Source: an uncultured Microcaldota archaeon
GTDB taxonomy: Archaea; Micrarchaeota; Micrarchaeia; Norongarragalinales; CAINOH01
Length of the DNA: 56,570 nt
Assembly (NCBI GenBank): GCA_903851445.1
Contig: CAINOH010000020.1
Span: forward strand, 1 to 56,570
Reading direction: 5' to 3'
Notes under the pieces: model-generated
What the model was told of the DNA's origin: nothing
The model's database searches: none
What the model saw: the letters and a program-made list of their open reading frames with translations, nothing else
Program-made: the position numbers and the translations under genes
Shown: one piece after another, positions 1-56,570 of the stretch
How the letters are laid out: every line of letters begins with the position of its first letter
How positions within the stretch are numbered: the stretch's first letter is position 1

Positions 1-4
1 AAAG

Positions 5-24
5 GGCCGGCCTGCAGGCCGGCC
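5..24. repeat. Perfect 20-bp palindrome
   Basis: GGCCGGCC-TGCA-GGCCGGCC equals its own reverse complement over 20 bp with no loop. It is the first of three consecutive palindromes in the first 100 bases, downstream of the reverse-strand gene that ends at 128. No T-run follows on either strand, so a terminator role is not supported. Confidence 0.8.
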
Positions 25-28
25 ACGC

Positions 29-47
29 GGCTCCCCTAAGGGGAGCC
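29..47. repeat. 19-nt near-perfect palindrome
   Basis: GGCTCCCCT-A-AGGGGAGCC forms a 9-bp stem with a single central base. It lies 4 nt after the first palindrome. On the + strand it is followed by GAAAAAG rather than a T-run, so it is either a DNA-level dyad or a terminator for a gene outside the window. Confidence 0.75.
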
Positions 48-77
48 GAAAAAGATTTAGAATAAGTGCTGATTCAT

Positions 78-97
78 CCCACGACCTAGGTCGTGGG
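78..97. repeat. Perfect 20-bp palindrome
   Basis: CCCACGACC-TA-GGTCGTGGG is self-complementary over 20 bp. It lies 30 nt beyond the end of the small reverse-strand gene at 128-409 and is unrelated in sequence to the other two palindromes. Confidence 0.8.
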
Positions 98-127
98 TAT
101 TCTCAGCTATTGCAATAAAGCGTCGGA

Positions 128-409
128 TTATTTTTCCTGGGCGGAATTTTTCTTTCTCAACATCTCTTTTATGCTGAAGTGCACAGACGCGCCGCCAAAA
201 TAAGTTGAATCTATCTTTGGGGAATCCAACTCCCCGCCATGCTCCAAGACATTGTAAAGCAGGCGATCTCGTTCGACTTGCTGGAGTGTGACCTCCTTCT
301 GCTTCTTCAACTCTTTTGCTTTCAAAATCTTGCCAAGGCGCTCTTTCTCCGCAAGATCTTCACGTACGCGTCTTTCGAACGCATTAATTGTCAACTCTTT
401 TTTTGCCAT
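128..409 (-). CDS. Small charged protein of unknown function (93 aa)
   Basis: I do not recognise this protein. It is 93 residues, strongly charged, and the first half is Lys/Glu-rich and probably helical (residues about 10-50). There are no Cys pairs, membrane segments or signal peptide. The start is the ATG at 409. A TATA-like TTTTTTAAAT lies upstream on the reverse strand, and the promoter region is shared divergently with ileS. It is probably a real gene because the frame is intact and has its own promoter, but the function is unknown. Confidence 0.55.
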   Translation of the reverse strand: MAKKELTINAFERRVREDLAEKERLGKILKAKELKKQKEVTLQQVERDRLLYNVLEHGGELDSPKIDSTYFGGASVHFSIKEMLRKKNSAQEK

Positions 410-471
410 AAAACAGTGGATATTTCTTGATTTAAAAAAGAACGACCCTTGTCAATTTGGCACATTTCGGC

Positions 472-510
472 AGTAATAAAAGCCCGGCCGACAAAAACAG
501 ATTACATTCT
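472..510 (+). promoter_or_regulatory. Putative ileS promoter
   Basis: TAATAAAA at about 473-480 is followed about 25 nt later by ATTACATTC (501-509). This resembles the initiator seen at several other promoters in the window. It would give a leader of roughly 65 nt before the preferred GTG start. Confidence 0.45.
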
Positions 511-568
511 GATGGCCCTTCCTGATAGGGGGGCAGCGAGCCGTAAATCGGCATTGAAGGTGAGTTTT

Positions 569-3500
569 GTGGTAGGGTCACAGCCAAGCGCAAAGTCAGT
601 TCCAGCGGCGCCAACCGGTTTCACTGCAAAGTACGACCAGAAGGCAATCGAAGCCGAAGTCACCGCGATGTGGGAGAAGGAAGGCATCCCCACAAAGATT
701 TCCCAGCAGCGGGTAGGGAAGAAGACTTTTTTCCTGCTTGACGGCCCGCCGTATGCGAACGCGCAGGCTCACGTGGGCCACGTGAAGACCACCACCTGCA
801 AGGACATCTGGAGCCGCTTCAAGCTTATGCAGGGATTTGACTCGCTTTTCCTTCCAGGTTTCGATTGCCACGGACTTCCGACCGAGGTGATGGTCGAAAA
901 GGAACTCGGCATAAAGGCAAAGTCGGAGATAGAAAAGATTGGCGTCGAGAAGTTCGACAAGATGTGCCTTGAAAAGGTCACCGACACCGAGAAGGCGTGG
1001 ATGGCGTATTACCGCAACCTTGGCGCGTGGCGCGCTTACTACGAGCCGTATTTCACTTACAAGGATTCCTACATCGAGTCGGGCTGGTGGACTGCAAAGC
1101 AGCTCTATGACAAGGGCCTGATGGTCGAAGGCGAGAAACCGATTCATTGGTGTTCGCACTGCGAGACCAGCCTTTCGGGTTACGAGGTATCGGATTCCTA
1201 TAAGGAGGTCAGCGACCCGTCAATATACGTAAAGTTCCAAGTATTGGGCAAGGAGAAAGAGTTCCTGCTCGTGTGGACAACCACGCCGTGGACCCTTCCT
1301 GCTAACGTGGCTGTTGCGGTAAAAGGCGACGAGACGTATGTCAAGGTCGAGTACAGGGGGGAAAAGTTAATCCTCGCAAAGCCGCGCGTCGAGGCGGTGT
1401 TTTCGGAGCTGCTCAAGGCAAAGCCGGAGGAATACAAGATTGTTGAGGAGTTCGACGGCAGCGCGCTTGAAGGAGTTGAATACGTCCCGCTCCTGGACAC
1501 GCCGAGCCAGCAGAAGCTTGCTGGAAAGAACGCGCACAAGGTCATCCTCTCGGTCAAGGTGATGATGAACAAGAAGTACAAGAAGAAGATGACCAAGGAG
1601 GACACGAGGACCGAGGAGGAAAAGGCTGCGGATGCGAAATCAGCAAAGCAGGCAAACTCACCAAAAGACGACGCAGAAAGTCTGTCCAAGCCCGCCGAAG
1701 CAGTCGAGGAATACGAGGAATTCGTCACAATGGCAGACGGCACGGGTTTGGTGCACTGCGCGCCCGGTTGCGGGCAGAGCGACTACTTCATGGGAAAGCA
1801 CTACAACCTGCCTGCGATTTCGCCTGTTGACGTGCACGGGAAGTTCACCGCAGACGGAGGCAAGTGGGCTGGAGTGTACGTAAAGAAGGCCGACGCGGAA
1901 ATCATGAAGGACATCGAAGCGAGAGGCCTGATGTTGAATGCTGAATACAAGACGCACCGCACCACCTTGTGCTGGAGGTGCAAGACGCCGCTCATATTCC
2001 GGCTCTCGCGGCAGTGGTACCTCAAGGTCGACCCGCTCAAGGAAAAGATGCTTGCAGAGAACGCGGGAGTAAAGTGGTTCCCGGAGTTCGGGCAGGTCAA
2101 GTTCGCAAACTGGCTTTCCGACCGAGAGGACTGGTGTATCTCCCAGCAGCGCTACTGGGGAATCCCGATGCCCATCTGGGAGTGCAAGAAGTGCAATGCG
2201 AAACTGATCATCGGCTCGCGCGACGAACTGCTGCAGAACGCTGTAAAGAAGCCAGACGACCTTTCGGACCTGCACAGGCATACAGTTGACCCGATTAAGC
2301 TGCGGTGCAAGTGCGGTGGCGAGATGGAGCGCATCCACGACATATTCAACGTCTGGTTCGATTCCGGGATAGCGCCGTGGGCTTCGCTCGGCTACCCGTT
2401 CAAGAACAAGACGCTCTTTGAGAAAGTATTCCCCGTTGACCTGATTGTGGAGTCACAAGACCAGATCAGGGGGTGGTTCGACTCTTTGATGTTCGCAAGC
2501 GTAGGCGTGTTCGGCCACGCGCCGTACAAGCAAGTCGGCCTGATGGGCTGGGTGCTTGACGAGAAGGGCGAAAAGATGAGCAAGAGCCTTGGCAACGTGG
2601 TGTCGGCAACCGACGCCATAACAAAGCTCGGTGCCGATGCCCTGCGCTTCTACTACTGCTGGGAAGTGCCTCCGTGGGAAGTGCAGAAGTTCTCGTTCAA
2701 GAGCGCCGGCGAGATACAGCGGTTCCTCTCGATTCTATACAACTCGTACGTGTTCTTTGAGACGTACCTGCCTGAAAAGTTCAAGCCCGATGCGATGACC
2801 GAGGAATACTACAAGTCGCTTCCCGCGGAGGACAGGTTCACAGTATCCGCGGTGAACAACCTTGCAGAGAAGGTCACCAAGCACTTGGAGGCTTTCGAGT
2901 TCCAGCACGCAGGACGCGAACTGCTCGGCTTTACTGTTGACCAGTATTCTCGCTGGTATGTAAAGCTCATACGCGACCGCGCATCAGGAGTTGACGAGAA
3001 GTCCAAAAAACAGGCTTTCTCGACGATTTACTACGTGCTGATGAAGCTGTCCAAGCTCCTTGCACCGCTCACGCCCTTCATCTCGGAGAAGCTCTACCAG
3101 AACCTCAAGCGGCTCGATTCGAAGGAGAAGTGGCCAAGCGTGCACTTTGCGCAATACCCGGAAAAGGACGCGAAGCTTGTCGATAATTTGCTTGAGGAGC
3201 AGATGCTCTTTGCGATGCAGCTTACCGAGACCGCAAACAGCCTGCGCCAGGAAGCCAAAATCAAGCTCCGCTGGCCGATTGCAAGGATTGCAATTTCAGG
3301 GGATGAAAAGGCAAAGGACGCGTCCTACGCCCTTGGCACCATCCTCGCATCTTCAACTAACGCGATGGAAGTCTCGTTTGTTGATGAAAAGCCAGGTGGC
3401 AAGAAGTGGCTTTCCCGCGAGTTTGCAAAGGGCGCCACGCTCTACCTTGATGCCGAGATGACCCCAAAGCTTGCGATGCTTTCCGCAACGCGCGAGCTCA

Positions 3501-3739
3501 CCCGCGCAATACAGGCTGCAAGGAAGGCCGAAGGTTACGTGGTGGCCGAACGCATCGCGCTGGTGCTGCACTGCACCGACCACGGCTTCCAAAAGCACAT
3601 CGAGGCGCACGAAAAAGAAGTTGCAGTGGAAATTGGTGCGAAGTCAATCTCCTTTGGCCGCGTCGAGAAGGCGCAGGCCGAAGCCGACCTTTCCGAGCTT
3701 GCGCTTGGAACGGTCAAGGCCAGCTTTTCGAAAGCTTAA
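569..3739 (+). CDS. ileS: Isoleucyl-tRNA synthetase
   Basis: This class Ia synthetase charges tRNA-Ile. The HIGH motif appears as HVGH near residue 68 and KMSKS near residue 669. The CP1 editing domain contains the DGTGLVHCAPG-type motif, and an anticodon-binding domain follows. A highly charged insertion rich in Lys, Glu and Ala lies at about residues 330-385, inside the editing domain just before the DGTG motif; I do not recall it as usual. I chose the GTG at 569 because GGTGA (559-563) lies 5 nt upstream, matching other starts here. Alternatives are ATG 512 and GTG 560, and the first conserved residues begin well downstream. ogt follows after 19 nt, probably in the same transcript. Confidence 0.93.
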   Translation: MVGSQPSAKSVPAAPTGFTAKYDQKAIEAEVTAMWEKEGIPTKISQQRVGKKTFFLLDGPPYANAQAHVGHVKTTTCKDIWSRFKLMQGFDSLFLPGFDCHGLPTEVMVEKELGIKAKSEIEKIGVEKFDKMCLEKVTDTEKAWMAYYRNLGAWRAYYEPYFTYKDSYIESGWWTAKQLYDKGLMVEGEKPIHWCSHCETSLSGYEVSDSYKEVSDPSIYVKFQVLGKEKEFLLVWTTTPWTLPANVAVAVKGDETYVKVEYRGEKLILAKPRVEAVFSELLKAKPEEYKIVEEFDGSALEGVEYVPLLDTPSQQKLAGKNAHKVILSVKVMMNKKYKKKMTKEDTRTEEEKAADAKSAKQANSPKDDAESLSKPAEAVEEYEEFVTMADGTGLVHCAPGCGQSDYFMGKHYNLPAISPVDVHGKFTADGGKWAGVYVKKADAEIMKDIEARGLMLNAEYKTHRTTLCWRCKTPLIFRLSRQWYLKVDPLKEKMLAENAGVKWFPEFGQVKFANWLSDREDWCISQQRYWGIPMPIWECKKCNAKLIIGSRDELLQNAVKKPDDLSDLHRHTVDPIKLRCKCGGEMERIHDIFNVWFDSGIAPWASLGYPFKNKTLFEKVFPVDLIVESQDQIRGWFDSLMFASVGVFGHAPYKQVGLMGWVLDEKGEKMSKSLGNVVSATDAITKLGADALRFYYCWEVPPWEVQKFSFKSAGEIQRFLSILYNSYVFFETYLPEKFKPDAMTEEYYKSLPAEDRFTVSAVNNLAEKVTKHLEAFEFQHAGRELLGFTVDQYSRWYVKLIRDRASGVDEKSKKQAFSTIYYVLMKLSKLLAPLTPFISEKLYQNLKRLDSKEKWPSVHFAQYPEKDAKLVDNLLEEQMLFAMQLTETANSLRQEAKIKLRWPIARIAISGDEKAKDASYALGTILASSTNAMEVSFVDEKPGGKKWLSREFAKGATLYLDAEMTPKLAMLSATRELTRAIQAARKAEGYVVAERIALVLHCTDHGFQKHIEAHEKEVAVEIGAKSISFGRVEKAQAEADLSELALGTVKASFSKA

Positions 3740-3758
3740 GCGAAACGAGGAAGAAAAG

Positions 3759-4076
3759 ATGACAGCAAGAAAAACGGCCTTTGCACAAAGGGTCTTTGCC
3801 GCTGTCTCCAGAATCCCGAAAGGAAAAACCGCCACTTATTCGCAGATTGCCAAGGCTGCCGGAAGCCCGAAGGCGGCCCGCGCGGTTGGAAATATATTGG
3901 CAAGAAACCCGCACCCAATCAAGGTCCCCTGCCACAGGATTATACGCGCGGACGGCTCGGTCAGGGGCTATCTTGGCAAAAAGGATTCTGTTCGAAAAAC
4001 TAGGCTCCTGGAAAAAGAAGGCGTAAAAATAAGGAACGAGAAAGTGGAGAAAAAATATTTCCACTGGCCAAACTGA
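3759..4076 (+). CDS. ogt: Short Ogt/AGT-like DNA alkyltransferase domain protein (105 aa)
   Basis: This matches the C-terminal DNA-binding and active-site domain of O6-alkylguanine-DNA alkyltransferases. The helix-turn-helix region is about residues 24-50 and the methyl-acceptor motif PCHR has its cysteine at residue 58. The family transfers an alkyl group from damaged guanine to that cysteine in a suicide reaction. At 105 residues it lacks the N-terminal domain of classical Ogt/MGMT but keeps the cysteine, so it is not an alkyltransferase-like protein with a substituted active site. It starts 19 nt after ileS and converges with pepA, whose end abuts it. Confidence 0.85.
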   Translation: MTARKTAFAQRVFAAVSRIPKGKTATYSQIAKAAGSPKAARAVGNILARNPHPIKVPCHRIIRADGSVRGYLGKKDSVRKTRLLEKEGVKIRNEKVEKKYFHWPN

Positions 4077-5525
4077 TTATTTCCCGGAATGGTCCAGCAG
4101 ATACTGCGTGCAAAGCCGCACTCCGACCCCTGTCGGGCCCCACGCGTAGTAGTTGCGTACTGCAAGGGTCGTCTGGTAGGCGGTTCCGGCAATGTCAAGG
4201 TGCGCCCAAGGCCACTTGCCTATGAAGTTCTTCAAAAAGAACGCGGGAGTAATAGTGCTTCCCTCCCCTCCGGGTTCTGCCGTGTTCTTTATGTCGGCCT
4301 GCTTTCCTGCAATCATCTGCTCGAATTCGGGAAACATGGGCAGCCGCCAGACGCGCTCGCCGGTCTTGAAGCTGGCCTTTTCGATTTCAGCTGCAAGTTT
4401 GTCATCTGTTGCCAACAGACCGGAGGCTACTGAGCCAAGGGCAATCACGCACGCGCCGGTAAGAGTGGCAAGGTCGATTACTGACTTTGCATCAGGATAC
4501 TTGTCGCGGGCGTAGGAGAGCGCGTCGGCAAGCACCAGCCGGCCTTCCGCATCGGTGTTGAATATCTCGATTGACTTCCCGCCGGAGCGGATGATGTCGC
4601 CAGGCCTGCAGGCGGTGCCTGAGGGCATGTTCTCGGCAAGCCCGATTATGCCCACCACGCGGGCGTTCGGCTTGAGCTCGGAAACCGCTTTCATTATGCC
4701 GAGAATAGCGCACGCGCCGGACTTGTCCCACTTCATCTTCTCCATTTCCCGGCTTGGCTTGATTGAGATTCCGCCAGAATCGAAAGTGATTCCCTTCCCT
4801 ACAAACACGAACGGGTCCTTTGCGGAAGCCTTGGGTGCAGGCGCGTATTCCATTACCACTAGCCTGCCGGGCGTCTTGGAGCCGCCTCCGACGTATTCGA
4901 TCCCGTGCAGGCCCATCTTGGCAAGCTCTGCAACGTTGATCACCTTGCACGAAAAGCCGGACTTCTTTGAAAGCTCGATTGCCTTCTGCGCCATGAACTC
5001 GGGGTTGGCCACGTTGCCGGGCTCGTTGTTTATGTCGCGCGCGTAATTGGCTGCCTGCGCCATTACTCTCCCGAGCTTGATGCCATCCTCGGCTTTTTGC
5101 GCAGACTTGGACGCCTTGAGGAATGCGGTCTTTCCCTCGGACGAGGGGTTGTCGTCCTTCTTTTCCTTGTATTTTGTAAACTCGTAGGATGCAAGAAGCG
5201 CGCCCTCCACAAAGTTGCGGGCTGCGACGAAGTCGTCCGCCTTCTCGAACGCCGGAAGCTTCACGATGAAAGTCTTTGCAGAGGTCTTCTTGGACGCGCA
5301 GACAAGCGTTGCAGCTGCCTGGCGGATTTTTTCGTCCTCGAACTCGGCCTTCTTCCCAAGGCCGACGAGGATGGTAACCTTGTCCTTTCTGAGAATGGAT
5401 GCTTCCCCTGCCTTTCCGGTAAAGTCTTCCTTGGAGAACGTGATGCCGTCGGCCTTCTCGCCTTCGAAAAGCATTATCGCCTCGGCCTCGGCCTTGGTCC
5501 CGTCCTTGTAGATGCTGATTTCCAT
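4077..5525 (-). CDS. pepA: Leucyl aminopeptidase (M17 family)
   Basis: This 482-residue cytosolic metallo-aminopeptidase removes N-terminal residues from peptides. The C-terminal catalytic domain shows the M17 signatures: GKGITFDSGG with metal and catalytic residues, a DKSGA stretch, and NTDAEGRLVLADAL, the family fingerprint. The N-terminal third is the variable macro-like domain. An SD, GGTGG, lies 6 nt upstream of the ATG. The family normally forms hexamers with two divalent metals. The gene stands alone in its operon and converges with ogt. Confidence 0.95.
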   Translation of the reverse strand: MEISIYKDGTKAEAEAIMLFEGEKADGITFSKEDFTGKAGEASILRKDKVTILVGLGKKAEFEDEKIRQAAATLVCASKKTSAKTFIVKLPAFEKADDFVAARNFVEGALLASYEFTKYKEKKDDNPSSEGKTAFLKASKSAQKAEDGIKLGRVMAQAANYARDINNEPGNVANPEFMAQKAIELSKKSGFSCKVINVAELAKMGLHGIEYVGGGSKTPGRLVVMEYAPAPKASAKDPFVFVGKGITFDSGGISIKPSREMEKMKWDKSGACAILGIMKAVSELKPNARVVGIIGLAENMPSGTACRPGDIIRSGGKSIEIFNTDAEGRLVLADALSYARDKYPDAKSVIDLATLTGACVIALGSVASGLLATDDKLAAEIEKASFKTGERVWRLPMFPEFEQMIAGKQADIKNTAEPGGEGSTITPAFFLKNFIGKWPWAHLDIAGTAYQTTLAVRNYYAWGPTGVGVRLCTQYLLDHSGK

Positions 5526-5564
5526 TGGTAACCACCGTAAGAGAAATTAACAAAAGGGATTAGG

Positions 5565-6242
5565 CTAGTTGGCTTTTTCTTCCAATCGGTCGTAGCCTGC
5601 AAGCCAATAACAGAATATCAGCACAGTCGCATAGCCGAGCGCAAGCTGGCCGAACTCGGGGGTTGCCGGAAGCCCCGCGGTGTTGGTGTAGGCCCATATC
5701 CCAAGCGTGGTTCCGCAGACTTCGAGCACAAGGCCCATTATGGAACCGAATGCGAAGAACATGGTCGGCAGCGTCGAGGAGGCACGCGTGTAGACGTACG
5801 GCCCGGCTGCTGCAAAGAGCATCGTCACGCCCCAGAAGTTGTACTGGATGGCCACCAAAAGCAACGCGATTGCGTTTGCACCTACCGCAACCCACTCTTC
5901 GACCTTGCGGAAAACCGGGATGAGGGAAACTATGTACCAGCCGAGCACCGCCCAGCCCATCGCCACCCACATTGGCAGGCTTGGGTGGCCAACATAATGG
6001 TAGAAACCGGAGGCCACGTTGGCCGTTTCAAAGGCGAATGCAAACGTCGAGAGGATTACCATGAGCCTGCGTCCGCGCATGTCGCTCTTGAACAGGAACA
6101 CGTAGGCAAAGACCGCGCCGATGAAGAGGTTGGCAGCGTCGTGGCCGTAAGGAAGCACAAAGATGAACGTCGCGGGTATGAGCAGGAGCGGGAGGCATAC
6201 CTTGATTATGTCCGAGACCAAGCTCGATTTTTCCTTAGCCAT
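5565..6242 (-). CDS. Multi-pass membrane protein, possibly carotenoid-biosynthesis related
   Basis: About 225 residues with six to seven hydrophobic segments. The stretch around GFYHY and the Trp/Tyr-rich helices faintly recall the CruF/carotenoid biosynthesis membrane family, but that is recognition from memory and weak. Stronger context is that it starts just after a geranylgeranyl-reductase-like gene on the same strand, so the two are probably co-transcribed. That suggests a job in isoprenoid lipid or carotenoid metabolism. I used the ATG at 6242; an upstream TTG at 6269 would nearly touch the preceding stop. Confidence 0.6.
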   Translation of the reverse strand: MAKEKSSLVSDIIKVCLPLLLIPATFIFVLPYGHDAANLFIGAVFAYVFLFKSDMRGRRLMVILSTFAFAFETANVASGFYHYVGHPSLPMWVAMGWAVLGWYIVSLIPVFRKVEEWVAVGANAIALLLVAIQYNFWGVTMLFAAAGPYVYTRASSTLPTMFFAFGSIMGLVLEVCGTTLGIWAYTNTAGLPATPEFGQLALGYATVLIFCYWLAGYDRLEEKAN

Positions 6243-6269
6243 AAAGCACTGCGCCCCCGTTTTTTCCAA

Positions 6270-7523
6270 TCAGGCGAAAAGCATCTTGAGGTAGAACATG
6301 GGCGAGGTGTAGCCCTTCCGCGCCTCCTCGTTTACGAACGAGCCGGAAATCATCTCGCGAATCTCCGGGCTCCTGGAGGCCTTGCCGATTACCAAGTTGA
6401 GCAGGAAAGTGAACTTTCCGTAGCGCTGCATGTTGTAGCTGATGTCGACTTCGTGCCCAAGCTCGTCCCACAGCCGGTCGTAGTACTGCTTGAGGAACTT
6501 TTCGGAAAAATCGTTTGCTGCAAAAGCCTCGTTGATTACCTGCGAAGCGTAATAGCCGCTTGTGAGCGCGTTTCCCATGCCCTCTCCGGTGAACGGGTCA
6601 ACCAAGCTTGCAGCGTCTCCGACAAGCAGGTATCCTTCGCCATAGCTTTTCTTCCTCTGGCTTGCAAGCGGAAGGTTCCAGCCCTTGATTGGCGAAACTC
6701 GCTTGGCGTCCTTGAACCTTTCCTTGAAGAGCGGGTCGTTTGCGATTATGTCTTCCATCAGCGTGGACAGGTTGATCTTGTGCTTTCGCACGTCGCTTAC
6801 AAGCATGCCCAGGCCGACGTTGGCCTTGCCGTCATCGGACGGGAATACCCAGAAGTACCCTGGAAGGACTTTCTTGTTGAAGTGGAGCTCGATTGCGTCT
6901 GAGACGTCCTTTACTCCCGTGTAATATGCCCGGACCGCCAGGCACCAGTGCTTGGGGTCGTTCTCCGGAAGGCCGACCTTGCGTGCGACAACGCTGTTTG
7001 CGCCGTCAGCGCCTACCACCACTTTTGCGTAGAACTCCTGCTGCTTGCCATCGGCTGACTTTGCAATCACGCCGATTACGGACTTGCCGTCCTCGCCAAA
7101 AATCAGGTCCATTACCTCGGTGTTCTCAAGGGTGGTGACATTCGCTTTGGACTTCGCGTTCTGGAAGTATATGTTGTCCGAAATCTCGCGCCTGCACACG
7201 AAACCGGCCTCCTTGGTGCCGTCGGCCTTCGCAGGCACTTCGATGCGCACGTATGCGCCGTTTGGCGAGGAGAACCCGATTGCGTTGACGATTGCATTGG
7301 GCGTCTTGGATATCTTCTCGTAAAGCCCGAGCTTCTTTATGATGTGCATCGACTTTCCGGAGATTGCGTCGCCACAAGTCTTGTCGCGCGGGAACCTTAC
7401 CTTGTCCAGGAACAGAACAGTCTTGCCTGCGTCGGAAAGGAAAGCTGCAGTTGACGCGCCGCCGGGTCCGCCGCCGCAGACTATGACGTCAAACTCGCTT
7501 GTGAAAGCCTTACCCTCAACCAT
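6270..7523 (-). CDS. Geranylgeranyl reductase family FAD-dependent oxidoreductase
   Basis: This 417-residue flavoprotein begins with a Rossmann FAD-binding motif (CGGGPGGAS near residue 15) and a following RFPRDKTCGDAISG stretch typical of the geranylgeranyl reductase/FixC-like family. A second FAD motif, GDAASLVDPFTGEGM, lies in the C-terminal half. In archaea these enzymes saturate the double bonds of digeranylgeranylglycerol lipids, which is the likely role here; other isoprenoid substrates are possible. I chose ATG 7523 because GAGGGTG lies 8 nt upstream; TTG 7529 would be too close to that SD. The gene is followed by the membrane protein at 5565-6242. Confidence 0.88.
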   Translation of the reverse strand: MVEGKAFTSEFDVIVCGGGPGGASTAAFLSDAGKTVLFLDKVRFPRDKTCGDAISGKSMHIIKKLGLYEKISKTPNAIVNAIGFSSPNGAYVRIEVPAKADGTKEAGFVCRREISDNIYFQNAKSKANVTTLENTEVMDLIFGEDGKSVIGVIAKSADGKQQEFYAKVVVGADGANSVVARKVGLPENDPKHWCLAVRAYYTGVKDVSDAIELHFNKKVLPGYFWVFPSDDGKANVGLGMLVSDVRKHKINLSTLMEDIIANDPLFKERFKDAKRVSPIKGWNLPLASQRKKSYGEGYLLVGDAASLVDPFTGEGMGNALTSGYYASQVINEAFAANDFSEKFLKQYYDRLWDELGHEVDISYNMQRYGKFTFLLNLVIGKASRSPEIREMISGSFVNEEARKGYTSPMFYLKMLFA

Positions 7524-7702
7524 TGCCAATGCACCCTCATTTGAAAAGTTGGAAAAGAACGGAATGAAAACGTTATGATACTACTTTCGAAAAGGCCATT
7601 TAACCTTTTTTCGATTCCCCAAAACCGGCCAAAAAAAAGCCGAAAATAAAAAATGAAAAAAGAGGAAAGGGTTTTCGGGCACCGACCCGAAAGCGCCGGG
7701 AA

Positions 7703-8437
7703 CTACCTCTTGCCAGCTGCCGCCTTCTTGGCGTCGCCTGCAGCAGGGGCCTTGGCTTCGCCTTCCGCAGGTGCGGCTGCTGCAGCGGTCCCTGCCGCAA
7801 CTGTTGCGGCTGCTGCTGCGGCTTCCTCGGCCTTCTTCTTTTCCTCTGCAGTCTCCTTCTTCTTGAACACAACCGCCGCGGTCTTGCTCTTCATCATGTT
7901 GACCGGGTCCTTGGTGATGTCCTTAATGTCAAGCGTGTATACTCCGGAGAGTTTGCGCATCGCCATGTCAAAGGCTTTCTTTACTGCTGGAAGGCCCTTT
8001 GCTGCTACGCGGGCGCGGAACAGGCGCTCCCCAACGTGTATGTGAACAAGCCGGCCCTTTGGCGAGCCGAAAGCCTGCTTCATGCCCTTGGAGATACGGT
8101 CTGCGCCGGCCACACCGAGCGCGGTGTGCTCCCGGACAACGACGTGCGGGTATTTGAGAACAGTGAAGTAATAGTTCGTCGCCATGAGCTCCTTTTCAAG
8201 CCGCTTGTTCGCAGCCTGCCGCGCAGCCTCGATTGCGTTGTCGCGAAGCGCCAGGTTGCGTCCGCAAATCATGTCAACCTCGAGCTCGTAATACTTGTCC
8301 GCGCCCATGTGGTACTGGCGTATCTTCGGCCGCGGCGCTCCCTTGATGTAGCTCTTGCGGGGCTTTTTCTGCGACAGCCTGGTCCAAATCTGCTTTGACT
8401 TGAGGTCGCGAACAGTCCTTGATGGCCTTAAACCCAT
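7703..8437 (-). CDS. rpl10e: Ribosomal protein L10e (uL16)
   Basis: This is the large-subunit uL16 protein, which sits near the peptidyl-transferase centre and tRNA corridor. The start MGLRPSRTVRDL, the GADKYYELEVDMICGR region and the FGSPKGRLVHIHVGE stretch are family hallmarks. The body (about 180 residues) is followed by an unusual tail of about 60 residues made almost entirely of Ala, Lys and Glu. That tail is likely disordered and absent from most homologues I know. An SD, AGGTGA, lies 6 nt before the ATG. Confidence 0.95.
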   Translation of the reverse strand: MGLRPSRTVRDLKSKQIWTRLSQKKPRKSYIKGAPRPKIRQYHMGADKYYELEVDMICGRNLALRDNAIEAARQAANKRLEKELMATNYYFTVLKYPHVVVREHTALGVAGADRISKGMKQAFGSPKGRLVHIHVGERLFRARVAAKGLPAVKKAFDMAMRKLSGVYTLDIKDITKDPVNMMKSKTAAVVFKKKETAEEKKKAEEAAAAAATVAAGTAAAAAPAEGEAKAPAAGDAKKAAAGKR

Positions 8438-8650
8438 AAAAATTCACCTTTGTTGAAACGTCCAAAATGCAAATGTCGCGGTAAGAATACGGTGCTTTGT
8501 ATAAAGAGCCCCAAACGCCCGCTTTTGCCATTGTGGCAGAGAACATTACTAGTAGCAACCAATGTTTTTATTGATTCCTTTAAAGCCCAGATGACGGAAT
8601 AACCGCAAACCGCCAGGGAATGCCTCCCAAGTTTTGGCCATCTGCAACAC

Positions 8651-8680
8651 TAATTTAAGCTTAGGCGCGAGTTACTACTC
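8651..8680 (+). promoter_or_regulatory. Promoter for a leaderless gene
   Basis: TAATTTAAG (8651-8659) is followed by GTTACTACTC (8671-8680), with the ATG at 8683. The spacing predicts transcription starting within a few bases of the start codon. The TTACTAC element recurs at other promoters in the window. Confidence 0.5.
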
Positions 8681-8682
8681 AT

Positions 8683-9057
8683 ATGGCCATGCTTGACTTT
8701 CTCAAAAAACCGGAGCCTACCACCCCCCAGCTTACGGCAGAGAAAACCGTGTACAGGCACAGGGTCGAGGAGCTGCGCACGTACTTTGCGCACACCAAGC
8801 TTCCGCAGGAGCAGATTGACGCACAGACTTACATTTTCCTCCGCGAGTTCTTCAAAAAGTTCTTTGCAATGGATGCCAAGACGCCAATGGAGGCCATATC
8901 CCAGATTCAGGCGTCAACCGCAAGCGAGGATGCGAAGACCCGTGGCATCGAGCTTTACAAGCAGTACTCGCAGTTTGAGCGCATGAAAATAACCGCAGGG
9001 AACACCCAGCTGAACAAGTTCCTTCTTGCCTGCAATGATATACTTGACTCACTCTAA
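8683..9057 (+). CDS. Hypothetical protein, helical (124 aa)
   Basis: I do not recognise this protein. It is 124 residues, predicted mostly alpha-helical from its composition, with no cysteines except one near the C-terminus, no signal peptide and no membrane segment. The segment of residues 40-65, rich in Phe and Lys around the FLREFFKKFF stretch, looks like an amphipathic helix. The gene appears leaderless. It is convergent with the ncs6 operon, whose end lies 9 nt away. It is probably cytoplasmic. Confidence 0.7.
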   Translation: MAMLDFLKKPEPTTPQLTAEKTVYRHRVEELRTYFAHTKLPQEQIDAQTYIFLREFFKKFFAMDAKTPMEAISQIQASTASEDAKTRGIELYKQYSQFERMKITAGNTQLNKFLLACNDILDSL

Positions 9058-9066
9058 GTGCACAAC

Positions 9067-10035
9067 TTAATTTTCCAGAAACTCTAGAACTTGGCACGCC
9101 CTGCAGACTTTTTTAGAGCACTTGCCCCCGCACTTTTCGCACTTGTTGGAGGCGGGCTTCTTTGCGGACTTGGCGTCATTTTCTGCCAGTTGCATCCTCA
9201 GGCCAAGGTAGGACTTCAGCACGTTGAACTTTATTCCCGGGTATTTGCCCTCGGAATCATTCAGGAAATCCTTCACCAGCCCGCGGAATGCCTCGACGGA
9301 ATACGGGCACGACCCGAGGTGGTAGGGCAAGCCCTTCAGCTCGCAATAATAGGCGGACTCGCGCTCGGGAACGTAAATCAGGGGTTTGATGCGTGGCACA
9401 GTAAGGCCATCCAAATCGTTTTCTGACACCGGGCCAAAACGCGATACGCCTTCGGGGTCGGCGCGCAGCATATTCATAAGGAAAGTTTGGCCAATGTCAT
9501 CGGCATTGTGGCCGATTGCGACCTTGTTCGCGCCAAGCCTTAGTGCGGCCTTGTTGAGCAGGTACTTGCGAAGAGTGCCGCAGATTGCGCACGCGCCCAT
9601 CGTCCTAAACTGCGGGTTTTTGGACTTGTTGCGGAGCTTGATGATTTGGTCAAGGCGTTTGCCTGCAAGGCCGGAAAAGGAAAATATAGTCAACTTGTAG
9701 CCGTGCGCCTTGCACAGCTCCTGCGCTTTTTTCTTCGTCTTGGGCCGGTAACCTGCTATGCCTTCGTCAATAAGCACGGGAATGAGCGTGACTGAGCCTA
9801 TCCTTCTTGCCATCTTGTCAAGGACGTGCAGCATCGCCGCGCTGTCCTTTCCGCCGGAGATGCCGACCACGATGCGGTCGCCTCGCCGGAGCATCGCAAA
9901 GTCGCGGTTTGCCTTGCGCACGCGGCGCTCGAAAAGCTCGCAAAAACACTGGCTGCACAAGTCCAGGCCGGAATAGGAAAGGCTGATTATGGCCTCGCGC
10001 TTTTGGCAGCAATTGCAGGTGATTGCATCCTTCAT
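9067..10035 (-). CDS. ncs6: tRNA 2-thiolation protein, Ncs6/TtuA family
   Basis: An ATP-dependent tRNA sulfurtransferase of the Ncs6/TtuA type, which 2-thiolates uridine in tRNA. It shows an N-terminal zinc-binding Cys cluster (residues 7-32), a PP-loop ATP site SGGKDS (residues 60-65), a central GACAICG motif plus a later GSCPYS cysteine that together match the three iron-sulfur ligands of TtuA, and a C-terminal CxxC/CxxxC zinc ribbon. Its ATG overlaps the stop of the upstream DedA gene as ATGA, implying translational coupling. The first gene of the same operon encodes a ubiquitin-like sulfur carrier, the expected partner. Whether U34 or U54 is modified cannot be told from sequence. Confidence 0.88.
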   Translation of the reverse strand: MKDAITCNCCQKREAIISLSYSGLDLCSQCFCELFERRVRKANRDFAMLRRGDRIVVGISGGKDSAAMLHVLDKMARRIGSVTLIPVLIDEGIAGYRPKTKKKAQELCKAHGYKLTIFSFSGLAGKRLDQIIKLRNKSKNPQFRTMGACAICGTLRKYLLNKAALRLGANKVAIGHNADDIGQTFLMNMLRADPEGVSRFGPVSENDLDGLTVPRIKPLIYVPERESAYYCELKGLPYHLGSCPYSVEAFRGLVKDFLNDSEGKYPGIKFNVLKSYLGLRMQLAENDAKSAKKPASNKCEKCGGKCSKKVCRACQVLEFLEN

Positions 10036-10640
10036 TTTTTCTTCCTGCCCTTGAATTCTCCCCAAACTTCATAGATGACGGGAAGCAGGGAGACGAAGAT
10101 TATTGCAAGGACGATTACGGTAAGCGCCTCGCCTGAGGATGGAAGCACGTTGCCAAGCAGGTAGCCCGCACCCAAGAACAGGCAGGACCATAGGATGCCG
10201 CCGATTGCGTTGTAGAGGGTGAAGGTGGCGTAATCCATCCTCGCGGTGCCTGCAAGTATGGGCGCAAATGTGCGCACAACAGGCACGAAGCGCGCAAGCA
10301 CAATGGCCTTCTTTCCGTGCGTCTCATAGAACGCGCGGGTCTTCTGCACGTATTTCGGGTTGCGGAAGAACGAGCCGTCCTTGGAAAAGAACGAGGGCCC
10401 GAACTTGCTGCCAGTCCAGTAACCCACCTGGTCGCCCAAAAAAGCGCAGACCGCGGTGCCCACAAGGAGTATCCAGATGTCGAAGAACCCCTTGGATGCG
10501 AATATGCCTGCGGTAAAGAGAAGCGAGTCGCCTGGGAGGAAGAAGCCGAAGAACAAGCCCGACTCTGCAAACACAAAACCAAAGAGGGCGAGCATCCCGA
10601 AAGCCTGGAGGAGGTATTCAGCTGAAAGGAACTCAAACAT
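10032..10640 (-). CDS. DedA-family membrane protein
   Basis: About 202 residues with four to six hydrophobic segments. It has the DedA/SNARE-associated hallmarks: a FFLPGDSLLFTAG re-entrant region and the RFVPVVRTFAPILAG motif with conserved arginines. The family is associated with lipid scrambling or undecaprenyl-phosphate-type transport and envelope homeostasis; the exact substrate here is unknown. It lies third in an operon with the sulfur carrier, Nudix and Ncs6 genes. I used ATG 10640; TTG 10655 and GTG 10652 are upstream alternatives. Confidence 0.9.
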   Translation of the reverse strand: MFEFLSAEYLLQAFGMLALFGFVFAESGLFFGFFLPGDSLLFTAGIFASKGFFDIWILLVGTAVCAFLGDQVGYWTGSKFGPSFFSKDGSFFRNPKYVQKTRAFYETHGKKAIVLARFVPVVRTFAPILAGTARMDYATFTLYNAIGGILWSCLFLGAGYLLGNVLPSSGEALTVIVLAIIFVSLLPVIYEVWGEFKGRKKK

Positions 10641-10655
10641 CAAAAATCGCACCAA

Positions 10656-11237
10656 TTATTTTTTCGCATTTTTCATTTTCTTTGATTGTCTCTTTGCGCC
10701 ATTAATAACCTGTTCTGCAAGCAACAAACCGGTCACCGCGCGCGCCTCGGAAATCTTGCCTGCTTTTGCCATTGCAACTGCTTTTGAAAGCGGCACAAGC
10801 ACGACCTTGAGCGGCTCGAGCTCGTCGCCTAGAAGCGGATTCCTGGGCTTGGACAGTCCAGTAGCAAGATAGAGATAAGTCAGCTGGTCGGAGTATCCAG
10901 GCGAGAGGTAGTACTTCCCAAGGAACCGGAAGTTTTTAGCTCGAAAACCCGTCTCCTCCTCAAGCTCCCTGCGGCCGGCAGAGACTGGAGACTCCTTTTC
11001 ATCAGCCCTTCCCTTTGGAAGGCAAAGCTCTGAGCGGTTTATGCCTGGAAAATACTCGCGCACCAGGACAACACGACCTTTGGCGTCAACAGCTGCAACC
11101 ATCGCGCCCTTGGAGCCTCCTTGCGCGGACATCACTTCGTACGAGAACTCCTTTCCGTTTGAGTGCCGCACTTTGACGTCCTTGATTTTGAAGATGCGGC
11201 CTGCGAATTTTGTCTGCTCGGAAATTTTTTTTGGCAT
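10656..11237 (-). CDS. Nudix hydrolase, ADP-ribose pyrophosphatase-like
   Basis: This 193-residue protein contains a full Nudix box, GX5EX7REXXEEXG, around residues 95-118 (GRADEKE to REELEEETG-like segment; the visible core is RRELEEETGF). The layout, with an N-terminal beta-sandwich and a LYLATGLS stretch after the box, is that of ADP-ribose/NDP-sugar pyrophosphatases. The Lys-rich C-terminus is a lineage feature. It starts 9 nt after the ubiquitin-like gene and lies 15 nt before dedA, so it is co-transcribed with them. Substrate choice is inferred only from family. Confidence 0.88.
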   Translation of the reverse strand: MPKKISEQTKFAGRIFKIKDVKVRHSNGKEFSYEVMSAQGGSKGAMVAAVDAKGRVVLVREYFPGINRSELCLPKGRADEKESPVSAGRRELEEETGFRAKNFRFLGKYYLSPGYSDQLTYLYLATGLSKPRNPLLGDELEPLKVVLVPLSKAVAMAKAGKISEARAVTGLLLAEQVINGAKRQSKKMKNAKK

Positions 11238-11246
11238 CCCTAATAA

Positions 11247-11447
11247 TCATCCGCTGTAGATTATACTGACAAGCTCGACTTTGCCGCCCTGCGAAACCCG
11301 CTTCCTGCAATGGGCGATTTTTCCATTCAACTTTACTATGACCGTCTGTTCGTTCGCATCAACAGCATCGATAGCGTCGCGTATTGTGGCCGTTGCCGGG
11401 AGCTTGACTTTTCTTTTCCTGCCCTCAAACGATACGGAAACGTCCAT
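11247..11447 (-). CDS. Ubiquitin-like sulfur-carrier protein (ThiS/MoaD fold)
   Basis: A 66-residue protein with the beta-grasp pattern of ThiS/MoaD/SAMP/TtuB carriers: VSFEGRKRKVKLP, a helix with IRDAIDAV, VIVKLNGKIA, and a C-terminal VELVSIIYSG. The carriers are activated by an E1-like enzyme and deliver sulfur as a C-terminal thiocarboxylate. Here the terminus is Ser-Gly rather than the usual Gly-Gly. It is the first gene of the operon that ends with ncs6, suggesting it supplies sulfur for tRNA thiolation. ATG 11447 was chosen; a TTG at 11489 would add 14 residues. No E1-like gene is in the window. Confidence 0.8.
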   Translation of the reverse strand: MDVSVSFEGRKRKVKLPATATIRDAIDAVDANEQTVIVKLNGKIAHCRKRVSQGGKVELVSIIYSG

Positions 11448-11491
11448 CTTTGATGCGACCCGAATGCTACCATCGCGTAAGTTCCTCAAAG

Positions 11492-11523
11492 GGTATTTAT
11501 TGGTGCGGCTTGCTTAATTATTC
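11492..11523 (+). promoter_or_regulatory. rpl15e promoter
   Basis: GTATTTATT (11492-11500) acts as a TATA box, with AATTATTCC (11515-11523) about 25 nt downstream as the likely start. The following nonamer TTCCTCTTA (11521-11529) also occurs at the same position in the rpl30e promoter. Confidence 0.55.
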
Positions 11524-11530
11524 CTCTTAC

Positions 11531-11592
11531 GCCACAGTGGATGTGGGGACTCGCGGTCCCCTGAACTGTTTCGGCTTTTACAGGTCGGTGGC
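11531..11592 (+). promoter_or_regulatory. Structured 5' leader of rpl15e
   Basis: GCCAC (11531-11535) can pair with GTGGC (11588-11592), enclosing a 6-bp hairpin GGGGAC/GTCCCC with a 5-nt loop (11545-11561) and a possible second small hairpin. The ATG lies 22 nt beyond, with GGAGAG as SD. A folded leader ahead of a ribosomal protein gene could mediate feedback control, but this is inference from complementarity only. Confidence 0.4.
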
Positions 11593-11614
11593 ATACAAAC
11601 GGAGAGTGTGAAAA

Positions 11615-12106
11615 ATGAGTGCAACTAAATACATTCGCGAATCGTTCCGCAAAACCATGGCCGAGCGCGCGCCATCATACAAGGCACGCCTCATCAAGTG
11701 GCACAAGGGCAGGCCTATTGTCCGAGTTGACGGCCCGACCAACATTCCCCGCGCAAGGACACTCGGGTACAAGGCCACGAAGGACATCATTGTTGTGCGC
11801 GTGCGCATCTCGAAGGGAAAGCGCGTCCGCCGCAGGGCCGACCTCGGACGCAAGCCGGGAAAGAACCGCAAGGAAGTCAACCCGGGCGCACCGCTGTCAT
11901 ATTACGCAGTAGTCAAGGCGGCAAACCGGTTCTCCAACCTCTCGCCGCTCGGGGTCTACCTTGCAGGCGAGACTGGCACGGACAAGTACTTCGAGATAAT
12001 AATGAAGAACAACTGCCCCCAGACGCCACAAGGAATTGTCAAGCAGACTGCGCCAGTTGCTGCAAAACCTGCGATTGTACAAAAGCCTGCTGTAAAGAAG
12101 GCCTGA
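11615..12106 (+). CDS. rpl15e: Ribosomal protein L15e
   Basis: A 163-residue eukaryote/archaea-specific large-subunit protein. It begins MSATKYIRESFRKT and contains the family-typical RRRADLGRKPGKN stretch, rich in basic residues for rRNA binding. The last 25 residues form an Ala/Pro/Lys/Val extension. GGAGAG lies 9 nt upstream as SD. rnp3 follows after 13 nt in the same direction, an arrangement also seen in other archaea. Confidence 0.96.
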   Translation: MSATKYIRESFRKTMAERAPSYKARLIKWHKGRPIVRVDGPTNIPRARTLGYKATKDIIVVRVRISKGKRVRRRADLGRKPGKNRKEVNPGAPLSYYAVVKAANRFSNLSPLGVYLAGETGTDKYFEIIMKNNCPQTPQGIVKQTAPVAAKPAIVQKPAVKKA

Positions 12107-12119
12107 ACGGGAAACTCTA

Positions 12120-12671
12120 ATGGACTTTGTTGACCTCAATGTCACAAAGCCGGAATTGTCCGGCCTTGAACGCAAGCTCGGCTTTTCCCAATCCTTTTCC
12201 TTGCAAGCAATAGCCATCAATTCGCAAGCTGACATCCAAAGGAAACTTTCCAGGCCGTCGGCAGTCGAATCCACTAATGTGGAATTATTGATGGCCTGCT
12301 GCAGGCAGGAGAACGCCATCCTGATTAACCCTTTCCTTGCCAAGGGCTTTGAGCGCGAGCCGAAGCTGTTCCGCAAGATTTCCGAGGAAGGCAAGTGCCT
12401 GGAAATACCGCTTTCTTTGTTTCTCGATTGCTCTGGAAACAGGCGCGCAGGAAGGCTTCACGTCGCAGCCAAGGCTGCCAGACTTGCAAGAAAATACAAG
12501 GCAAAGGTGGTCATCACCTCACGCGCAACAACGCCGGAAGGGTGCAAGTCGCCAAGCGAGATTTGCGCGCTTGCCGAAGCATTCCTCTTCCTGAGCCCCT
12601 CGGAAGCCCGCGACGCCCTGTCCAGGAACGGCCTTGCTGCGGTTGCGCAAACCGGCCTTTTGCCCCTCTGA
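12120..12671 (+). CDS. rnp3: Ribonuclease P protein component 3 (Rpp30)
   Basis: A 183-residue protein of the Rpp30/RNP3 family, which adopts a TIM-barrel-like PHP fold and, with Pop5, supports the catalytic RNA of RNase P in 5' tRNA maturation. It starts MDFVDLNV and contains the NVELLMACCRQENAILINPF region, a KYKAKVVITS strand and SPSEICALAEAF helix, all in family order. It is somewhat short, but not clearly truncated. It sits 13 nt after rpl15e, so the two are likely co-transcribed. Confidence 0.85.
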   Translation: MDFVDLNVTKPELSGLERKLGFSQSFSLQAIAINSQADIQRKLSRPSAVESTNVELLMACCRQENAILINPFLAKGFEREPKLFRKISEEGKCLEIPLSLFLDCSGNRRAGRLHVAAKAARLARKYKAKVVITSRATTPEGCKSPSEICALAEAFLFLSPSEARDALSRNGLAAVAQTGLLPL

Positions 12672-12705
12672 ACCGGATTTATATCCAGCCGGGCTTTTCG
12701 CGCGG

Positions 12706-12746
12706 GTTTAAAAGATTAATCCAAAATAATTACTACTTAGTAGTAA
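12706..12746 (+). promoter_or_regulatory. Promoter and start-site dyad of the surface protein gene
   Basis: GTTTAAAAG (12706-12714) is a TATA box. About 20-30 nt downstream lies a perfect dyad TTACTAC-TTA-GTAGTAA (12730-12746) overlapping the expected start site. It could be a transcription-factor site or an RNA hairpin at the very 5' end of the message. Confidence 0.5.
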
Positions 12747-12769
12747 CTTAAGTTGATGGTGGGTTCATA

Positions 12770-14641
12770 ATGTCTAGGGGCCAAGTTGACGGCATAATCA
12801 TCGTCGTTTCATTCATCACTCTTGCGCTAATCGGAATCGTAATCGCAAGCCCCTCCAGCATGAGCGGGTTCTTCACAGCAGGCACACAGACGCAGGCCAC
12901 GCCGACAGCCGCACCAATATTTTCGCAATATAACTCCCTCACGCAATACACCCCGCTCCCAACGCCGTCCGCCCAGCCTTCGTATTCACAAAACGGCATC
13001 CCCATAATCGACCAGTCATATTACCCCGCGCCGGTAATCCAGAGCACCCCGACTCCCAACCCGTACTACTATAACCCGTATGGCCAGTACCAGTATCCCA
13101 ATTACAACTACCAGACGCCATCCTTCTTCCCGAACGGCACGCCGTACTACCCGCCGGGGTACCAGTACAACCAGTATGGCTACAACAATTACTATTACCC
13201 GAACGGCACGCTCTGCTATTACCCGTATTATAATTGCTATAACAACTACCAGAACGGAAACTACCAGTACAACCAAAACCCTTACTACAACTACCCGTAC
13301 TATTACTCTAACTACACCGGCGCCTACCAGGCAAGCATCAACGTAGTCAGCGGCCTCGGCCCGGTCAACGTGTTTGTTGACGGCACCTACCGCGGAAGCA
13401 TAACCAATGCAGGCGGCTCCTTCATGGTGTTCGGCCTCGAGCCGGGATACCACACAGTCTACGTCTCGGGCTACAGCTGCGACAAGGTCCAGCAAGTCTA
13501 CGCAACCGCCCAATACCAGACCACGGTGTCCGTGTGCGGCGATACCGTGGCAGGCGGCCGCTCGTTCACAACCGACGGCACATATTACCTCTACCAGGGC
13601 GACAGCGTGACCTCAACCAACAACGCAAAATTCACGTTCAACGGCTTCTCAATGTGGCAGGCAGGACAGGCCGCGCTCCCGCAGGCGACTTTCTCAGTCT
13701 CCCCGCGCACCGGAAGCACCCAGACCGCAACATTCACCGCAGGCTCGGAGTATTATTACGACGGCGGCTCAATCCGCATCAACGGCGCAGTCCAGACCGG
13801 TTCGGGCATCCTCTTTGGCGTGACAGTATCTTCCTCAGGCAACCTCCAGCCCTCGCCAGTTGGCACGCGCACGCTCTCAGGACGCATAGTCGACCAGAAC
13901 GGCACCGGCATAGCCAGCGCGGGAATCATGCTTGCGAACTACTACAACGCCCAGACGTACATGAACACGCGGCTTTCCGGAAGTGACGGGTACTACTCGC
14001 TGGCATACGTGCCTGACGGGTTCTACAACGTCACGGTCAGCGCAGCGAACCACTACTCGCGCACCTGGAACAACGTGCAAATCACAAGCGACACTTACAC
14101 CAACTACGACATCGCAACGTCAACGGCCACGCCTACTCCCACGCCAACTGCAACCCCGACGCCAACGTCAACCCACTACATCTCAACGCAGTCATACCTG
14201 TTCTCGGTGCCGCTCGCAAGCCCGGTTGTTGCAAGCAACACCTGCGCCAACACAACGGTAAACCACTTCAACCCGTTCAACCAGAGCTGGTATGAAATCC
14301 CGATGGCAAGCATCAACGGCAACGAGACGTACTGGCTCAACGCCACGTCACCCTGCACGCTCTCGTTCAACGGCTCGTCATACTACAACAAGGCAAACTA
14401 CTACAACGCGCTCTACCCGGGCTGGAACGCGATAAGCGCGCCATACGACGGCGCCACCTATGGCCAGCTTTCAGGCAACTGCAACATAACCGCATTTGCG
14501 CGGCTCAATGCTACAAGCATATTCGAAGTCTATAATTCAACCGCCAGCCCGACTGGCACGGCATTCGGCCTGGAAGCAGGCAAGGGATACGTGGCATACT
14601 CGAGCAACACGACTCTGTGCGCGATGTACTACACGCCGTAA
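12770..14641 (+). CDS. Tyr/Asn-rich secreted or surface-anchored protein
   Basis: A 623-residue protein. The N-terminus MSRGQVDG followed by about 20 hydrophobic residues looks like an anchor or, with the RG-Q junction, a class III (pilin-like) signal. Residues about 50-190 are extremely rich in Tyr, Asn, Pro and Gln. Next come a PEGA-like beta domain (about 190-250), a domain with two cysteines and aromatic strands, a carboxypeptidase-regulatory-like beta-sandwich (about 365-445), a Thr-Pro linker of PTPT repeats, and a C-terminal domain with paired cysteines and many N-x-S/T sites. It is probably a glycosylated cell-surface structural or adhesive protein. It has its own promoter and is monocistronic. 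Confidence 0.8.
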   Translation: MSRGQVDGIIIVVSFITLALIGIVIASPSSMSGFFTAGTQTQATPTAAPIFSQYNSLTQYTPLPTPSAQPSYSQNGIPIIDQSYYPAPVIQSTPTPNPYYYNPYGQYQYPNYNYQTPSFFPNGTPYYPPGYQYNQYGYNNYYYPNGTLCYYPYYNCYNNYQNGNYQYNQNPYYNYPYYYSNYTGAYQASINVVSGLGPVNVFVDGTYRGSITNAGGSFMVFGLEPGYHTVYVSGYSCDKVQQVYATAQYQTTVSVCGDTVAGGRSFTTDGTYYLYQGDSVTSTNNAKFTFNGFSMWQAGQAALPQATFSVSPRTGSTQTATFTAGSEYYYDGGSIRINGAVQTGSGILFGVTVSSSGNLQPSPVGTRTLSGRIVDQNGTGIASAGIMLANYYNAQTYMNTRLSGSDGYYSLAYVPDGFYNVTVSAANHYSRTWNNVQITSDTYTNYDIATSTATPTPTPTATPTPTSTHYISTQSYLFSVPLASPVVASNTCANTTVNHFNPFNQSWYEIPMASINGNETYWLNATSPCTLSFNGSSYYNKANYYNALYPGWNAISAPYDGATYGQLSGNCNITAFARLNATSIFEVYNSTASPTGTAFGLEAGKGYVAYSSNTTLCAMYYTP

Positions 14642-14664
14642 GCCCCAAAGCACAAGGCCTACGC

Positions 14665-15105
14665 TTAATCGCCGGATACGAGTAAACAACTAGTTTCTTT
14701 CCTTATTTTCTTTCTCTTCTTTTTCCGCAAGCATATCGACGATCTCCTCAAACTGGATTTCGTTCCCCAGTTGCGGATCATAGAATTTTCAATGAGCCCC
14801 TGAAGCATACCCTTGGTAAAAATCCCCTCTGGTTTCAGCCCCGTGTTCTGCACGTGCATCAAGAGCCGGTTCTGATACTGTGTTCCAATCATCTCAATAA
14901 CATCCTTAAGACGCGTCTTGTTGTGCGGCGCATATCGTTTCAGAGCTGCTACTTCCGCCACGGCGTCCTTGCTTGCCTTAATCGCGTGAAGTCGCTCTGC
15001 TTCGTCTACCAATTTGCGCGTGTTGAGGAACGCGTCGCGGTAAGTCCGCACGGCAACTGCACTGGCTGCTGGTTTTCCAACTCTGGGGGTTTCCATAAAA
15101 ATCAC
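14665..15105 (-). CDS. Hypothetical protein with a 3'-end frameshift
   Basis: I do not recognise the family. The first 110 residues are helical and ordinary, but the frame then runs into an implausible basic and Ser-rich tail. Shifting by -1 at the GAAAATTC run (T-run at 14786-14789 on the + strand) gives a coherent ending: LIEKFYDPQLGNEIQFEEI, then an acidic Lys/Glu helix, stopping at TAG (14690). One lost A in an ancestral AAAAA run explains this. So the gene is either recently mutated or carries a sequencing indel. Its GTG at 15105 overlaps the stop of the upstream gene (GTGA); ATG 15096 is an alternative. It is third in the hisS operon. Confidence 0.65.
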   Translation of the reverse strand: MIFMETPRVGKPAASAVAVRTYRDAFLNTRKLVDEAERLHAIKASKDAVAEVAALKRYAPHNKTRLKDVIEMIGTQYQNRLLMHVQNTGLKPEGIFTKGMLQGLIENSMIRNWGTKSSLRRSSICLRKKKRKKIRKETSCLLVSGD

Positions 15106-15491
15106 AGCTCGCAGAATTCCGGTTTGGCCTCCTGACCGGTCACTTTGCAGACTTTCTTGTAAAACTTGCCTATTGCCTTTGGGTCGTGCCAGCCGAACCG
15201 TTCAGCTTCCTTTGCTGCATCGAGCAGCGCCTTTTTTGTGATTCCGTTCTCGAAAAATTGCGGGTCGGTCCTGCTCCCGTGGAACCTCATCCGCTCGACG
15301 AAGTTGGACTGCAAAAGGCCGAACAGCTGCTCGTCGGTCTGGACGCCAAAACGATTCTTCATCATGCCGACAATCTTGGTTTGGTTAATCTTGATGGAAT
15401 GATGAAGGTTCAGTGCAGCATGCAGGGGGTTGCACGAGTCGGTAAACGCGATTTTCGTGTCGTGAAATTCTTCAATTGTGGGCTTCTTCAT
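15102..15491 (-). CDS. Hypothetical protein in the hisS operon (129 aa)
   Basis: I do not recognise this protein. It is 129 residues, soluble, mixed alpha/beta, with four cysteines scattered rather than paired. Its ATG (15491) lies inside the end of hisS, overlapping by 20 nt, and its stop overlaps the start of the next gene, so all three are likely translationally coupled. Both followers are of similar size and unknown; I see no clear sequence similarity between them. Confidence 0.7.
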   Translation of the reverse strand: MKKPTIEEFHDTKIAFTDSCNPLHAALNLHHSIKINQTKIVGMMKNRFGVQTDEQLFGLLQSNFVERMRFHGSRTDPQFFENGITKKALLDAAKEAERFGWHDPKAIGKFYKKVCKVTGQEAKPEFCEL

Positions 15492-16830
15492 TTTTCTTCC
15501 TCTGGCTTTGATTTCGGTTCCTGAAATTATTTGCCGCGTCCTTTACGGACACTAACTTTTCCTCGCCGCTCACAAGGTTGCGCAGGTTGATTTTCCGGTT
15601 CTTTGCCTCCTTGTCTCCGATGATTGCCGCAAAGGGGATTCCCTGCTTGGAGCAATAGTCGAGGTTCTTGGAGATTGCGCGGCCCAAGAGGTCGATTGCG
15701 ACATTGACCCCAAGTGCGCGAAGCTCCTGGGCAACTTCGAACGCGAAAGGCTGGACCTTGATTGGTATTACGAAGACCTCGACAGCGGTCTTTCTTGCGC
15801 CGTCAACCTTCTCGCCTTTTGCAACCTTGTCCTTGAGGATTTCACAGATTGACTCGAAACCGAAAGCGACTCCGGTTGCCGGGACTTTTTCCTTTCCCGA
15901 GAACTTTCCGACCATCTCGTCGTAGCGGCCGCCGCCGCAGATGCTGGACGTTATGATTCCGCCGGGAACGTAGCCTTCGAACACCGTGCTGCTGTAGTAA
16001 GACAGGCCGCGCGCAAGGCTGGCCTTGATTTCGTAAAAGTCATCGCCGATTCCGTAGAGTTTGATGTAGTTGGTTAGCTCTTTGAGTTCAGAAAGGCCTT
16101 CAGCACCCTTGCCTGCCTTCAAAGTCTTTTCAAGCTTGGCCATCAGTTTGTCATTTCCAAGCTTGTCCAACTCGTCGAACAACTCGAGGACTTTCTTGGC
16201 AGAGGACGCGGAAACTCCCTTCTCTTCCATCTCCTTCTGCACTTCCTTGGCACCGATTTTCTCAAGCTTGTCCAAGGAAAGAATTACTGGAGTGGCTTGC
16301 TCTGCGGTTACCCCGCACGATTCAAGCAGGCCGTCAAGCACCTTACGGTTGTTTATCTTGAGCTTGCACTCAATGCCAAGCGCATCAAAACCCGCCTTGA
16401 GTATTGCAACTATTTCAGCTTCAGCAGCCTGCGACTGCACACCGAAGATGTCGATGTCGCACTGGTAGAACTCGCGGTAGCGTCCGAGCTTGATTGGCCC
16501 GTCGCGCCATACGGGCGCGATTGAATACCTCTTGAATGGCATTGCCAGGCGCGGGTTTGCTGCAAGAACCCGGCAGGTCGGGACGGTCTGGTCGTACCGA
16601 AGCCCAAGCTCGCGCTTTCCCTGGTCAGTAAGCTTGTAGGTCTCCTTGAGTATCTCCGCGCCACCGGCGTACTTTGACGAGAGAACCTCCCAGTTCTCTA
16701 TTGCGGGAGTCTCTATCGGGTTGAATCCGAAGCGCTCGAAAACCGACTTGAGCCTTTGCGCGGCCCAGTCTCGGAGGAGCTTTTCCTCGACAAGAAAGTC
16801 ACGCGAGCCGCGAACGGGAGAGAGGTCCAT
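15472..16830 (-). CDS. hisS: Histidyl-tRNA synthetase
   Basis: A 452-residue class II synthetase charging tRNA-His. Motif 2 appears as the FKRYSIAPVWRDGPIKLGRYREFYQ region, which carries the ATP and histidine contacts. The histidine-A type motif LARGLSYYSSTVFEGY and motif 3 (GVAFGFESI) follow. The C-terminal anticodon-binding domain covers about residues 350-440. An SD AGGTG lies 5 nt upstream of the ATG. The last 20 nt overlap the start of the next gene. An unusually charged segment of about 60 residues occurs between motif 2 and the histidine-A motif, within the family's insertion domain. Confidence 0.95.
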   Translation of the reverse strand: MDLSPVRGSRDFLVEEKLLRDWAAQRLKSVFERFGFNPIETPAIENWEVLSSKYAGGAEILKETYKLTDQGKRELGLRYDQTVPTCRVLAANPRLAMPFKRYSIAPVWRDGPIKLGRYREFYQCDIDIFGVQSQAAEAEIVAILKAGFDALGIECKLKINNRKVLDGLLESCGVTAEQATPVILSLDKLEKIGAKEVQKEMEEKGVSASSAKKVLELFDELDKLGNDKLMAKLEKTLKAGKGAEGLSELKELTNYIKLYGIGDDFYEIKASLARGLSYYSSTVFEGYVPGGIITSSICGGGRYDEMVGKFSGKEKVPATGVAFGFESICEILKDKVAKGEKVDGARKTAVEVFVIPIKVQPFAFEVAQELRALGVNVAIDLLGRAISKNLDYCSKQGIPFAAIIGDKEAKNRKINLRNLVSGEEKLVSVKDAANNFRNRNQSQRKKNEEAHN

Positions 16831-16933
16831 GGAAACACCTTTTGAAATGAGAAAATTATTGTAAGGATTAGGCTCGGATCCGCTTTTTAACCGTCGGGAT
16901 TGGTTTTAAAACTAAAAAAGCGCCATCTGGTTT

Positions 16934-17269
16934 ATGGAATTTTTCAAGAGACCTACGAGAACCGCGGAGAAACAAACGGACACAGCACAGGCGATCCAGA
17001 AGCACTTCAAAGGACTCGGGTTTAAACCGCCCTTTGACAGGGATTCGAACGCAAACACGCTTTTCACGCCGGTCAGATGCCTGAACGGAGACCGCCTGGC
17101 ATACGTCACCCATGACATAGTCATCCGCAATCCGGGCAACTGGGGGAATAATTTGCAACATTTGGAAAAAGAACTCAGGGAATTGACAAAAAACAGCAAG
17201 ATTACTGTCGCCAAACTGGAAGACGGCGCAAAAGAAACTAGGTACGTGATCAAGCACCCCGACGACTAG
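16934..17269 (+). CDS. Hypothetical protein (111 aa)
   Basis: I do not recognise this protein. It is 111 residues, basic at the N-terminus, with one cysteine and no membrane segment. GGTTTTAAAAC at about 16901-16911 lies 25 nt before the ATG, fitting a leaderless gene on the + strand. An open frame on the opposite strand covers the same bases but has no promoter or SD. It is divergent from hisS. Confidence 0.6.
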   Translation: MEFFKRPTRTAEKQTDTAQAIQKHFKGLGFKPPFDRDSNANTLFTPVRCLNGDRLAYVTHDIVIRNPGNWGNNLQHLEKELRELTKNSKITVAKLEDGAKETRYVIKHPDD

Positions 17270-17311
17270 GCTGCCCGCATCGGGTGCGCTGATTTTTCGC
17301 TCGTAAAAACC

Positions 17312-17344
17312 CTTAAAAATACCAGTATGCACTAACTACTTTCC
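17312..17344 (+). promoter_or_regulatory. Promoter upstream of rpl30e / structured RNA
   Basis: CTTAAAAATA (17312-17321) is a TATA box; AACTACTTTCC (17334-17344) lies at the expected start, 25 nt downstream. The nonamer TTCCTCTTA that follows is shared with the rpl15e promoter. Confidence 0.55.
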
Positions 17345-17449
17345 TCTTAGTTCCCGCAAAACGGGGTTTCGGAGAGTAAGCTTCGGCTTGAGATCCGCTT
17401 AGGAAACAAGGCACGACGCAGTACGGCTTAGTCGTATTCGCCCGCTTTT
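17345..17449 (+). ncRNA. Candidate structured RNA or rpl30e leader
   Basis: Three consecutive hairpins can form: CCCG/CGGG (17353-17365), a stem CGGA/TCCG with an inner AAGC/GCTT stem capped by a TTCG tetraloop (17370-17397), and ACGAC/GTCGT (17413-17435). The second has a symmetric internal loop, GAGT opposite GAGA, able to form tandem G-A pairs. The segment ends in CCCGCTTTTT (17441-17450), a plausible terminator. It could be an independent small RNA or a regulatory leader for rpl30e, whose protein family binds G-A rich kinked RNA. No known family was recognised. Confidence 0.4.
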
Positions 17450-17506
17450 TCCATTGCAGTTCTCAAACCGGACAGTCATGTTTTTACGCAAAAAAGTGAT
17501 TTGAAT

Positions 17507-17809
17507 ATGGATTTGGGCACTTCGATTCGCATGGCAGTCGACACTGGTAAGATAGTGTTCGGCTCGGACAAGACGCGCAAGCTCTCCCTGTCGGGAAAGC
17601 CCAAGCTGGTGGTTGTATCATCCAACTGCCCGGCTGAGGCGCGCCAGGACATAGAGCACTTCTGCAGGCTCGCCAAGATTACGGTCTTCACGTTCCCGGG
17701 AACTAGTGTGGAGCTTGGCACGACGTGCGGCAAGCCGTTCATCATAAGCGCTTTTGCGGTGATGGACTTTGGCAACTCCGACCTTGCGGAACTGGTGAAG
17801 ACCAAGTGA
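17507..17809 (+). CDS. rpl30e: Ribosomal protein L30e
   Basis: A 100-residue L7Ae/L30e/S12e-fold protein of the large subunit that binds kink-turn-like RNA. The segments VIVSSNCP-like (VVVSSNCPAEAR) and TVFTFPGTSVELGTTCGKPF are diagnostic. GTGA lies 7 nt upstream of the ATG. Its stop overlaps the GTG start of nusA. It heads the conserved archaeal string rpl30e-nusA-rps12-rps7-EF2, which in many archaea follows the RNA polymerase genes but here is separated from them by about 5 kb. Confidence 0.95.
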   Translation: MDLGTSIRMAVDTGKIVFGSDKTRKLSLSGKPKLVVVSSNCPAEARQDIEHFCRLAKITVFTFPGTSVELGTTCGKPFIISAFAVMDFGNSDLAELVKTK

Positions 17810-18225
17810 GTGAAAGGAAGCTCTCGCAGGAGGACATACAGCTACTCAACTTCGTCGAGAAGGCAACAGGCGCAGCCGCAATAGACGTCATTTCGGAAGG
17901 CAACGCGATTGTCTTCGTGGTGGCGAAGGGCCAGTTCGGAAGGGCAATCGGAAAGGCTGGCGCAAACATCCAAAAATTGCGCAGGATGATGCCCGGAAAG
18001 GAAGTCGAAATAGTGGAAGAGGCGTCCGACGTAAAGGAGCTTTTGACCCACGCACTTTCGCCTGCGATGCTGAAGGGAATCGAGCAGAACGAGAAAGGCG
18101 AAGTGCTCGTCTCGGTCGACCCAAAGTCAAAGGGATTGGCAATAGGAAAGGGCGGGGAGCGCATCAAGCGCGCGCGCCTCCTGGCCAAAAGGCTTTTCGG
18201 CGTTGCCGAAGTAAGGGTATTGTGA
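17806..18225 (+). CDS. nusA: NusA-like KH-domain transcription factor
   Basis: A 139-residue archaeal NusA homologue consisting of two KH domains and lacking the bacterial N-terminal and S1 domains. GxxG loops are visible as IGKAG (first KH) and IGKGG (second KH). The protein binds RNA and is thought to assist transcription elongation or termination. Start is GTG 17806, overlapping the rpl30e stop as GTGA. Length is normal for archaea. Confidence 0.93.
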
Positions 18226-18259
18226 TTATTGGAGCGTATATTTCAAAAGTGGTGTTATA

Positions 18260-18688
18260 ATGGCAAAAGGATTGTTCGCAGGCAGGATTCTTGAACGCAA
18301 CCGCAAGGCTAAGCGCTGGCTCAAGAAGCCCTGGAAACGCAAGGCGCTCGGCCTGAAGGCCAAGTTCGACCCCCTTGAGGGCGCGCCCCAGGCGAAGGGA
18401 ATCGTCATCAAGAAAGTCGGAATCGAGCAGAAGCAACCGCACTCGGGAATCATCAAGGGAGTGGTTGTCCAGCTCATCAAGAACGGCAAGAAGGTCACCG
18501 CCCACGCTCCCCGCGACAAGGCCATCACCAAGATTGACGAGCACGACGAGGTCACGATAGAGGGCCTCGGCGGCTCCCAGCGCGGCCAGATGGGCTCAAT
18601 TCCCGGAGTCCGTTACAAGGTCGTGATGGTGAACGGAGTCTCGCTTGACCAGCTAAGGCGCGGCAAGAAGGAGAAGCCGAAGAGGTAA
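18260..18688 (+). CDS. rps12: Ribosomal protein S12 (uS12)
   Basis: A 142-residue small-subunit protein at the decoding centre. The archaeal/eukaryotic form is shown by the basic N-terminus, the [14 protein letters not shown]-type loop with the conserved Pro near the decoding site, and [14 protein letters not shown] near the C-terminus. GGTG lies 5 nt before the ATG. It is 34 nt after nusA, within the translation-factor operon. Confidence 0.97.
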
Positions 18689-18732
18689 ATCCTCCCATTC
18701 ATTTTATTTTTACTATTCGGGTGTTTGAAATT

Positions 18733-19383
18733 ATGGCAAAGAACGCTGAAGAAAATGAAAGTGCCGAGCCAGCTGCAAAGCCGGCATACAAGGCATTCGG
18801 CAAGTACGATTACGCAGTCGAGGTGCGAGACATCTCGCTTGCGCCCTACATCTGCCTGCGCGACATTGAGTTGCCGCACTCGTTTGCAAGGCACGGCAAC
18901 AAGCAGTTCGCAAAGTCAAAGGTGAACATTGTCGAGCGCCTGGCAAACAAGCTGATGAGGGGAGGGACCGGCGAGAAGCTCTCCGGCCGCGTCATCCGCA
19001 CCCACGGTCGCTTGCAGGGAAAGAAGAGCAAGGCGCTCAGGATCGTCGAATCCGCCTTTGACGAGGTGGAGAGGAGGACCAAGCAGAACCCGCTTCAGGT
19101 GCTTGTCCGTGCAATCGAGAACTCCGCGCCCCGCGAGGACATCACCCGCGTCCGCTTTGGGGGGATATCCTACCAGGTCGCAGTTGACGTCGCGCCGCAG
19201 CGCAGGCTTGACCTTGCGCTACGCAACCTCTCGCTTGCAGCGATTATGGGAGCATTCGACAAGAAGGCCACGCTTGCGGACGTGCTTGCGAACGAGCTCG
19301 TGCTCGCAGGAGCGAACGACCTGAACAGCTACTCGGTGAAGAGGAAGAACGACACCGAGCGCATGGCAAAGTCGGCAAGATAA
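18733..19383 (+). CDS. rps7: Ribosomal protein S7 (uS7)
   Basis: A 216-residue small-subunit head protein that nucleates 3'-domain assembly of 16S rRNA. The NPLQVLVRAIENSAPREDITRV-type core (split here: NPLQVLVRAIENSAPRED, then ITRVRFGG) and VDVAPQRRLDLALRN are diagnostic. The N-terminus has an Ala/Glu-rich extension typical of archaea. ATG 18733 is used; a GTG at 18721 is in frame. Confidence 0.96.
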   Translation: MAKNAEENESAEPAAKPAYKAFGKYDYAVEVRDISLAPYICLRDIELPHSFARHGNKQFAKSKVNIVERLANKLMRGGTGEKLSGRVIRTHGRLQGKKSKALRIVESAFDEVERRTKQNPLQVLVRAIENSAPREDITRVRFGGISYQVAVDVAPQRRLDLALRNLSLAAIMGAFDKKATLADVLANELVLAGANDLNSYSVKRKNDTERMAKSAR

Positions 19384-19450
19384 GTTTTCTTTTCATTTTT
19401 TTTTCAAGAAGGTGGCCGCAAGGCTCACTTAGTATTTCATGGTGATTTGA

Positions 19451-21637
19451 ATGGCAAGAAAGGAAGCAGTTGTCGAGAAAGTAAGCGCACTGATGAGAAA
19501 CCGCGACAACATCCGCAACATGGGAATCGTTGCACACGTTGACCACGGAAAAACCACCCTTTCAGACACCCTGGTTGCCCGTGCGGGACTCATATCGCAG
19601 GAGCTTGCGGGAGAGCAGCGCGTCCTAGACTACGACATCCAGGAGCAGACCCGCGGCATCACCATCAAGGCAGCCAACATCTCAATCGCATTCACCTATG
19701 AAAAGGAAGACTACCTGATCAACCTCATCGACACTCCGGGGCACGTCGACTTCGGCGGACACGTCACGCGCGCAATGAGGGCTGTTGACGGCGTAATCCT
19801 CGTCATCGACTGCGTCGAAGGCATCATGCCCCAGACCGAAACCAACCTGCGGCAGGCGCTCAAGGAGCGCGTCAAGCCAGTGCTTTTCATCAACAAGATT
19901 GACCGCTACATCAACGAGCTCAAGCTCCCGAAGGAAAAGATGAAGGAGCGCTTCCTCAAGATTATCATGGCAGTAAACAAGCTCATCGAGACCTACGGCC
20001 CTGAGGAGTTCAAGAAGGAATGGCAAGTTGACGTGGTGAAGGGAAGCGTAGCTTTCGGAACCGCATTCAACAAGTGGGCCATTTCAGGACCCATCATGAA
20101 GCGCAACAACATCAGCTTCGACACGATGTATGATTGCTGCGTAAAAGGCGACCACGCCCAGCTGCAGAAGATTGCGCCGCTTGGCGACGTCATCCTGGAG
20201 ATGGTGGTAAAGAACCTGCCCTCGCCGATAGTGTCGCAGAAGTACCGCATCCCGGTAATCTGGCACGGCGACCAAAACACCGAGCAGGGCAAGGCAATGA
20301 TGACCTGCGACCCGAAGGGCAAGGCTTGCTTCATGGTAACCGCAATCCAGATGGACCCACACGCAGGAGAGGTCGCAATAGGAAGGCTATACTCTGGAAG
20401 AATCACCAAGGGAACCGAGCTGTTCCTTGCATCCAAGTTCACCACTGAAAAAGTCCAGCAGGTCGCGGTTTACATGGGCCCTGACCGCATCATCGTAGAT
20501 GACGCTGTTGCAGGAAACATCGTCGCGCTCGTCGGGCTTAAGGAAGTTTATGCAGGGGAGACCGTCTCCGAAGGCGAGATTGCGCCATTCGAGCAAATCA
20601 AGCACTACAGCGTGCCGGTGGTCACCAAGTCCATCGAGGCAAAGGACCCGCGCGACCTAGTCAAGCTCATTGACGCTTTGCGCAAGATTACCAAGGAAGA
20701 CCCGACCATCAAAGTTGAGATTAACCAGCAGACCGGGGAGCACCTCATGTCCGGAATGGGAGAGCTCCACCTTGAGATTATCGAGTACAAGATAAAGAAC
20801 GAGCGCGGGGTTGACATCGTCACCTCGCCGCCAATCGTGCTCTACAAGGAGACAATCACTGCCGAGGGCCCGGAGCTTGAGGGCAAGTCGCCTAACAAGC
20901 ACAACAAGTTCAAGATGTACGTGATGCCCCTTGAGCCTTCGGTAATGAAGGCTATAGACGAGGGCGAAGTCAGCGAGAAGTTCAAGGGCAAGGAAATGAT
21001 TGAGTCGCTGATTAAGGCGGGATTGCCGCGTGACGAGGCCAAGAAGATACTCTGCATCTCAGGCGACAACCTGTTCATTGACGCGACCAAGGGAGTGCAG
21101 GGACTGCTTGACATCAAGGAACTTTTGCTCCAGGCTTTCAGGGAAGCAGTACAGCGCGGCCCCATGGCAAAGGAAGAGGTCACAGGAGTAAAGGTAATCC
21201 TCACTGACGCGACAATCCACGTTGACCCGGCACACCGCGGTCCGGCACAGGTAATACCTGCTATGAAGAGGCCGATTTACGCTGGAATGCTAATGGCAAA
21301 GCCAATCCTGCTTGAGCCCAAGCAGAAGCTCGTAATCAGCGCGCCCAACGACTACCTTTCAAACATCATCACCTTGATTAACGGAAGGCGCGGGCAGGTG
21401 CTCACCATCGAGCAGGAAGGCGAGACTGCAGCGATTGTGGGCAAGGTGCCTGTTGCGGACATGTTCGGCTTCTCGAACGACATCCGCAGCGCAACCCAGG
21501 GCCGCGCGTCGTGGTACTACGACTACGCGGGGTACGAGAAGCTCCCGACTGACTTGCAGGCAAAAATCATCACGTCAATCCGCAAGCGCAAGGGCGAGCC
21601 CGAAATTATGCCAACAGCAAGGGACTTTTTGGACTAA
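19451..21637 (+). CDS. fusA: Translation elongation factor 2
   Basis: A 728-residue GTPase that drives ribosomal translocation. G1 AHVDHGKTT, G3 DTPGHVDF and G4 NKID are all present, followed by domains II-V. The domain IV tip reads HVDPAHRGPAQ and includes the His that is modified to diphthamide in archaea and eukaryotes. GGTGAT with TTGA spacer precedes the ATG, the same SD pattern used at several genes here. It ends the rpl30e-nusA-rps12-rps7 operon and is followed by a terminator. Confidence 0.97.
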   Translation: MARKEAVVEKVSALMRNRDNIRNMGIVAHVDHGKTTLSDTLVARAGLISQELAGEQRVLDYDIQEQTRGITIKAANISIAFTYEKEDYLINLIDTPGHVDFGGHVTRAMRAVDGVILVIDCVEGIMPQTETNLRQALKERVKPVLFINKIDRYINELKLPKEKMKERFLKIIMAVNKLIETYGPEEFKKEWQVDVVKGSVAFGTAFNKWAISGPIMKRNNISFDTMYDCCVKGDHAQLQKIAPLGDVILEMVVKNLPSPIVSQKYRIPVIWHGDQNTEQGKAMMTCDPKGKACFMVTAIQMDPHAGEVAIGRLYSGRITKGTELFLASKFTTEKVQQVAVYMGPDRIIVDDAVAGNIVALVGLKEVYAGETVSEGEIAPFEQIKHYSVPVVTKSIEAKDPRDLVKLIDALRKITKEDPTIKVEINQQTGEHLMSGMGELHLEIIEYKIKNERGVDIVTSPPIVLYKETITAEGPELEGKSPNKHNKFKMYVMPLEPSVMKAIDEGEVSEKFKGKEMIESLIKAGLPRDEAKKILCISGDNLFIDATKGVQGLLDIKELLLQAFREAVQRGPMAKEEVTGVKVILTDATIHVDPAHRGPAQVIPAMKRPIYAGMLMAKPILLEPKQKLVISAPNDYLSNIITLINGRRGQVLTIEQEGETAAIVGKVPVADMFGFSNDIRSATQGRASWYYDYAGYEKLPTDLQAKIITSIRKRKGEPEIMPTARDFLD

Positions 21638-21680
21638 ATCGCCTGAGGGCGATTTTCCAACTCTTTTTCTTTTTTATTTC
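21638..21680 (+). terminator. Terminator after EF-2
   Basis: ATCGCC-TGAG-GGCGAT (21638-21653) followed by TTT and a long T-rich run to 21680. It also overlaps the end of the convergent suhB gene, where the A-rich complement would not terminate. Confidence 0.7.
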
Positions 21681-22615
21681 GTATTGTTAGCAGCCGCTAT
21701 GGTCTGCCTTTTCTCAAACGGGAACTGCCCGTTCGTTGCCACAATCGGCCCTGTTGAGAGCTTCCAGGGAGTCCCGTCCCAGTTGAAAATCTTCCCGCCA
21801 GCCTCCTGCACAAGCAGCGCGCCTGCTGCCACGTCCCATATCTGCAGGTGCTCGTGAGGGTATGCGTGGTGCGTGCCGCGCGCAACGCAGGTAAGGCCTA
21901 TTACCGCGCTGCTTGGCTGGACTATGTCCCGGAACTTGGTCACGTAATTCGAGTAGAACTCACGGATTGACTGCTCGCGCTTTGCCGGGTCGTGGGAAAA
22001 GCCGGTCGAAATCATCATCTTGGAAAATACGGGCTCTTGCGGAGCAACGTGAATCCGGCGTGCCTTTGCAAAAATTTCGGAGACGTTGCGGTGCTCGTGC
22101 AGGTAGCCGCCAATGGGCCAGCGCAAAGGGTGGATGAGAAATTTCAGTCTCTTGACAAACCCGGGTTTTGACAATGTGCGAGAATCTGCAAGGTAGGCGC
22201 CGTTGTCCTTTGACGAGAAGAAAAGCTCGTTCTTTGCCGGAATGTAGATTGCCGAGGCAATAAGCTCGTCGCCCTTTGCAAGTGCGATTGAGATGCCGAA
22301 ATCCGAATACTTGCGCGAAAAGTTTGCAGTGCCGTCTACAGGGTCAATTATCCAGCGCAGGTCCTGCCTTCCGGTCTTTCCGCCCTCCTCGCCTTCAAAA
22401 CCCGCTTCCGGGCAGGCCTTGGAAAGGTACCCACGAATTATCTTCTCCGACTCCTTGTCCGCAATGGTGACTACGCTGTTCTGGTTCTCTTTTGCTATCG
22501 CCTCTACTTCGGATTCGGGAAGGAGATAGTAGTGCATAACTTCCTTTCCTGCAAGAAGGGAGGCCTTTACTGCGTGCCGCATGTATTCCGCTGGCGATTT
22601 CATAAGTTCTGGCAT
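21674..22615 (-). CDS. suhB: Inositol monophosphatase family protein
   Basis: A 313-residue Mg-dependent phosphatase. Motif EGEEGG supplies metal ligands, DPVDGTANF matches the family signature with the two metal-binding Asp residues, and WDVAAGALLVQEAGG near the C-terminus matches the second signature. Archaeal members act on myo-inositol-1-phosphate and often also on fructose-1,6-bisphosphate. An insertion around residues 135-200 makes it longer than the typical 250-270. The upstream GTGATTTGA matches the window's SD pattern. Confidence 0.9.
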   Translation of the reverse strand: MPELMKSPAEYMRHAVKASLLAGKEVMHYYLLPESEVEAIAKENQNSVVTIADKESEKIIRGYLSKACPEAGFEGEEGGKTGRQDLRWIIDPVDGTANFSRKYSDFGISIALAKGDELIASAIYIPAKNELFFSSKDNGAYLADSRTLSKPGFVKRLKFLIHPLRWPIGGYLHEHRNVSEIFAKARRIHVAPQEPVFSKMMISTGFSHDPAKREQSIREFYSNYVTKFRDIVQPSSAVIGLTCVARGTHHAYPHEHLQIWDVAAGALLVQEAGGKIFNWDGTPWKLSTGPIVATNGQFPFEKRQTIAAANNTK

Positions 22616-22803
22616 TCAAATCACGTCGGTAAATTCAATCAAAAAAAATTCTGAATTAGCATAAATTATTCCGCCTGATTAATACCCTTTTGCTGGCAAA
22701 TTTCGCGCTACGAATTTCGAAAAACCACGATAGTTTTTTATATTGATTATCATCAAATAGTTGCTACAGTTTGGGACTCCGAGGGGGGCTTGGAGACACC
22801 GGA

Positions 22804-22829
22804 ATTTCACCATTTTTGAGTGGTGAAAT
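22804..22829. promoter_or_regulatory. Dyad upstream of the nrd promoter
   Basis: ATTTCACCA and TGGTGAAAT form a perfect 9-bp inverted repeat with an 8-nt spacer, ending 20 bp before the nrd TATA box. The position suits a regulator binding upstream of the basal promoter; a hairpin in a transcript from upstream is the alternative. Confidence 0.45.
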
Positions 22830-22847
22830 GGCAAGAACGTCTCAAAA

Positions 22848-22882
22848 CCTTTATAAAGGTAAACTGTTTTTCTAATATTCCC
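22848..22882 (+). promoter_or_regulatory. Putative nrd operon promoter
   Basis: CCTTTATAAAGG (22848-22859) contains a strong TATA box; TAATATTCCC lies at about 22873-22882, the expected start distance. The predicted leader is about 160 nt and contains both NrdR-box-like sites. Confidence 0.5.
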
Positions 22883-22898
22883 AAGTAAATCGGCAACC

Positions 22899-22914
22899 AT
22901 ACAACATATAGTGG
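22899..22914. promoter_or_regulatory. Candidate NrdR box 1
   Basis: ATACAACATATAGTGG matches the bacterial NrdR-box consensus ACACWATATATWGTGT at 13 of 16 positions by my count. It lies upstream of a gene that begins with a full NrdR repressor domain. Confidence 0.5.
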
Positions 22915-22982
22915 TTTGTTTATACTTCCACCACAATAGGTGGGATTTAAGCCGCCTGGCAGGCCGGCAGCAGACCCCGCAA

Positions 22983-22998
22983 AAACCATATGTTGTGC
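22983..22998. promoter_or_regulatory. Candidate NrdR box 2
   Basis: AAACCATATGTTGTGC matches ACACWATATATWGTGT at 12 of 16 positions. It begins 84 bp after box 1, which is eight turns of 10.5 bp, so both would face the same side of the helix. It lies 43 nt before the start codon. Confidence 0.45.
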
Positions 22999-23041
22999 CG
23001 GATTCCTTGGCAGGGCACAACGAGTATGGGGGTTGTTTTTT

Positions 23042-24376
23042 GTGAAATGTCCCAGTTGCAAGAGCGAAGAGACCAAGGTCATAGACAAGCGCTTCACTGA
23101 TAATATCGAGGCCAACAGGAGGCGCCGCGAGTGCCTCTCCTGCGGCGAGCGCTTCACCACTTACGAACGCATAGAGACCACGCTGAAAGTCGTCAAAAAG
23201 GACGGCCGGAAGGAGGACTTCGACGAGTCCAAAATCATGCGCGGAATCGAGAACGCCGCTGTAAAGAGGCTTTCGGAAAAGCAGATTGACACCCTGGTTG
23301 ATGACATCTCAACCGAACTTGCAAAGGAACACCCGAACGGCGAGGTGCCATCGAACGAGATTGGAAACAAGGTGCTTGAAAAGCTCAAGGCTGCTGACGA
23401 AATCACCTATTTGCGCTTTGCGGCTGTTTACAAGGGGCTCAAGAACGCCCAGGCACTGCAAAAGGAGGCGCGGAGCCTTCACGAGTACAAGGGCGGGACG
23501 GTCAAGGCGCTCGTCTCAAAAATCAAGAAGCGCGACGGTCGCGTAGTCTCCTTTGACCGCGACCGCATCGAGAACGCCATCTTCGCAGCAGCCAAGGCAG
23601 CAGGCGCAGGAGACCACGACCTTGCGGAAGAGCTTGCTGACAAGGTGATTGCAAAGCTCAACGCCGAGTACGGCGACGACAAGGTGCCGGACGTGGAAGT
23701 AATCCAGGACCTGGTCGAGAAGGTGCTCATCGAAGCAGGCCAGGCCGAGATTTCCAAAGTATACATACTTTACCGCAACCAACGCGAGAAGGAACGCGAG
23801 CGCAAGCAGATGTTCATGAACATCAACGACGTCATGGACGGGTACCTCTCGCAGAGCGACTGGCGCACCAAGGAAAACAGCAACACAGACTACTCGTTCT
23901 CAGGGCTGATGCTCCACACTGCAGGAACCGTGATTGCAAATTACGTCCTCAACGAGATGTACCCCTACGAAGTTGCCGAGGCGCACAAGAAGGGCTACTA
24001 CCACCTGCATGACCTCTCCTGCGGAGTCGTAGGATATTGCGCGGGATGGTCGCTCAAGAACCTCATTACAATGGGATTCAACGGCGTGCCAAACAAAGTC
24101 GATGCGCTTCCTGCAAAGCACCTGGACGTCCTTGTAAACCAGATGGTGAACTTCATCGGCTGCATGCAGATGGAGTTCGCAGGGGCGCAGGCGTTCTCAA
24201 GTGTTGACACCCTTCTTGCTCCTTTTGTGAAGCAGGACAAGCTTACTTACAAGCAAGTCAAGCAGGCAATGCAGATTTTGGTGTATTCCCTGAACGTGCC
24301 CTCGCGCTGGGGAAGCCAGATGCCATTCTCCAACATCACATTCGACTGGACCGTGCCCGAGGACATGGCGGGCTAG
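23042..24376 (+). CDS. nrdD: NrdR-NrdD fusion, N-terminal part, ending at an in-frame UAG
   Basis: A 444-residue reading frame starting at GTG 23042. Residues 1-147 are a complete NrdR: zinc ribbon Cys3, Cys6, Cys31, Cys34 with the RRRREC stretch, then the ATP-cone. NrdR is normally a separate repressor of ribonucleotide reductase genes. Residues about 152-245 are a second ATP-cone, beginning VSKIKKRDGRVVSF, of the kind that allosterically controls the enzyme. From about 250 the class III (anaerobic) reductase catalytic domain begins, with GYYHLHDLSCG and the FIGCMQMEFAGAQAF stretch. It stops at TAG 24374-24376 in the middle of the catalytic barrel. The same frame continues with eight more codons to ATG 24401. 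So this is either a nonsense mutation, a split enzyme or read-through. Confidence 0.9.
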   Translation: MKCPSCKSEETKVIDKRFTDNIEANRRRRECLSCGERFTTYERIETTLKVVKKDGRKEDFDESKIMRGIENAAVKRLSEKQIDTLVDDISTELAKEHPNGEVPSNEIGNKVLEKLKAADEITYLRFAAVYKGLKNAQALQKEARSLHEYKGGTVKALVSKIKKRDGRVVSFDRDRIENAIFAAAKAAGAGDHDLAEELADKVIAKLNAEYGDDKVPDVEVIQDLVEKVLIEAGQAEISKVYILYRNQREKERERKQMFMNINDVMDGYLSQSDWRTKENSNTDYSFSGLMLHTAGTVIANYVLNEMYPYEVAEAHKKGYYHLHDLSCGVVGYCAGWSLKNLITMGFNGVPNKVDALPAKHLDVLVNQMVNFIGCMQMEFAGAQAFSSVDTLLAPFVKQDKLTYKQVKQAMQILVYSLNVPSRWGSQMPFSNITFDWTVPEDMAG

Positions 24377-24400
24377 GCGGCAATAATCGGCGGCGAGCCA

Positions 24401-25474
24401 ATGGAATTCAACTACGGCGACTGCCAGGCCGAAATGGACATGATAAACAAGGCGTTCCTCGAGGTCATGATGAGCGGCGACGCGTCAGGACGCATATTCA
24501 CGTTCCCGATCCCGACATACAACCTTACCACTGACTTTGACTGGGACTCCGACAACGCAAACCTCCTGTTCGAGGCAACTGCGCGCTACGGAATGCCCTA
24601 CTTCCAGAACTACATCGGAAGCAACCTCGACCCCAAAAGCGTGCGGTCAATGTGCTGCAGGCTGAGCCTTGACCTTAACCAGCTGCGCAACAAGGGCAAC
24701 GGCATCTTCGGAGCTGGCGAGCAGACCGGAAGCGTCGGCGTGGTCACAATAAACGTCAACCGCCTTGCATACGAGTCTAGCAACAAGGACGAGTTCTTCA
24801 AGAAAATCGACCAGTACATGACCCTTGCCAAGGTCTCGCTTGAGATAAAACGCGAGGCAATCGAACGCAACCTCGCGCAGGGGCTGATGCCATACACCAA
24901 GAGGTACCTGGGCACGTTCAACAACCACTTCTCAACAATCGGGCTTTGCGGGATGAACGAGGCCTCGGTGAACCTGCTTGGAAAGAGCATCGCCGAGACC
25001 GAAGGCAAAGGCTTTGCAATGGAGACGCTCACGTTCATGCGCACCAAGCTCGTAGAGTTCCAGAACGAGACCGGACACCTCTACAACCTTGAGGCGACGC
25101 CTGCCGAGAGCGCAGGCTACAGGATGGCCAAGGCGGACAAGAAGGCGCACCCGGACATATACACTGCCGGGACAGACGTGCCCTACCTGACCAACTCTAC
25201 CCAGCTGCCGGTTGACGCTACGGACGACGTGATTGAGGCGCTTACGCACCAGAACGACATACAGCCGCTTTACAGCGGGGGGACGGTGTTCCACGTGTTC
25301 ATGGGCGAAAAGCTCAGCTCAGGAGATGCTTGCAAGGCCCTTGTGAAGAAGATTGCCTACAACACGCGGCTTCCGTACTTTTCAATCACGCCGACATTCA
25401 GCATCTGCCCGGAACACGGCTACATTGCAGGAGAGCACTTCACCTGCCCCTGCGCGGTAAAGGAGACTGCATAA
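24401..25474 (+). CDS. nrdD: NrdD catalytic domain, C-terminal part
   Basis: Continues the reductase in the same frame as the upstream part after one UAG. The family sequence resumes immediately after the stop (AAIIGGEPMEFNYG), then FTFPIPTYNLTTDFDWD, SMCCRLSLDLNQLRNKGNG with the region of the substrate-radical cysteine, and GSVGVVTINVNRLAY. It ends FSICPEHGYIAGEHFTCPC, which is the first half of the zinc-binding region. If translated separately the start is ATG 24401 (357 aa), but no good SD precedes it, and the eight conserved codons between stop and ATG would be lost. The glycyl-radical domain is absent and is encoded by the next gene. Confidence 0.88.
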   Translation: MEFNYGDCQAEMDMINKAFLEVMMSGDASGRIFTFPIPTYNLTTDFDWDSDNANLLFEATARYGMPYFQNYIGSNLDPKSVRSMCCRLSLDLNQLRNKGNGIFGAGEQTGSVGVVTINVNRLAYESSNKDEFFKKIDQYMTLAKVSLEIKREAIERNLAQGLMPYTKRYLGTFNNHFSTIGLCGMNEASVNLLGKSIAETEGKGFAMETLTFMRTKLVEFQNETGHLYNLEATPAESAGYRMAKADKKAHPDIYTAGTDVPYLTNSTQLPVDATDDVIEALTHQNDIQPLYSGGTVFHVFMGEKLSSGDACKALVKKIAYNTRLPYFSITPTFSICPEHGYIAGEHFTCPCAVKETA

Positions 25475-25494
25475 GAAAAAGGAGGATGAGAAAG

Positions 25495-25707
25495 ATGAAC
25501 GAAGACAAGACCTGCTCAAAGCGCTGCGAAGTATACTCACGCGTAGTCGGCTACTACAGGCCGGTACAGAACTGGAACAACGGAAAGCGCGAGGAATTCA
25601 AGGACCGGCTCGAGTACTCCGAGGACATCGCGCTCAAAAAGAAGTTTGCACCGGTACAAGAAGTCACAATAACCTGCGAGTGCGAAACTGCAAAAGCGAA
25701 GGCATAG
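25495..25707 (+). CDS. Detached glycyl-radical domain of anaerobic ribonucleotide reductase (70 aa)
   Basis: A 70-residue protein matching only the C-terminal end of class III reductases: CEVYSRVVGYYRPVQNWN, with the radical-bearing glycine at residue 19. It begins with its own cysteine pair (Cys7, Cys11), and a further CEC pair lies near the end. GGAGG (25481-25485) lies 9 nt before ATG 25495, so it has a genuine start. It is in a different frame from the preceding gene, with a TAA between them, so no single base change would rejoin them. It may dock into the catalytic domain as the free glycyl-radical protein YfiD/GrcA does with pyruvate formate-lyase. Confidence 0.88.
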   Translation: MNEDKTCSKRCEVYSRVVGYYRPVQNWNNGKREEFKDRLEYSEDIALKKKFAPVQEVTITCECETAKAKA

Positions 25708-25745
25708 GGAAGCAGGATACGTTGTGGAAGAAAGGAGGCCTTGTT

Positions 25746-26438
25746 ATGCAAATCGTTGGCCTGCAGAAGACCACGCTAGTGGACTACCCCGGCAAGGTCG
25801 CCTGCACTCTTTTCACTCCGGGGTGCAACTTCCGCTGTCCCTACTGCCACAACCCCGAACTAATCAAGCCAACCCACCAGTACCAGATTATTCCGGAGGA
25901 CGAGTTTCTCCAGTGGCTCTCTTCGCGCAAGGGCTGGCTTGACGGGGTTTGCGTAACAGGCGGAGAGCCCACACTGCAGAAGGACTTGCCGGAATTTGCC
26001 AGGAAAGTCAAGGACCTCGGATTTTTGTTCAAGCTTGACTCCAACGGCACGAACCCGCAAATGCTTGAGAAAATGCTTGACGCTGGACTCATCGATTTTG
26101 TAGCAATGGACATCAAGGCGCCCCTTGAGGACTACTCGAAAGCAACGAAAGTCAGCGTGGTTGAGGCGGACATAAAGAAGAGTGTCGAACTCATCCGCAC
26201 TCGCGCCCCGGATTATGAGTTCCGCACAACCGTCGGCCCCGCCTGGTACTCCGCGGACTACGCCAAGCGCATCGGCGAGTGGCTAAAGGGCTCAAAAGCA
26301 TACTACATACAGCAGTACGTTGCAGGAAACACGCTAGACCCGGAGCTGAGCCAGACCACTTTTTCGAAGGAGCAGCTGGAAGATCTTGCCAAAATACTCA
26401 AACCTTACTTTGGGAAGGTCGAAATCCGCGGAATTTGA
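25746..26438 (+). CDS. nrdG: Anaerobic ribonucleotide reductase activating protein
   Basis: A 230-residue radical-SAM enzyme that generates the glycyl radical on the reductase. The 4Fe-4S motif CNFRCPYC (CxxxCxxC) lies near residue 27, followed by a GGEPT motif for SAM binding. GGAGG lies 7 nt upstream of the ATG. It is 38 nt downstream of the detached glycyl-radical gene, its substrate, confirming that the locus acts as one class III reductase system working without oxygen. Confidence 0.93.
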   Translation: MQIVGLQKTTLVDYPGKVACTLFTPGCNFRCPYCHNPELIKPTHQYQIIPEDEFLQWLSSRKGWLDGVCVTGGEPTLQKDLPEFARKVKDLGFLFKLDSNGTNPQMLEKMLDAGLIDFVAMDIKAPLEDYSKATKVSVVEADIKKSVELIRTRAPDYEFRTTVGPAWYSADYAKRIGEWLKGSKAYYIQQYVAGNTLDPELSQTTFSKEQLEDLAKILKPYFGKVEIRGI

Positions 26439-26462
26439 ATAAAAAGGCCTTAAAAAATACAT

Positions 26463-26492
26463 TTTTAAACCTTCCAATAGATAATTACTTCC
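26463..26492 (+). promoter_or_regulatory. RNA polymerase operon promoter
   Basis: TTTTTAAAC (26462-26470) as TATA box, with AATTACTTCCC (26484-26493) at the expected start. The leader to rpoH is about 75 nt and contains a possible small hairpin, CCCTGTTCGGG (26491-26501). Confidence 0.5.
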
Positions 26493-26565
26493 CTGTTCGG
26501 GAAATAGGGCTTTTTTAGGGTTAGCTAGCCTTTTCGCTGGCACTCTGGTTGTTGTGGGTAAGCGG

Positions 26566-26799
26566 ATGAGTTCCTTTAAGCATATCTTTGTTCCAAAGCA
26601 CGAAGTAGCTTCGCAAAAGGAAGTTGACGAGATGTGCAAAAAGTTCGGCATTACTGTCGAGAAGCTCCCACTCATTAAGCTGTCCGACCCTGCAATTGCA
26701 GGCCTCGAGGTCGTGCCCGGACAGGTCATAAAAATCACGCGCAAGAGCGCGGTGACCAAGAAGGACGAAGACTATTATCGCAAGGTAATAGAGGATTAG
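26566..26799 (+). CDS. rpoH: DNA-directed RNA polymerase subunit H
   Basis: A 77-residue Rpb5-like subunit. Residues HIFVPKHEVASQKEVDEM and IKLSDPAIAGLEVVPGQVIKI are typical; archaeal RpoH corresponds to the C-terminal domain of Rpb5. GTG 26554 is an alternative start, 4 codons upstream. It heads the rpoH-rpoB''-rpoB'-rpoA gene string. Confidence 0.94.
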   Translation: MSSFKHIFVPKHEVASQKEVDEMCKKFGITVEKLPLIKLSDPAIAGLEVVPGQVIKITRKSAVTKKDEDYYRKVIED

Positions 26800-26921
26800 G
26801 AAACGGTTTTTACGCTCCTTAGCGCAAGGCAGGCGTATCAATCGGAATTTGGTGTTTCAAAGCGGCTGGCGACGCTATTTCGCCTGTAGAGCAAGTGCTT
26901 TTTGTAATTGGGTGATTTTGG

Positions 26922-28388
26922 GTGGCTTTCCGGGAATTGTCGCGCGCATATTATTACGAGAACAGCCTAGCAAAGCAGTTCATCAAGTCCTTCGACCGCT
27001 TTGTAGAGGAAGGGATGCAGGAAATCATCGAGCAGCAGAACATAATCGAGCCGCAGATTGAGGGAATCTCAATCAAACTCGGAAAAGTCCGCGTCGAGCG
27101 GCCGATGGTCATCGAGGCTGACGGCTCGCGCAGGCCGCTGTTCCCAATCGAGGCAAGAGTCCGCGACCTCTCCTACACCGCACCGATCTTTCTTGAGATG
27201 ACCCAGGTCATCAACGGCACTGCAAAGCGAACTGAGGACGTGTTCATCGGCGAACTCCCGGTGATGCTCAAGTCCAAGCTATGCTACCTCCACGGAAAGA
27301 GCGAGGAGGAGCTCACCAAGATGAGCGAGGACCCCCTTGACATCGGCGGGTACTTCATCATCAACGGCACTGAAAAGACGCTTATGAGCCTTGAGGACCT
27401 CGCGCCAAACCGCATCCTCGTCTCCAAGGAAAAGGACACCGGGCTCGTGCAGGCAAAGGTATTCTCAACGCGCCTCGGGTTCCGCGGCAGGATTACAGTT
27501 GACCGCACTGCTGAAGGCAAGATGTCAGTCACCCTGCCGTCATACAACAAGGCAATCGAAATATCGCTTCTTTTGCGCGCGCTTGGACTTGACTCGAACG
27601 AAAAAATCCTCGAAGGCTTCTCGGAGGAAATTGAGGTCCACAACGACATCCTCCTTAACATCGAGTCCGACCCTTCACGGAAGAAGTCGGAAGCGCTTGA
27701 AATCATTGGAAAGCGCGCAGCACCAGGACAGCCTGTTGACTACCAGGTCAAGCGCGCCGAGCTCCTCATCGACCGCTACCTTCTCCCGCACATCGGAGTC
27801 GAGTCCGAGAACAGGCTTGCAAAGGCGTACTTCCTCTGCAGGATGTCCGAGCGCGCAATCCTGGTATTCTACAGGAAGCGCCTCGTAGAGAACAAGGACC
27901 ACTACTCGAACAAGCGCATCAAGATCTCAGGAAAGCTAATGGAAGAACTCTTCCGCTATAGCTTCCAGTTCCTGGTCAAGGACATCGCCTACCAGATGGA
28001 GCGCGCAAACGTGCGTGGCAGAAAGCTTTCGATGTTTGCAGTGGTGCGGCCGGACGCGCTCACCGAGCGCATCAAGTACAGCATGGCAACTGGAAACTGG
28101 GTTGGCGGCCACACCGGAGTGTCCCAGCCTCTTGACCGCTACAACTTCATCTCGGCAGTATCTTTCCTGCGCAGGGTGACTTCGCCCCTTGCGAAGAAAC
28201 ACCCGCACCACAAGGCGCGTGACTTGAACGGCACGCACTTTGGACGGCTTGACCCGAACGAGACTCCGGAAGGGCCTAACTGCGGTCTTGTGAAGAACCT
28301 CGCGATGTTCTGCGAGATTACTGTCGGAGTGCCGGAGAAACCGGTTGAATCCACGCTGAAGAAACTCGGCGTTTCCATGAAGCTTTAA
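26922..28388 (+). CDS. rpoB'': RNA polymerase subunit B'' (N-terminal half of beta)
   Basis: A 488-residue protein corresponding to the protrusion, lobe and fork regions of Rpb2. The segments EDLAPNRILVSKE, VKRAELLIDRYLLPHIG and HFGRLDPNETPEGPNCGLVKNLA are characteristic. It ends after the fork region, where other split B subunits also end. Start is GTG 26922 with GGGTGA just upstream. The stop is followed 22 nt later by rpoB'. Confidence 0.96.
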   Translation: MAFRELSRAYYYENSLAKQFIKSFDRFVEEGMQEIIEQQNIIEPQIEGISIKLGKVRVERPMVIEADGSRRPLFPIEARVRDLSYTAPIFLEMTQVINGTAKRTEDVFIGELPVMLKSKLCYLHGKSEEELTKMSEDPLDIGGYFIINGTEKTLMSLEDLAPNRILVSKEKDTGLVQAKVFSTRLGFRGRITVDRTAEGKMSVTLPSYNKAIEISLLLRALGLDSNEKILEGFSEEIEVHNDILLNIESDPSRKKSEALEIIGKRAAPGQPVDYQVKRAELLIDRYLLPHIGVESENRLAKAYFLCRMSERAILVFYRKRLVENKDHYSNKRIKISGKLMEELFRYSFQFLVKDIAYQMERANVRGRKLSMFAVVRPDALTERIKYSMATGNWVGGHTGVSQPLDRYNFISAVSFLRRVTSPLAKKHPHHKARDLNGTHFGRLDPNETPEGPNCGLVKNLAMFCEITVGVPEKPVESTLKKLGVSMKL

Positions 28389-28410
28389 GTTTACAGGAGA
28401 TTGATTTACG

Positions 28411-30243
28411 ATGAAATGCAGCGTTTTCCTCAACGGCCGCTTCGTGGGATTTTCTGAAGACGGCAAGAAGCTCTGTGACGAAATCCGCGAGAAGCGGCGC
28501 GCAGCGGAGATTGACAGCCAGAGCAACGTGGCCTACTATTCAAAGACCGACGAGGTCTTCATCAACACCGACGAGGGCCGCGCACGCAGGCCGCTCCTTG
28601 TGCTGCGCAACGGAAAGAACATGCTTACAACCGAGCTTTCGGAGAAAATCAAGAAGGGCGAAATCGGCTGGTCCGACCTCGTTGCAAAGGGAGTTGTCGA
28701 GTACCTCGATGCGGAGGAAGAGGAGAACACCCACATCGCAATCAGCGAGCGCGAACTCGAAAAGAAGGAGAGCAAGGGAAGGAGCGCAACCTATACACAC
28801 CTTGAGATTGACCCGCGCTCGATACTCGGATACGCAAGCTCGCAGATGCCGTTCCCCGAATACAACATGGCGCCCAGGGTCCTGATGGCAGCGCAGCACA
28901 CCAAGCAAAGCCTCGGGCTTTACGCTGCAAACTACAACCTCCGCACTGACACTCGCGGTTATGTCCTTTACTACCCGCAGGCGCCCCTTGTGCAGACCGA
29001 GGCGTACGAAACGCTCAAGCTCGCAAGGCGCGCAAGCGGCCAGAACCTCGTAGTCGCAGTCCTTTCCTATTACGGCTTCAACATGGACGACGCCATCGTC
29101 ATCAACCGCGGCGCAATAGACCGCGGCCTGGGACGCTCGGTGTTCCTGCGCAGCTACTCGGCAGAGGAGCGCAGGTATCCTGGTGGACAGAAGGACAAGT
29201 TCGGAGTGCCGGAGGAGTTCGTGCAGGGTTACCTCGGCCCAGAATCATACGCTTGCCTTGACCAGGATGGAATCATCACTCCCGAAACCACTGTCTCCGA
29301 GGACGCTGTCCTCGTAGGCAAGACCTCGCCACCGCGTTTCCTCAAGGAAGTAACTGCGCTTGACGTTGACTCTGAAAAGCGCAGGGAAAGCTCGGTGACT
29401 GTGCGCGGAAACGAGAACGGGGTAGTTGACGCGGTAATACTCTCCGAGACCGTTGCAGGCAACAAGTTCGTAAAGGTCCGCGTTCGCAAGCTCAACATAC
29501 CCGAAATCGGCGACAAGTTCGCCTCGCGCTTCGGCCAGAAGGGAGTAATCTCGCTCCTTGCGGCTCCTGAGGACATGCCATTCACCAAGGACGGAATCGT
29601 ACCCGACCTAATCATCAACCCCCACGCCATACCCGGACGTATGACCGCAGGCCACCTTTTGGAGATGCTTGCGGGAAAAGCCGCCTGCATGGACGGAAAG
29701 ACCAAGGACGGCTCCGCGTTCGTCGGACAGCGCGAGGAGGACTTCGAGGAAACGCTCGAAAAAGCCGGGATGCGCTTCACCGGCCAGGAGACGCTTTACG
29801 ACGGACGAACCGGCCGCATGATGATGGCCAAGATTTACGTCGGAGTCATCTACTACCAGCGACTTCACCACCTCGTGTCGCTCAAGATACACGCGCGCTC
29901 GCGCGGACCGGTGCAGATGCTCACCCACCAGCCCACTGAAGGAAGGGCAAGGGAAGGAGGGCTGCGCCTGGGAGAGATGGAAAGGGACTGCTTCATCGGG
30001 TTCGGTGCCGCGTCCTTGCTCAAGGAGCGTATGATTGACTCTTCGGACAAGACCACCGAGCTAGTGTGCTCGGAGTGCGGAAGCCTCGCAAGCTTCGACA
30101 AGATAAAGGGACGCAAGTACTGCCCAATCTGCCAGAGCACCAAGTGCGACGACGTGGAGATGTCCTACGCATTCAAGCTTTTGCTTGACGAGATGAAGAG
30201 CATCGGCATATTCCCCAAGCTCGAGCTTGCGGACAAGAGCTAG
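28411..30243 (+). CDS. rpoB': RNA polymerase subunit B' (C-terminal half of beta)
   Basis: A 610-residue protein with the hybrid-binding, wall and clamp parts of Rpb2. GFNMDDAIVINRGAIDRG and GDKFASRFGQKGVISLLA are the catalytic-core motifs. A zinc ribbon with paired cysteines (CSECG and CPICQ) lies near residue 555. AGGAGATTGATT precedes the ATG as SD. The split rpoB is seen in several euryarchaeal lineages. Confidence 0.97.
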   Translation: MKCSVFLNGRFVGFSEDGKKLCDEIREKRRAAEIDSQSNVAYYSKTDEVFINTDEGRARRPLLVLRNGKNMLTTELSEKIKKGEIGWSDLVAKGVVEYLDAEEEENTHIAISERELEKKESKGRSATYTHLEIDPRSILGYASSQMPFPEYNMAPRVLMAAQHTKQSLGLYAANYNLRTDTRGYVLYYPQAPLVQTEAYETLKLARRASGQNLVVAVLSYYGFNMDDAIVINRGAIDRGLGRSVFLRSYSAEERRYPGGQKDKFGVPEEFVQGYLGPESYACLDQDGIITPETTVSEDAVLVGKTSPPRFLKEVTALDVDSEKRRESSVTVRGNENGVVDAVILSETVAGNKFVKVRVRKLNIPEIGDKFASRFGQKGVISLLAAPEDMPFTKDGIVPDLIINPHAIPGRMTAGHLLEMLAGKAACMDGKTKDGSAFVGQREEDFEETLEKAGMRFTGQETLYDGRTGRMMMAKIYVGVIYYQRLHHLVSLKIHARSRGPVQMLTHQPTEGRAREGGLRLGEMERDCFIGFGAASLLKERMIDSSDKTTELVCSECGSLASFDKIKGRKYCPICQSTKCDDVEMSYAFKLLLDEMKSIGIFPKLELADKS

Positions 30244-30273
30244 GACTGAAATTTCTGAGAGTGTGTATTGTTT

Positions 30274-33200
30274 ATGGCAATCAAAGTCATCCGGTCGATC
30301 AAGTTCGCGGTATTCTCGCCCGAACAAGTCCGCGCAATGAGCGCAGTCAAGATTACCGTCCCCGACACTTACGACGAGGATGGCTACCCAATCAGCGGCG
30401 GCCTGGCTGACCAGCACCTCGGGGTCATCGACCCCGGGCTCAAGTGCAAGACCTGCGGCGGACGCATCAAGTCGTGCGGCGGGCACTTCGGCCACATCGA
30501 GCTCGTCCGGCCGGTTGTGCACGTCGGGTTTGCAAAGCCCATTTACATGATACTGAAGGCGACCTGCAGAAAGTGCGGCCGCCTGCTCTCCGAGGAGAAC
30601 ACCGTAAACCGCGTGAAGAAGGTCTCCGAGTGCCCGCACTGCAAGGAAAAGCAGAGGGCAATCAAGTTCGTAAAGCCGCTCACATACTACGAGGACACGC
30701 GCAGGCTCCTTCCGAACGAAATCCGCGAGCGCCTCGAGCGCATCCCGACAGACGACCTCCACAAAATGAAAGTCGAAATCCGGCCGGAGTGGATGATTCT
30801 CACCTGCCTCATCGTATCGCCGGTTACTGTGCGGCCGTCAATCACGCTTGAAACGGGAGAGCGCTCCGAGGACGACCTTACCCACAAGCTCGTGGACATC
30901 CTGCGCATCAACCAGCGACTTGCGGAGAACATCGACGCGGGCGCGCCGCAGCTCATCATCGAGGACCTGTGGGACCTTTTGCAATACCACGTCGCCACTT
31001 ACTTTGACAACGAGACCGCCGGGATACCACCGGCACGCCACCGCTCCGGACGCCAACTCAAGACGCTCTTCCAGAGGCTCAAGGGCAAGGAGGGGCGCTT
31101 CCGCTACAACCTCTCGGGAAAGCGCGTCAACTTCTCCGCGCGAACCGTGATTTCCCCGGACCCGACCTTGGGAATCAACGAGCTCGGAATCCCCGAATCA
31201 ATCGCCGCCGAGCTTACGCTCCCGGTGCAGGTCACCGAGTGGAACCTCGAGCAGATCAAGACACTAATCCGCGAGCACCCGGACAAGATAAACTACGTAA
31301 TCAAGCCAGATGGCAAGCGCAAGAAGCTAACCTCAACCAACGTCGAGGAACTCCTCACTGAGATTGACCCGGGCTGCACAATCGAGCGCCAGCTCATCGA
31401 CGGCGACATCGGAATCTTCAACCGCCAGCCCTCGCTGCACAGGCAGTCCATGATGGCGCACAACATCAAGGTGCTTGCAGGAAAGACGTTCCGCTTCAAC
31501 GACGCGGTGACCAAGCCGTACAACGCGGACTTCGACGGCGACGAGATGAACCTGCACATCCCCCAGAACGAGGAGGCGCAGGCAGAGGCAGAGATTCTGA
31601 TGAAGGTCGAGAACCAGATTCTCTCGCCGCGCCACGGCGACCCGAGCATCGGGCCCGCAATGGACCAGATTTCAGGGCTCTACGTGCTCACTTTGGGCGA
31701 CGTGAAGTTCTCAAAGGAAGAGGCGTGCCAACTGCTCGGCGCAGCGGAAATCTACCCCGAGATCTCGAAGGCAAAGCTTTCTGGAAAGGAAATATTCTCA
31801 TACATCCTCCCGGAGGACTTCGACTTTGCGGGCAAGAACAGGAGCGCAAGCAAGAACGACCCCAACGAGAGGTCAAAGTGCCCCGAGGACGCGTTCGTCG
31901 AAATCAAGAAGGGCAAGCTCCACTACGGCCACATAGACTCGAAAGTACTCAACGCGATGCTCAAGAAGATGTTCGCAGAGTGCGGGCCCCAAAAAACCCG
32001 CGAGTTCATCGACGCTGCAGCAAAGATGTCAGTTGTGATGATTACCTGGTACGGGCTCTCAATCTCGCTTGAGGACTACTACATCTCGCCCGAGGCGAGG
32101 AAGGAAATCCTCCAGAACTACCGCGACGCGCGCGAGAAAGTGCACAATCTCATCCACAAGTACAAGGAAGGGAACCTCGAGAGGCTTCCAGGAAAGTCAA
32201 GCCTTGAGACTTTGGAAGAGCACGTGATGGGAATCGTCGAAGGCGTGCGCAAGGACAGCTGGAAGATTATCGGCAAGGGAATCAAGAAGCTGCCAGCAAA
32301 CGTCGGCGGGGAACTTCTTCAGATGAACTCACCGCTCATGCTCGCGCAGGCAGGCGCAAGGGGAAGCACGCTCAACGTCGTGCAAATGTGCGGGCTCGTG
32401 GGCCAGCAGGCAGTGCGCGGCAAGCGCATCAAGTCCGGATACCGCGGACGCGTGCTCCCGCACTTCCGCCGCGGCGACCTCGGCGACGAGGCCAAGGGCT
32501 TCGTAATCAAGCCGTTCAAGCACGGGCTCTCCCCGATTGAATACTTCTTCCACGCAGCAGGAGGACGCGACTCCGTAGTCGACAAGGGAGTCAACCCGGC
32601 AAAGACCGGTTACATGCAGCGCCGTCTAATCAACGCGCTCCAGGACTTCATAGTGCAGAAGGACATCTCGGTCCGCGACTCCGAAGGACGCATCATACAG
32701 TTCAAGTACGGCGACGACGGCCTCGACGCAACGGACATGCCGGTTGCATACGGCGAGCCGGTGGGAGTTGTCGCAGCACAATCCATTGGAGAGCCGGGCA
32801 CGCAAATGACGCTCCGGACTTTCCACTACGCAGGAGTAGCCTCGCTCGCACAACTCGGCTTCACCAGGCTGGTAGAGCTTGTTGACGCGCGAAAGACGCC
32901 CAAGAACCCGGTCATGGAAGTCTACCTCAAGCCGGAGTACACCAAGGACATCGACAAGGTAAAGAAAATCTCATTCAAGATTGAGAAGGTGTCGCTTTCC
33001 GATGTCGCCGAAGTGCGCGAGGACTTCGAGAAGAAGGCGGTCACGGTAAAGTTCGACGACAAGGCGCTCAAGGAAGCTGGGCTCAAGGAAGACGACGTGC
33101 TCGCAAAAATAAAGGCAGTTGCGCCATTCGTAAAGGAGCGCGACAAGTACGTAATCAAGCCAAAGGACGAGACGCTTAAGAACATCCGCAAGGTGACGAC

Positions 33201-33726
33201 CAAGCTCTACGAGATGATTTTGAAGGGAATCCCCGGAATCAACCGCGCAATCATCATCGAAAAGAAGAACGACAAGGGCGACAGGGAGTACTCGCTTGCA
33301 ACCGAAGGCACGAACCTGAAGGAAATCTTCAAGCTCGACGAGGTCGATGCTTCGCGCACGGTCACAAACGACATCACCGAAATCGCTGGCACCCTCGGGA
33401 TCGAGGCAGCTCGCAACGCAATCATCCACGAAGTCGAGAAGGTGCTGCACGCGCAGGAGCTCAACGTCGACGTGCGCCATATCATGCTCATCTCCGATGG
33501 CATGACATTCAAGGGCGAAATCAAGAGCGTCGGCAGGCATGGTCTTGCAGGAGAGAAGCCCTCGGTGCTCGCAAGGGCGTCGTTCGAGGAGACCGCAAAG
33601 CACCTTTTGAACGCCTGCGTAAAGGGCGAGGAGGACGCGCTTTCCGGAATCACTGAGAACATCCTCATCGGACAGACCATCCCGTGCGGTACCGGGCTTG
33701 TCAAGGTAGTGATGAGGCCAGAGTAA
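30274..33726 (+). CDS. rpoA: RNA polymerase subunit A, A' and A'' fused
   Basis: A single 1150-residue frame containing both halves of the largest subunit. The A' part has the zinc region CKTCGG/CGGHFGH (about residue 55) and the catalytic loop NADFDGDEMNLH binding the active-site magnesium (about residue 415). The A'' part starts around residue 828 at EPVGVVAAQSIGEPGTQ, includes the trigger loop RTFHYAGV, and ends normally. In most archaea these are two genes. There is no stop codon or start signal at the usual junction. ATG 30274 is preferred over TTG 30268. It closes the operon and is followed by a T-rich terminator. Confidence 0.96.
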   Translation: MAIKVIRSIKFAVFSPEQVRAMSAVKITVPDTYDEDGYPISGGLADQHLGVIDPGLKCKTCGGRIKSCGGHFGHIELVRPVVHVGFAKPIYMILKATCRKCGRLLSEENTVNRVKKVSECPHCKEKQRAIKFVKPLTYYEDTRRLLPNEIRERLERIPTDDLHKMKVEIRPEWMILTCLIVSPVTVRPSITLETGERSEDDLTHKLVDILRINQRLAENIDAGAPQLIIEDLWDLLQYHVATYFDNETAGIPPARHRSGRQLKTLFQRLKGKEGRFRYNLSGKRVNFSARTVISPDPTLGINELGIPESIAAELTLPVQVTEWNLEQIKTLIREHPDKINYVIKPDGKRKKLTSTNVEELLTEIDPGCTIERQLIDGDIGIFNRQPSLHRQSMMAHNIKVLAGKTFRFNDAVTKPYNADFDGDEMNLHIPQNEEAQAEAEILMKVENQILSPRHGDPSIGPAMDQISGLYVLTLGDVKFSKEEACQLLGAAEIYPEISKAKLSGKEIFSYILPEDFDFAGKNRSASKNDPNERSKCPEDAFVEIKKGKLHYGHIDSKVLNAMLKKMFAECGPQKTREFIDAAAKMSVVMITWYGLSISLEDYYISPEARKEILQNYRDAREKVHNLIHKYKEGNLERLPGKSSLETLEEHVMGIVEGVRKDSWKIIGKGIKKLPANVGGELLQMNSPLMLAQAGARGSTLNVVQMCGLVGQQAVRGKRIKSGYRGRVLPHFRRGDLGDEAKGFVIKPFKHGLSPIEYFFHAAGGRDSVVDKGVNPAKTGYMQRRLINALQDFIVQKDISVRDSEGRIIQFKYGDDGLDATDMPVAYGEPVGVVAAQSIGEPGTQMTLRTFHYAGVASLAQLGFTRLVELVDARKTPKNPVMEVYLKPEYTKDIDKVKKISFKIEKVSLSDVAEVREDFEKKAVTVKFDDKALKEAGLKEDDVLAKIKAVAPFVKERDKYVIKPKDETLKNIRKVTTKLYEMILKGIPGINRAIIIEKKNDKGDREYSLATEGTNLKEIFKLDEVDASRTVTNDITEIAGTLGIEAARNAIIHEVEKVLHAQELNVDVRHIMLISDGMTFKGEIKSVGRHGLAGEKPSVLARASFEETAKHLLNACVKGEEDALSGITENILIGQTIPCGTGLVKVVMRPE

Positions 33727-33742
33727 GTTTCGGCTTCGACGC

Positions 33743-33779
33743 TTTCTTTTTTCTTTTCTAATTTTTTTATTTTTCTTTT
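33743..33779 (+). terminator. T-rich terminator after rpoA
   Basis: A run of T-tracts (TTTCTTTTTTCTTTTC then TTTTTTTATTTTTC) begins about 17 nt after the rpoA stop. There is no strong hairpin, as is common for archaeal intrinsic termination. Confidence 0.65.
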
Positions 33780-34315
33780 GCAAGCGCAAGCCCCGCCCAA
33801 GATTTTCAAAAAAGAAATATAAAGAAATCCAAACCGGAATGCCTGATGCGCAAAAAATAGCCGGACAACAAAACCGGCCTTCTTTTAACCTTTTTCTGAC
33901 CGGTTTTCCCCCGATTTTGAGGGTTTTTAAAAGGTAGTAAAAACTAAAGCTAAACGCCTTGAAACACCCTCCTTTTTGGCTGATTATACCGGAAACCACC
34001 GCCTTTAGGCTGGAAAAGAATCCAGAAAGGTTAGTTTTGGATTTAAAGTAAGGGGCAACCTCACTTCCAGAATAATGGAATTTAGGTGTATTTTTCGATT
34101 CCGAAGAGCGTTTGGTTTGGGATTGACAATAAAAGATATCCAGATAACCCCAAAGCACGCAAATTCGCTGATTCTTCCTTCAATTAGCTAAAACAGGCAT
34201 TCAAGTTGCTGGAAAAAAACCCAAAGAAATTTTGCCCAAAGATATATATACCCAGCTCCGTTGTTTATGTTAACCCACCAGCACCAATATTCAACAATAG
34301 GAAGGCGCAATCCGT
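33780..34315. other. Long AT-rich intergenic region before ftsZ
   Basis: About 530 bases without a credible gene. It holds short inverted repeats (for example CCGG-based ones at 33870-33905), a TATA-like TTTTTAAAAGG near 33925-33935 with no obvious gene behind it, and the ftsZ promoter GATATATATA at 34241-34250. A weak C-box-like TGATGC and a CTGA about 50 nt later are not enough to call a guide RNA. I see nothing else. Confidence 0.5.
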
Positions 34316-35383
34316 ATGGAAGAATTCGTAAAGTCAGTCGTAAACAACGCAAGCTCATCAACACAGTCCTACAGCCCGTCCGGCGACGAGGAGCTCAAGA
34401 TTGCAGTAGTCGGCTGCGGAGGAGGCGGAAACAACACCGTCAATCGCATCAAGAAACTCGGCGTCAAGGGAGCCGAACTTTACGCGTGCAACACCGACCG
34501 CGCTCACCTTTCAATCATTGACGACGGCATCCACAAGATTCTTATCGGAAAGGCGCTCACCAAAGGGCTTGGCGCGGGCGGCTTCCCGGAGGTCGGACGC
34601 AGGGCCGCAGAGCAGAGCCGCGAGGAAATCACCAAGAACCTCGAAGGCACCAACCTCCTCTTCCTGTGCGCAGGAATGGGAGGAGGGACAGGCACTGGCG
34701 CGGCACCGGTCGTGGCCCAGGTCGCAAAACAGATGGGCGCAATAGTCATCGCCATGGTAACCTACCCGTTCGCGCTTGAGCGCGCGCGGCTGCAGAAAGC
34801 GGACCAGGGAATTTCTGACCTGCGCAAGTACGCTGACTCGGTCATCATACTCGACAACAATAGGCTCGGCCAAATCGTGCCCAACCTGCCGATGAACCAG
34901 GCGTTCCTCGTTGCGGATGAGATTCTGGCGAAGGCAATCAGCGGCCTCGTGTTCACCATCAAGCAGCCGTCGCTTGTCAACATCGACTTTGCTGACGTGC
35001 GGGCAATCATGGGCGGCGGGGATGTCGGCTTCATCTCAGTCGGCTCAGGCAAGGGCCCGAACAAGGTCGAGGACGCGGTGAAAGGCGTCCTTGAGAACAG
35101 GCTCCTAGACGTTGACTTTGACGGCGCAAAGGGCGCAATCCTGCACATCGCAGGCGGCGCTGACCTCACGCTCGGCGACGCAATCGGAGCAGGAGAAAAG
35201 ATTACGGACAAGATGTCAGCAAGCGCCAACGTAAAATGGGGCGCGCGCATCGTGCCCGAGTACGACGGCAAGCTCGAAATCTGCGCAATCGTGACAGGCG
35301 TCAAGTCGCCCCAGATTGCAGGCAGGGCTTTCGAGGAGAAGAAGGCAAAGAGCCAGTACGACGACATTGAGATTGTCGGCTGA
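34316..35383 (+). CDS. ftsZ: Cell division GTPase FtsZ, first copy
   Basis: A 355-residue tubulin-like GTPase that polymerises at the division site. The nucleotide-binding glycine loop GGGGNNTVNR lies near residue 36, the tubulin signature GGGTGTG near 123, and the synergy-loop region NIDFADVRAIM near 220. The N-terminal 20 residues are Ser-rich. There is a short acidic C-terminal tail. Promoter is GATATATATA at 34241; GGAAGG is the SD. It is followed by a second ftsZ on the same strand, with hairpins between them but possibly its own promoter. Confidence 0.96.
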   Translation: MEEFVKSVVNNASSSTQSYSPSGDEELKIAVVGCGGGGNNTVNRIKKLGVKGAELYACNTDRAHLSIIDDGIHKILIGKALTKGLGAGGFPEVGRRAAEQSREEITKNLEGTNLLFLCAGMGGGTGTGAAPVVAQVAKQMGAIVIAMVTYPFALERARLQKADQGISDLRKYADSVIILDNNRLGQIVPNLPMNQAFLVADEILAKAISGLVFTIKQPSLVNIDFADVRAIMGGGDVGFISVGSGKGPNKVEDAVKGVLENRLLDVDFDGAKGAILHIAGGADLTLGDAIGAGEKITDKMSASANVKWGARIVPEYDGKLEICAIVTGVKSPQIAGRAFEEKKAKSQYDDIEIVG

Positions 35384-35526
35384 GCAGCAGTAACCCACCA
35401 ATTCATTTTAGCGGGGAATAAACCCACCCCCTACACCGGCGCTATAGGCGCCATTGCAAGTCCCAGCTTGGGCTTTGTCCGCTAAAAGAAAAAAAGATAT
35501 GGTCTTTATAGGAGGCGAAGAAAAGG

Positions 35527-36606
35527 ATGGAGAGTTTGATCGCGGATGCGCTGGCGCGCTCCGTAAACCAACCGACACCGGAAGCGGCGTCAAAGAACCT
35601 GAAACCAATGGGAGTGAAGATTTCCGTGGTTGGCTGCGGAGGCGCAGGGACGAATACTGTGTCGCGGCTCACCCAAATGGGAGTCACCAGCGCGGAAACA
35701 ATCGCGATCAACACCGACGCCAACCACCTCAAGATGGTGCAGGCAAACCGCAAGTTGCTTATTGGAGCCTCGATGACCAAGGGCCTTGGCGCGGGCGGAT
35801 TCCCTGAAGTGGGACGCAAGTGCGCAGAGCAGGCGCGCAGCAAGATTGCCGAGATGCTCGAAGGCTCGGAACTTGTCTTCATCACTGCAGGAATGGGAGG
35901 CGGAACCGGAACCGGGACCGCGCCGGTTGTTGCAGAGGTCGCCAAGGAACAGGGAGCAATCGCAGTGGGAGTCGTGACATTCCCGTTCGCGCTTGAGCGC
36001 GCCCGCTTGGAGAAGGCCGACTGGGGCCTGGAAGCCCTTGCGGAGACTTGTGACACGGTTGTCATCATAGACAACAACAGGCTCGTCCAGTACGTGCCCA
36101 ACCTGCCCATGAACCAGGCGTTCGCAGTAGCTGACACGCTTGTTGCAAAGGCTGTGAAGGGAATCTCCGACACCATAATGCTTCCGTCGCTCGTGAACAT
36201 CGACTTTGCAGACGTCCGGGCCATCCTCGGGAACGCCGGCATGGCGATGATATCAGTGGGAGAGGCGTCAGGCCGCGACCGCGTCGCAGGAGTAGTCAAG
36301 AACACGCTCGAGCACCCGCTGCTTGACGTCGAGTACGCCGGCAGCAAGGGCGCGCTGATACACGTGCAGGGAGGCTCGCAGCTGTCCCTTGGAGAGGTGA
36401 CCCAGATAGGAGAGGGCATAACCGACGCGTTCGACCAGAAGGCTAACGTCATCTGGGGAGCGCGCGTCAACCCGGACATGGGAGACAAGGTTGTTGTCAC
36501 TTCAATCATAACCGGAGTGCACTCGCCGCAGCTCATCGGAAAGTCGATGGTCCAGCCCAAAGCCGAGAAGAATTACAACCTCGGAATCGCTGAGATCAAC
36601 TACTAG
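35527..36606 (+). CDS. ftsZ: Cell division GTPase FtsZ, second copy
   Basis: A 359-residue FtsZ paralogue with GCGGAGTNTVSR loop near residue 37, GGGTGTG signature and NIDFADVRAIL. It differs from the first copy throughout, so this is an old duplication, likely the FtsZ1/FtsZ2 pair common in archaea. The C-terminal tail ends YNLGIAEINY. TATAGGAGGCG gives a strong SD. Hairpins GGCGC/GCGCC (35439-35453) and CCCAGCTTGGG (35461-35471) lie between the two genes and may separate or modulate their expression. Confidence 0.96.
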   Translation: MESLIADALARSVNQPTPEAASKNLKPMGVKISVVGCGGAGTNTVSRLTQMGVTSAETIAINTDANHLKMVQANRKLLIGASMTKGLGAGGFPEVGRKCAEQARSKIAEMLEGSELVFITAGMGGGTGTGTAPVVAEVAKEQGAIAVGVVTFPFALERARLEKADWGLEALAETCDTVVIIDNNRLVQYVPNLPMNQAFAVADTLVAKAVKGISDTIMLPSLVNIDFADVRAILGNAGMAMISVGEASGRDRVAGVVKNTLEHPLLDVEYAGSKGALIHVQGGSQLSLGEVTQIGEGITDAFDQKANVIWGARVNPDMGDKVVVTSIITGVHSPQLIGKSMVQPKAEKNYNLGIAEINY

Positions 36607-36663
36607 GCCAAAAGGCAAACGCGGCAAGCAGAATGGCGGCGTTCAACCGGAGCCCCTAACGCT

Positions 36664-36711
36664 TCGGAAAAAAGTCGCCGGTTCTTTTCTTTTTCTTGTT
36701 TTTTTTATTTT
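36664..36711 (+). terminator. T-rich terminator after the ftsZ pair
   Basis: TTCTTTTCTTTTTCTTGTTTTTTTTATTTT follows the second ftsZ by about 70 nt. The preceding GCCGGTT region could form a weak stem. Confidence 0.55.
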
Positions 36712-36746
36712 GCCCTAGCCCTGCTTTTGCGTGACATCGTGACAAA

Positions 36747-36780
36747 CGTTTATCTTGGCTTTGCAGCCTAACTATTTCCT
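36747..36780 (+). promoter_or_regulatory. Promoter for a leaderless FKBP gene
   Basis: CGTTTATCTT (36747-36756) as TATA box, then AACTATTTCCT (36770-36780) directly before the ATG at 36781. The start site and start codon nearly coincide. Confidence 0.5.
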
Positions 36781-37416
36781 ATGGACTCAGCCAAATTGAT
36801 GGGTGCGACCCTGTTTGCGGTCATGTTCTCGCTTGTGCTTGCAGGATGCACGCAAACCGGGGCGGTAATCGGGTCGCAAACAGCCAACAACACGATAAAC
36901 AGCACAACTAGTGCTACAACCAACAACCAAACTACAGGTGATACTGATATGGCAGGAACAGTCAAGAAAGGCGACACGGTTGCAGTGGATTACGTAGGCA
37001 CGCTTGAGGACGGCACGGTATTCGACACCTCGATAGAGGCAGAGGCAAAGAAGGCAGGGTTGCCCGCAAGGCCGTCGTACGAACCACTCTCGTTCACAGT
37101 CGGCGCAGGGCAGATGATTGCGGGGTTTGACGCCGGAGTGGTCGGAATGAAGGTCAACGAGACCAAGACAGTCACAATCCAGGCAAAGGACGCCTATGGC
37201 GAGTGGAGCGATGCCAACGTACAGGCGTTCCCGACAAAGGACCTTACGGCGATGATTAATGCGACCCCGAAAATGGGTATGCAGCTCACTGCAACAAACG
37301 GGGCAAGCGGAAAAATCATCTCAACCGACGCCAACATCACAAAGATAGACTTCAACCACGCGCTTGCAGGAAAGACCTTGATATTCAGGATTACCCTGCG
37401 AAAGATTGGTGCTTAG
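36781..37416 (+). CDS. FKBP-type peptidyl-prolyl isomerase, lipoprotein form
   Basis: A 211-residue protein with a signal peptide ending in a lipobox, LAGC with Cys23, so probably exported and lipid-anchored. A Thr/Asn-rich spacer follows (about residues 30-58), then a SlyD-like FKBP domain: DYVGTLEDGTVFDTS, FTVGAGQMIAGFDAGVVGM and an inserted-flap domain. It would catalyse prolyl isomerisation of exported proteins at the cell surface. Most archaeal FKBPs are cytoplasmic, so the lipobox is of note. It is 17 nt upstream of hom but functionally unrelated. Confidence 0.9.
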   Translation: MDSAKLMGATLFAVMFSLVLAGCTQTGAVIGSQTANNTINSTTSATTNNQTTGDTDMAGTVKKGDTVAVDYVGTLEDGTVFDTSIEAEAKKAGLPARPSYEPLSFTVGAGQMIAGFDAGVVGMKVNETKTVTIQAKDAYGEWSDANVQAFPTKDLTAMINATPKMGMQLTATNGASGKIISTDANITKIDFNHALAGKTLIFRITLRKIGA

Positions 37417-37433
37417 GTTGGAAGGCTGGCTGA

Positions 37434-38696
37434 ATGGCTAATGTTAACATCGGGCTGATTGGCCTTGGAAACATCGGCTCCGGAGTAGTGGAGATAATCC
37501 AGTCCAACGTCGACCTGATTGAGAAGCGCACCGGGGTCAGGATTTCAATAGCCGCAGCGTGCAGCAGGTCAAAGGACAAGGCCCTTGCCCTGGGGATAGA
37601 CCCGAAAATCCACACAACTGACTACCGCCAAGTCATTGCAAATCCGCAAGTCAATGTTGTTGTGGAACTCGTGGGCGGCTACGAGCCTGCGCGGACAATC
37701 ATCCTGGAAGCCATCAAGGCGAAAAAGCACGTGATTACCGCAAACAAGGCGGTCCTTGCAAGGCACGGATATGAGATTTTCGAGCAGGCAACCAAGAATG
37801 GCGTGAACGTGCTGTTCGAAGCGTCGGTTGGCGGCTGCATCCCAATCATCCGGACTATTGAGGAGAGCTACTCGTCGGACAACATCGAGTCCATCTACGG
37901 CATACTCAACGGCACCACCAATTACATCCTTACCCGAATGTCTGAAGGAATGCCATACGAGGAGGCTTTGAAGAAGGCCCAGGCACTGGGCTTTGCGGAA
38001 GCCGACCCGAGCTTTGACGTGGAGGGAAAGGACGCAAGCCAGAAGCTGTCAATACTTGCCAGCCTTGCCTTTGACGCCCGGATTGAAACCGAAGCCTACA
38101 CCGAGGGCATAACTCGGATTACCGCGCAGGACCTGGCCTACGCAAGCGAGCTGGGCTATGCAATCAAGCTCCTGGCCATTGCCTGCAAGGACAGGGACGG
38201 CATCGGGCTGCACACGCACCCCACGCTCGTGCCGAAGAGCAGCGTGCTTGCCAACGTGAGCAACGAGTTCAACGCAATACTACTCAAGGGAAGGAACACT
38301 GGAGAGCTGTTCCTTTCGGGAAAGGGCGCAGGCAAGCTGCCAACCGCAACAGTGGTGGTCACGGACATCATCGAGATGGGCTCGCGCACCAGGATTACCC
38401 AGCGCAGGTTTGAAAAGGTGACAATCAAGCCCTTTGCCAAGTCTAAATCAAGGTTCTTTTTGCGGCTTGACCTTGCCAACAAGCCCGGAGTGCTTGCAAA
38501 AATCACCAGGATACTTGGCGAGAACAACATCTCAATAGCCGCGTTCAACCAAAAGGAGGACGCCGGAGACTTCGTGCCGGTTGTAATCATAACCCACCAG
38601 GCGCTTGAGGGAGAGATGGAAAAGGCACTGTCGGAGTGTGGGAAGCTTGATATTGTCAAGCCCGAGCCGGTGCTAATCCGGATTGCCGACCTTTGA
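37434..38696 (+). CDS. hom: Homoserine dehydrogenase
   Basis: A 420-residue enzyme reducing aspartate semialdehyde to homoserine on the threonine/methionine route. An NAD(P)-binding motif GLGNIGSGVVE starts the protein. The substrate region has GILNGTTNYILTRM and EADPSFDVEGKDASQKL, both family signatures. A C-terminal ACT domain (about residues 340-415) suggests feedback control by an amino acid, as in threonine-inhibited forms. GGAAGG lies upstream as SD. No other threonine-pathway gene is present in the window. Confidence 0.95.
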   Translation: MANVNIGLIGLGNIGSGVVEIIQSNVDLIEKRTGVRISIAAACSRSKDKALALGIDPKIHTTDYRQVIANPQVNVVVELVGGYEPARTIILEAIKAKKHVITANKAVLARHGYEIFEQATKNGVNVLFEASVGGCIPIIRTIEESYSSDNIESIYGILNGTTNYILTRMSEGMPYEEALKKAQALGFAEADPSFDVEGKDASQKLSILASLAFDARIETEAYTEGITRITAQDLAYASELGYAIKLLAIACKDRDGIGLHTHPTLVPKSSVLANVSNEFNAILLKGRNTGELFLSGKGAGKLPTATVVVTDIIEMGSRTRITQRRFEKVTIKPFAKSKSRFFLRLDLANKPGVLAKITRILGENNISIAAFNQKEDAGDFVPVVIITHQALEGEMEKALSECGKLDIVKPEPVLIRIADL

Positions 38697-38938
38697 AGTT
38701 AACTGGATGCAACGCAAAGTTGCAGCGCCACAAATCAAAACGGTTTTAAAAGCGGTTTGCCAAGAAGTAAAAGGGAGAGTTATGATGCCGTTCCTATCTG
38801 GTTGAAAACAAAGAAACTTCTTTTAGGCATCGCAATACCAAAAAACATGACTATGCAAGGACCTAGCCGCGGCTGTTGCCCGAATTTCGGGCCAAACCGG
38901 CCGGTTGGGGATAATTTTTGCCCAAGAGGTGTTCTTTG
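38697..38938 (+). promoter_or_regulatory. Leader region of the serine operon
   Basis: A TATA-like GGTTTTAAAAG (38743-38753) suggests a start near 38773 and a leader of about 165 nt. The leader can form GCCCGA-ATT-TCGGGC (38878-38892) close to the SD GAGGTG (38926-38931). A very short frame MMPFLSG begins at about 38781. No known riboswitch was recognised. Confidence 0.35.
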
Positions 38939-40024
38939 TTGACCTTGGAATTGTACATTCCCGGACCGGTTACGCTTTCAGCCAAAGTGAACGAGGCAAT
39001 GTCCAAGCCCGTAATCAGCCACCGCGGCGAGGCGTTCAAGAAGGTCTTTGCAAACTGCAGGGAAGGCATGAAAAACGCCTACAAGACCAAGGAAGGTGAA
39101 GTGCTGCTATTTTCAGTGCCTGGCACTGGCGCAATTGACGCTGGCCTTGCAAACACAATCCTTGACTCGGACCGCGTTCTTGCGTTTGACAACGGCGACT
39201 TTGGAAGGCGGATTTGCGAGAATGCCGGGCTTTATGCCAAGGAAGGGCAATTCAAGGCAGTCAAGGTCAAGAACGGCTTGGGGCTGCACATTGAGAAGGT
39301 CAAGGAGGAAATTGACGCATTCAAGCCAACCTACATTGCAATAGTGCACAATGACACCGCAAGCACCGCGCTCAACCCGCTTAGGGAGATTGCGAAGGCG
39401 GCGCAGGACGCCGGCGCCTTCCTTTACGTGGACTCGATCTCGGGTTTGGGCTCGACAGAGCTTGAGTTTGACGCTTGGAAAATCGGTGCCTGCGCATCAT
39501 CGGCGCAAAAGTGCATCGCCGGACCTGCGGGGATGAGCTTTCTTGCGCTGAGCAAGGAGGCTATTGACCGCATTGGAAAACCGCCTGCGCCCCGCAGCTA
39601 CTATTTTGACCTGAAAAAATACCTCTCTTACGCGCAAAAGAACGAGCACCCCAACACGCCAAGCCTTGCTGGGTTCTTTGGCTTGGAGCAGGCGCTTGCA
39701 GAGCTTGCTGCAGAAGGAATCGATGAGCGAATCAAGAGGCACGAGAAGATGGCGCAGTTTGTTACCGGAAGGCTTGAAAAAATGAACGCGCAATTCTTTA
39801 TCGAGCAAGGCTACAGGTCAATGTCGGTCACCGGAATTCGGACGGACAAGTCACCATCACTGCGTGCAAAGATGAAAGAAAAGGGCTTCTTGCTCTCAGG
39901 CGGAATGGGCGACTACAAGGACAAGGTGCTGCGCGTTGCGCACATGGCCAACATGAACGAGCAGGGCCTTGGAAGGATGCTGGACTGCCTGCAGGATGCT
40001 GCAAAGGAAACCGGCGGGTTCTAA
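38939..40024 (+). CDS. Class V aminotransferase (serine-pyruvate / alanine-glyoxylate type)
   Basis: About 361 residues of the PLP-dependent class V family. The start LYIPGPVTLS, the DSISGLGS strand ending in the PLP-contacting Asp region, and SSAQKCIAGPAG with the Schiff-base lysine are typical. Its place directly before serA suggests it makes or uses the 3-phosphohydroxypyruvate/serine branch, standing in for SerC, but phosphoserine specificity cannot be shown. Start is TTG 38939, chosen because GAGGTG lies 7 nt upstream and no ATG or GTG is near the conserved N-terminus. Confidence 0.9.
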   Translation: MTLELYIPGPVTLSAKVNEAMSKPVISHRGEAFKKVFANCREGMKNAYKTKEGEVLLFSVPGTGAIDAGLANTILDSDRVLAFDNGDFGRRICENAGLYAKEGQFKAVKVKNGLGLHIEKVKEEIDAFKPTYIAIVHNDTASTALNPLREIAKAAQDAGAFLYVDSISGLGSTELEFDAWKIGACASSAQKCIAGPAGMSFLALSKEAIDRIGKPPAPRSYYFDLKKYLSYAQKNEHPNTPSLAGFFGLEQALAELAAEGIDERIKRHEKMAQFVTGRLEKMNAQFFIEQGYRSMSVTGIRTDKSPSLRAKMKEKGFLLSGGMGDYKDKVLRVAHMANMNEQGLGRMLDCLQDAAKETGGF

Positions 40025-40055
40025 ATCCCGGCAAGTATATCGGCGGTGGAAAAAA

Positions 40056-41717
40056 ATGACCTACAAGATTTTGATTCCAGGGTACATCTCAAAGGAAGGC
40101 CTGGACCTTCTCAAGGCCGAGCCTGACATCGAGGTGGACTACCGGCAAAGCTCGAACAACGAGGAAGTGCAGGGGATAATCGGCGATTACGACGTGCTTT
40201 TCTGCATCAGCTGGACTGACGTCAACGAAAAGCTCCTGGCCACTGCAAAGAAGCTCAAGCTCGTGGGCAGACTTGGCGTTGCAATCAACAAGATTGACCT
40301 AAACGCGTGCACGCGGCGCGGGGTCCTAGTGTACAACGACCCGAACGGCAACACGACAAGCGCAGCAGAGCAGACGATGGCGCTCATGCTGAGCGCAGCA
40401 AGGTACACCTGGAAGGCCTGCAATGCGGTCAAGGGCGGCGAGTTCAAGCAGGAGAAATACCTAGGAAAGGAGCTCAACGGAAGGACCATAGGGATTATCG
40501 GCCTGGGAAAAATCGGCTCGAAGATTTCAAAATACGCGAACGCTTTCGGGATGAAGGCAATCTGCTACGACCCGTACATTCCGGATGGAAAGGCAGGGGA
40601 CTTGGGTGTCGAGAGGCTTTCTTCGCTTGACGAACTGGTCAAAAGGGCGGATGTCATCACCGTTCACACGCCGCTGAACGACGAGACGCGCGGCCTTGTG
40701 AACGAACGCCACTTTGCGCTGATGAAGGATGGCGTAATAATAGTCAACTGCGCGCGAGGCGGAATCGTCGAGGAGAAGGCGCTTTACGAAAACCTGGCCT
40801 CAGGAAAGGTCTTTGCAGCTGGAATCGACGTGTGGACCAAGGAACCCATCGAGAAGGGAAGCTGGCCGGACAAGCTCCTGTCACTGCCCAATGTCGTTGG
40901 CACGCCGCACCTGGGCGCAAAGACCGTTGACGCGCAGGACAACGTGGGAATCGCGATTGCAAAGCAGACCATCAAGGCGCTCCGGGGCGAGATGGTGGAG
41001 AACGCGCTCAACCTGCCGTACATTTTGGAGCCTGCTGATTTGGAAAAGTCGCGCGGGTTCATGAACGCGGCAAAAATCCTTGGCTCGATGCTCTACCAGC
41101 TTGGACTCGGAAAAATCACCAAAATTTCAGTGGCTTTCGGCGGAAAGGTGCCCGAAGCCGCGAAGAAGCCCGTTGCCTCCTTTGCGGTGCAGGGGCTTTT
41201 GGAAAAGATGCAGCCGGAGGCGAACATGGTCAACAGCATGCTCCTTGCCGAGGAAGAAGGAATTAACGTCGAGCAGGTCTCCGAGCCCGTTACGACAAAC
41301 TACGCAAACGCCATAGTGCTCACCGCAACGTATGAGGACGGCCACAGCGACTTCATCACCGGAAGCATATTCTCGCACAGGTTCCTGCGCATAATAGGCT
41401 TCAACGGCTACGAGTTCGAGGCAAAGGCCGCGCCGCGGATGCTCTGGGTGTTCAACACAGACGTGCCCGGGGTGGTGGGGCTTGTCGGCAGCGCGTGCGA
41501 AAAGGCCAAGGTCAACATTGCCGGGATGATCCTTGGAAGGCTCAAAAAGAAGGGCAATGCAGTTGCAGTGCTTGCGGTTGACTCCGAGGTGCCCAAGGAA
41601 GCAATCGAAGGGCTTAAGGCGGATAACCGCATAGGCATAGTAAGGCAAATAAGCCTTGACGAGAGTTTGATTTATACGCCCAACAACGGCAACCACGCCC
41701 AAGGGAGTGAAGAATAG
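40056..41717 (+). CDS. serA: D-3-phosphoglycerate dehydrogenase
   Basis: A 553-residue NAD-dependent enzyme that commits 3-phosphoglycerate to serine synthesis. The Rossmann motif GIIGLGKIGSKISKYA, the catalytic-region CARGGIVEEKALY and the GTPHLGAKTVDAQDN stretch with the active His are all present. It has the long form, with an intervening domain (about 320-455) and a C-terminal ACT domain (about 460-530) for feedback by serine. GGCGGTGG precedes the ATG. The stop TAG is 2 nt before serS. Confidence 0.95.
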   Translation: MTYKILIPGYISKEGLDLLKAEPDIEVDYRQSSNNEEVQGIIGDYDVLFCISWTDVNEKLLATAKKLKLVGRLGVAINKIDLNACTRRGVLVYNDPNGNTTSAAEQTMALMLSAARYTWKACNAVKGGEFKQEKYLGKELNGRTIGIIGLGKIGSKISKYANAFGMKAICYDPYIPDGKAGDLGVERLSSLDELVKRADVITVHTPLNDETRGLVNERHFALMKDGVIIVNCARGGIVEEKALYENLASGKVFAAGIDVWTKEPIEKGSWPDKLLSLPNVVGTPHLGAKTVDAQDNVGIAIAKQTIKALRGEMVENALNLPYILEPADLEKSRGFMNAAKILGSMLYQLGLGKITKISVAFGGKVPEAAKKPVASFAVQGLLEKMQPEANMVNSMLLAEEEGINVEQVSEPVTTNYANAIVLTATYEDGHSDFITGSIFSHRFLRIIGFNGYEFEAKAAPRMLWVFNTDVPGVVGLVGSACEKAKVNIAGMILGRLKKKGNAVAVLAVDSEVPKEAIEGLKADNRIGIVRQISLDESLIYTPNNGNHAQGSEE

Positions 41718-41719
41718 TT

Positions 41720-42997
41720 ATGCTGGAACTCAAGTTCGTGCGCGCAAACCCCGAAATCGTCCGCAAGGACCTGCAAAAGAGGGGCGACTCCGAAAAACTC
41801 GGGTGGCTTGCCGACCTATTGGAAAAGGACAAGTTAGCACGCGAGCTTGCGCTCTCTGCAGAGGCGCTCCGCGGAAGGCGCAACACCATCTCGCGCGAAA
41901 TAAACGAGACCAAGAAAGCCGGAAAGGATGCAAGTGCTTTGCTCAAGGAAGCTGCAGGAATCCCTGGAAAAATCAAGGAAACCGAGACCGAGCTTGCGGC
42001 AATAAACGAGAAAATCAAATTCTACCTGATGAGACTGCCCAACATCATGCACGAGAGCGTGCCAGTCGGGAAGGACGACTCTGAAAACGTCCAGATTAAA
42101 ACGTGGGGAGAAGCGAAGGCGCCAGCCTTCGAATTAAAGAACCACGGCCAGCTTGCTGCTGAGAAGGGCTGGGCGGACTTCGAGCGCGCTGCCAAGATTT
42201 CAGGCGCGGGATTCTATTTCCTAAAAGGCCGCTTGGTCCTGCTTGACATGGCGCTCCAGCGCTTTGCAATGGACCTGCTTGTCAACCACGGCTACACTCC
42301 GATTATGCCGCCCTACATGATGAACCGCGCTGCTTACGAAGGAGTCACAGACCTTGCTGACTTCGAGAAGGTAATGTACAAAGTCGAGAACGAGGACGAG
42401 TACCTCATTGCAACCAGCGAGCATCCCATGGCCGGGATGTACAAGGACGAAATCTTCGAGGAGAAGGACTTGCCGCTCAAGCTCGCCGGGATAAGCCCGT
42501 GCTTTAGGCGCGAAATCGGCGCGCACGGAATTGATACGAAAGGCCTTTTCCGGGTTCACCAGTTCCACAAGATTGAGCAATTCATCTTCTGCAAGCCCGA
42601 GCAGTCGTGGGAGTTCCACGAGGAGCTCCTGGCAAATGCCGAGGAAGTATTCCAAAAGCTCGGACTACCCTACCGCATTGTCGCAATATGCACAGGCGAC
42701 ATCGGAACGGTTGCAGCAAAGAAGTATGACCTGGAAGTGTGGATGCCGCGCGAGAACAAGTACCGCGAGGCAGTCTCCTGCTCAAACTGCACCGCCTATC
42801 AGGCCACACGGCTCAACATCAAGGTTCGCGACCGCAAGGACTTCGAATCCAAGCAGTACGTGCACACGCTCAACAGCACCGCTGTTGCCACCTCGCGCGC
42901 AATCCGCGCAATACTGGAGAACTACCAGCACGAAGACGGCTCGGTAAGCATACCGAAGGCGCTGCAGCCCTATATGAACGACAGGGAGACGCTATAG
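41720..42997 (+). CDS. serS: Seryl-tRNA synthetase
   Basis: A 425-residue class II synthetase of the common (not methanogen-specific) type. The N-terminal coiled-coil arm that binds the long variable arm of tRNA-Ser covers residues 25-100. Motif 2 FRREIGAHGIDTKGLFRVHQF and motif 3 near the C-terminus are clear. It starts 2 nt after serA, so serine supply and use are genetically linked. A matching tRNA-Ser(GCT) lies at 48226-48310. Confidence 0.95.
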   Translation: MLELKFVRANPEIVRKDLQKRGDSEKLGWLADLLEKDKLARELALSAEALRGRRNTISREINETKKAGKDASALLKEAAGIPGKIKETETELAAINEKIKFYLMRLPNIMHESVPVGKDDSENVQIKTWGEAKAPAFELKNHGQLAAEKGWADFERAAKISGAGFYFLKGRLVLLDMALQRFAMDLLVNHGYTPIMPPYMMNRAAYEGVTDLADFEKVMYKVENEDEYLIATSEHPMAGMYKDEIFEEKDLPLKLAGISPCFRREIGAHGIDTKGLFRVHQFHKIEQFIFCKPEQSWEFHEELLANAEEVFQKLGLPYRIVAICTGDIGTVAAKKYDLEVWMPRENKYREAVSCSNCTAYQATRLNIKVRDRKDFESKQYVHTLNSTAVATSRAIRAILENYQHEDGSVSIPKALQPYMNDRETL

Positions 42998-43015
42998 AGC
43001 ATCCGAACGAACGGG

Positions 43016-43207
43016 TCACCTGCGTTCCTTCTTTATTTGCGCATAGGTCCTTTTTGCGTTTAGTCCCTTACAAGAGCCTAGAAACTCGGAAAAGTCCAAT
43101 GCAGCCATAGGAAAGTGCTCGATGATTACATCTGAAAAGCTTTGACCTGGCTTCTTTGCTGTCTTTAGGCGAGTGTATGCCCCATCGCTTAGATAGACGT
43201 TGACCAT
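43016..43207 (-). CDS. VapB-type antitoxin-like protein (DUF217 family), orphan
   Basis: A 63-residue protein starting MVNVYLSDGAYTRLKTAK, followed by GQSFSDVIIEHF, the pattern of archaeal VapB antitoxins of the DUF217 family (ribbon-helix-helix-like N-terminus). Such proteins normally neutralise an adjacent VapC PIN-domain ribonuclease. No PIN-domain gene is found next to it: on its strand, the downstream neighbour is the convergent serS 3' end. So it is an orphan, possibly a remnant, a silencer of a distant toxin, or a stand-alone regulator. Confidence 0.7.
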   Translation of the reverse strand: MVNVYLSDGAYTRLKTAKKPGQSFSDVIIEHFPMAALDFSEFLGSCKGLNAKRTYAQIKKERR

Positions 43208-43309
43208 AAATATACGCTCGGGTTATTCTTGGCTAAATATATTGGGTTCAATGGCATTTTATTGCTTTATCGGCCCAATAATTAGGCAACACTTAGAGTT
43301 GAATATACA

Positions 43310-44515
43310 ATGTCAACCGATTCGCAGGCTTCCTACGAGTTTAGGAAGCAGGTGGAAGCCCTGGAGAAGTTCCAGGGCCGCGGGACGCAGCTCATCAGCG
43401 TCTACATTACGCCAGGGTACCAGATTTCCGAGACTGCGGGAAAGCTGCGCGACGAGGCGGGCCAGGCTTCGAACATCAAGAGCACGAGCACGCGAAAGAA
43501 CGTCATCTCGGCCCTTGAAAAGATTCTCCAGTACCTCAAGGGCTTCCGCGAGTCGCCAAAAAATGGCATCGCGATTTTCTGCGGGGACGTGTCCGATACC
43601 GAGGGAAAGCCGGACATCCAGCTTTTCAGCGTAATCCCGCCGGTTCCCCTTGGCGTGCAGTTCTACAGGTGCGAAAGCAGGTTCGTGCTGGAGCCTCTAA
43701 AGGAGATGCTTGACAAGGCGGGAACCTACGGCATCGTGGTTATGGACGGAAAGGAAGCCACCGTCGCGGTGCTGAAGGGAAAGCAAATCAAGGTTATCCG
43801 CAGGCTCAACAGCACCGCGCACGCAAAGGTAAGCAAGGGAGGCCAGTCTGCGGCGAGGTACAACCGGCTGCACAACGAGGCTGTTGAGTACTACTACACG
43901 CGAGTCGGAGCTGCAATGGCGCCGTTCCTTGAATACAAGGGGTTTGAAGGAGTCATTGTCGGCGGCCCGGGGCCTGCAAAGGAGGACTTCCTCAAGCAGA
44001 AATCATACAATTACCAAATCAAGATACTCGGGATGGTGGACACGGGCTACACTGACGAGTACGGCATCCAGGAAGTGATGGAAAAGAGCGGGGACATCAT
44101 CGCAGAGCAGGAGGCAATCAAGGAAAAGAAACTCCTTGACGAGTTCATGGCGCAAATAATGAAGAACGGGCTTGCGACTTACGGTGAGAAGGAAGTGCGG
44201 GAAGCGGTGCAGAGCGGCAAGGCCAGCAAGCTGCTCGTGTCCGAGGGCCTGGAGTTAAACCGCATCAAGCTCACCTGTACAATGTGCGGAAAGACCGTTG
44301 AGAAGCTTGTTGAGAATGTCGAGGAGCATCAGAACACGCCTTGCGAGTGCGGCGGAGTGTACAAGGTGACCGGAGAGAACGACATCGTGGGCGAGATTGT
44401 CGACCTTGCGGAGCAGATGAACATACCGATTGAAATCATAAGCAAGGAGACCTCCGCTGGATTCAGCTTCTACGGCACGTTCCGCGGCCTGGGCGCGTTC
44501 TTGCGCTACAAGTAG
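43310..44515 (+). CDS. prf1: Peptide chain release factor aRF1
   Basis: A 401-residue release factor recognising all three stop codons. The N-terminal domain has NIKS (within QASNIKSTSTRKN) and YRCESRF, matching YxCxxxF, the two stop-codon recognition motifs. The middle domain has GGQ (KGGQSAARYNRLHNEA), which triggers peptide release. A zinc-ribbon-like Cys pattern lies near residue 325 (CTMCG and CECGG). Intact motifs imply normal UAG recognition, relevant to the UAG inside nrdD. Confidence 0.96.
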   Translation: MSTDSQASYEFRKQVEALEKFQGRGTQLISVYITPGYQISETAGKLRDEAGQASNIKSTSTRKNVISALEKILQYLKGFRESPKNGIAIFCGDVSDTEGKPDIQLFSVIPPVPLGVQFYRCESRFVLEPLKEMLDKAGTYGIVVMDGKEATVAVLKGKQIKVIRRLNSTAHAKVSKGGQSAARYNRLHNEAVEYYYTRVGAAMAPFLEYKGFEGVIVGGPGPAKEDFLKQKSYNYQIKILGMVDTGYTDEYGIQEVMEKSGDIIAEQEAIKEKKLLDEFMAQIMKNGLATYGEKEVREAVQSGKASKLLVSEGLELNRIKLTCTMCGKTVEKLVENVEEHQNTPCECGGVYKVTGENDIVGEIVDLAEQMNIPIEIISKETSAGFSFYGTFRGLGAFLRYK

Positions 44516-44548
44516 AAGGACTAAACACAGGCAAAAGACGGTTTACAT

Positions 44549-45877
44549 ATGGATTTTCATTTTCAGCCAGAAGAGTTTATTGTCGAGGAAATCACAAGCG
44601 ACGGCACGGTCCTGGAAGTGGACAAGAAAATCGAATCGCTTTCAGGGATACCGACAGCAACGGCCCAAGACGGCGCGGAAGCCGGCGAGCCGAAGAACGC
44701 AAAGAACGAATTCTCCTGGTTCATCCTACAGAAGAGAAACTGGAACACGCAGCAGGCGCTTGACGCAATCTCAATCAAGATGTACATTCCAAGAAAACGC
44801 TTCAACTTTGCCGGGACCAAGGACAGGAGCGCGATTACAACCCAACTCTGCTCTGTTTTCGGAGTGAGCGCGGAGCGCATGCTTACTGCGCACGTCAAGG
44901 ACATCAAGATAAACGGCGCGTGGCCTGCAAGCGAGAAAATCAAACTCGGCGTGCTGAAAGGAAACCGCTTTTGCGTAACAGTCAACAAGGAAAATTGCGG
45001 GATGACGCCTGATTTTGAAAAAATAACCGCCGCCACCCAAAAATCAAATGAAATCACCAATTTTTTTGGAAAGCAGCGCTTTGGCTCATTGCGCTCGAAC
45101 ACTCACTTAGTTGGGCACTACATACTCAAAGGCGATTACAAAGGCGCTGTTGAGAACTACCTCGTGTTCCGCGACTGCGATGCTGAGAACTGCAAAGAGG
45201 AAATCTCGCCAACCAGGCGCGAGGAACTCGAAGTCCGCAAGAGACTGGAACAAGACTGGGACTTCAAGGCCGCGCTCGGGTATTTTCCTGCCTGGCTCAA
45301 GTACGAAGTCAGCATAATCCGCCACATGAAGGACAACCCTACTGATTACATCGGAGCAATCCGGAAGATTCCCCGAAGCATACAACTTATGTTCATCCAC
45401 GCGGCACAGGCGGACGTGTTCAACTCTGCACTGAAAGCGAGGATTGCAACCGGAAAGCTAAGGACGCCCATTGAAGGCGACTTCTTTGCACCGTTCGACC
45501 CGCTTGGTTTCCCGAATGACGAGAAAGCAGTAGCAATTTCCAAGGAGAACGCGGAGGAAATTGCTGCCAAAATCGCCGCGAACAAGGGCGTGCTTTGCAC
45601 AAGCCTTGTCGGGATGGACACTGTTGTCATTGACGAGTTCTCACAGGCAGAACTGGACAAGCGCAGCATCACAAAGGAGATGTTCCTGATCAAGTCGATG
45701 CCCGAACTTTCAAGCAAGGGCGGGATGCGGCCGCTGTGGGTCAATGCGGTTGGATTGGGCGTCGAAAGGAAAATGGACGAGACCGGAGCGGACTGCCCGG
45801 GACAAATCAAACTCTCTTTTTCGCTGCCATCCGGCGCCTATGCCACTGTTGCTGTTGAGCAATTACTTGGGAATTGA
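44549..45877 (+). CDS. truD: tRNA pseudouridine synthase TruD
   Basis: A 442-residue enzyme that makes pseudouridine 13 in tRNA. The catalytic Asp lies in NFAGTKDRSAITTQ. FGKQRFGSLRSNTHLVG and the C-terminal LSFSLPSGAYATVAVEQLL are family signatures. A TruD insertion domain lies in the middle (about 200-340). It starts 33 nt after aRF1, so the two may be co-transcribed. Its last 15 nt overlap the convergent membrane-protein gene. Confidence 0.95.
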   Translation: MDFHFQPEEFIVEEITSDGTVLEVDKKIESLSGIPTATAQDGAEAGEPKNAKNEFSWFILQKRNWNTQQALDAISIKMYIPRKRFNFAGTKDRSAITTQLCSVFGVSAERMLTAHVKDIKINGAWPASEKIKLGVLKGNRFCVTVNKENCGMTPDFEKITAATQKSNEITNFFGKQRFGSLRSNTHLVGHYILKGDYKGAVENYLVFRDCDAENCKEEISPTRREELEVRKRLEQDWDFKAALGYFPAWLKYEVSIIRHMKDNPTDYIGAIRKIPRSIQLMFIHAAQADVFNSALKARIATGKLRTPIEGDFFAPFDPLGFPNDEKAVAISKENAEEIAAKIAANKGVLCTSLVGMDTVVIDEFSQAELDKRSITKEMFLIKSMPELSSKGGMRPLWVNAVGLGVERKMDETGADCPGQIKLSFSLPSGAYATVAVEQLLGN

Positions 45878-47233
45878 ATAGGCAGAATACGAATCTGATT
45901 GCAACAGCCGGTCGCCTTGAAGCCCAAGCGGGTCAGCTGAAGCGGAATAATTTGCAACCACCAAGTCTATCCCATATAGTTGCATCAGCAATCGTCCATC
46001 AGAATCCAGCGAATCGTTCATGATTTGCTGGGCAATATAGGTTCGCGACTCGAAGTCGGGCAGCTCCTCGGCAAACGAGCCAAGCAGGACCTTTTTTTGC
46101 GGCGAGTAATAGGGGATTGCATAGCTTTGAACAAATCCAGCGCAGACGTTCGGCTGGGGGTATTGCGCAACAGCCATCGCAACTGCGGTTGACTGCGCGT
46201 CTAGCGGCGGCGAGCGCCAGGTCGTGAATGAATTGAAGCAGATTGCGGCAAGAGCCAGACCGCAGAAGAACGCAACCCGGAAACGCCTGCTGCTCACGGT
46301 TTCCTTCAGCGTGGACAGAAACAGCGCGGCCATTGCCGCAAGCGGCAGCGCGAGGTAGGGAAGCTGGCGGAAGGAGAACGGCGCGAATGCGGAGAGTGCG
46401 ATTGGCGCTGCAAAGAGCGCGGCAACAAGGGGCGGGATTCTTTTTTTGTAAACCAGGAGCGCCACGCCAGCTGAGCCTGCGACAAGCAGGGGAAGCGAAA
46501 AGAACTCGAAGATTCCGGGAGTCGTCACGAACGGGTTGGAAAAGCCCAGCGCGGTGCGGGGAACGAAGTATATGAAGATGGCCACGGCCAAGAACGATTC
46601 GAATATGAGCTCCTTTATGCGCTTCCCGAAGAGCGCGAGCACGCCAAGGCAAATCATGGCAGCCAAAAACGAGCGGAAGTGCGAAAGCGAGAGTGTTGTG
46701 AGGAATGCAAAGACTACAAACGGGCTTGTCTTTTTGTAGAAGAAGTAGACTGCGCCAAAGCAGAGCACCAGGCCGAGCGTCTCGGAAATCGGAGTGAGCG
46801 TGCGGTAGTAAATCCAGGGCGAGAGGAAGACTGCAATCCCTGCAAGGCAACACAATGCCTCATCAGCGGTTCGGGAAAGTTCGGACAGGATTGCGCGGGA
46901 AAAAAGGTAGCCCAACGAGAAGAAGAGGATTGCGAAAAAGAACGAGAAGGCGTTGGTTGAATCGGAAAGCGAGAGGCCGGTAAGCTTAGAGAACGCCGCC
47001 AAGAGGACGTCGAAAAGCGGTGGGTAGCTTGTCGCTCCTGCGCCTATTGCGCTGCTCTGCACGGGATAGCCGCTCGTTTCAAGGAACGCCGCTGAACGCG
47101 ACCGCTCGTAAGCGTCGGAGGTTATGAAGGAGTAGTTGAAATAGAAGTGCGAAAACAGCACTGCGACGAACACGAAGCCAAGGCAGGCTGCGAAGACGGT
47201 CGAAACTTCCTCGCGACGGGCGACAGGATTCAT
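45863..47233 (-). CDS. Polytopic membrane protein, GT-C glycosyltransferase-like
   Basis: About 456 residues with roughly 11 hydrophobic segments and a soluble C-terminal tail of about 110 residues. After the first membrane segment an acidic SDAYER motif followed by GYP and SYPPLFDVLLAAF resembles the extracytoplasmic loop of GT-C polyprenyl-linked glycosyltransferases. That is pattern recognition, not proof. The ATG overlaps the upstream stop as ATGA, coupling it to the YbhN-like gene. Together they may act on envelope lipids or glycans. Confidence 0.75.
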   Translation of the reverse strand: MNPVARREEVSTVFAACLGFVFVAVLFSHFYFNYSFITSDAYERSRSAAFLETSGYPVQSSAIGAGATSYPPLFDVLLAAFSKLTGLSLSDSTNAFSFFFAILFFSLGYLFSRAILSELSRTADEALCCLAGIAVFLSPWIYYRTLTPISETLGLVLCFGAVYFFYKKTSPFVVFAFLTTLSLSHFRSFLAAMICLGVLALFGKRIKELIFESFLAVAIFIYFVPRTALGFSNPFVTTPGIFEFFSLPLLVAGSAGVALLVYKKRIPPLVAALFAAPIALSAFAPFSFRQLPYLALPLAAMAALFLSTLKETVSSRRFRVAFFCGLALAAICFNSFTTWRSPPLDAQSTAVAMAVAQYPQPNVCAGFVQSYAIPYYSPQKKVLLGSFAEELPDFESRTYIAQQIMNDSLDSDGRLLMQLYGIDLVVANYSASADPLGLQGDRLLQSDSYSAYSIPK

Positions 47234-48168
47234 CTGGATCGCCTTGAAAGGAGCGCCACGAAAGCCGCGCTCACAAGGGTTGGGAACCACAGCCGCGCAA
47301 CGTCAAAGCAGAAGAAAATGGCAACGAGCAGGGCAACAGGGTATGCGCCTTGGAGAAGGAAGACACCCACAAGCTCGAGCAGGCCAAACCCGTGCACGAA
47401 GGGAATCTTGGATGCAAAAAACGTGACAGCGAAAGCGCCCGCTACAATGACAATCCCGGGGTTGATGTGGAATGCAAGGAAGCACGAGTAGAATGCGACC
47501 AGTTCGAACGCAAGCGAGACTGCGACAAGGAGGATGGACTCCTTTGAGGGCGTCGCAAGCATCCTGCGGAAAGTTTTAGAGCCGGAGTGGAGGTCTTCCG
47601 GGATGACGCGCTTTGGCAACAGTTTTTCAAGCCAGGAAATGTTGCCCAGGAAGAAATAAAGCAGGATTACCGATACGACACTGACTGCAATCCCGGCCAT
47701 TGTCGCGTAGAGGATTTCAGTAGGAAGTCCGGCGCTGTAAAGAATCAGGAACACTCCGGCTGCGACTGCGGAAAAAACGATTTTGTGCAGTTTCGTAGCA
47801 AAGCTTGAGAGCACGATGTGCGAAAACCCCGCCGCGTCCCGGCGCGAGAAATACCCGCGAAGCGCATCCGAACCAACGCCCATCGGAGTAAGCGCGCCAG
47901 CAGCAGCGGCAAAAGTTAGGAGAGCGGCCTCCTTGCGCTGTATCCCAGCTGACTTTGCCCACGCAAGCGACCAGAAGAATATGCTTGCAAGGTAGGCAAG
48001 CAAGGCAAGGCAGAACATCGGCCAGTCCGCGCTTGCAAGGTAGTTCTGGCCACCCAGGAAGGTTATGACGGCATAGGCTATTGCGACCAGAATGAAAAGG
48101 TAGGCAAGGGCCGAAAGCGCCTTGTTGCGTATCGAGGATGTATCCGATTTTGAGGCCAAGCGATTCAC
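47230..48168 (-). CDS. YbhN/UPF0104 (lysylphosphatidylglycerol synthase TM-like) membrane protein
   Basis: A 312-residue protein with about eight membrane segments. The family motifs GALTPMGVGSDALRGYFS and KIPFVHGFGLLELVG are present. Related domains flip or modify lipids; archaeal members are found near glycosyltransferase genes. It is the first gene of a two-gene operon and is translationally coupled to the GT-C-like gene. The first 20 residues are polar and lie before the first helix. Confidence 0.85.
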   Translation of the reverse strand: MNRLASKSDTSSIRNKALSALAYLFILVAIAYAVITFLGGQNYLASADWPMFCLALLAYLASIFFWSLAWAKSAGIQRKEAALLTFAAAAGALTPMGVGSDALRGYFSRRDAAGFSHIVLSSFATKLHKIVFSAVAAGVFLILYSAGLPTEILYATMAGIAVSVVSVILLYFFLGNISWLEKLLPKRVIPEDLHSGSKTFRRMLATPSKESILLVAVSLAFELVAFYSCFLAFHINPGIVIVAGAFAVTFFASKIPFVHGFGLLELVGVFLLQGAYPVALLVAIFFCFDVARLWFPTLVSAAFVALLSRRSR

Positions 48169-48225
48169 TACCTGATAATCAACAATCTTGGCAATAAAAA
48201 CCGGGCAGGAAAGGTGGAGAAAAAG

Positions 48226-48310
48226 CGCGGAGGGTGGGATTCGAACCCACGAACCCCTTACGGAGTAACAGATTAGCAGTCTGCCGCAATGGCCACTATG
48301 CGACCCCCGC
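48226..48310 (-). tRNA. tRNA-Ser (anticodon GCT)
   Basis: An 85-nt class II tRNA with acceptor stem GCGGGGG/CCTCCGC, anticodon stem CAGA/TCTG around loop CTGCTAA (anticodon GCT), a long variable arm, and T-loop GTTCGAATCCC. The discriminator base is G73, as required for serine tRNAs. No CCA is encoded and a T5 run follows. It reads AGC/AGU codons. No intron is visible. Confidence 0.96.
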
Positions 48311-48441
48311 GCAATAAGACATCAGGACTATTATCTTGGCAAAATAGCAATAAAAACAGGCAGTAGGACCGGCACGAAAGCCATTCCAGGAACAAGGCAG
48401 TATCGCAAATTCACAAACCACAGCAACGCCCTACGGGGCAG

Positions 48442-49380
48442 TCAATCCTTTTCAAAGTATTTTGAATACCGTTTGTTCTTCTTCATTATCTCAAGGACTT
48501 CCTGACGATTATATGGGGGAACGGACTGAAGGCACCGAATCGCCTTAAGAGTAGAAGTCTCGTCCTCACTCAGATTCAACCGTTCTCCGATTTTATCGAC
48601 ATAGGTCTGCGAATCGTGGATGCTATTGGCGATAACACTCCAACTATAGTCTGACATTTTCTTGATTGACTCATACTGCATCCGATATATTCTTTCCCTG
48701 TCCGAATCCCTCCCGAACAGCCAACCGGTAAAGAAAACGTACGACCACGGGAGCTGTTCCTGATTGGAGAAAAAACTGTAATGCCCGCATGGTTTAAGGC
48801 CCACCTTTTTCAGTTCATCACGGAATTCGTCAACCAGTCCAAACTTTTTACCTATGACTATGAAATCCACGTCGCTCGAATCCTTGGGATTGCCGGGGGT
48901 GTTTTGCCATCCCCCCTTGCTTAAACTCCCTGTGACGCTCACGGCGGTGAAATCCTCGCCGTGCTTTTCCTTCAGCCGGTCGACAATAAGTGAAATCTTC
49001 TTCGCCGCATCGGCAGCAAAAGTAGGGTGTTCCGTAGCAAATATTGGATTCTTGTTGAAGAGAAGGCCCAATTGTTTTGCCCTGGCTGCAGATTTTTTTT
49101 CCCTTCCAAAACCATCTTCCGCCTTCTTGGTCTGCTCCCTGACAGACGAAAGATGTTCCACTACATCAGCAAGTGCCGGGTCTTTACAGACCTTCAGCAA
49201 GTTTACGTACCGGTCTGGAACGGGTTCACCGCGCCTTAACAGATTTGCTACCTCCCGTCGCTCGCCGGAAAACTGTAAGGGAAAAGTCTGAACTAACTCA
49301 GTCCTGCTGCCCTCCGATTGTAGATTCCTGCGGATGCTTCCGTTTTCCCCGAAGTTTTCCGGCTTAAAGAACTGTTTCAC
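48442..49380 (-). CDS. Nucleotidyltransferase-fold protein
   Basis: A 312-residue protein. Residues about 145-180 show the minimal nucleotidyltransferase signature: GSLSKGG, a spacer, and SSDVDFIVIG with the two metal-binding Asp residues (DVD). The N-terminal 110 residues are charged and helical, and the C-terminal part is helical. It could transfer nucleotides to RNA, a protein or a small molecule; members also occur as MNT-type antitoxins, but no HEPN partner is adjacent. The start is GTG 49380 without a clear SD, so the true start may differ. Confidence 0.75.
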   Translation of the reverse strand: MKQFFKPENFGENGSIRRNLQSEGSRTELVQTFPLQFSGERREVANLLRRGEPVPDRYVNLLKVCKDPALADVVEHLSSVREQTKKAEDGFGREKKSAARAKQLGLLFNKNPIFATEHPTFAADAAKKISLIVDRLKEKHGEDFTAVSVTGSLSKGGWQNTPGNPKDSSDVDFIVIGKKFGLVDEFRDELKKVGLKPCGHYSFFSNQEQLPWSYVFFTGWLFGRDSDRERIYRMQYESIKKMSDYSWSVIANSIHDSQTYVDKIGERLNLSEDETSTLKAIRCLQSVPPYNRQEVLEIMKKNKRYSKYFEKD

Positions 49381-49412
49381 ACAGGATTGATGCTAAAGGC
49401 AGAATAAAAAGA

Positions 49413-49679
49413 GTGGCGGGCAAGCCCTGCATCGTAGGCACGGAACCAAGCCACTAGTCGGCACCCCTTTCTCACCCTTGTATCTTTGGAGCACGCGTGG
49501 CAGTCCTTATAGTTGCTCCTTCCGGCCTGGCTCGTTCGGAATGCAACGCGTAACCAAAGGCAAGGGGTCGACGATCGGGATATCGGGCGACTTCGTCCCA
49601 TGCATCCTCAACAGGGCATCACCCTCCTCAAAGGGGTTGGAGTGACAGGAAACCCTTAGCTTCCCAGCTAGCCCGCCGA
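49413..49679 (-). ncRNA. ffs: Signal recognition particle RNA (7S)
   Basis: On the reverse strand, GGCGGGC at the 5' end pairs with GCCCGCC at the 3' end. The 5' domain contains CTGTCAC, fitting the UGUNR turn of the Alu domain. The S domain has the helix 8 core GCCAGGCCGGAAGGAGCAAC, the SRP54-binding signature (rev. complement at about 49511-49530). A TATA box GGATAATAAG (49698-49707) lies 25 nt upstream and a T5 run follows the 3' end. The length of about 267 nt is near the low end for archaeal SRP RNA. Ends are estimated. Confidence 0.88.
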
Positions 49680-49727
49680 AATAACAGTGGGGCTAATGGA
49701 TAATAAGACAGGCGGAAACGCGGTAAA

Positions 49728-50234
49728 TCAGGCCTTGAAAGCGGGTTGGAGTGTCGTCCCGCCTCTCAACCACCCTAGGAGCCCTGTCGTCCTCCCTTTG
49801 GGAATGAATGTGATTCCCTTCTTTTGTATTAAAAACAATCCGTAGTCCTTTGATAACTTTTTCCACGCTGCAGAAGGCTCACCGGGTAACCCGTATAGCT
49901 TGATGTGCTCTTTTCTGACAAGCAGTTCCTTTCCGAGGTCATCGCGAACGTTTGCCTTGTGCTTTTTCAACCACCCGTTCGACTTGTGAAGGTCGCGCAG
50001 CTTCAGTGTGTCAAAGACGGCAAACGCACCCGCGCCAATCGCACCTATCTGGGGGCCTGTGCCGGTTATCACGCCCAAAGCAACAGCTGATGCCAAGCCG
50101 ATGCCGGCCGTTGCCATCCCAACGACGCCTAGGTCCACGTTCCTATATTTGCGTATCTTGGCGGCCGCGTCAACCGCGCCCTGGAAGTACGGGGTAAGGT
50201 GCTCAGTTGGGATGAATAGAGGGGCAGTTTTCAT
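49728..50234 (-). CDS. Hypothetical membrane-associated protein (168 aa)
   Basis: I do not recognise this protein. The middle section (about residues 40-80) is a Gly/Ala-rich hydrophobic stretch able to form one or two membrane helices; the remainder is basic and soluble, with a C-terminal WLRGG region. It starts at ATG 50234, with AGGTT just before it. The SRP RNA lies directly downstream on the same strand but has its own promoter. Confidence 0.65.
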   Translation of the reverse strand: MKTAPLFIPTEHLTPYFQGAVDAAAKIRKYRNVDLGVVGMATAGIGLASAVALGVITGTGPQIGAIGAGAFAVFDTLKLRDLHKSNGWLKKHKANVRDDLGKELLVRKEHIKLYGLPGEPSAAWKKLSKDYGLFLIQKKGITFIPKGRTTGLLGWLRGGTTLQPAFKA

Positions 50235-50407
50235 AACCTGATTTGGATCGGCGGCTATAAAACCATGACCAAAACCGGCTGTTTTGCGGCGCAAAAAACC
50301 CCAATTTTACGAGTGAGGCACACACATCTGTTTTTATATTTTGGCAGATTACACCAAATATAAGCAATTCAACGCAAAACGCGCTATTATGCAGAGGTAG
50401 GTATCAG

Positions 50408-51511
50408 ATGGAAGAAATCATCTCCGAGGCACTCAAGACTTCGACTAGAACCGTCTCGCACGGGATAACCGGCTCGGGGCCAACAAAGGACTTCGAGTTC
50501 CAGACCCCAAAAATAATGGTAATCGGAGCAGGAGGCGCGGGCTGCAACTCAATCAACCGCCTCTCAAAGATTGGCATCCGCGGTGCGGATATGGTGGCAA
50601 TCAACACCGACAAGCTCCACCTCGGCATGATTTCCGAGAGCGTAAAGAAAGTGCTCATCGGAGCGTCAATAACCCGCGGCCTGGGAGCAGGCGGCTACCC
50701 CGAAGTGGGCCAGAAGTGCGCCGAGGCTTCGAGGCCGTACCTGGAGAAGCTCCTTGACAACGTGGACATGCTCTTCCTCACAACCGGCATGGGAGGGGGA
50801 ACGGGCACTGGCGCTACGCCGGTAATCGCGAACATCGCAAAGGCAAAAGGCGCAATCGTAATCAGCATCGTCACCTTCCCGTTCGCGCTTGAGCGCGCGC
50901 GGCTTGAGAAAGCAGAGGAGGGGCTCGAGAAGCTCAGGGAGCAGTCCGACACCATCATCGTCATTGACAACAACCGCCTAGTGCAGATCGTGCCGAACCT
51001 GCCCATTGACCAGGCCTTCGCTGTTGCGGACGAGATTATCGCCCGGGCTGTTCGCGGAATCACCGAGACCATCACCACCCCCTCACTCATCAACCTGGAC
51101 TTTGCCGACGTGCGCGCAGTGATGAGCAACGGCGGAGTGTCGATGATTGCAGTAGGCGAGGCCAAAGGCACCGCACGCGAGGAGAACGTGGTCAAGAACA
51201 CGCTCAACCACGCCCTCTTGGACGTTGACTATGCCGGAGCCAAGGGAGTGCTCCTGCATATCACCGGCGGGGCTGACATGACGCTTGGAGAGTGCAACCA
51301 CATAGGCGAGGCGCTCACCGAACAGGTCGACCCGCACGCTACGGTCATCTGGGGAGCAAGGATTGACCCCGGCTACGAGGGCAAGATTGAGGCCATCGCG
51401 ATATTTACGGGAATCCACAGCCCCTACGCAATGGGCCACGAATCGTCCTCCTCGGTAAAGAAGAGCAAGTACAAGACCGACGTTGGCGGGCTGGACGAGA
51501 TTGCGTTCTAG
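50408..51511 (+). CDS. ftsZ: Cell division GTPase FtsZ, third copy
   Basis: A 367-residue FtsZ with the full GTPase core: GAGGAGCNSINR loop near residue 40, GGGTGTGATPVIA signature and NLDFADVRAVM. The N-terminal 35 residues and Ser-rich C-terminal tail differ from the other two copies. TTTTTATATT (50331-50340) may be its TATA box and GAGGTAGGT the SD. It lies about 14 kb from the tandem pair. Many archaea have two FtsZ; a third, separately placed copy is less common. Confidence 0.96.
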   Translation: MEEIISEALKTSTRTVSHGITGSGPTKDFEFQTPKIMVIGAGGAGCNSINRLSKIGIRGADMVAINTDKLHLGMISESVKKVLIGASITRGLGAGGYPEVGQKCAEASRPYLEKLLDNVDMLFLTTGMGGGTGTGATPVIANIAKAKGAIVISIVTFPFALERARLEKAEEGLEKLREQSDTIIVIDNNRLVQIVPNLPIDQAFAVADEIIARAVRGITETITTPSLINLDFADVRAVMSNGGVSMIAVGEAKGTAREENVVKNTLNHALLDVDYAGAKGVLLHITGGADMTLGECNHIGEALTEQVDPHATVIWGARIDPGYEGKIEAIAIFTGIHSPYAMGHESSSSVKKSKYKTDVGGLDEIAF

Positions 51512-51516
51512 GACAA

Positions 51517-51560
51517 GGGGCGAATCCGCCCCAAACCCTTTTCTTTTTCCCTCTTTCTTA
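51517..51560 (+). terminator. Terminator after third ftsZ
   Basis: GGGGCG-AATC-CGCCCC (51517-51532), a perfect 6-bp stem with a 4-nt loop, followed by CTTTTCTTTTTCCC and further T-rich sequence. Confidence 0.75.
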
Positions 51561-51642
51561 TTTTCCTTATTTCAACCCCTGATTTTTCTAAAACGTCTGG
51601 CTTTCTCTTTTAAACCTTAAGCTGCAAACATATTGGATATCA

Positions 51643-51798
51643 ATGACTGTAGCAGGGAACGGAATTATCGAGAACTGCCGCAAGTGCTATGTTGACAACG
51701 GGTACGGAGTGCACCTCGAACAGAGGGGCAACGAGTATGTCTGCAAGTACTGCAACAGCCGCTACACGGTCCAGGACGGGCTGATGAAGCGGCTTTGA
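51643..51798 (+). CDS. Small zinc-ribbon protein (51 aa)
   Basis: A 51-residue frame, ATG 51643 to TGA 51798. It has two CxxC pairs, CRKC and CKYC, separated by 20 residues that include GYGVHLEQRG. This is a rubredoxin-like/zinc-ribbon layout. TTTTAAACC (51609-51617) lies about 25-30 nt before the ATG, so it may be leaderless. It is followed 22 nt later by a larger unknown gene in the same direction. Function is unknown; a nucleic-acid or protein-binding role is typical of such ribbons. Confidence 0.65.
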   Translation: MTVAGNGIIENCRKCYVDNGYGVHLEQRGNEYVCKYCNSRYTVQDGLMKRL

Positions 51799-51820
51799 AG
51801 TTCAGCTCGGTGCAAGAAAG

Positions 51821-52348
51821 ATGGACGAAAAAAAGCCGGAAATGGACGAGCGCAAGCTGCGCGACATGTTCAGGCAGGCGGTTGAGCGCGGGGCCATAGA
51901 GTCAGTGCTCCACTTTGACGCCCACGGCACGAAAAAGGACGCTGTTGAGAACGCGATGATTGACATGATCTCGCGCATGAACAGGGAGCTCGGAGTCCTT
52001 TATTGCAAGGGCGAGATTGACCAGGCAATCGAGAACAACGACCTGTATTCCTGCGCGGCCGAAGTCAGCATCCTTACCACCAACTACAACGCGCTGGTGA
52101 ACATCGCAATCAAGTACGCGCCAATAGCTGTTGAGATACGCGCACCAGCCCAAGTCAAGCTCACTGCCGAGGAGGCGCAGATAAACATCCTCGACATCGC
52201 GCAGGCGTCGCAGGACTTCGCGAAGGTCTTCTTCGAGAAAATCATGAACACCGAGGACTTCGCCAAGTTCAACCAGCAGATGGAGAACAGGGCGAAGCTG
52301 GGCGAAGTGCTGCGCAACAAGTCTGCAGCTGAAAAGAAGAAGGACTAG
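51821..52348 (+). CDS. Conserved-looking hypothetical protein (175 aa)
   Basis: I cannot name this protein with confidence. It is 175 residues, acidic and basic in alternation, soluble, with a central alpha/beta region: HFDAHGTKKDAVENAM, then GVLYCKGEIDQAIE, and YAPIAVEIRAP. The C-terminus is a Lys-rich helix. It follows the zinc-ribbon gene by 22 nt and converges with secD. It could be one of the archaeal families of unknown function found near secretion genes, but this is only an impression. Confidence 0.7.
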   Translation: MDEKKPEMDERKLRDMFRQAVERGAIESVLHFDAHGTKKDAVENAMIDMISRMNRELGVLYCKGEIDQAIENNDLYSCAAEVSILTTNYNALVNIAIKYAPIAVEIRAPAQVKLTAEEAQINILDIAQASQDFAKVFFEKIMNTEDFAKFNQQMENRAKLGEVLRNKSAAEKKKD

Positions 52349-52403
52349 TTTTTCCCAACAAAGCCCGGGGGCGCCAATCCGCTAAATTTCTGACTGTTTT
52401 AGC

Positions 52404-54029
52404 TTACGCGCGCTTCTGGAAGATTTCCCTCATCAGGTCGCCGTATGCCGGCCGGGTTATGAGGATTCCCACGAGTACTCCGATTATGGTCGAGACTCCG
52501 AAGCCGACTATCTCCACGATTCCGGAGAGTATGAGGGGAAGCATTGCTGCGATGACCACGCCTGCGACGGAGAAGATTACGTAGAACGCCTTCTTGATGC
52601 GCTCCTTGACCTCGTACTCGTCGTGCGACTCGTCCTCGTCCTCCTGGCCGCCCCTGAGCATCTCCTCGGTGATGACTATCTGGTCGGCAACACCGCTGCC
52701 CATCAGGACTATGATTCCGGCCATTGCGGAAAGGTCAAGGGTGCCGAACACTCCGATGATTGCGGTTGTGAGCAGGACCTCGATGCTGTTGAAGAGCACT
52801 ATTGGAAGCACGAGCGCGGCCTGGCGGTAGCGCAGGTAGATGAGCACGCTGACTGCGAAGATTCCTGCTATGAGAGCCATCCAGCTGTACTGGAGGAAAC
52901 GCTCCCCAAGCGAGGGCGCGACCGAGAACGAGCTTCCGATGGTGGTCGAGACTGGGAGCTTGCCCCCTGAGATTACGCTCTTGAGCTCGCGGATTTCTGA
53001 AAGCGCGCTCTTTTGCTGCTCGTCTGCGGTGGTGCCCTTTGCGGGCCCGGAAACCTGGAAAATCTGGTTTATCCTTCCATCGGCAAGGCTTGGCGAGAGG
53101 ATTGGAGAGCAGATGAGGCCGATTGCATCCCAGCGCGAGACCTCGGTCGTCAGTTGACCGCCGCTCGTTATTGCGGTCGAGACCGAAGTGTACTCCGGCT
53201 TGATGTCAGCGGAAGCGAGGCGCTTGACCGTGACGTTGCGCTTCTCCACAGCAGCGGCGATTGCAGGGTAGGCCGCCTCAACGCCGTCCTCGATGATTAT
53301 GTAGGAAACGCTCTGGCTTATTGTCAGGTTCTGCGCGTCCTCGGCGTAAGCAAGTGATATCGTGTCGGCGTTCTTGAGAAGGACGTCGTCTATGGCCGGC
53401 TGGGCGCCCGAGGACACCAAGCCGAGGCTCTGGTTCGGGAGGATGGTCGCCTTTCGCGCGATTATGATTGCATTCTGTGGCCGGTCAAGGAACATGTAAA
53501 CCGGGTAATTGCCCTTGGCAAGGGCCGCCTTTGCAAAGCGGTCTCCGCCGTCGCGGCTGACTGCAAACCCGAGCTCCCAGACCTTTCCGGTACTTGTCGT
53601 AGTCACGCTTTCCTGGTTCGAGCCGCCTACTGCGCCTGCGAGGACGTCAGAACCTGAGACTGCCACCTGGCCGTCTATCAGGGCCTCGAAGCGTCCCTGC
53701 TGCTTGAGGATGTTCCGCACGCTCTCGATTGCATCGGGCGAGGCCCTCGGGATTTCGACAAGCACCTCGGTGTTTCCAACCGGCCGCACCACCGACTGGG
53801 AGAGGCCGAACTTGTTGATGCGGAGCTTTATTGTTTCCACAATCGAGTCCATCGTGGCGGTGTCCACGCTCTTTTCAAGCGTGATTGGTATGCGCACGCC
53901 CCCGGAGAACTCGATTCCGGTGTTTAGGCCCTTGAGCCAGATTAGCGCGAACGCAAAAACTACGCACACTGCCACTAGCTGGACGCGCCTGTTCTTTGCA
54001 ATCCGGAGCCAGTTTACATGAGTAGCCAT
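52404..54029 (-). CDS. secD: Protein-export membrane protein SecD
   Basis: About 541 residues. An N-terminal membrane helix is followed by a large extracytoplasmic domain that includes GIEFSGGVRI at its start, and five C-terminal membrane helices. With SecF it uses ion flow to help proteins leave the Sec channel. The cytoplasmic loop has an acidic run, EDEDESHDEYE, between membrane helices 4 and 5. It begins 13 nt after secF, in the usual archaeal order secF-secD. Confidence 0.94.
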   Translation of the reverse strand: MATHVNWLRIAKNRRVQLVAVCVVFAFALIWLKGLNTGIEFSGGVRIPITLEKSVDTATMDSIVETIKLRINKFGLSQSVVRPVGNTEVLVEIPRASPDAIESVRNILKQQGRFEALIDGQVAVSGSDVLAGAVGGSNQESVTTTSTGKVWELGFAVSRDGGDRFAKAALAKGNYPVYMFLDRPQNAIIIARKATILPNQSLGLVSSGAQPAIDDVLLKNADTISLAYAEDAQNLTISQSVSYIIIEDGVEAAYPAIAAAVEKRNVTVKRLASADIKPEYTSVSTAITSGGQLTTEVSRWDAIGLICSPILSPSLADGRINQIFQVSGPAKGTTADEQQKSALSEIRELKSVISGGKLPVSTTIGSSFSVAPSLGERFLQYSWMALIAGIFAVSVLIYLRYRQAALVLPIVLFNSIEVLLTTAIIGVFGTLDLSAMAGIIVLMGSGVADQIVITEEMLRGGQEDEDESHDEYEVKERIKKAFYVIFSVAGVVIAAMLPLILSGIVEIVGFGVSTIIGVLVGILITRPAYGDLMREIFQKRA

Positions 54030-54042
54030 CAAGAATCACACA

Positions 54043-55176
54043 TTATTTTTTTCCGAAAAAGTGCAGGATGAGCACCGCGTTGCCGAACCAGGTTGCTATG
54101 AAGTCAACAACCGCGCCGATTACCGCAACCGATGCAATCTGGTAGTAGGTTGAAATTGAAAGCACCGTTGACGCAGCCAAGAGGACGCTGTACGAGATGA
54201 GCGTGGCAAGGTTGATCATGATGGCCATCTTCATGGCCTCGAACGCGCGCTCTTGGGCAGTGCCGTCCGAGCGCTTGAGCACGCGCACGGTCAAAAGGAC
54301 GTCCGTGTCGAATGAGAACGCGATGAGCATCAAAAGCGCTGCAAACGACGCGAGCGTCAGCGGCAGGCCGAGCACGGACATCACGCCGAGCGTGATTACG
54401 ATGTCGGAAATCGCGCCGAACACGACCGAGAACGAGGGTATCAGAGAGCGGAAGATTATGAAGACGACGATTGAAGTCAAGATGAAGGACAACACGAGGA
54501 TGCCTACGGTCTTTGACAGGAACTCCTTGCTCAACGTTGAGCCGATTTCGCGTGCGGAATATGAGGATACCGGCACGACAGACCTGACCTGCTCCATTAC
54601 CTTAGTCTGGTAGGAATCCTGACGGTCGAAATAGTGCTCGTGCGCAAGCGTGTAGGCCTCAAGGGCATCCGAAGGCACTGCTGAATTGTCGCCCAAGGCC
54701 GAAAGGACCTCGCCGGACTTCGCTACGACCCTTGCCTCGAGGTCGGTTACCTTTGCCTGCGCCTTCTCAAGGTCAGTTGAGGTGACAGTCCCCGAGTCCA
54801 CCTTGGACTCAAGGTAAGTATATTCAAGCGAGGCGGAGTCAAGGTCGGTCTTGAGCGAGTCAAGCTCGCGCGAAGTGGCAGAGGCGTTTTCCAGAGCATC
54901 GCTTGGCCCAAGCTCAATCTCAAGCCCGGAACCGCCGTCCGGAGCTGTGAATGACCGCACGTCCACGCTTCCCGAGAACGGATAAAGCTTCTCCTTCAAA
55001 AGCCCGGTGTCGACGCTCGTGGCGTTGGTGTATACCGTCAGGAGCGTGCCGCCCTTGAAGTCAAGGCCGTAGGTTACGCCGGGGTACACGAAAATGCAGA
55101 ACAGCGAGACGAGCATGAGCAATGACGGGATTGCTATGAGCTTGTTGTAATGCTTCCAATGGAAAGGATTCTTCAT
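54043..55176 (-). CDS. secF: Protein-export membrane protein SecF with extra coiled coil
   Basis: A 377-residue protein with six membrane helices and the family motif YGLDFKGGTLL after the first helix; FSFDTDVLLTVRVLK in the conserved membrane core is also typical. The extracytoplasmic loop contains about 90 additional residues (about 90-180), rich in Leu, Glu, Lys and Ala with heptad-like spacing, likely a coiled coil. Archaeal SecF is usually nearer 290 residues. AGGGG lies before the ATG as SD. It is co-transcribed with secD. Confidence 0.92.
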   Translation of the reverse strand: MKNPFHWKHYNKLIAIPSLLMLVSLFCIFVYPGVTYGLDFKGGTLLTVYTNATSVDTGLLKEKLYPFSGSVDVRSFTAPDGGSGLEIELGPSDALENASATSRELDSLKTDLDSASLEYTYLESKVDSGTVTSTDLEKAQAKVTDLEARVVAKSGEVLSALGDNSAVPSDALEAYTLAHEHYFDRQDSYQTKVMEQVRSVVPVSSYSAREIGSTLSKEFLSKTVGILVLSFILTSIVVFIIFRSLIPSFSVVFGAISDIVITLGVMSVLGLPLTLASFAALLMLIAFSFDTDVLLTVRVLKRSDGTAQERAFEAMKMAIMINLATLISYSVLLAASTVLSISTYYQIASVAVIGAVVDFIATWFGNAVLILHFFGKK

Positions 55177-55288
55177 CCGGATTGACCCCTGAATTAACCT
55201 GAACTTAATAGGCGGATATGAAAACGCCTAGACCCGATAAAACCCTAATACGGAAAAATACGCGAGTAACACAAATCCGCATTTTTCC

Positions 55289-55322
55289 TATATCGGACAG
55301 TATACCGCCCCAGTCCGATATA
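55289..55322. promoter_or_regulatory. 10-bp inverted repeat near secF and tRNA-Leu
   Basis: TATATCGGAC (55289-55298) and GTCCGATATA (55313-55322) are perfectly complementary with a 14-nt spacer. Each arm contains a TATA-like element, so the dyad could bind a regulator controlling divergent promoters for secF and tRNA-Leu. Confidence 0.45.
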
Positions 55323-55448
55323 AGAGTAAATTATTCCTAATTCGCCAAGGTTAATAACCATTATTATAAGAGGCGGCTGGAATCCAGGCGCTTCCCCGCC
55401 CGAAGGGGATAAAACAGTTATCAGACAAGTAAATTACGCTCGTTTTAT

Positions 55449-55533
55449 GCAGGGGTAGCAAAGCCTGGTCAAATGCGTAGGACTCAGAATCCTATCCTTT
55501 AGGGGTTCGAGGGTTCAAATCCCTCCCCCTGCA
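55449..55533 (+). tRNA. tRNA-Leu (anticodon CAG)
   Basis: An 85-nt class II tRNA with acceptor stem GCAGGGG/CCCCTGC, anticodon stem TAGGA/TCCTA with loop CTCAGAA (anticodon CAG), long variable arm, and T-loop GTTCAAATCCC variant. A73 discriminator as in leucine tRNAs. No CCA is encoded. It reads CUG codons. A decayed copy lies 519 bp downstream. Confidence 0.96.
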
Positions 55534-55725
55534 CTTAGAACACACCTAGAGGCAAACCTTGTCTCAAGCGACTTGTTTTCATATTCAGAGACACGATTCC
55601 CGACTTTTTAACCTCTGCACCGCTTTGGACATGAACGAAGGCGATTTAGGCAGTATATAAACGAAAAATGCTTTTGCTAAATTGTGTCAATTAAGACATG
55701 ATTGCCCAATGTTTTGGGTGATTTT

Positions 55726-55926
55726 ATGGGTTCCATAATCCGTTTGAAGAGCTTAATTGATATAGTCCCCCAGGACAAGGGGCTGAGCGTCCATCAAATC
55801 ACCTGCCGGACTGGCATGGATCACCGAACGGTAAAGAAGTATTTGGATCTCATAATTGAAATGCAAAGTATGCCTAAAATCGAAAAAAAACAAGTTGGCC
55901 TCAGAATAATTATTCAAAAGGCATAG
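55726..55926 (+). CDS. Small winged-helix/HTH protein (66 aa)
   Basis: A 66-residue protein. Residues 20-50 (LSVHQITCRTGMDHRTVKKY) look like a helix-turn-helix, with the TVKKYLDLI recognition helix typical of winged-helix domains. GGGTGATTTT lies just before ATG 55726. It sits between tRNA-Leu and its decayed copy, in AT-richer sequence than the rest of the window, so it may belong to a mobile element or be the control gene of the island to the right. Confidence 0.65.
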   Translation: MGSIIRLKSLIDIVPQDKGLSVHQITCRTGMDHRTVKKYLDLIIEMQSMPKIEKKQVGLRIIIQKA

Positions 55927-55967
55927 ACCGCCGATAGTCAGCTGGACAACCAGCCAATGGCAAAACA

Positions 55968-56047
55968 TACAGGATAGCAAAGCCGGGTCAAACGCGCAGG
56001 ACAATAATTCTGTCCCGTAGGGGTTCGAGAATTCAAATCCCTTTTGA
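55968..56047 (+). pseudogene. Decayed tRNA-Leu copy
   Basis: Aligns with the tRNA-Leu at 55449 over nearly its whole length: AGCAAAGCC-GGTCAAA in the D arm, AGGA in the anticodon stem, TAGGGGTTCGAG in the variable arm and TTCAAATCCCT in the T arm. The acceptor stem no longer pairs, the anticodon loop is one base short, and the T stem has mismatches. It is a pseudogene or an integration remnant, not a functional tRNA. Confidence 0.75.
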
Positions 56048-56141
56048 GTTTTTCTGGAAGAGATAAAAAGGATGTAAACGAAAGGTTAACAGAAGACTCC
56101 TCTAGGATGCTTTATATCCTACGGATTATGGGTATTTCTCT

Positions 56142-56570
56142 ATGAGTGAAGACATCAAACAAAAAGTGAAAACTGCTCTCGAGAGGCTAGACTCCATAGA
56201 CCGAGTTTATGACTTCTTTAAACAGCTTGGCTATTCTGATTCGGCTCAAACTAAATTTTATGACAAGTCCTACAAAACGGGATTGAGTTTACCGGCGGAA
56301 GAAAAAGAAAAAATCGAATCAATTCATTCAATTTTTAGCTTTGGAAAAAGAAATGGCGTTTTCAAAGCGGAAATTAGCGCGTACTTCATCAAGACCAAAA
56401 CAGTTTCTAATTCCATCATAAAAGCGATATCCAAGGAATATGTCGACCGGGGAGAAAAAGTCCTAGTCGTCCTTACGCCTAACTACAAACAATACGTTTT
56501 CCTATTACCTGAAGCGGTTCCTACCGAAGACCTCAAAAATAAAATCAAGTATACCAAGCTCTTTGTCGAT
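56142..56570 (+). CDS. Partial protein, cut by window end (possible restriction-modification N-terminus)
   Basis: An open frame of 143 codons from ATG 56142 with no stop before the window ends. CTTTATATCC (56110-56119) lies about 25 nt before the start, fitting a leaderless gene. The sequence VYDFFKQLGY, SIHSIFSFGK and the strand-rich VLVVLTPNY part faintly resemble N-terminal domains of large Type IIG/Eco57I-like methylase-restriction proteins. That is a low-confidence guess. Its AT-rich base composition differs from the housekeeping genes to the left. Confidence 0.65.
   Translation, partial: MSEDIKQKVKTALERLDSIDRVYDFFKQLGYSDSAQTKFYDKSYKTGLSLPAEEKEKIESIHSIFSFGKRNGVFKAEISAYFIKTKTVSNSIIKAISKEYVDRGEKVLVVLTPNYKQYVFLLPEAVPTEDLKNKIKYTKLFVD

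Follow-up and report, generated by a model that had tools for sequence, protein, structure and literature searches.

The locus described here is, as judged from its sequence, an anaerobic (class III) ribonucleotide reductase (RNR) whose large chain bears its own repressor, NrdR, at the N-terminus. It is located in the window, that is, the whole stretch of 56,570 bases that was analysed, which is contig 20 of a Micrarchaeota MAG (1.09 Mb, 81% complete; labelled G000 among its relatives). The covalent linkage of NrdR to NrdD, the central claim of the original prediction, is borne out by five other genomes of the same order that share this architecture. With regard to its function, we lean slightly towards a bifunctional enzyme-repressor, which would be inhibited by dATP through its second ATP-cone and would repress its own synthesis through its NrdR part.

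Domain organization of the interrupted large chain

The large chain opens with a frame of 444 codons (23042-24373, forward strand, as for all the genes of the locus) in which Pfam recognises Zn_ribbon_NrdR at residues 1-42, two ATP-cones and, from residue 278, NRDD. The NrdR module (23042-23470) comprises a GTG start, the zinc ribbon (residues 1-42) and ATP-cone 1, which extends to residue ~143. It matches Zn_ribbon_NrdR (PF22811, E 1.3e-16) and PF03477, and the zinc-ribbon cysteines are found at positions 3, 6, 31 and 34, exactly as had been claimed. The description of this module as a complete NrdR is equally sound, since residues 1-143 reach 140.1 bits with TIGR00244, the NCBIfam model of NrdR, whose curated cutoff is 124.65. 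E. coli NrdR structures are the top PDB sequence matches, and one of them, 9fxk_A, matches the NrdR module with an E value of 2.8e-26. However, the NrdR part is not a free-standing protein of ~150 residues: the frame runs on through a linker devoid of in-frame ATG, GTG and TTG codons (23471-23512) and a cone of the NrdD type, ATP-cone 2 (23519-23788; best PF03477 stretch at residues 160-249), into NrdD.

The 444 codons contain only the first piece of the NrdD catalytic domain, so that the single frame originally proposed was right in its succession of NrdR, two cones and NrdD but not in its extent. This first part (23873-24373) matches PF13597 along profile positions 1-170 (E 4.1e-53) of the 562 positions of the NRDD profile, and it is followed by an in-frame TAG (24374-24376). 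The coding frame of the large chain is therefore not uninterrupted in the window, and the 444-residue product cannot be equated with the whole enzyme. The catalytic domain continues in a second part that also includes the first half of a zinc knuckle (24377-25474, with TAA as stop); its coding sequence, to 25471, matches profile positions 170-525 (E 8.3e-111). The view that a single chain holds the enzyme is likewise incorrect in its details, because it overlooked both the internal TAG and the presence of the radical domain on a separate ORF. The large chain lacks a glycyl-radical motif. This motif, RVVGYYRPVQNW, which corresponds to profile positions 526-562 (E 5.8e-11), is carried by the ORF at 25495-25707, which encodes a separate 70-aa glycyl-radical subunit (MNEDKTCSKRCEVYSRVVGYYRP...) with its radical Gly codon at 25549-25551 and a Shine-Dalgarno sequence, AAGGAGG, at 25479-25485. 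The gene for the radical-SAM activase, nrdG (25746-26438; PF04055, E 8.6e-23, and PF13353), adjoins the NrdD genes, as expected for a class III RNR.

The internal TAG, which is read directly in the sequence, is unique to this genome among the relatives examined, and it occupies a variable position at which the aligned residues are E, S, M, Q or D. The 365 codons after it remain open. When the locus is compared with that of G016, the differences at codon positions 1, 2 and 3 are 0.21, 0.16 and 0.47 after the TAG and 0.17, 0.09 and 0.51 before it; by this comparison, the part after the TAG is conserved like the part before it and is under the same selection. A role of TAG as a sense codon was rejected, since TAG ends other genes of the window as well as the small radical gene. 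No match to pyrrolysyl-tRNA synthetase (PylS) was found above the cutoff, nor any CUA anticodon among the tRNAs recognised by ARAGORN (30 best tRNA loci). A recent nonsense change, or else an assembly or consensus error, is the most likely origin of the TAG, which would then not belong to the design. An in-frame TAG that interrupts a catalytic domain and is not read as sense, in a sequence that comes from a MAG assembly, could also mean that the gene is broken or mis-assembled, with the TAG marking a dying gene or the fusion being a sequencing artefact. We regard this as very improbable, because five other assemblies contain the fusion too, the frame beyond the TAG stays open with a codon-position bias resembling that of the upstream part, and no RNR other than NrdD was detected. 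At most, therefore, the TAG is an error or a recent change, and the fusion is neither; a single assembly error as its source is rejected by the recurrence.

The large chain of 810 residues was modelled with AlphaFold from 38 sequences, the TAG being read as Q, and the mean pLDDT is 84.3. Structure prediction had been suggested as a check; the model is confident for the zinc ribbon, cone 2 and the barrel, but cone 1 is poorly modelled (54-77), linker residues 132-155 are of low confidence and the arrangement of the domains is not readable. A Foldseek search with the model matched class III RNRs and E. coli NrdR. The linker, the least confident region of the model, is also poorly conserved, and in G009 and G013 it holds in-frame ATG codons. 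These features would suit a situation in which the parts act separately in the cell, an internal start or proteolysis setting free NrdD and some NrdR; since the linker of the window contains no ATG, GTG or TTG, an internal start there would be unusual, and such a separation of the parts seems quite unlikely.

DNA contacts, candidate operator and possible autoregulation

The DNA-contact residues of the NrdR module are intact. In the NrdR of S. coelicolor, DNA is contacted by D15, R17 and an RRRR stretch (PMC9110341); D15, R17 and R26-29 (RRRR) appear at identical numbers in the window protein. The cone residues K50, E56, F58, K62, F124, V127 and Y128 are retained too, and the nucleotide contacts of the NrdR cone (K50, R51, E56, K62 and Y128) are all kept save R51, which is replaced by K. 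K50 is needed for DNA binding by bacterial NrdR and has been lost from cone 1 of the fused proteins of G009 and G013, so that the regulatory role may fail in some fusions. Neither another NrdR zinc ribbon nor a class I or class II RNR large subunit was found in the window's genome, leaving NrdD as the sole RNR detected. The completeness of this genome is only 81%, and the assembly may therefore lack a gene for a free NrdR or for another RNR.

Three sites resembling NrdR boxes are located just upstream of the fused gene. They were detected with a 16-bp PWM seeded with an NrdR-box consensus and refined solely on relatives with a free (non-fused) nrdR, to avoid circularity. When all 56,570 bases were scanned, the top three sites were those at 22899, 22983 and 22931, all of them close to the start at 23042. 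Box 1 (ATACAACATATAGTGG, 22899-22914) is the best match in the entire window, with 17.3 bits versus a maximum of 15.6 bits for any site in 200 shuffled windows. Box 2 (CCACAATAGGTGGGAT, 22931-22946; 11.5 bits) lies 32 bp from box 1, and 200 shuffled windows yielded no pair of 11-bit sites 30-34 bp apart. The third, box-like site (AAACCATATGTTGTGC, 22983-22998), at 84 bp from box 1, is the second-best of the window (12.6 bits). Between boxes 1 and 2 the forward strand reads TTTATA (22919-22924), a TATA-like element for which we infer a promoter role from its sequence.

Bacterial NrdR binds boxes separated by a spacer of 14-17 bp (PMC12051234). The spacer between boxes 1 and 2 is 16 bp long, inside this range, and the two boxes form a candidate operator pair. 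Box pairs with a spacing of 32-33 bp are also present upstream of the fused genes of G009, G013, G016 and G025, and the same spacing occurs in about ten unfused relatives. In G021, the NrdR-box match upstream of the fused gene is weaker than for the other fused genes.

The paired candidate boxes, together with the intact DNA-contact residues, suggest autoregulation. According to the enzyme-repressor model, at high dATP concentrations the enzyme would be turned off by dATP bound to cone 2, and occupation of cone 1 by dATP/ATP would put the NrdR part in its DNA-binding form, which would clamp both boxes flanking the TATA element and thereby stop transcription of the operon. At low dATP, the same protein would be off the DNA and act as an enzyme, once NrdG had activated the small glycyl-radical subunit, which would be docked in the barrel. 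In this scheme we infer DNA binding, the dATP response and the docking of the small subunit from the protein families involved. NrdR forms tetramers on DNA and dodecamers when loaded with ATP (PMC9110341). In the fused protein, assemblies of this type would have to form with a barrel of ~540 residues attached, which was counted against the enzyme-repressor model, as were the poor modelling of cone 1 and the presence of a stop codon in the gene of the window.

The NrdR part could instead be only an extra allosteric domain, serving as both a second nucleotide sensor and an oligomerisation module, DNA binding being lost or irrelevant. RNRs with multiple ATP-cones are known, and both the absence of K50 from cone 1 of G009 and G013 and the degenerate second cone that follows NrdR in G025, as if the cones were interchangeable, would fit such a role. 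However, the zinc ribbon and all the DNA-contact residues have been kept, and paired boxes precede each fused gene except that of G021, with its weaker match. Retention of contact residues and paired boxes would be unexpected had DNA binding been lost, which makes a purely allosteric role unlikely.

Distribution and origin of the fusion

A survey of nrdR frames in 296 genomes of the phylum indicates that most of them have about 150-230 codons, and that large nrdR frames with NrdD are confined to the order to which the window belongs. A search for NrdR ahead of NrdD in DPANN relatives had been recommended, and it retrieved the fusion in G009, G013, G016, G021 and G025, in addition to G000. In G009 (877 aa), G013 (892 aa) and G016 (840 aa) the frame is open across NrdR, the cone and the whole catalytic domain, while those of G025 (561) and G021 (321) reach a contig end. 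When the fused frames were read out, NrdR, a second cone and NrdD were found in a single frame, the second cone being degenerate in G025. A frame of 314 codons in G029 was rejected as a fusion, since it ends with NrdR and owes its length to an open stretch upstream.

Two of these genomes have additional features. In G021 (L036 and L080), besides the fused NrdR-cone-NrdD at the contig end, there is a second NrdD without any ATP-cone, which is possibly a dATP-insensitive copy. In G025 (L035, contig C29), the NrdD that is fused to NrdR behind the degenerate second cone is divergent and is interrupted by the contig end.

In a tree of 86 catalytic domains, from which G025 was omitted, G000 and G016 group with the additional NrdD of G021, the one without a cone, and G009 and G013 are placed apart from G000 and G016. 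In G025, NrdR is joined to a third, divergent NrdD type. Because the fused proteins separate on the tree and the NrdD of G025 is of a different type, the NrdR-NrdD fusion appears to have arisen at least twice, probably three times, in this order. An alternative is that a single fused front part moved between different NrdD backs.

Separate genes, with nrdR directly upstream of nrdD, are present in many relatives, Woesearchaeota, spirochaetes and one Moraniibacteriota genome. This adjacent arrangement is likely the ancestral state, and from it the loss of a stop is all that fusion requires. The original prediction had named two separate genes in close relatives as the sign of a sequencing error: the nearest relatives lack them, although in more distant ones nrdR and nrdD are adjacent but not joined. 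In Spirochaetes, long tblastn matches were rejected as fusions, nrdR and nrdD being separate and adjacent there. Among 80 viral-contig loci no NrdR-NrdD fusion was seen, and one of them has separate adjacent genes. In a MAG labelled 'bacterium' (L093, 150-2441), the NrdR zinc ribbon alone is joined directly to a single-cone NrdD.

A more complete picture, offered tentatively and with somewhat less than even confidence, is that of an enzyme with its own product-sensing repressor, in which two cones in series serve catalysis and DNA binding and the radical glycine is provided in trans, and which originated repeatedly within one archaeal order when neighbouring nrdR and nrdD genes were fused.

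The separate radical subunit and comparison with known systems

NrdD is cut near the same place in about 30 genomes of the phylum and whole in about 13. The small radical ORF has its own Shine-Dalgarno sequence and start codon in G000 and most relatives; at one extreme the large chain and the small ORF overlap, at the other they lie about 290 nt apart, and the frame relation can be 0, 1 or 2. A programmed frameshift into the radical domain was rejected, since frame relation and gap vary and a Shine-Dalgarno sequence and ATG precede most small ORFs, which are therefore separate genes. Outside the phylum, a split radical domain is likewise frequent, with examples in Proteobacteria, spirochaetes, Acidobacteria and other groups; the spirochaete small gene has an N-terminal extension. 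Loci L138, L109, L089 and L218 are among those at which NrdD is split. On the catalytic-domain tree, the split or whole state of NrdD has changed at least 13 times. Other arrangements were also observed: in L073 (G002, contig C18) a free nrdR, a split NrdD with a cone and an intact NrdD lacking a cone are neighbours, and in L081 (G011, contig C61) a separate radical ORF accompanies an nrdD frame of 1379 codons, which appears to hold two intein-like insertions.

In the clade of the window, NrdD is divided within the zinc knuckle, with CPEHGY...CPC at the end of the large chain and CSKRCEVYSR at the start of the small one. Both chains may therefore contribute to a common zinc site. The only Pfam match of the small protein is NRDD, its NCBIfam matches are NrdD models, and it matches no GrcA/PFL glycyl-radical family.

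Related ATP-cones let NrdR and the RNR that it regulates respond to the same nucleotides, but in all the published cases found repressor and enzyme are separate proteins. Neither a description of an NrdR-NrdD fusion nor a paper describing a separate NrdD radical subunit was found in the open literature, subscription journals being largely outside this coverage. With covalent fusion and the operator boxes retained, enzyme and repressor occur in a fixed 1:1 ratio, and how allosteric control of the DNA precursor supply connects with its transcriptional control can be tested directly on a single polypeptide. In addition, NrdR boxes are thereby placed at an archaeal TATA promoter. Since the glycyl-radical subunit is separate in about 30 genomes of the phylum and in many bacteria, one may ask whether the radical domain of class III RNR can be exchanged.

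The N-terminal module resembles the NrdR of S. coelicolor and E. coli (TIGR00244) in its CxxC zinc ribbon, D15/R17/RRRR residues, ATP-cone and boxes with a 16-bp spacer. It differs from free NrdR (~150 residues) in being the N-terminus of the enzyme presumed to be its target and in its archaeal host. With the one-cone class III NrdD proteins of Prevotella copri and Streptococcus thermophilus, the locus as a whole shares the ATP-cone, the ten-stranded barrel, the Zn/glycyl-radical C-terminus and the adjacent nrdG, but these enzymes have no NrdR module in front, nor is their radical domain split off as a small protein. The two-gene NrdD of Cupriavidus necator H16 (pHG1) has a large chain ending in the zinc region, followed by a small radical protein and the activase; it is annotated by NCBI as 'ribonucleoside triphosphate reductase' plus a 66-aa 'nrdD', and unlike the window it lacks the NrdR fusion. 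NrdDG has been reported to be essential for complete denitrification in this strain (PMC2864759). One RNR function is likewise distributed over two chains in the split NrdJa/NrdJb of Pseudomonas aeruginosa, which, however, belong to a different RNR class (class II) and have no glycyl radical. Finally, YfiD/GrcA of pyruvate formate-lyase is also a small, separate radical-glycine protein that docks in a larger barrel. However, YfiD/GrcA repairs an otherwise complete PFL, whereas the large chain of the window has no radical glycine of its own and its small protein is NRDD according to Pfam.
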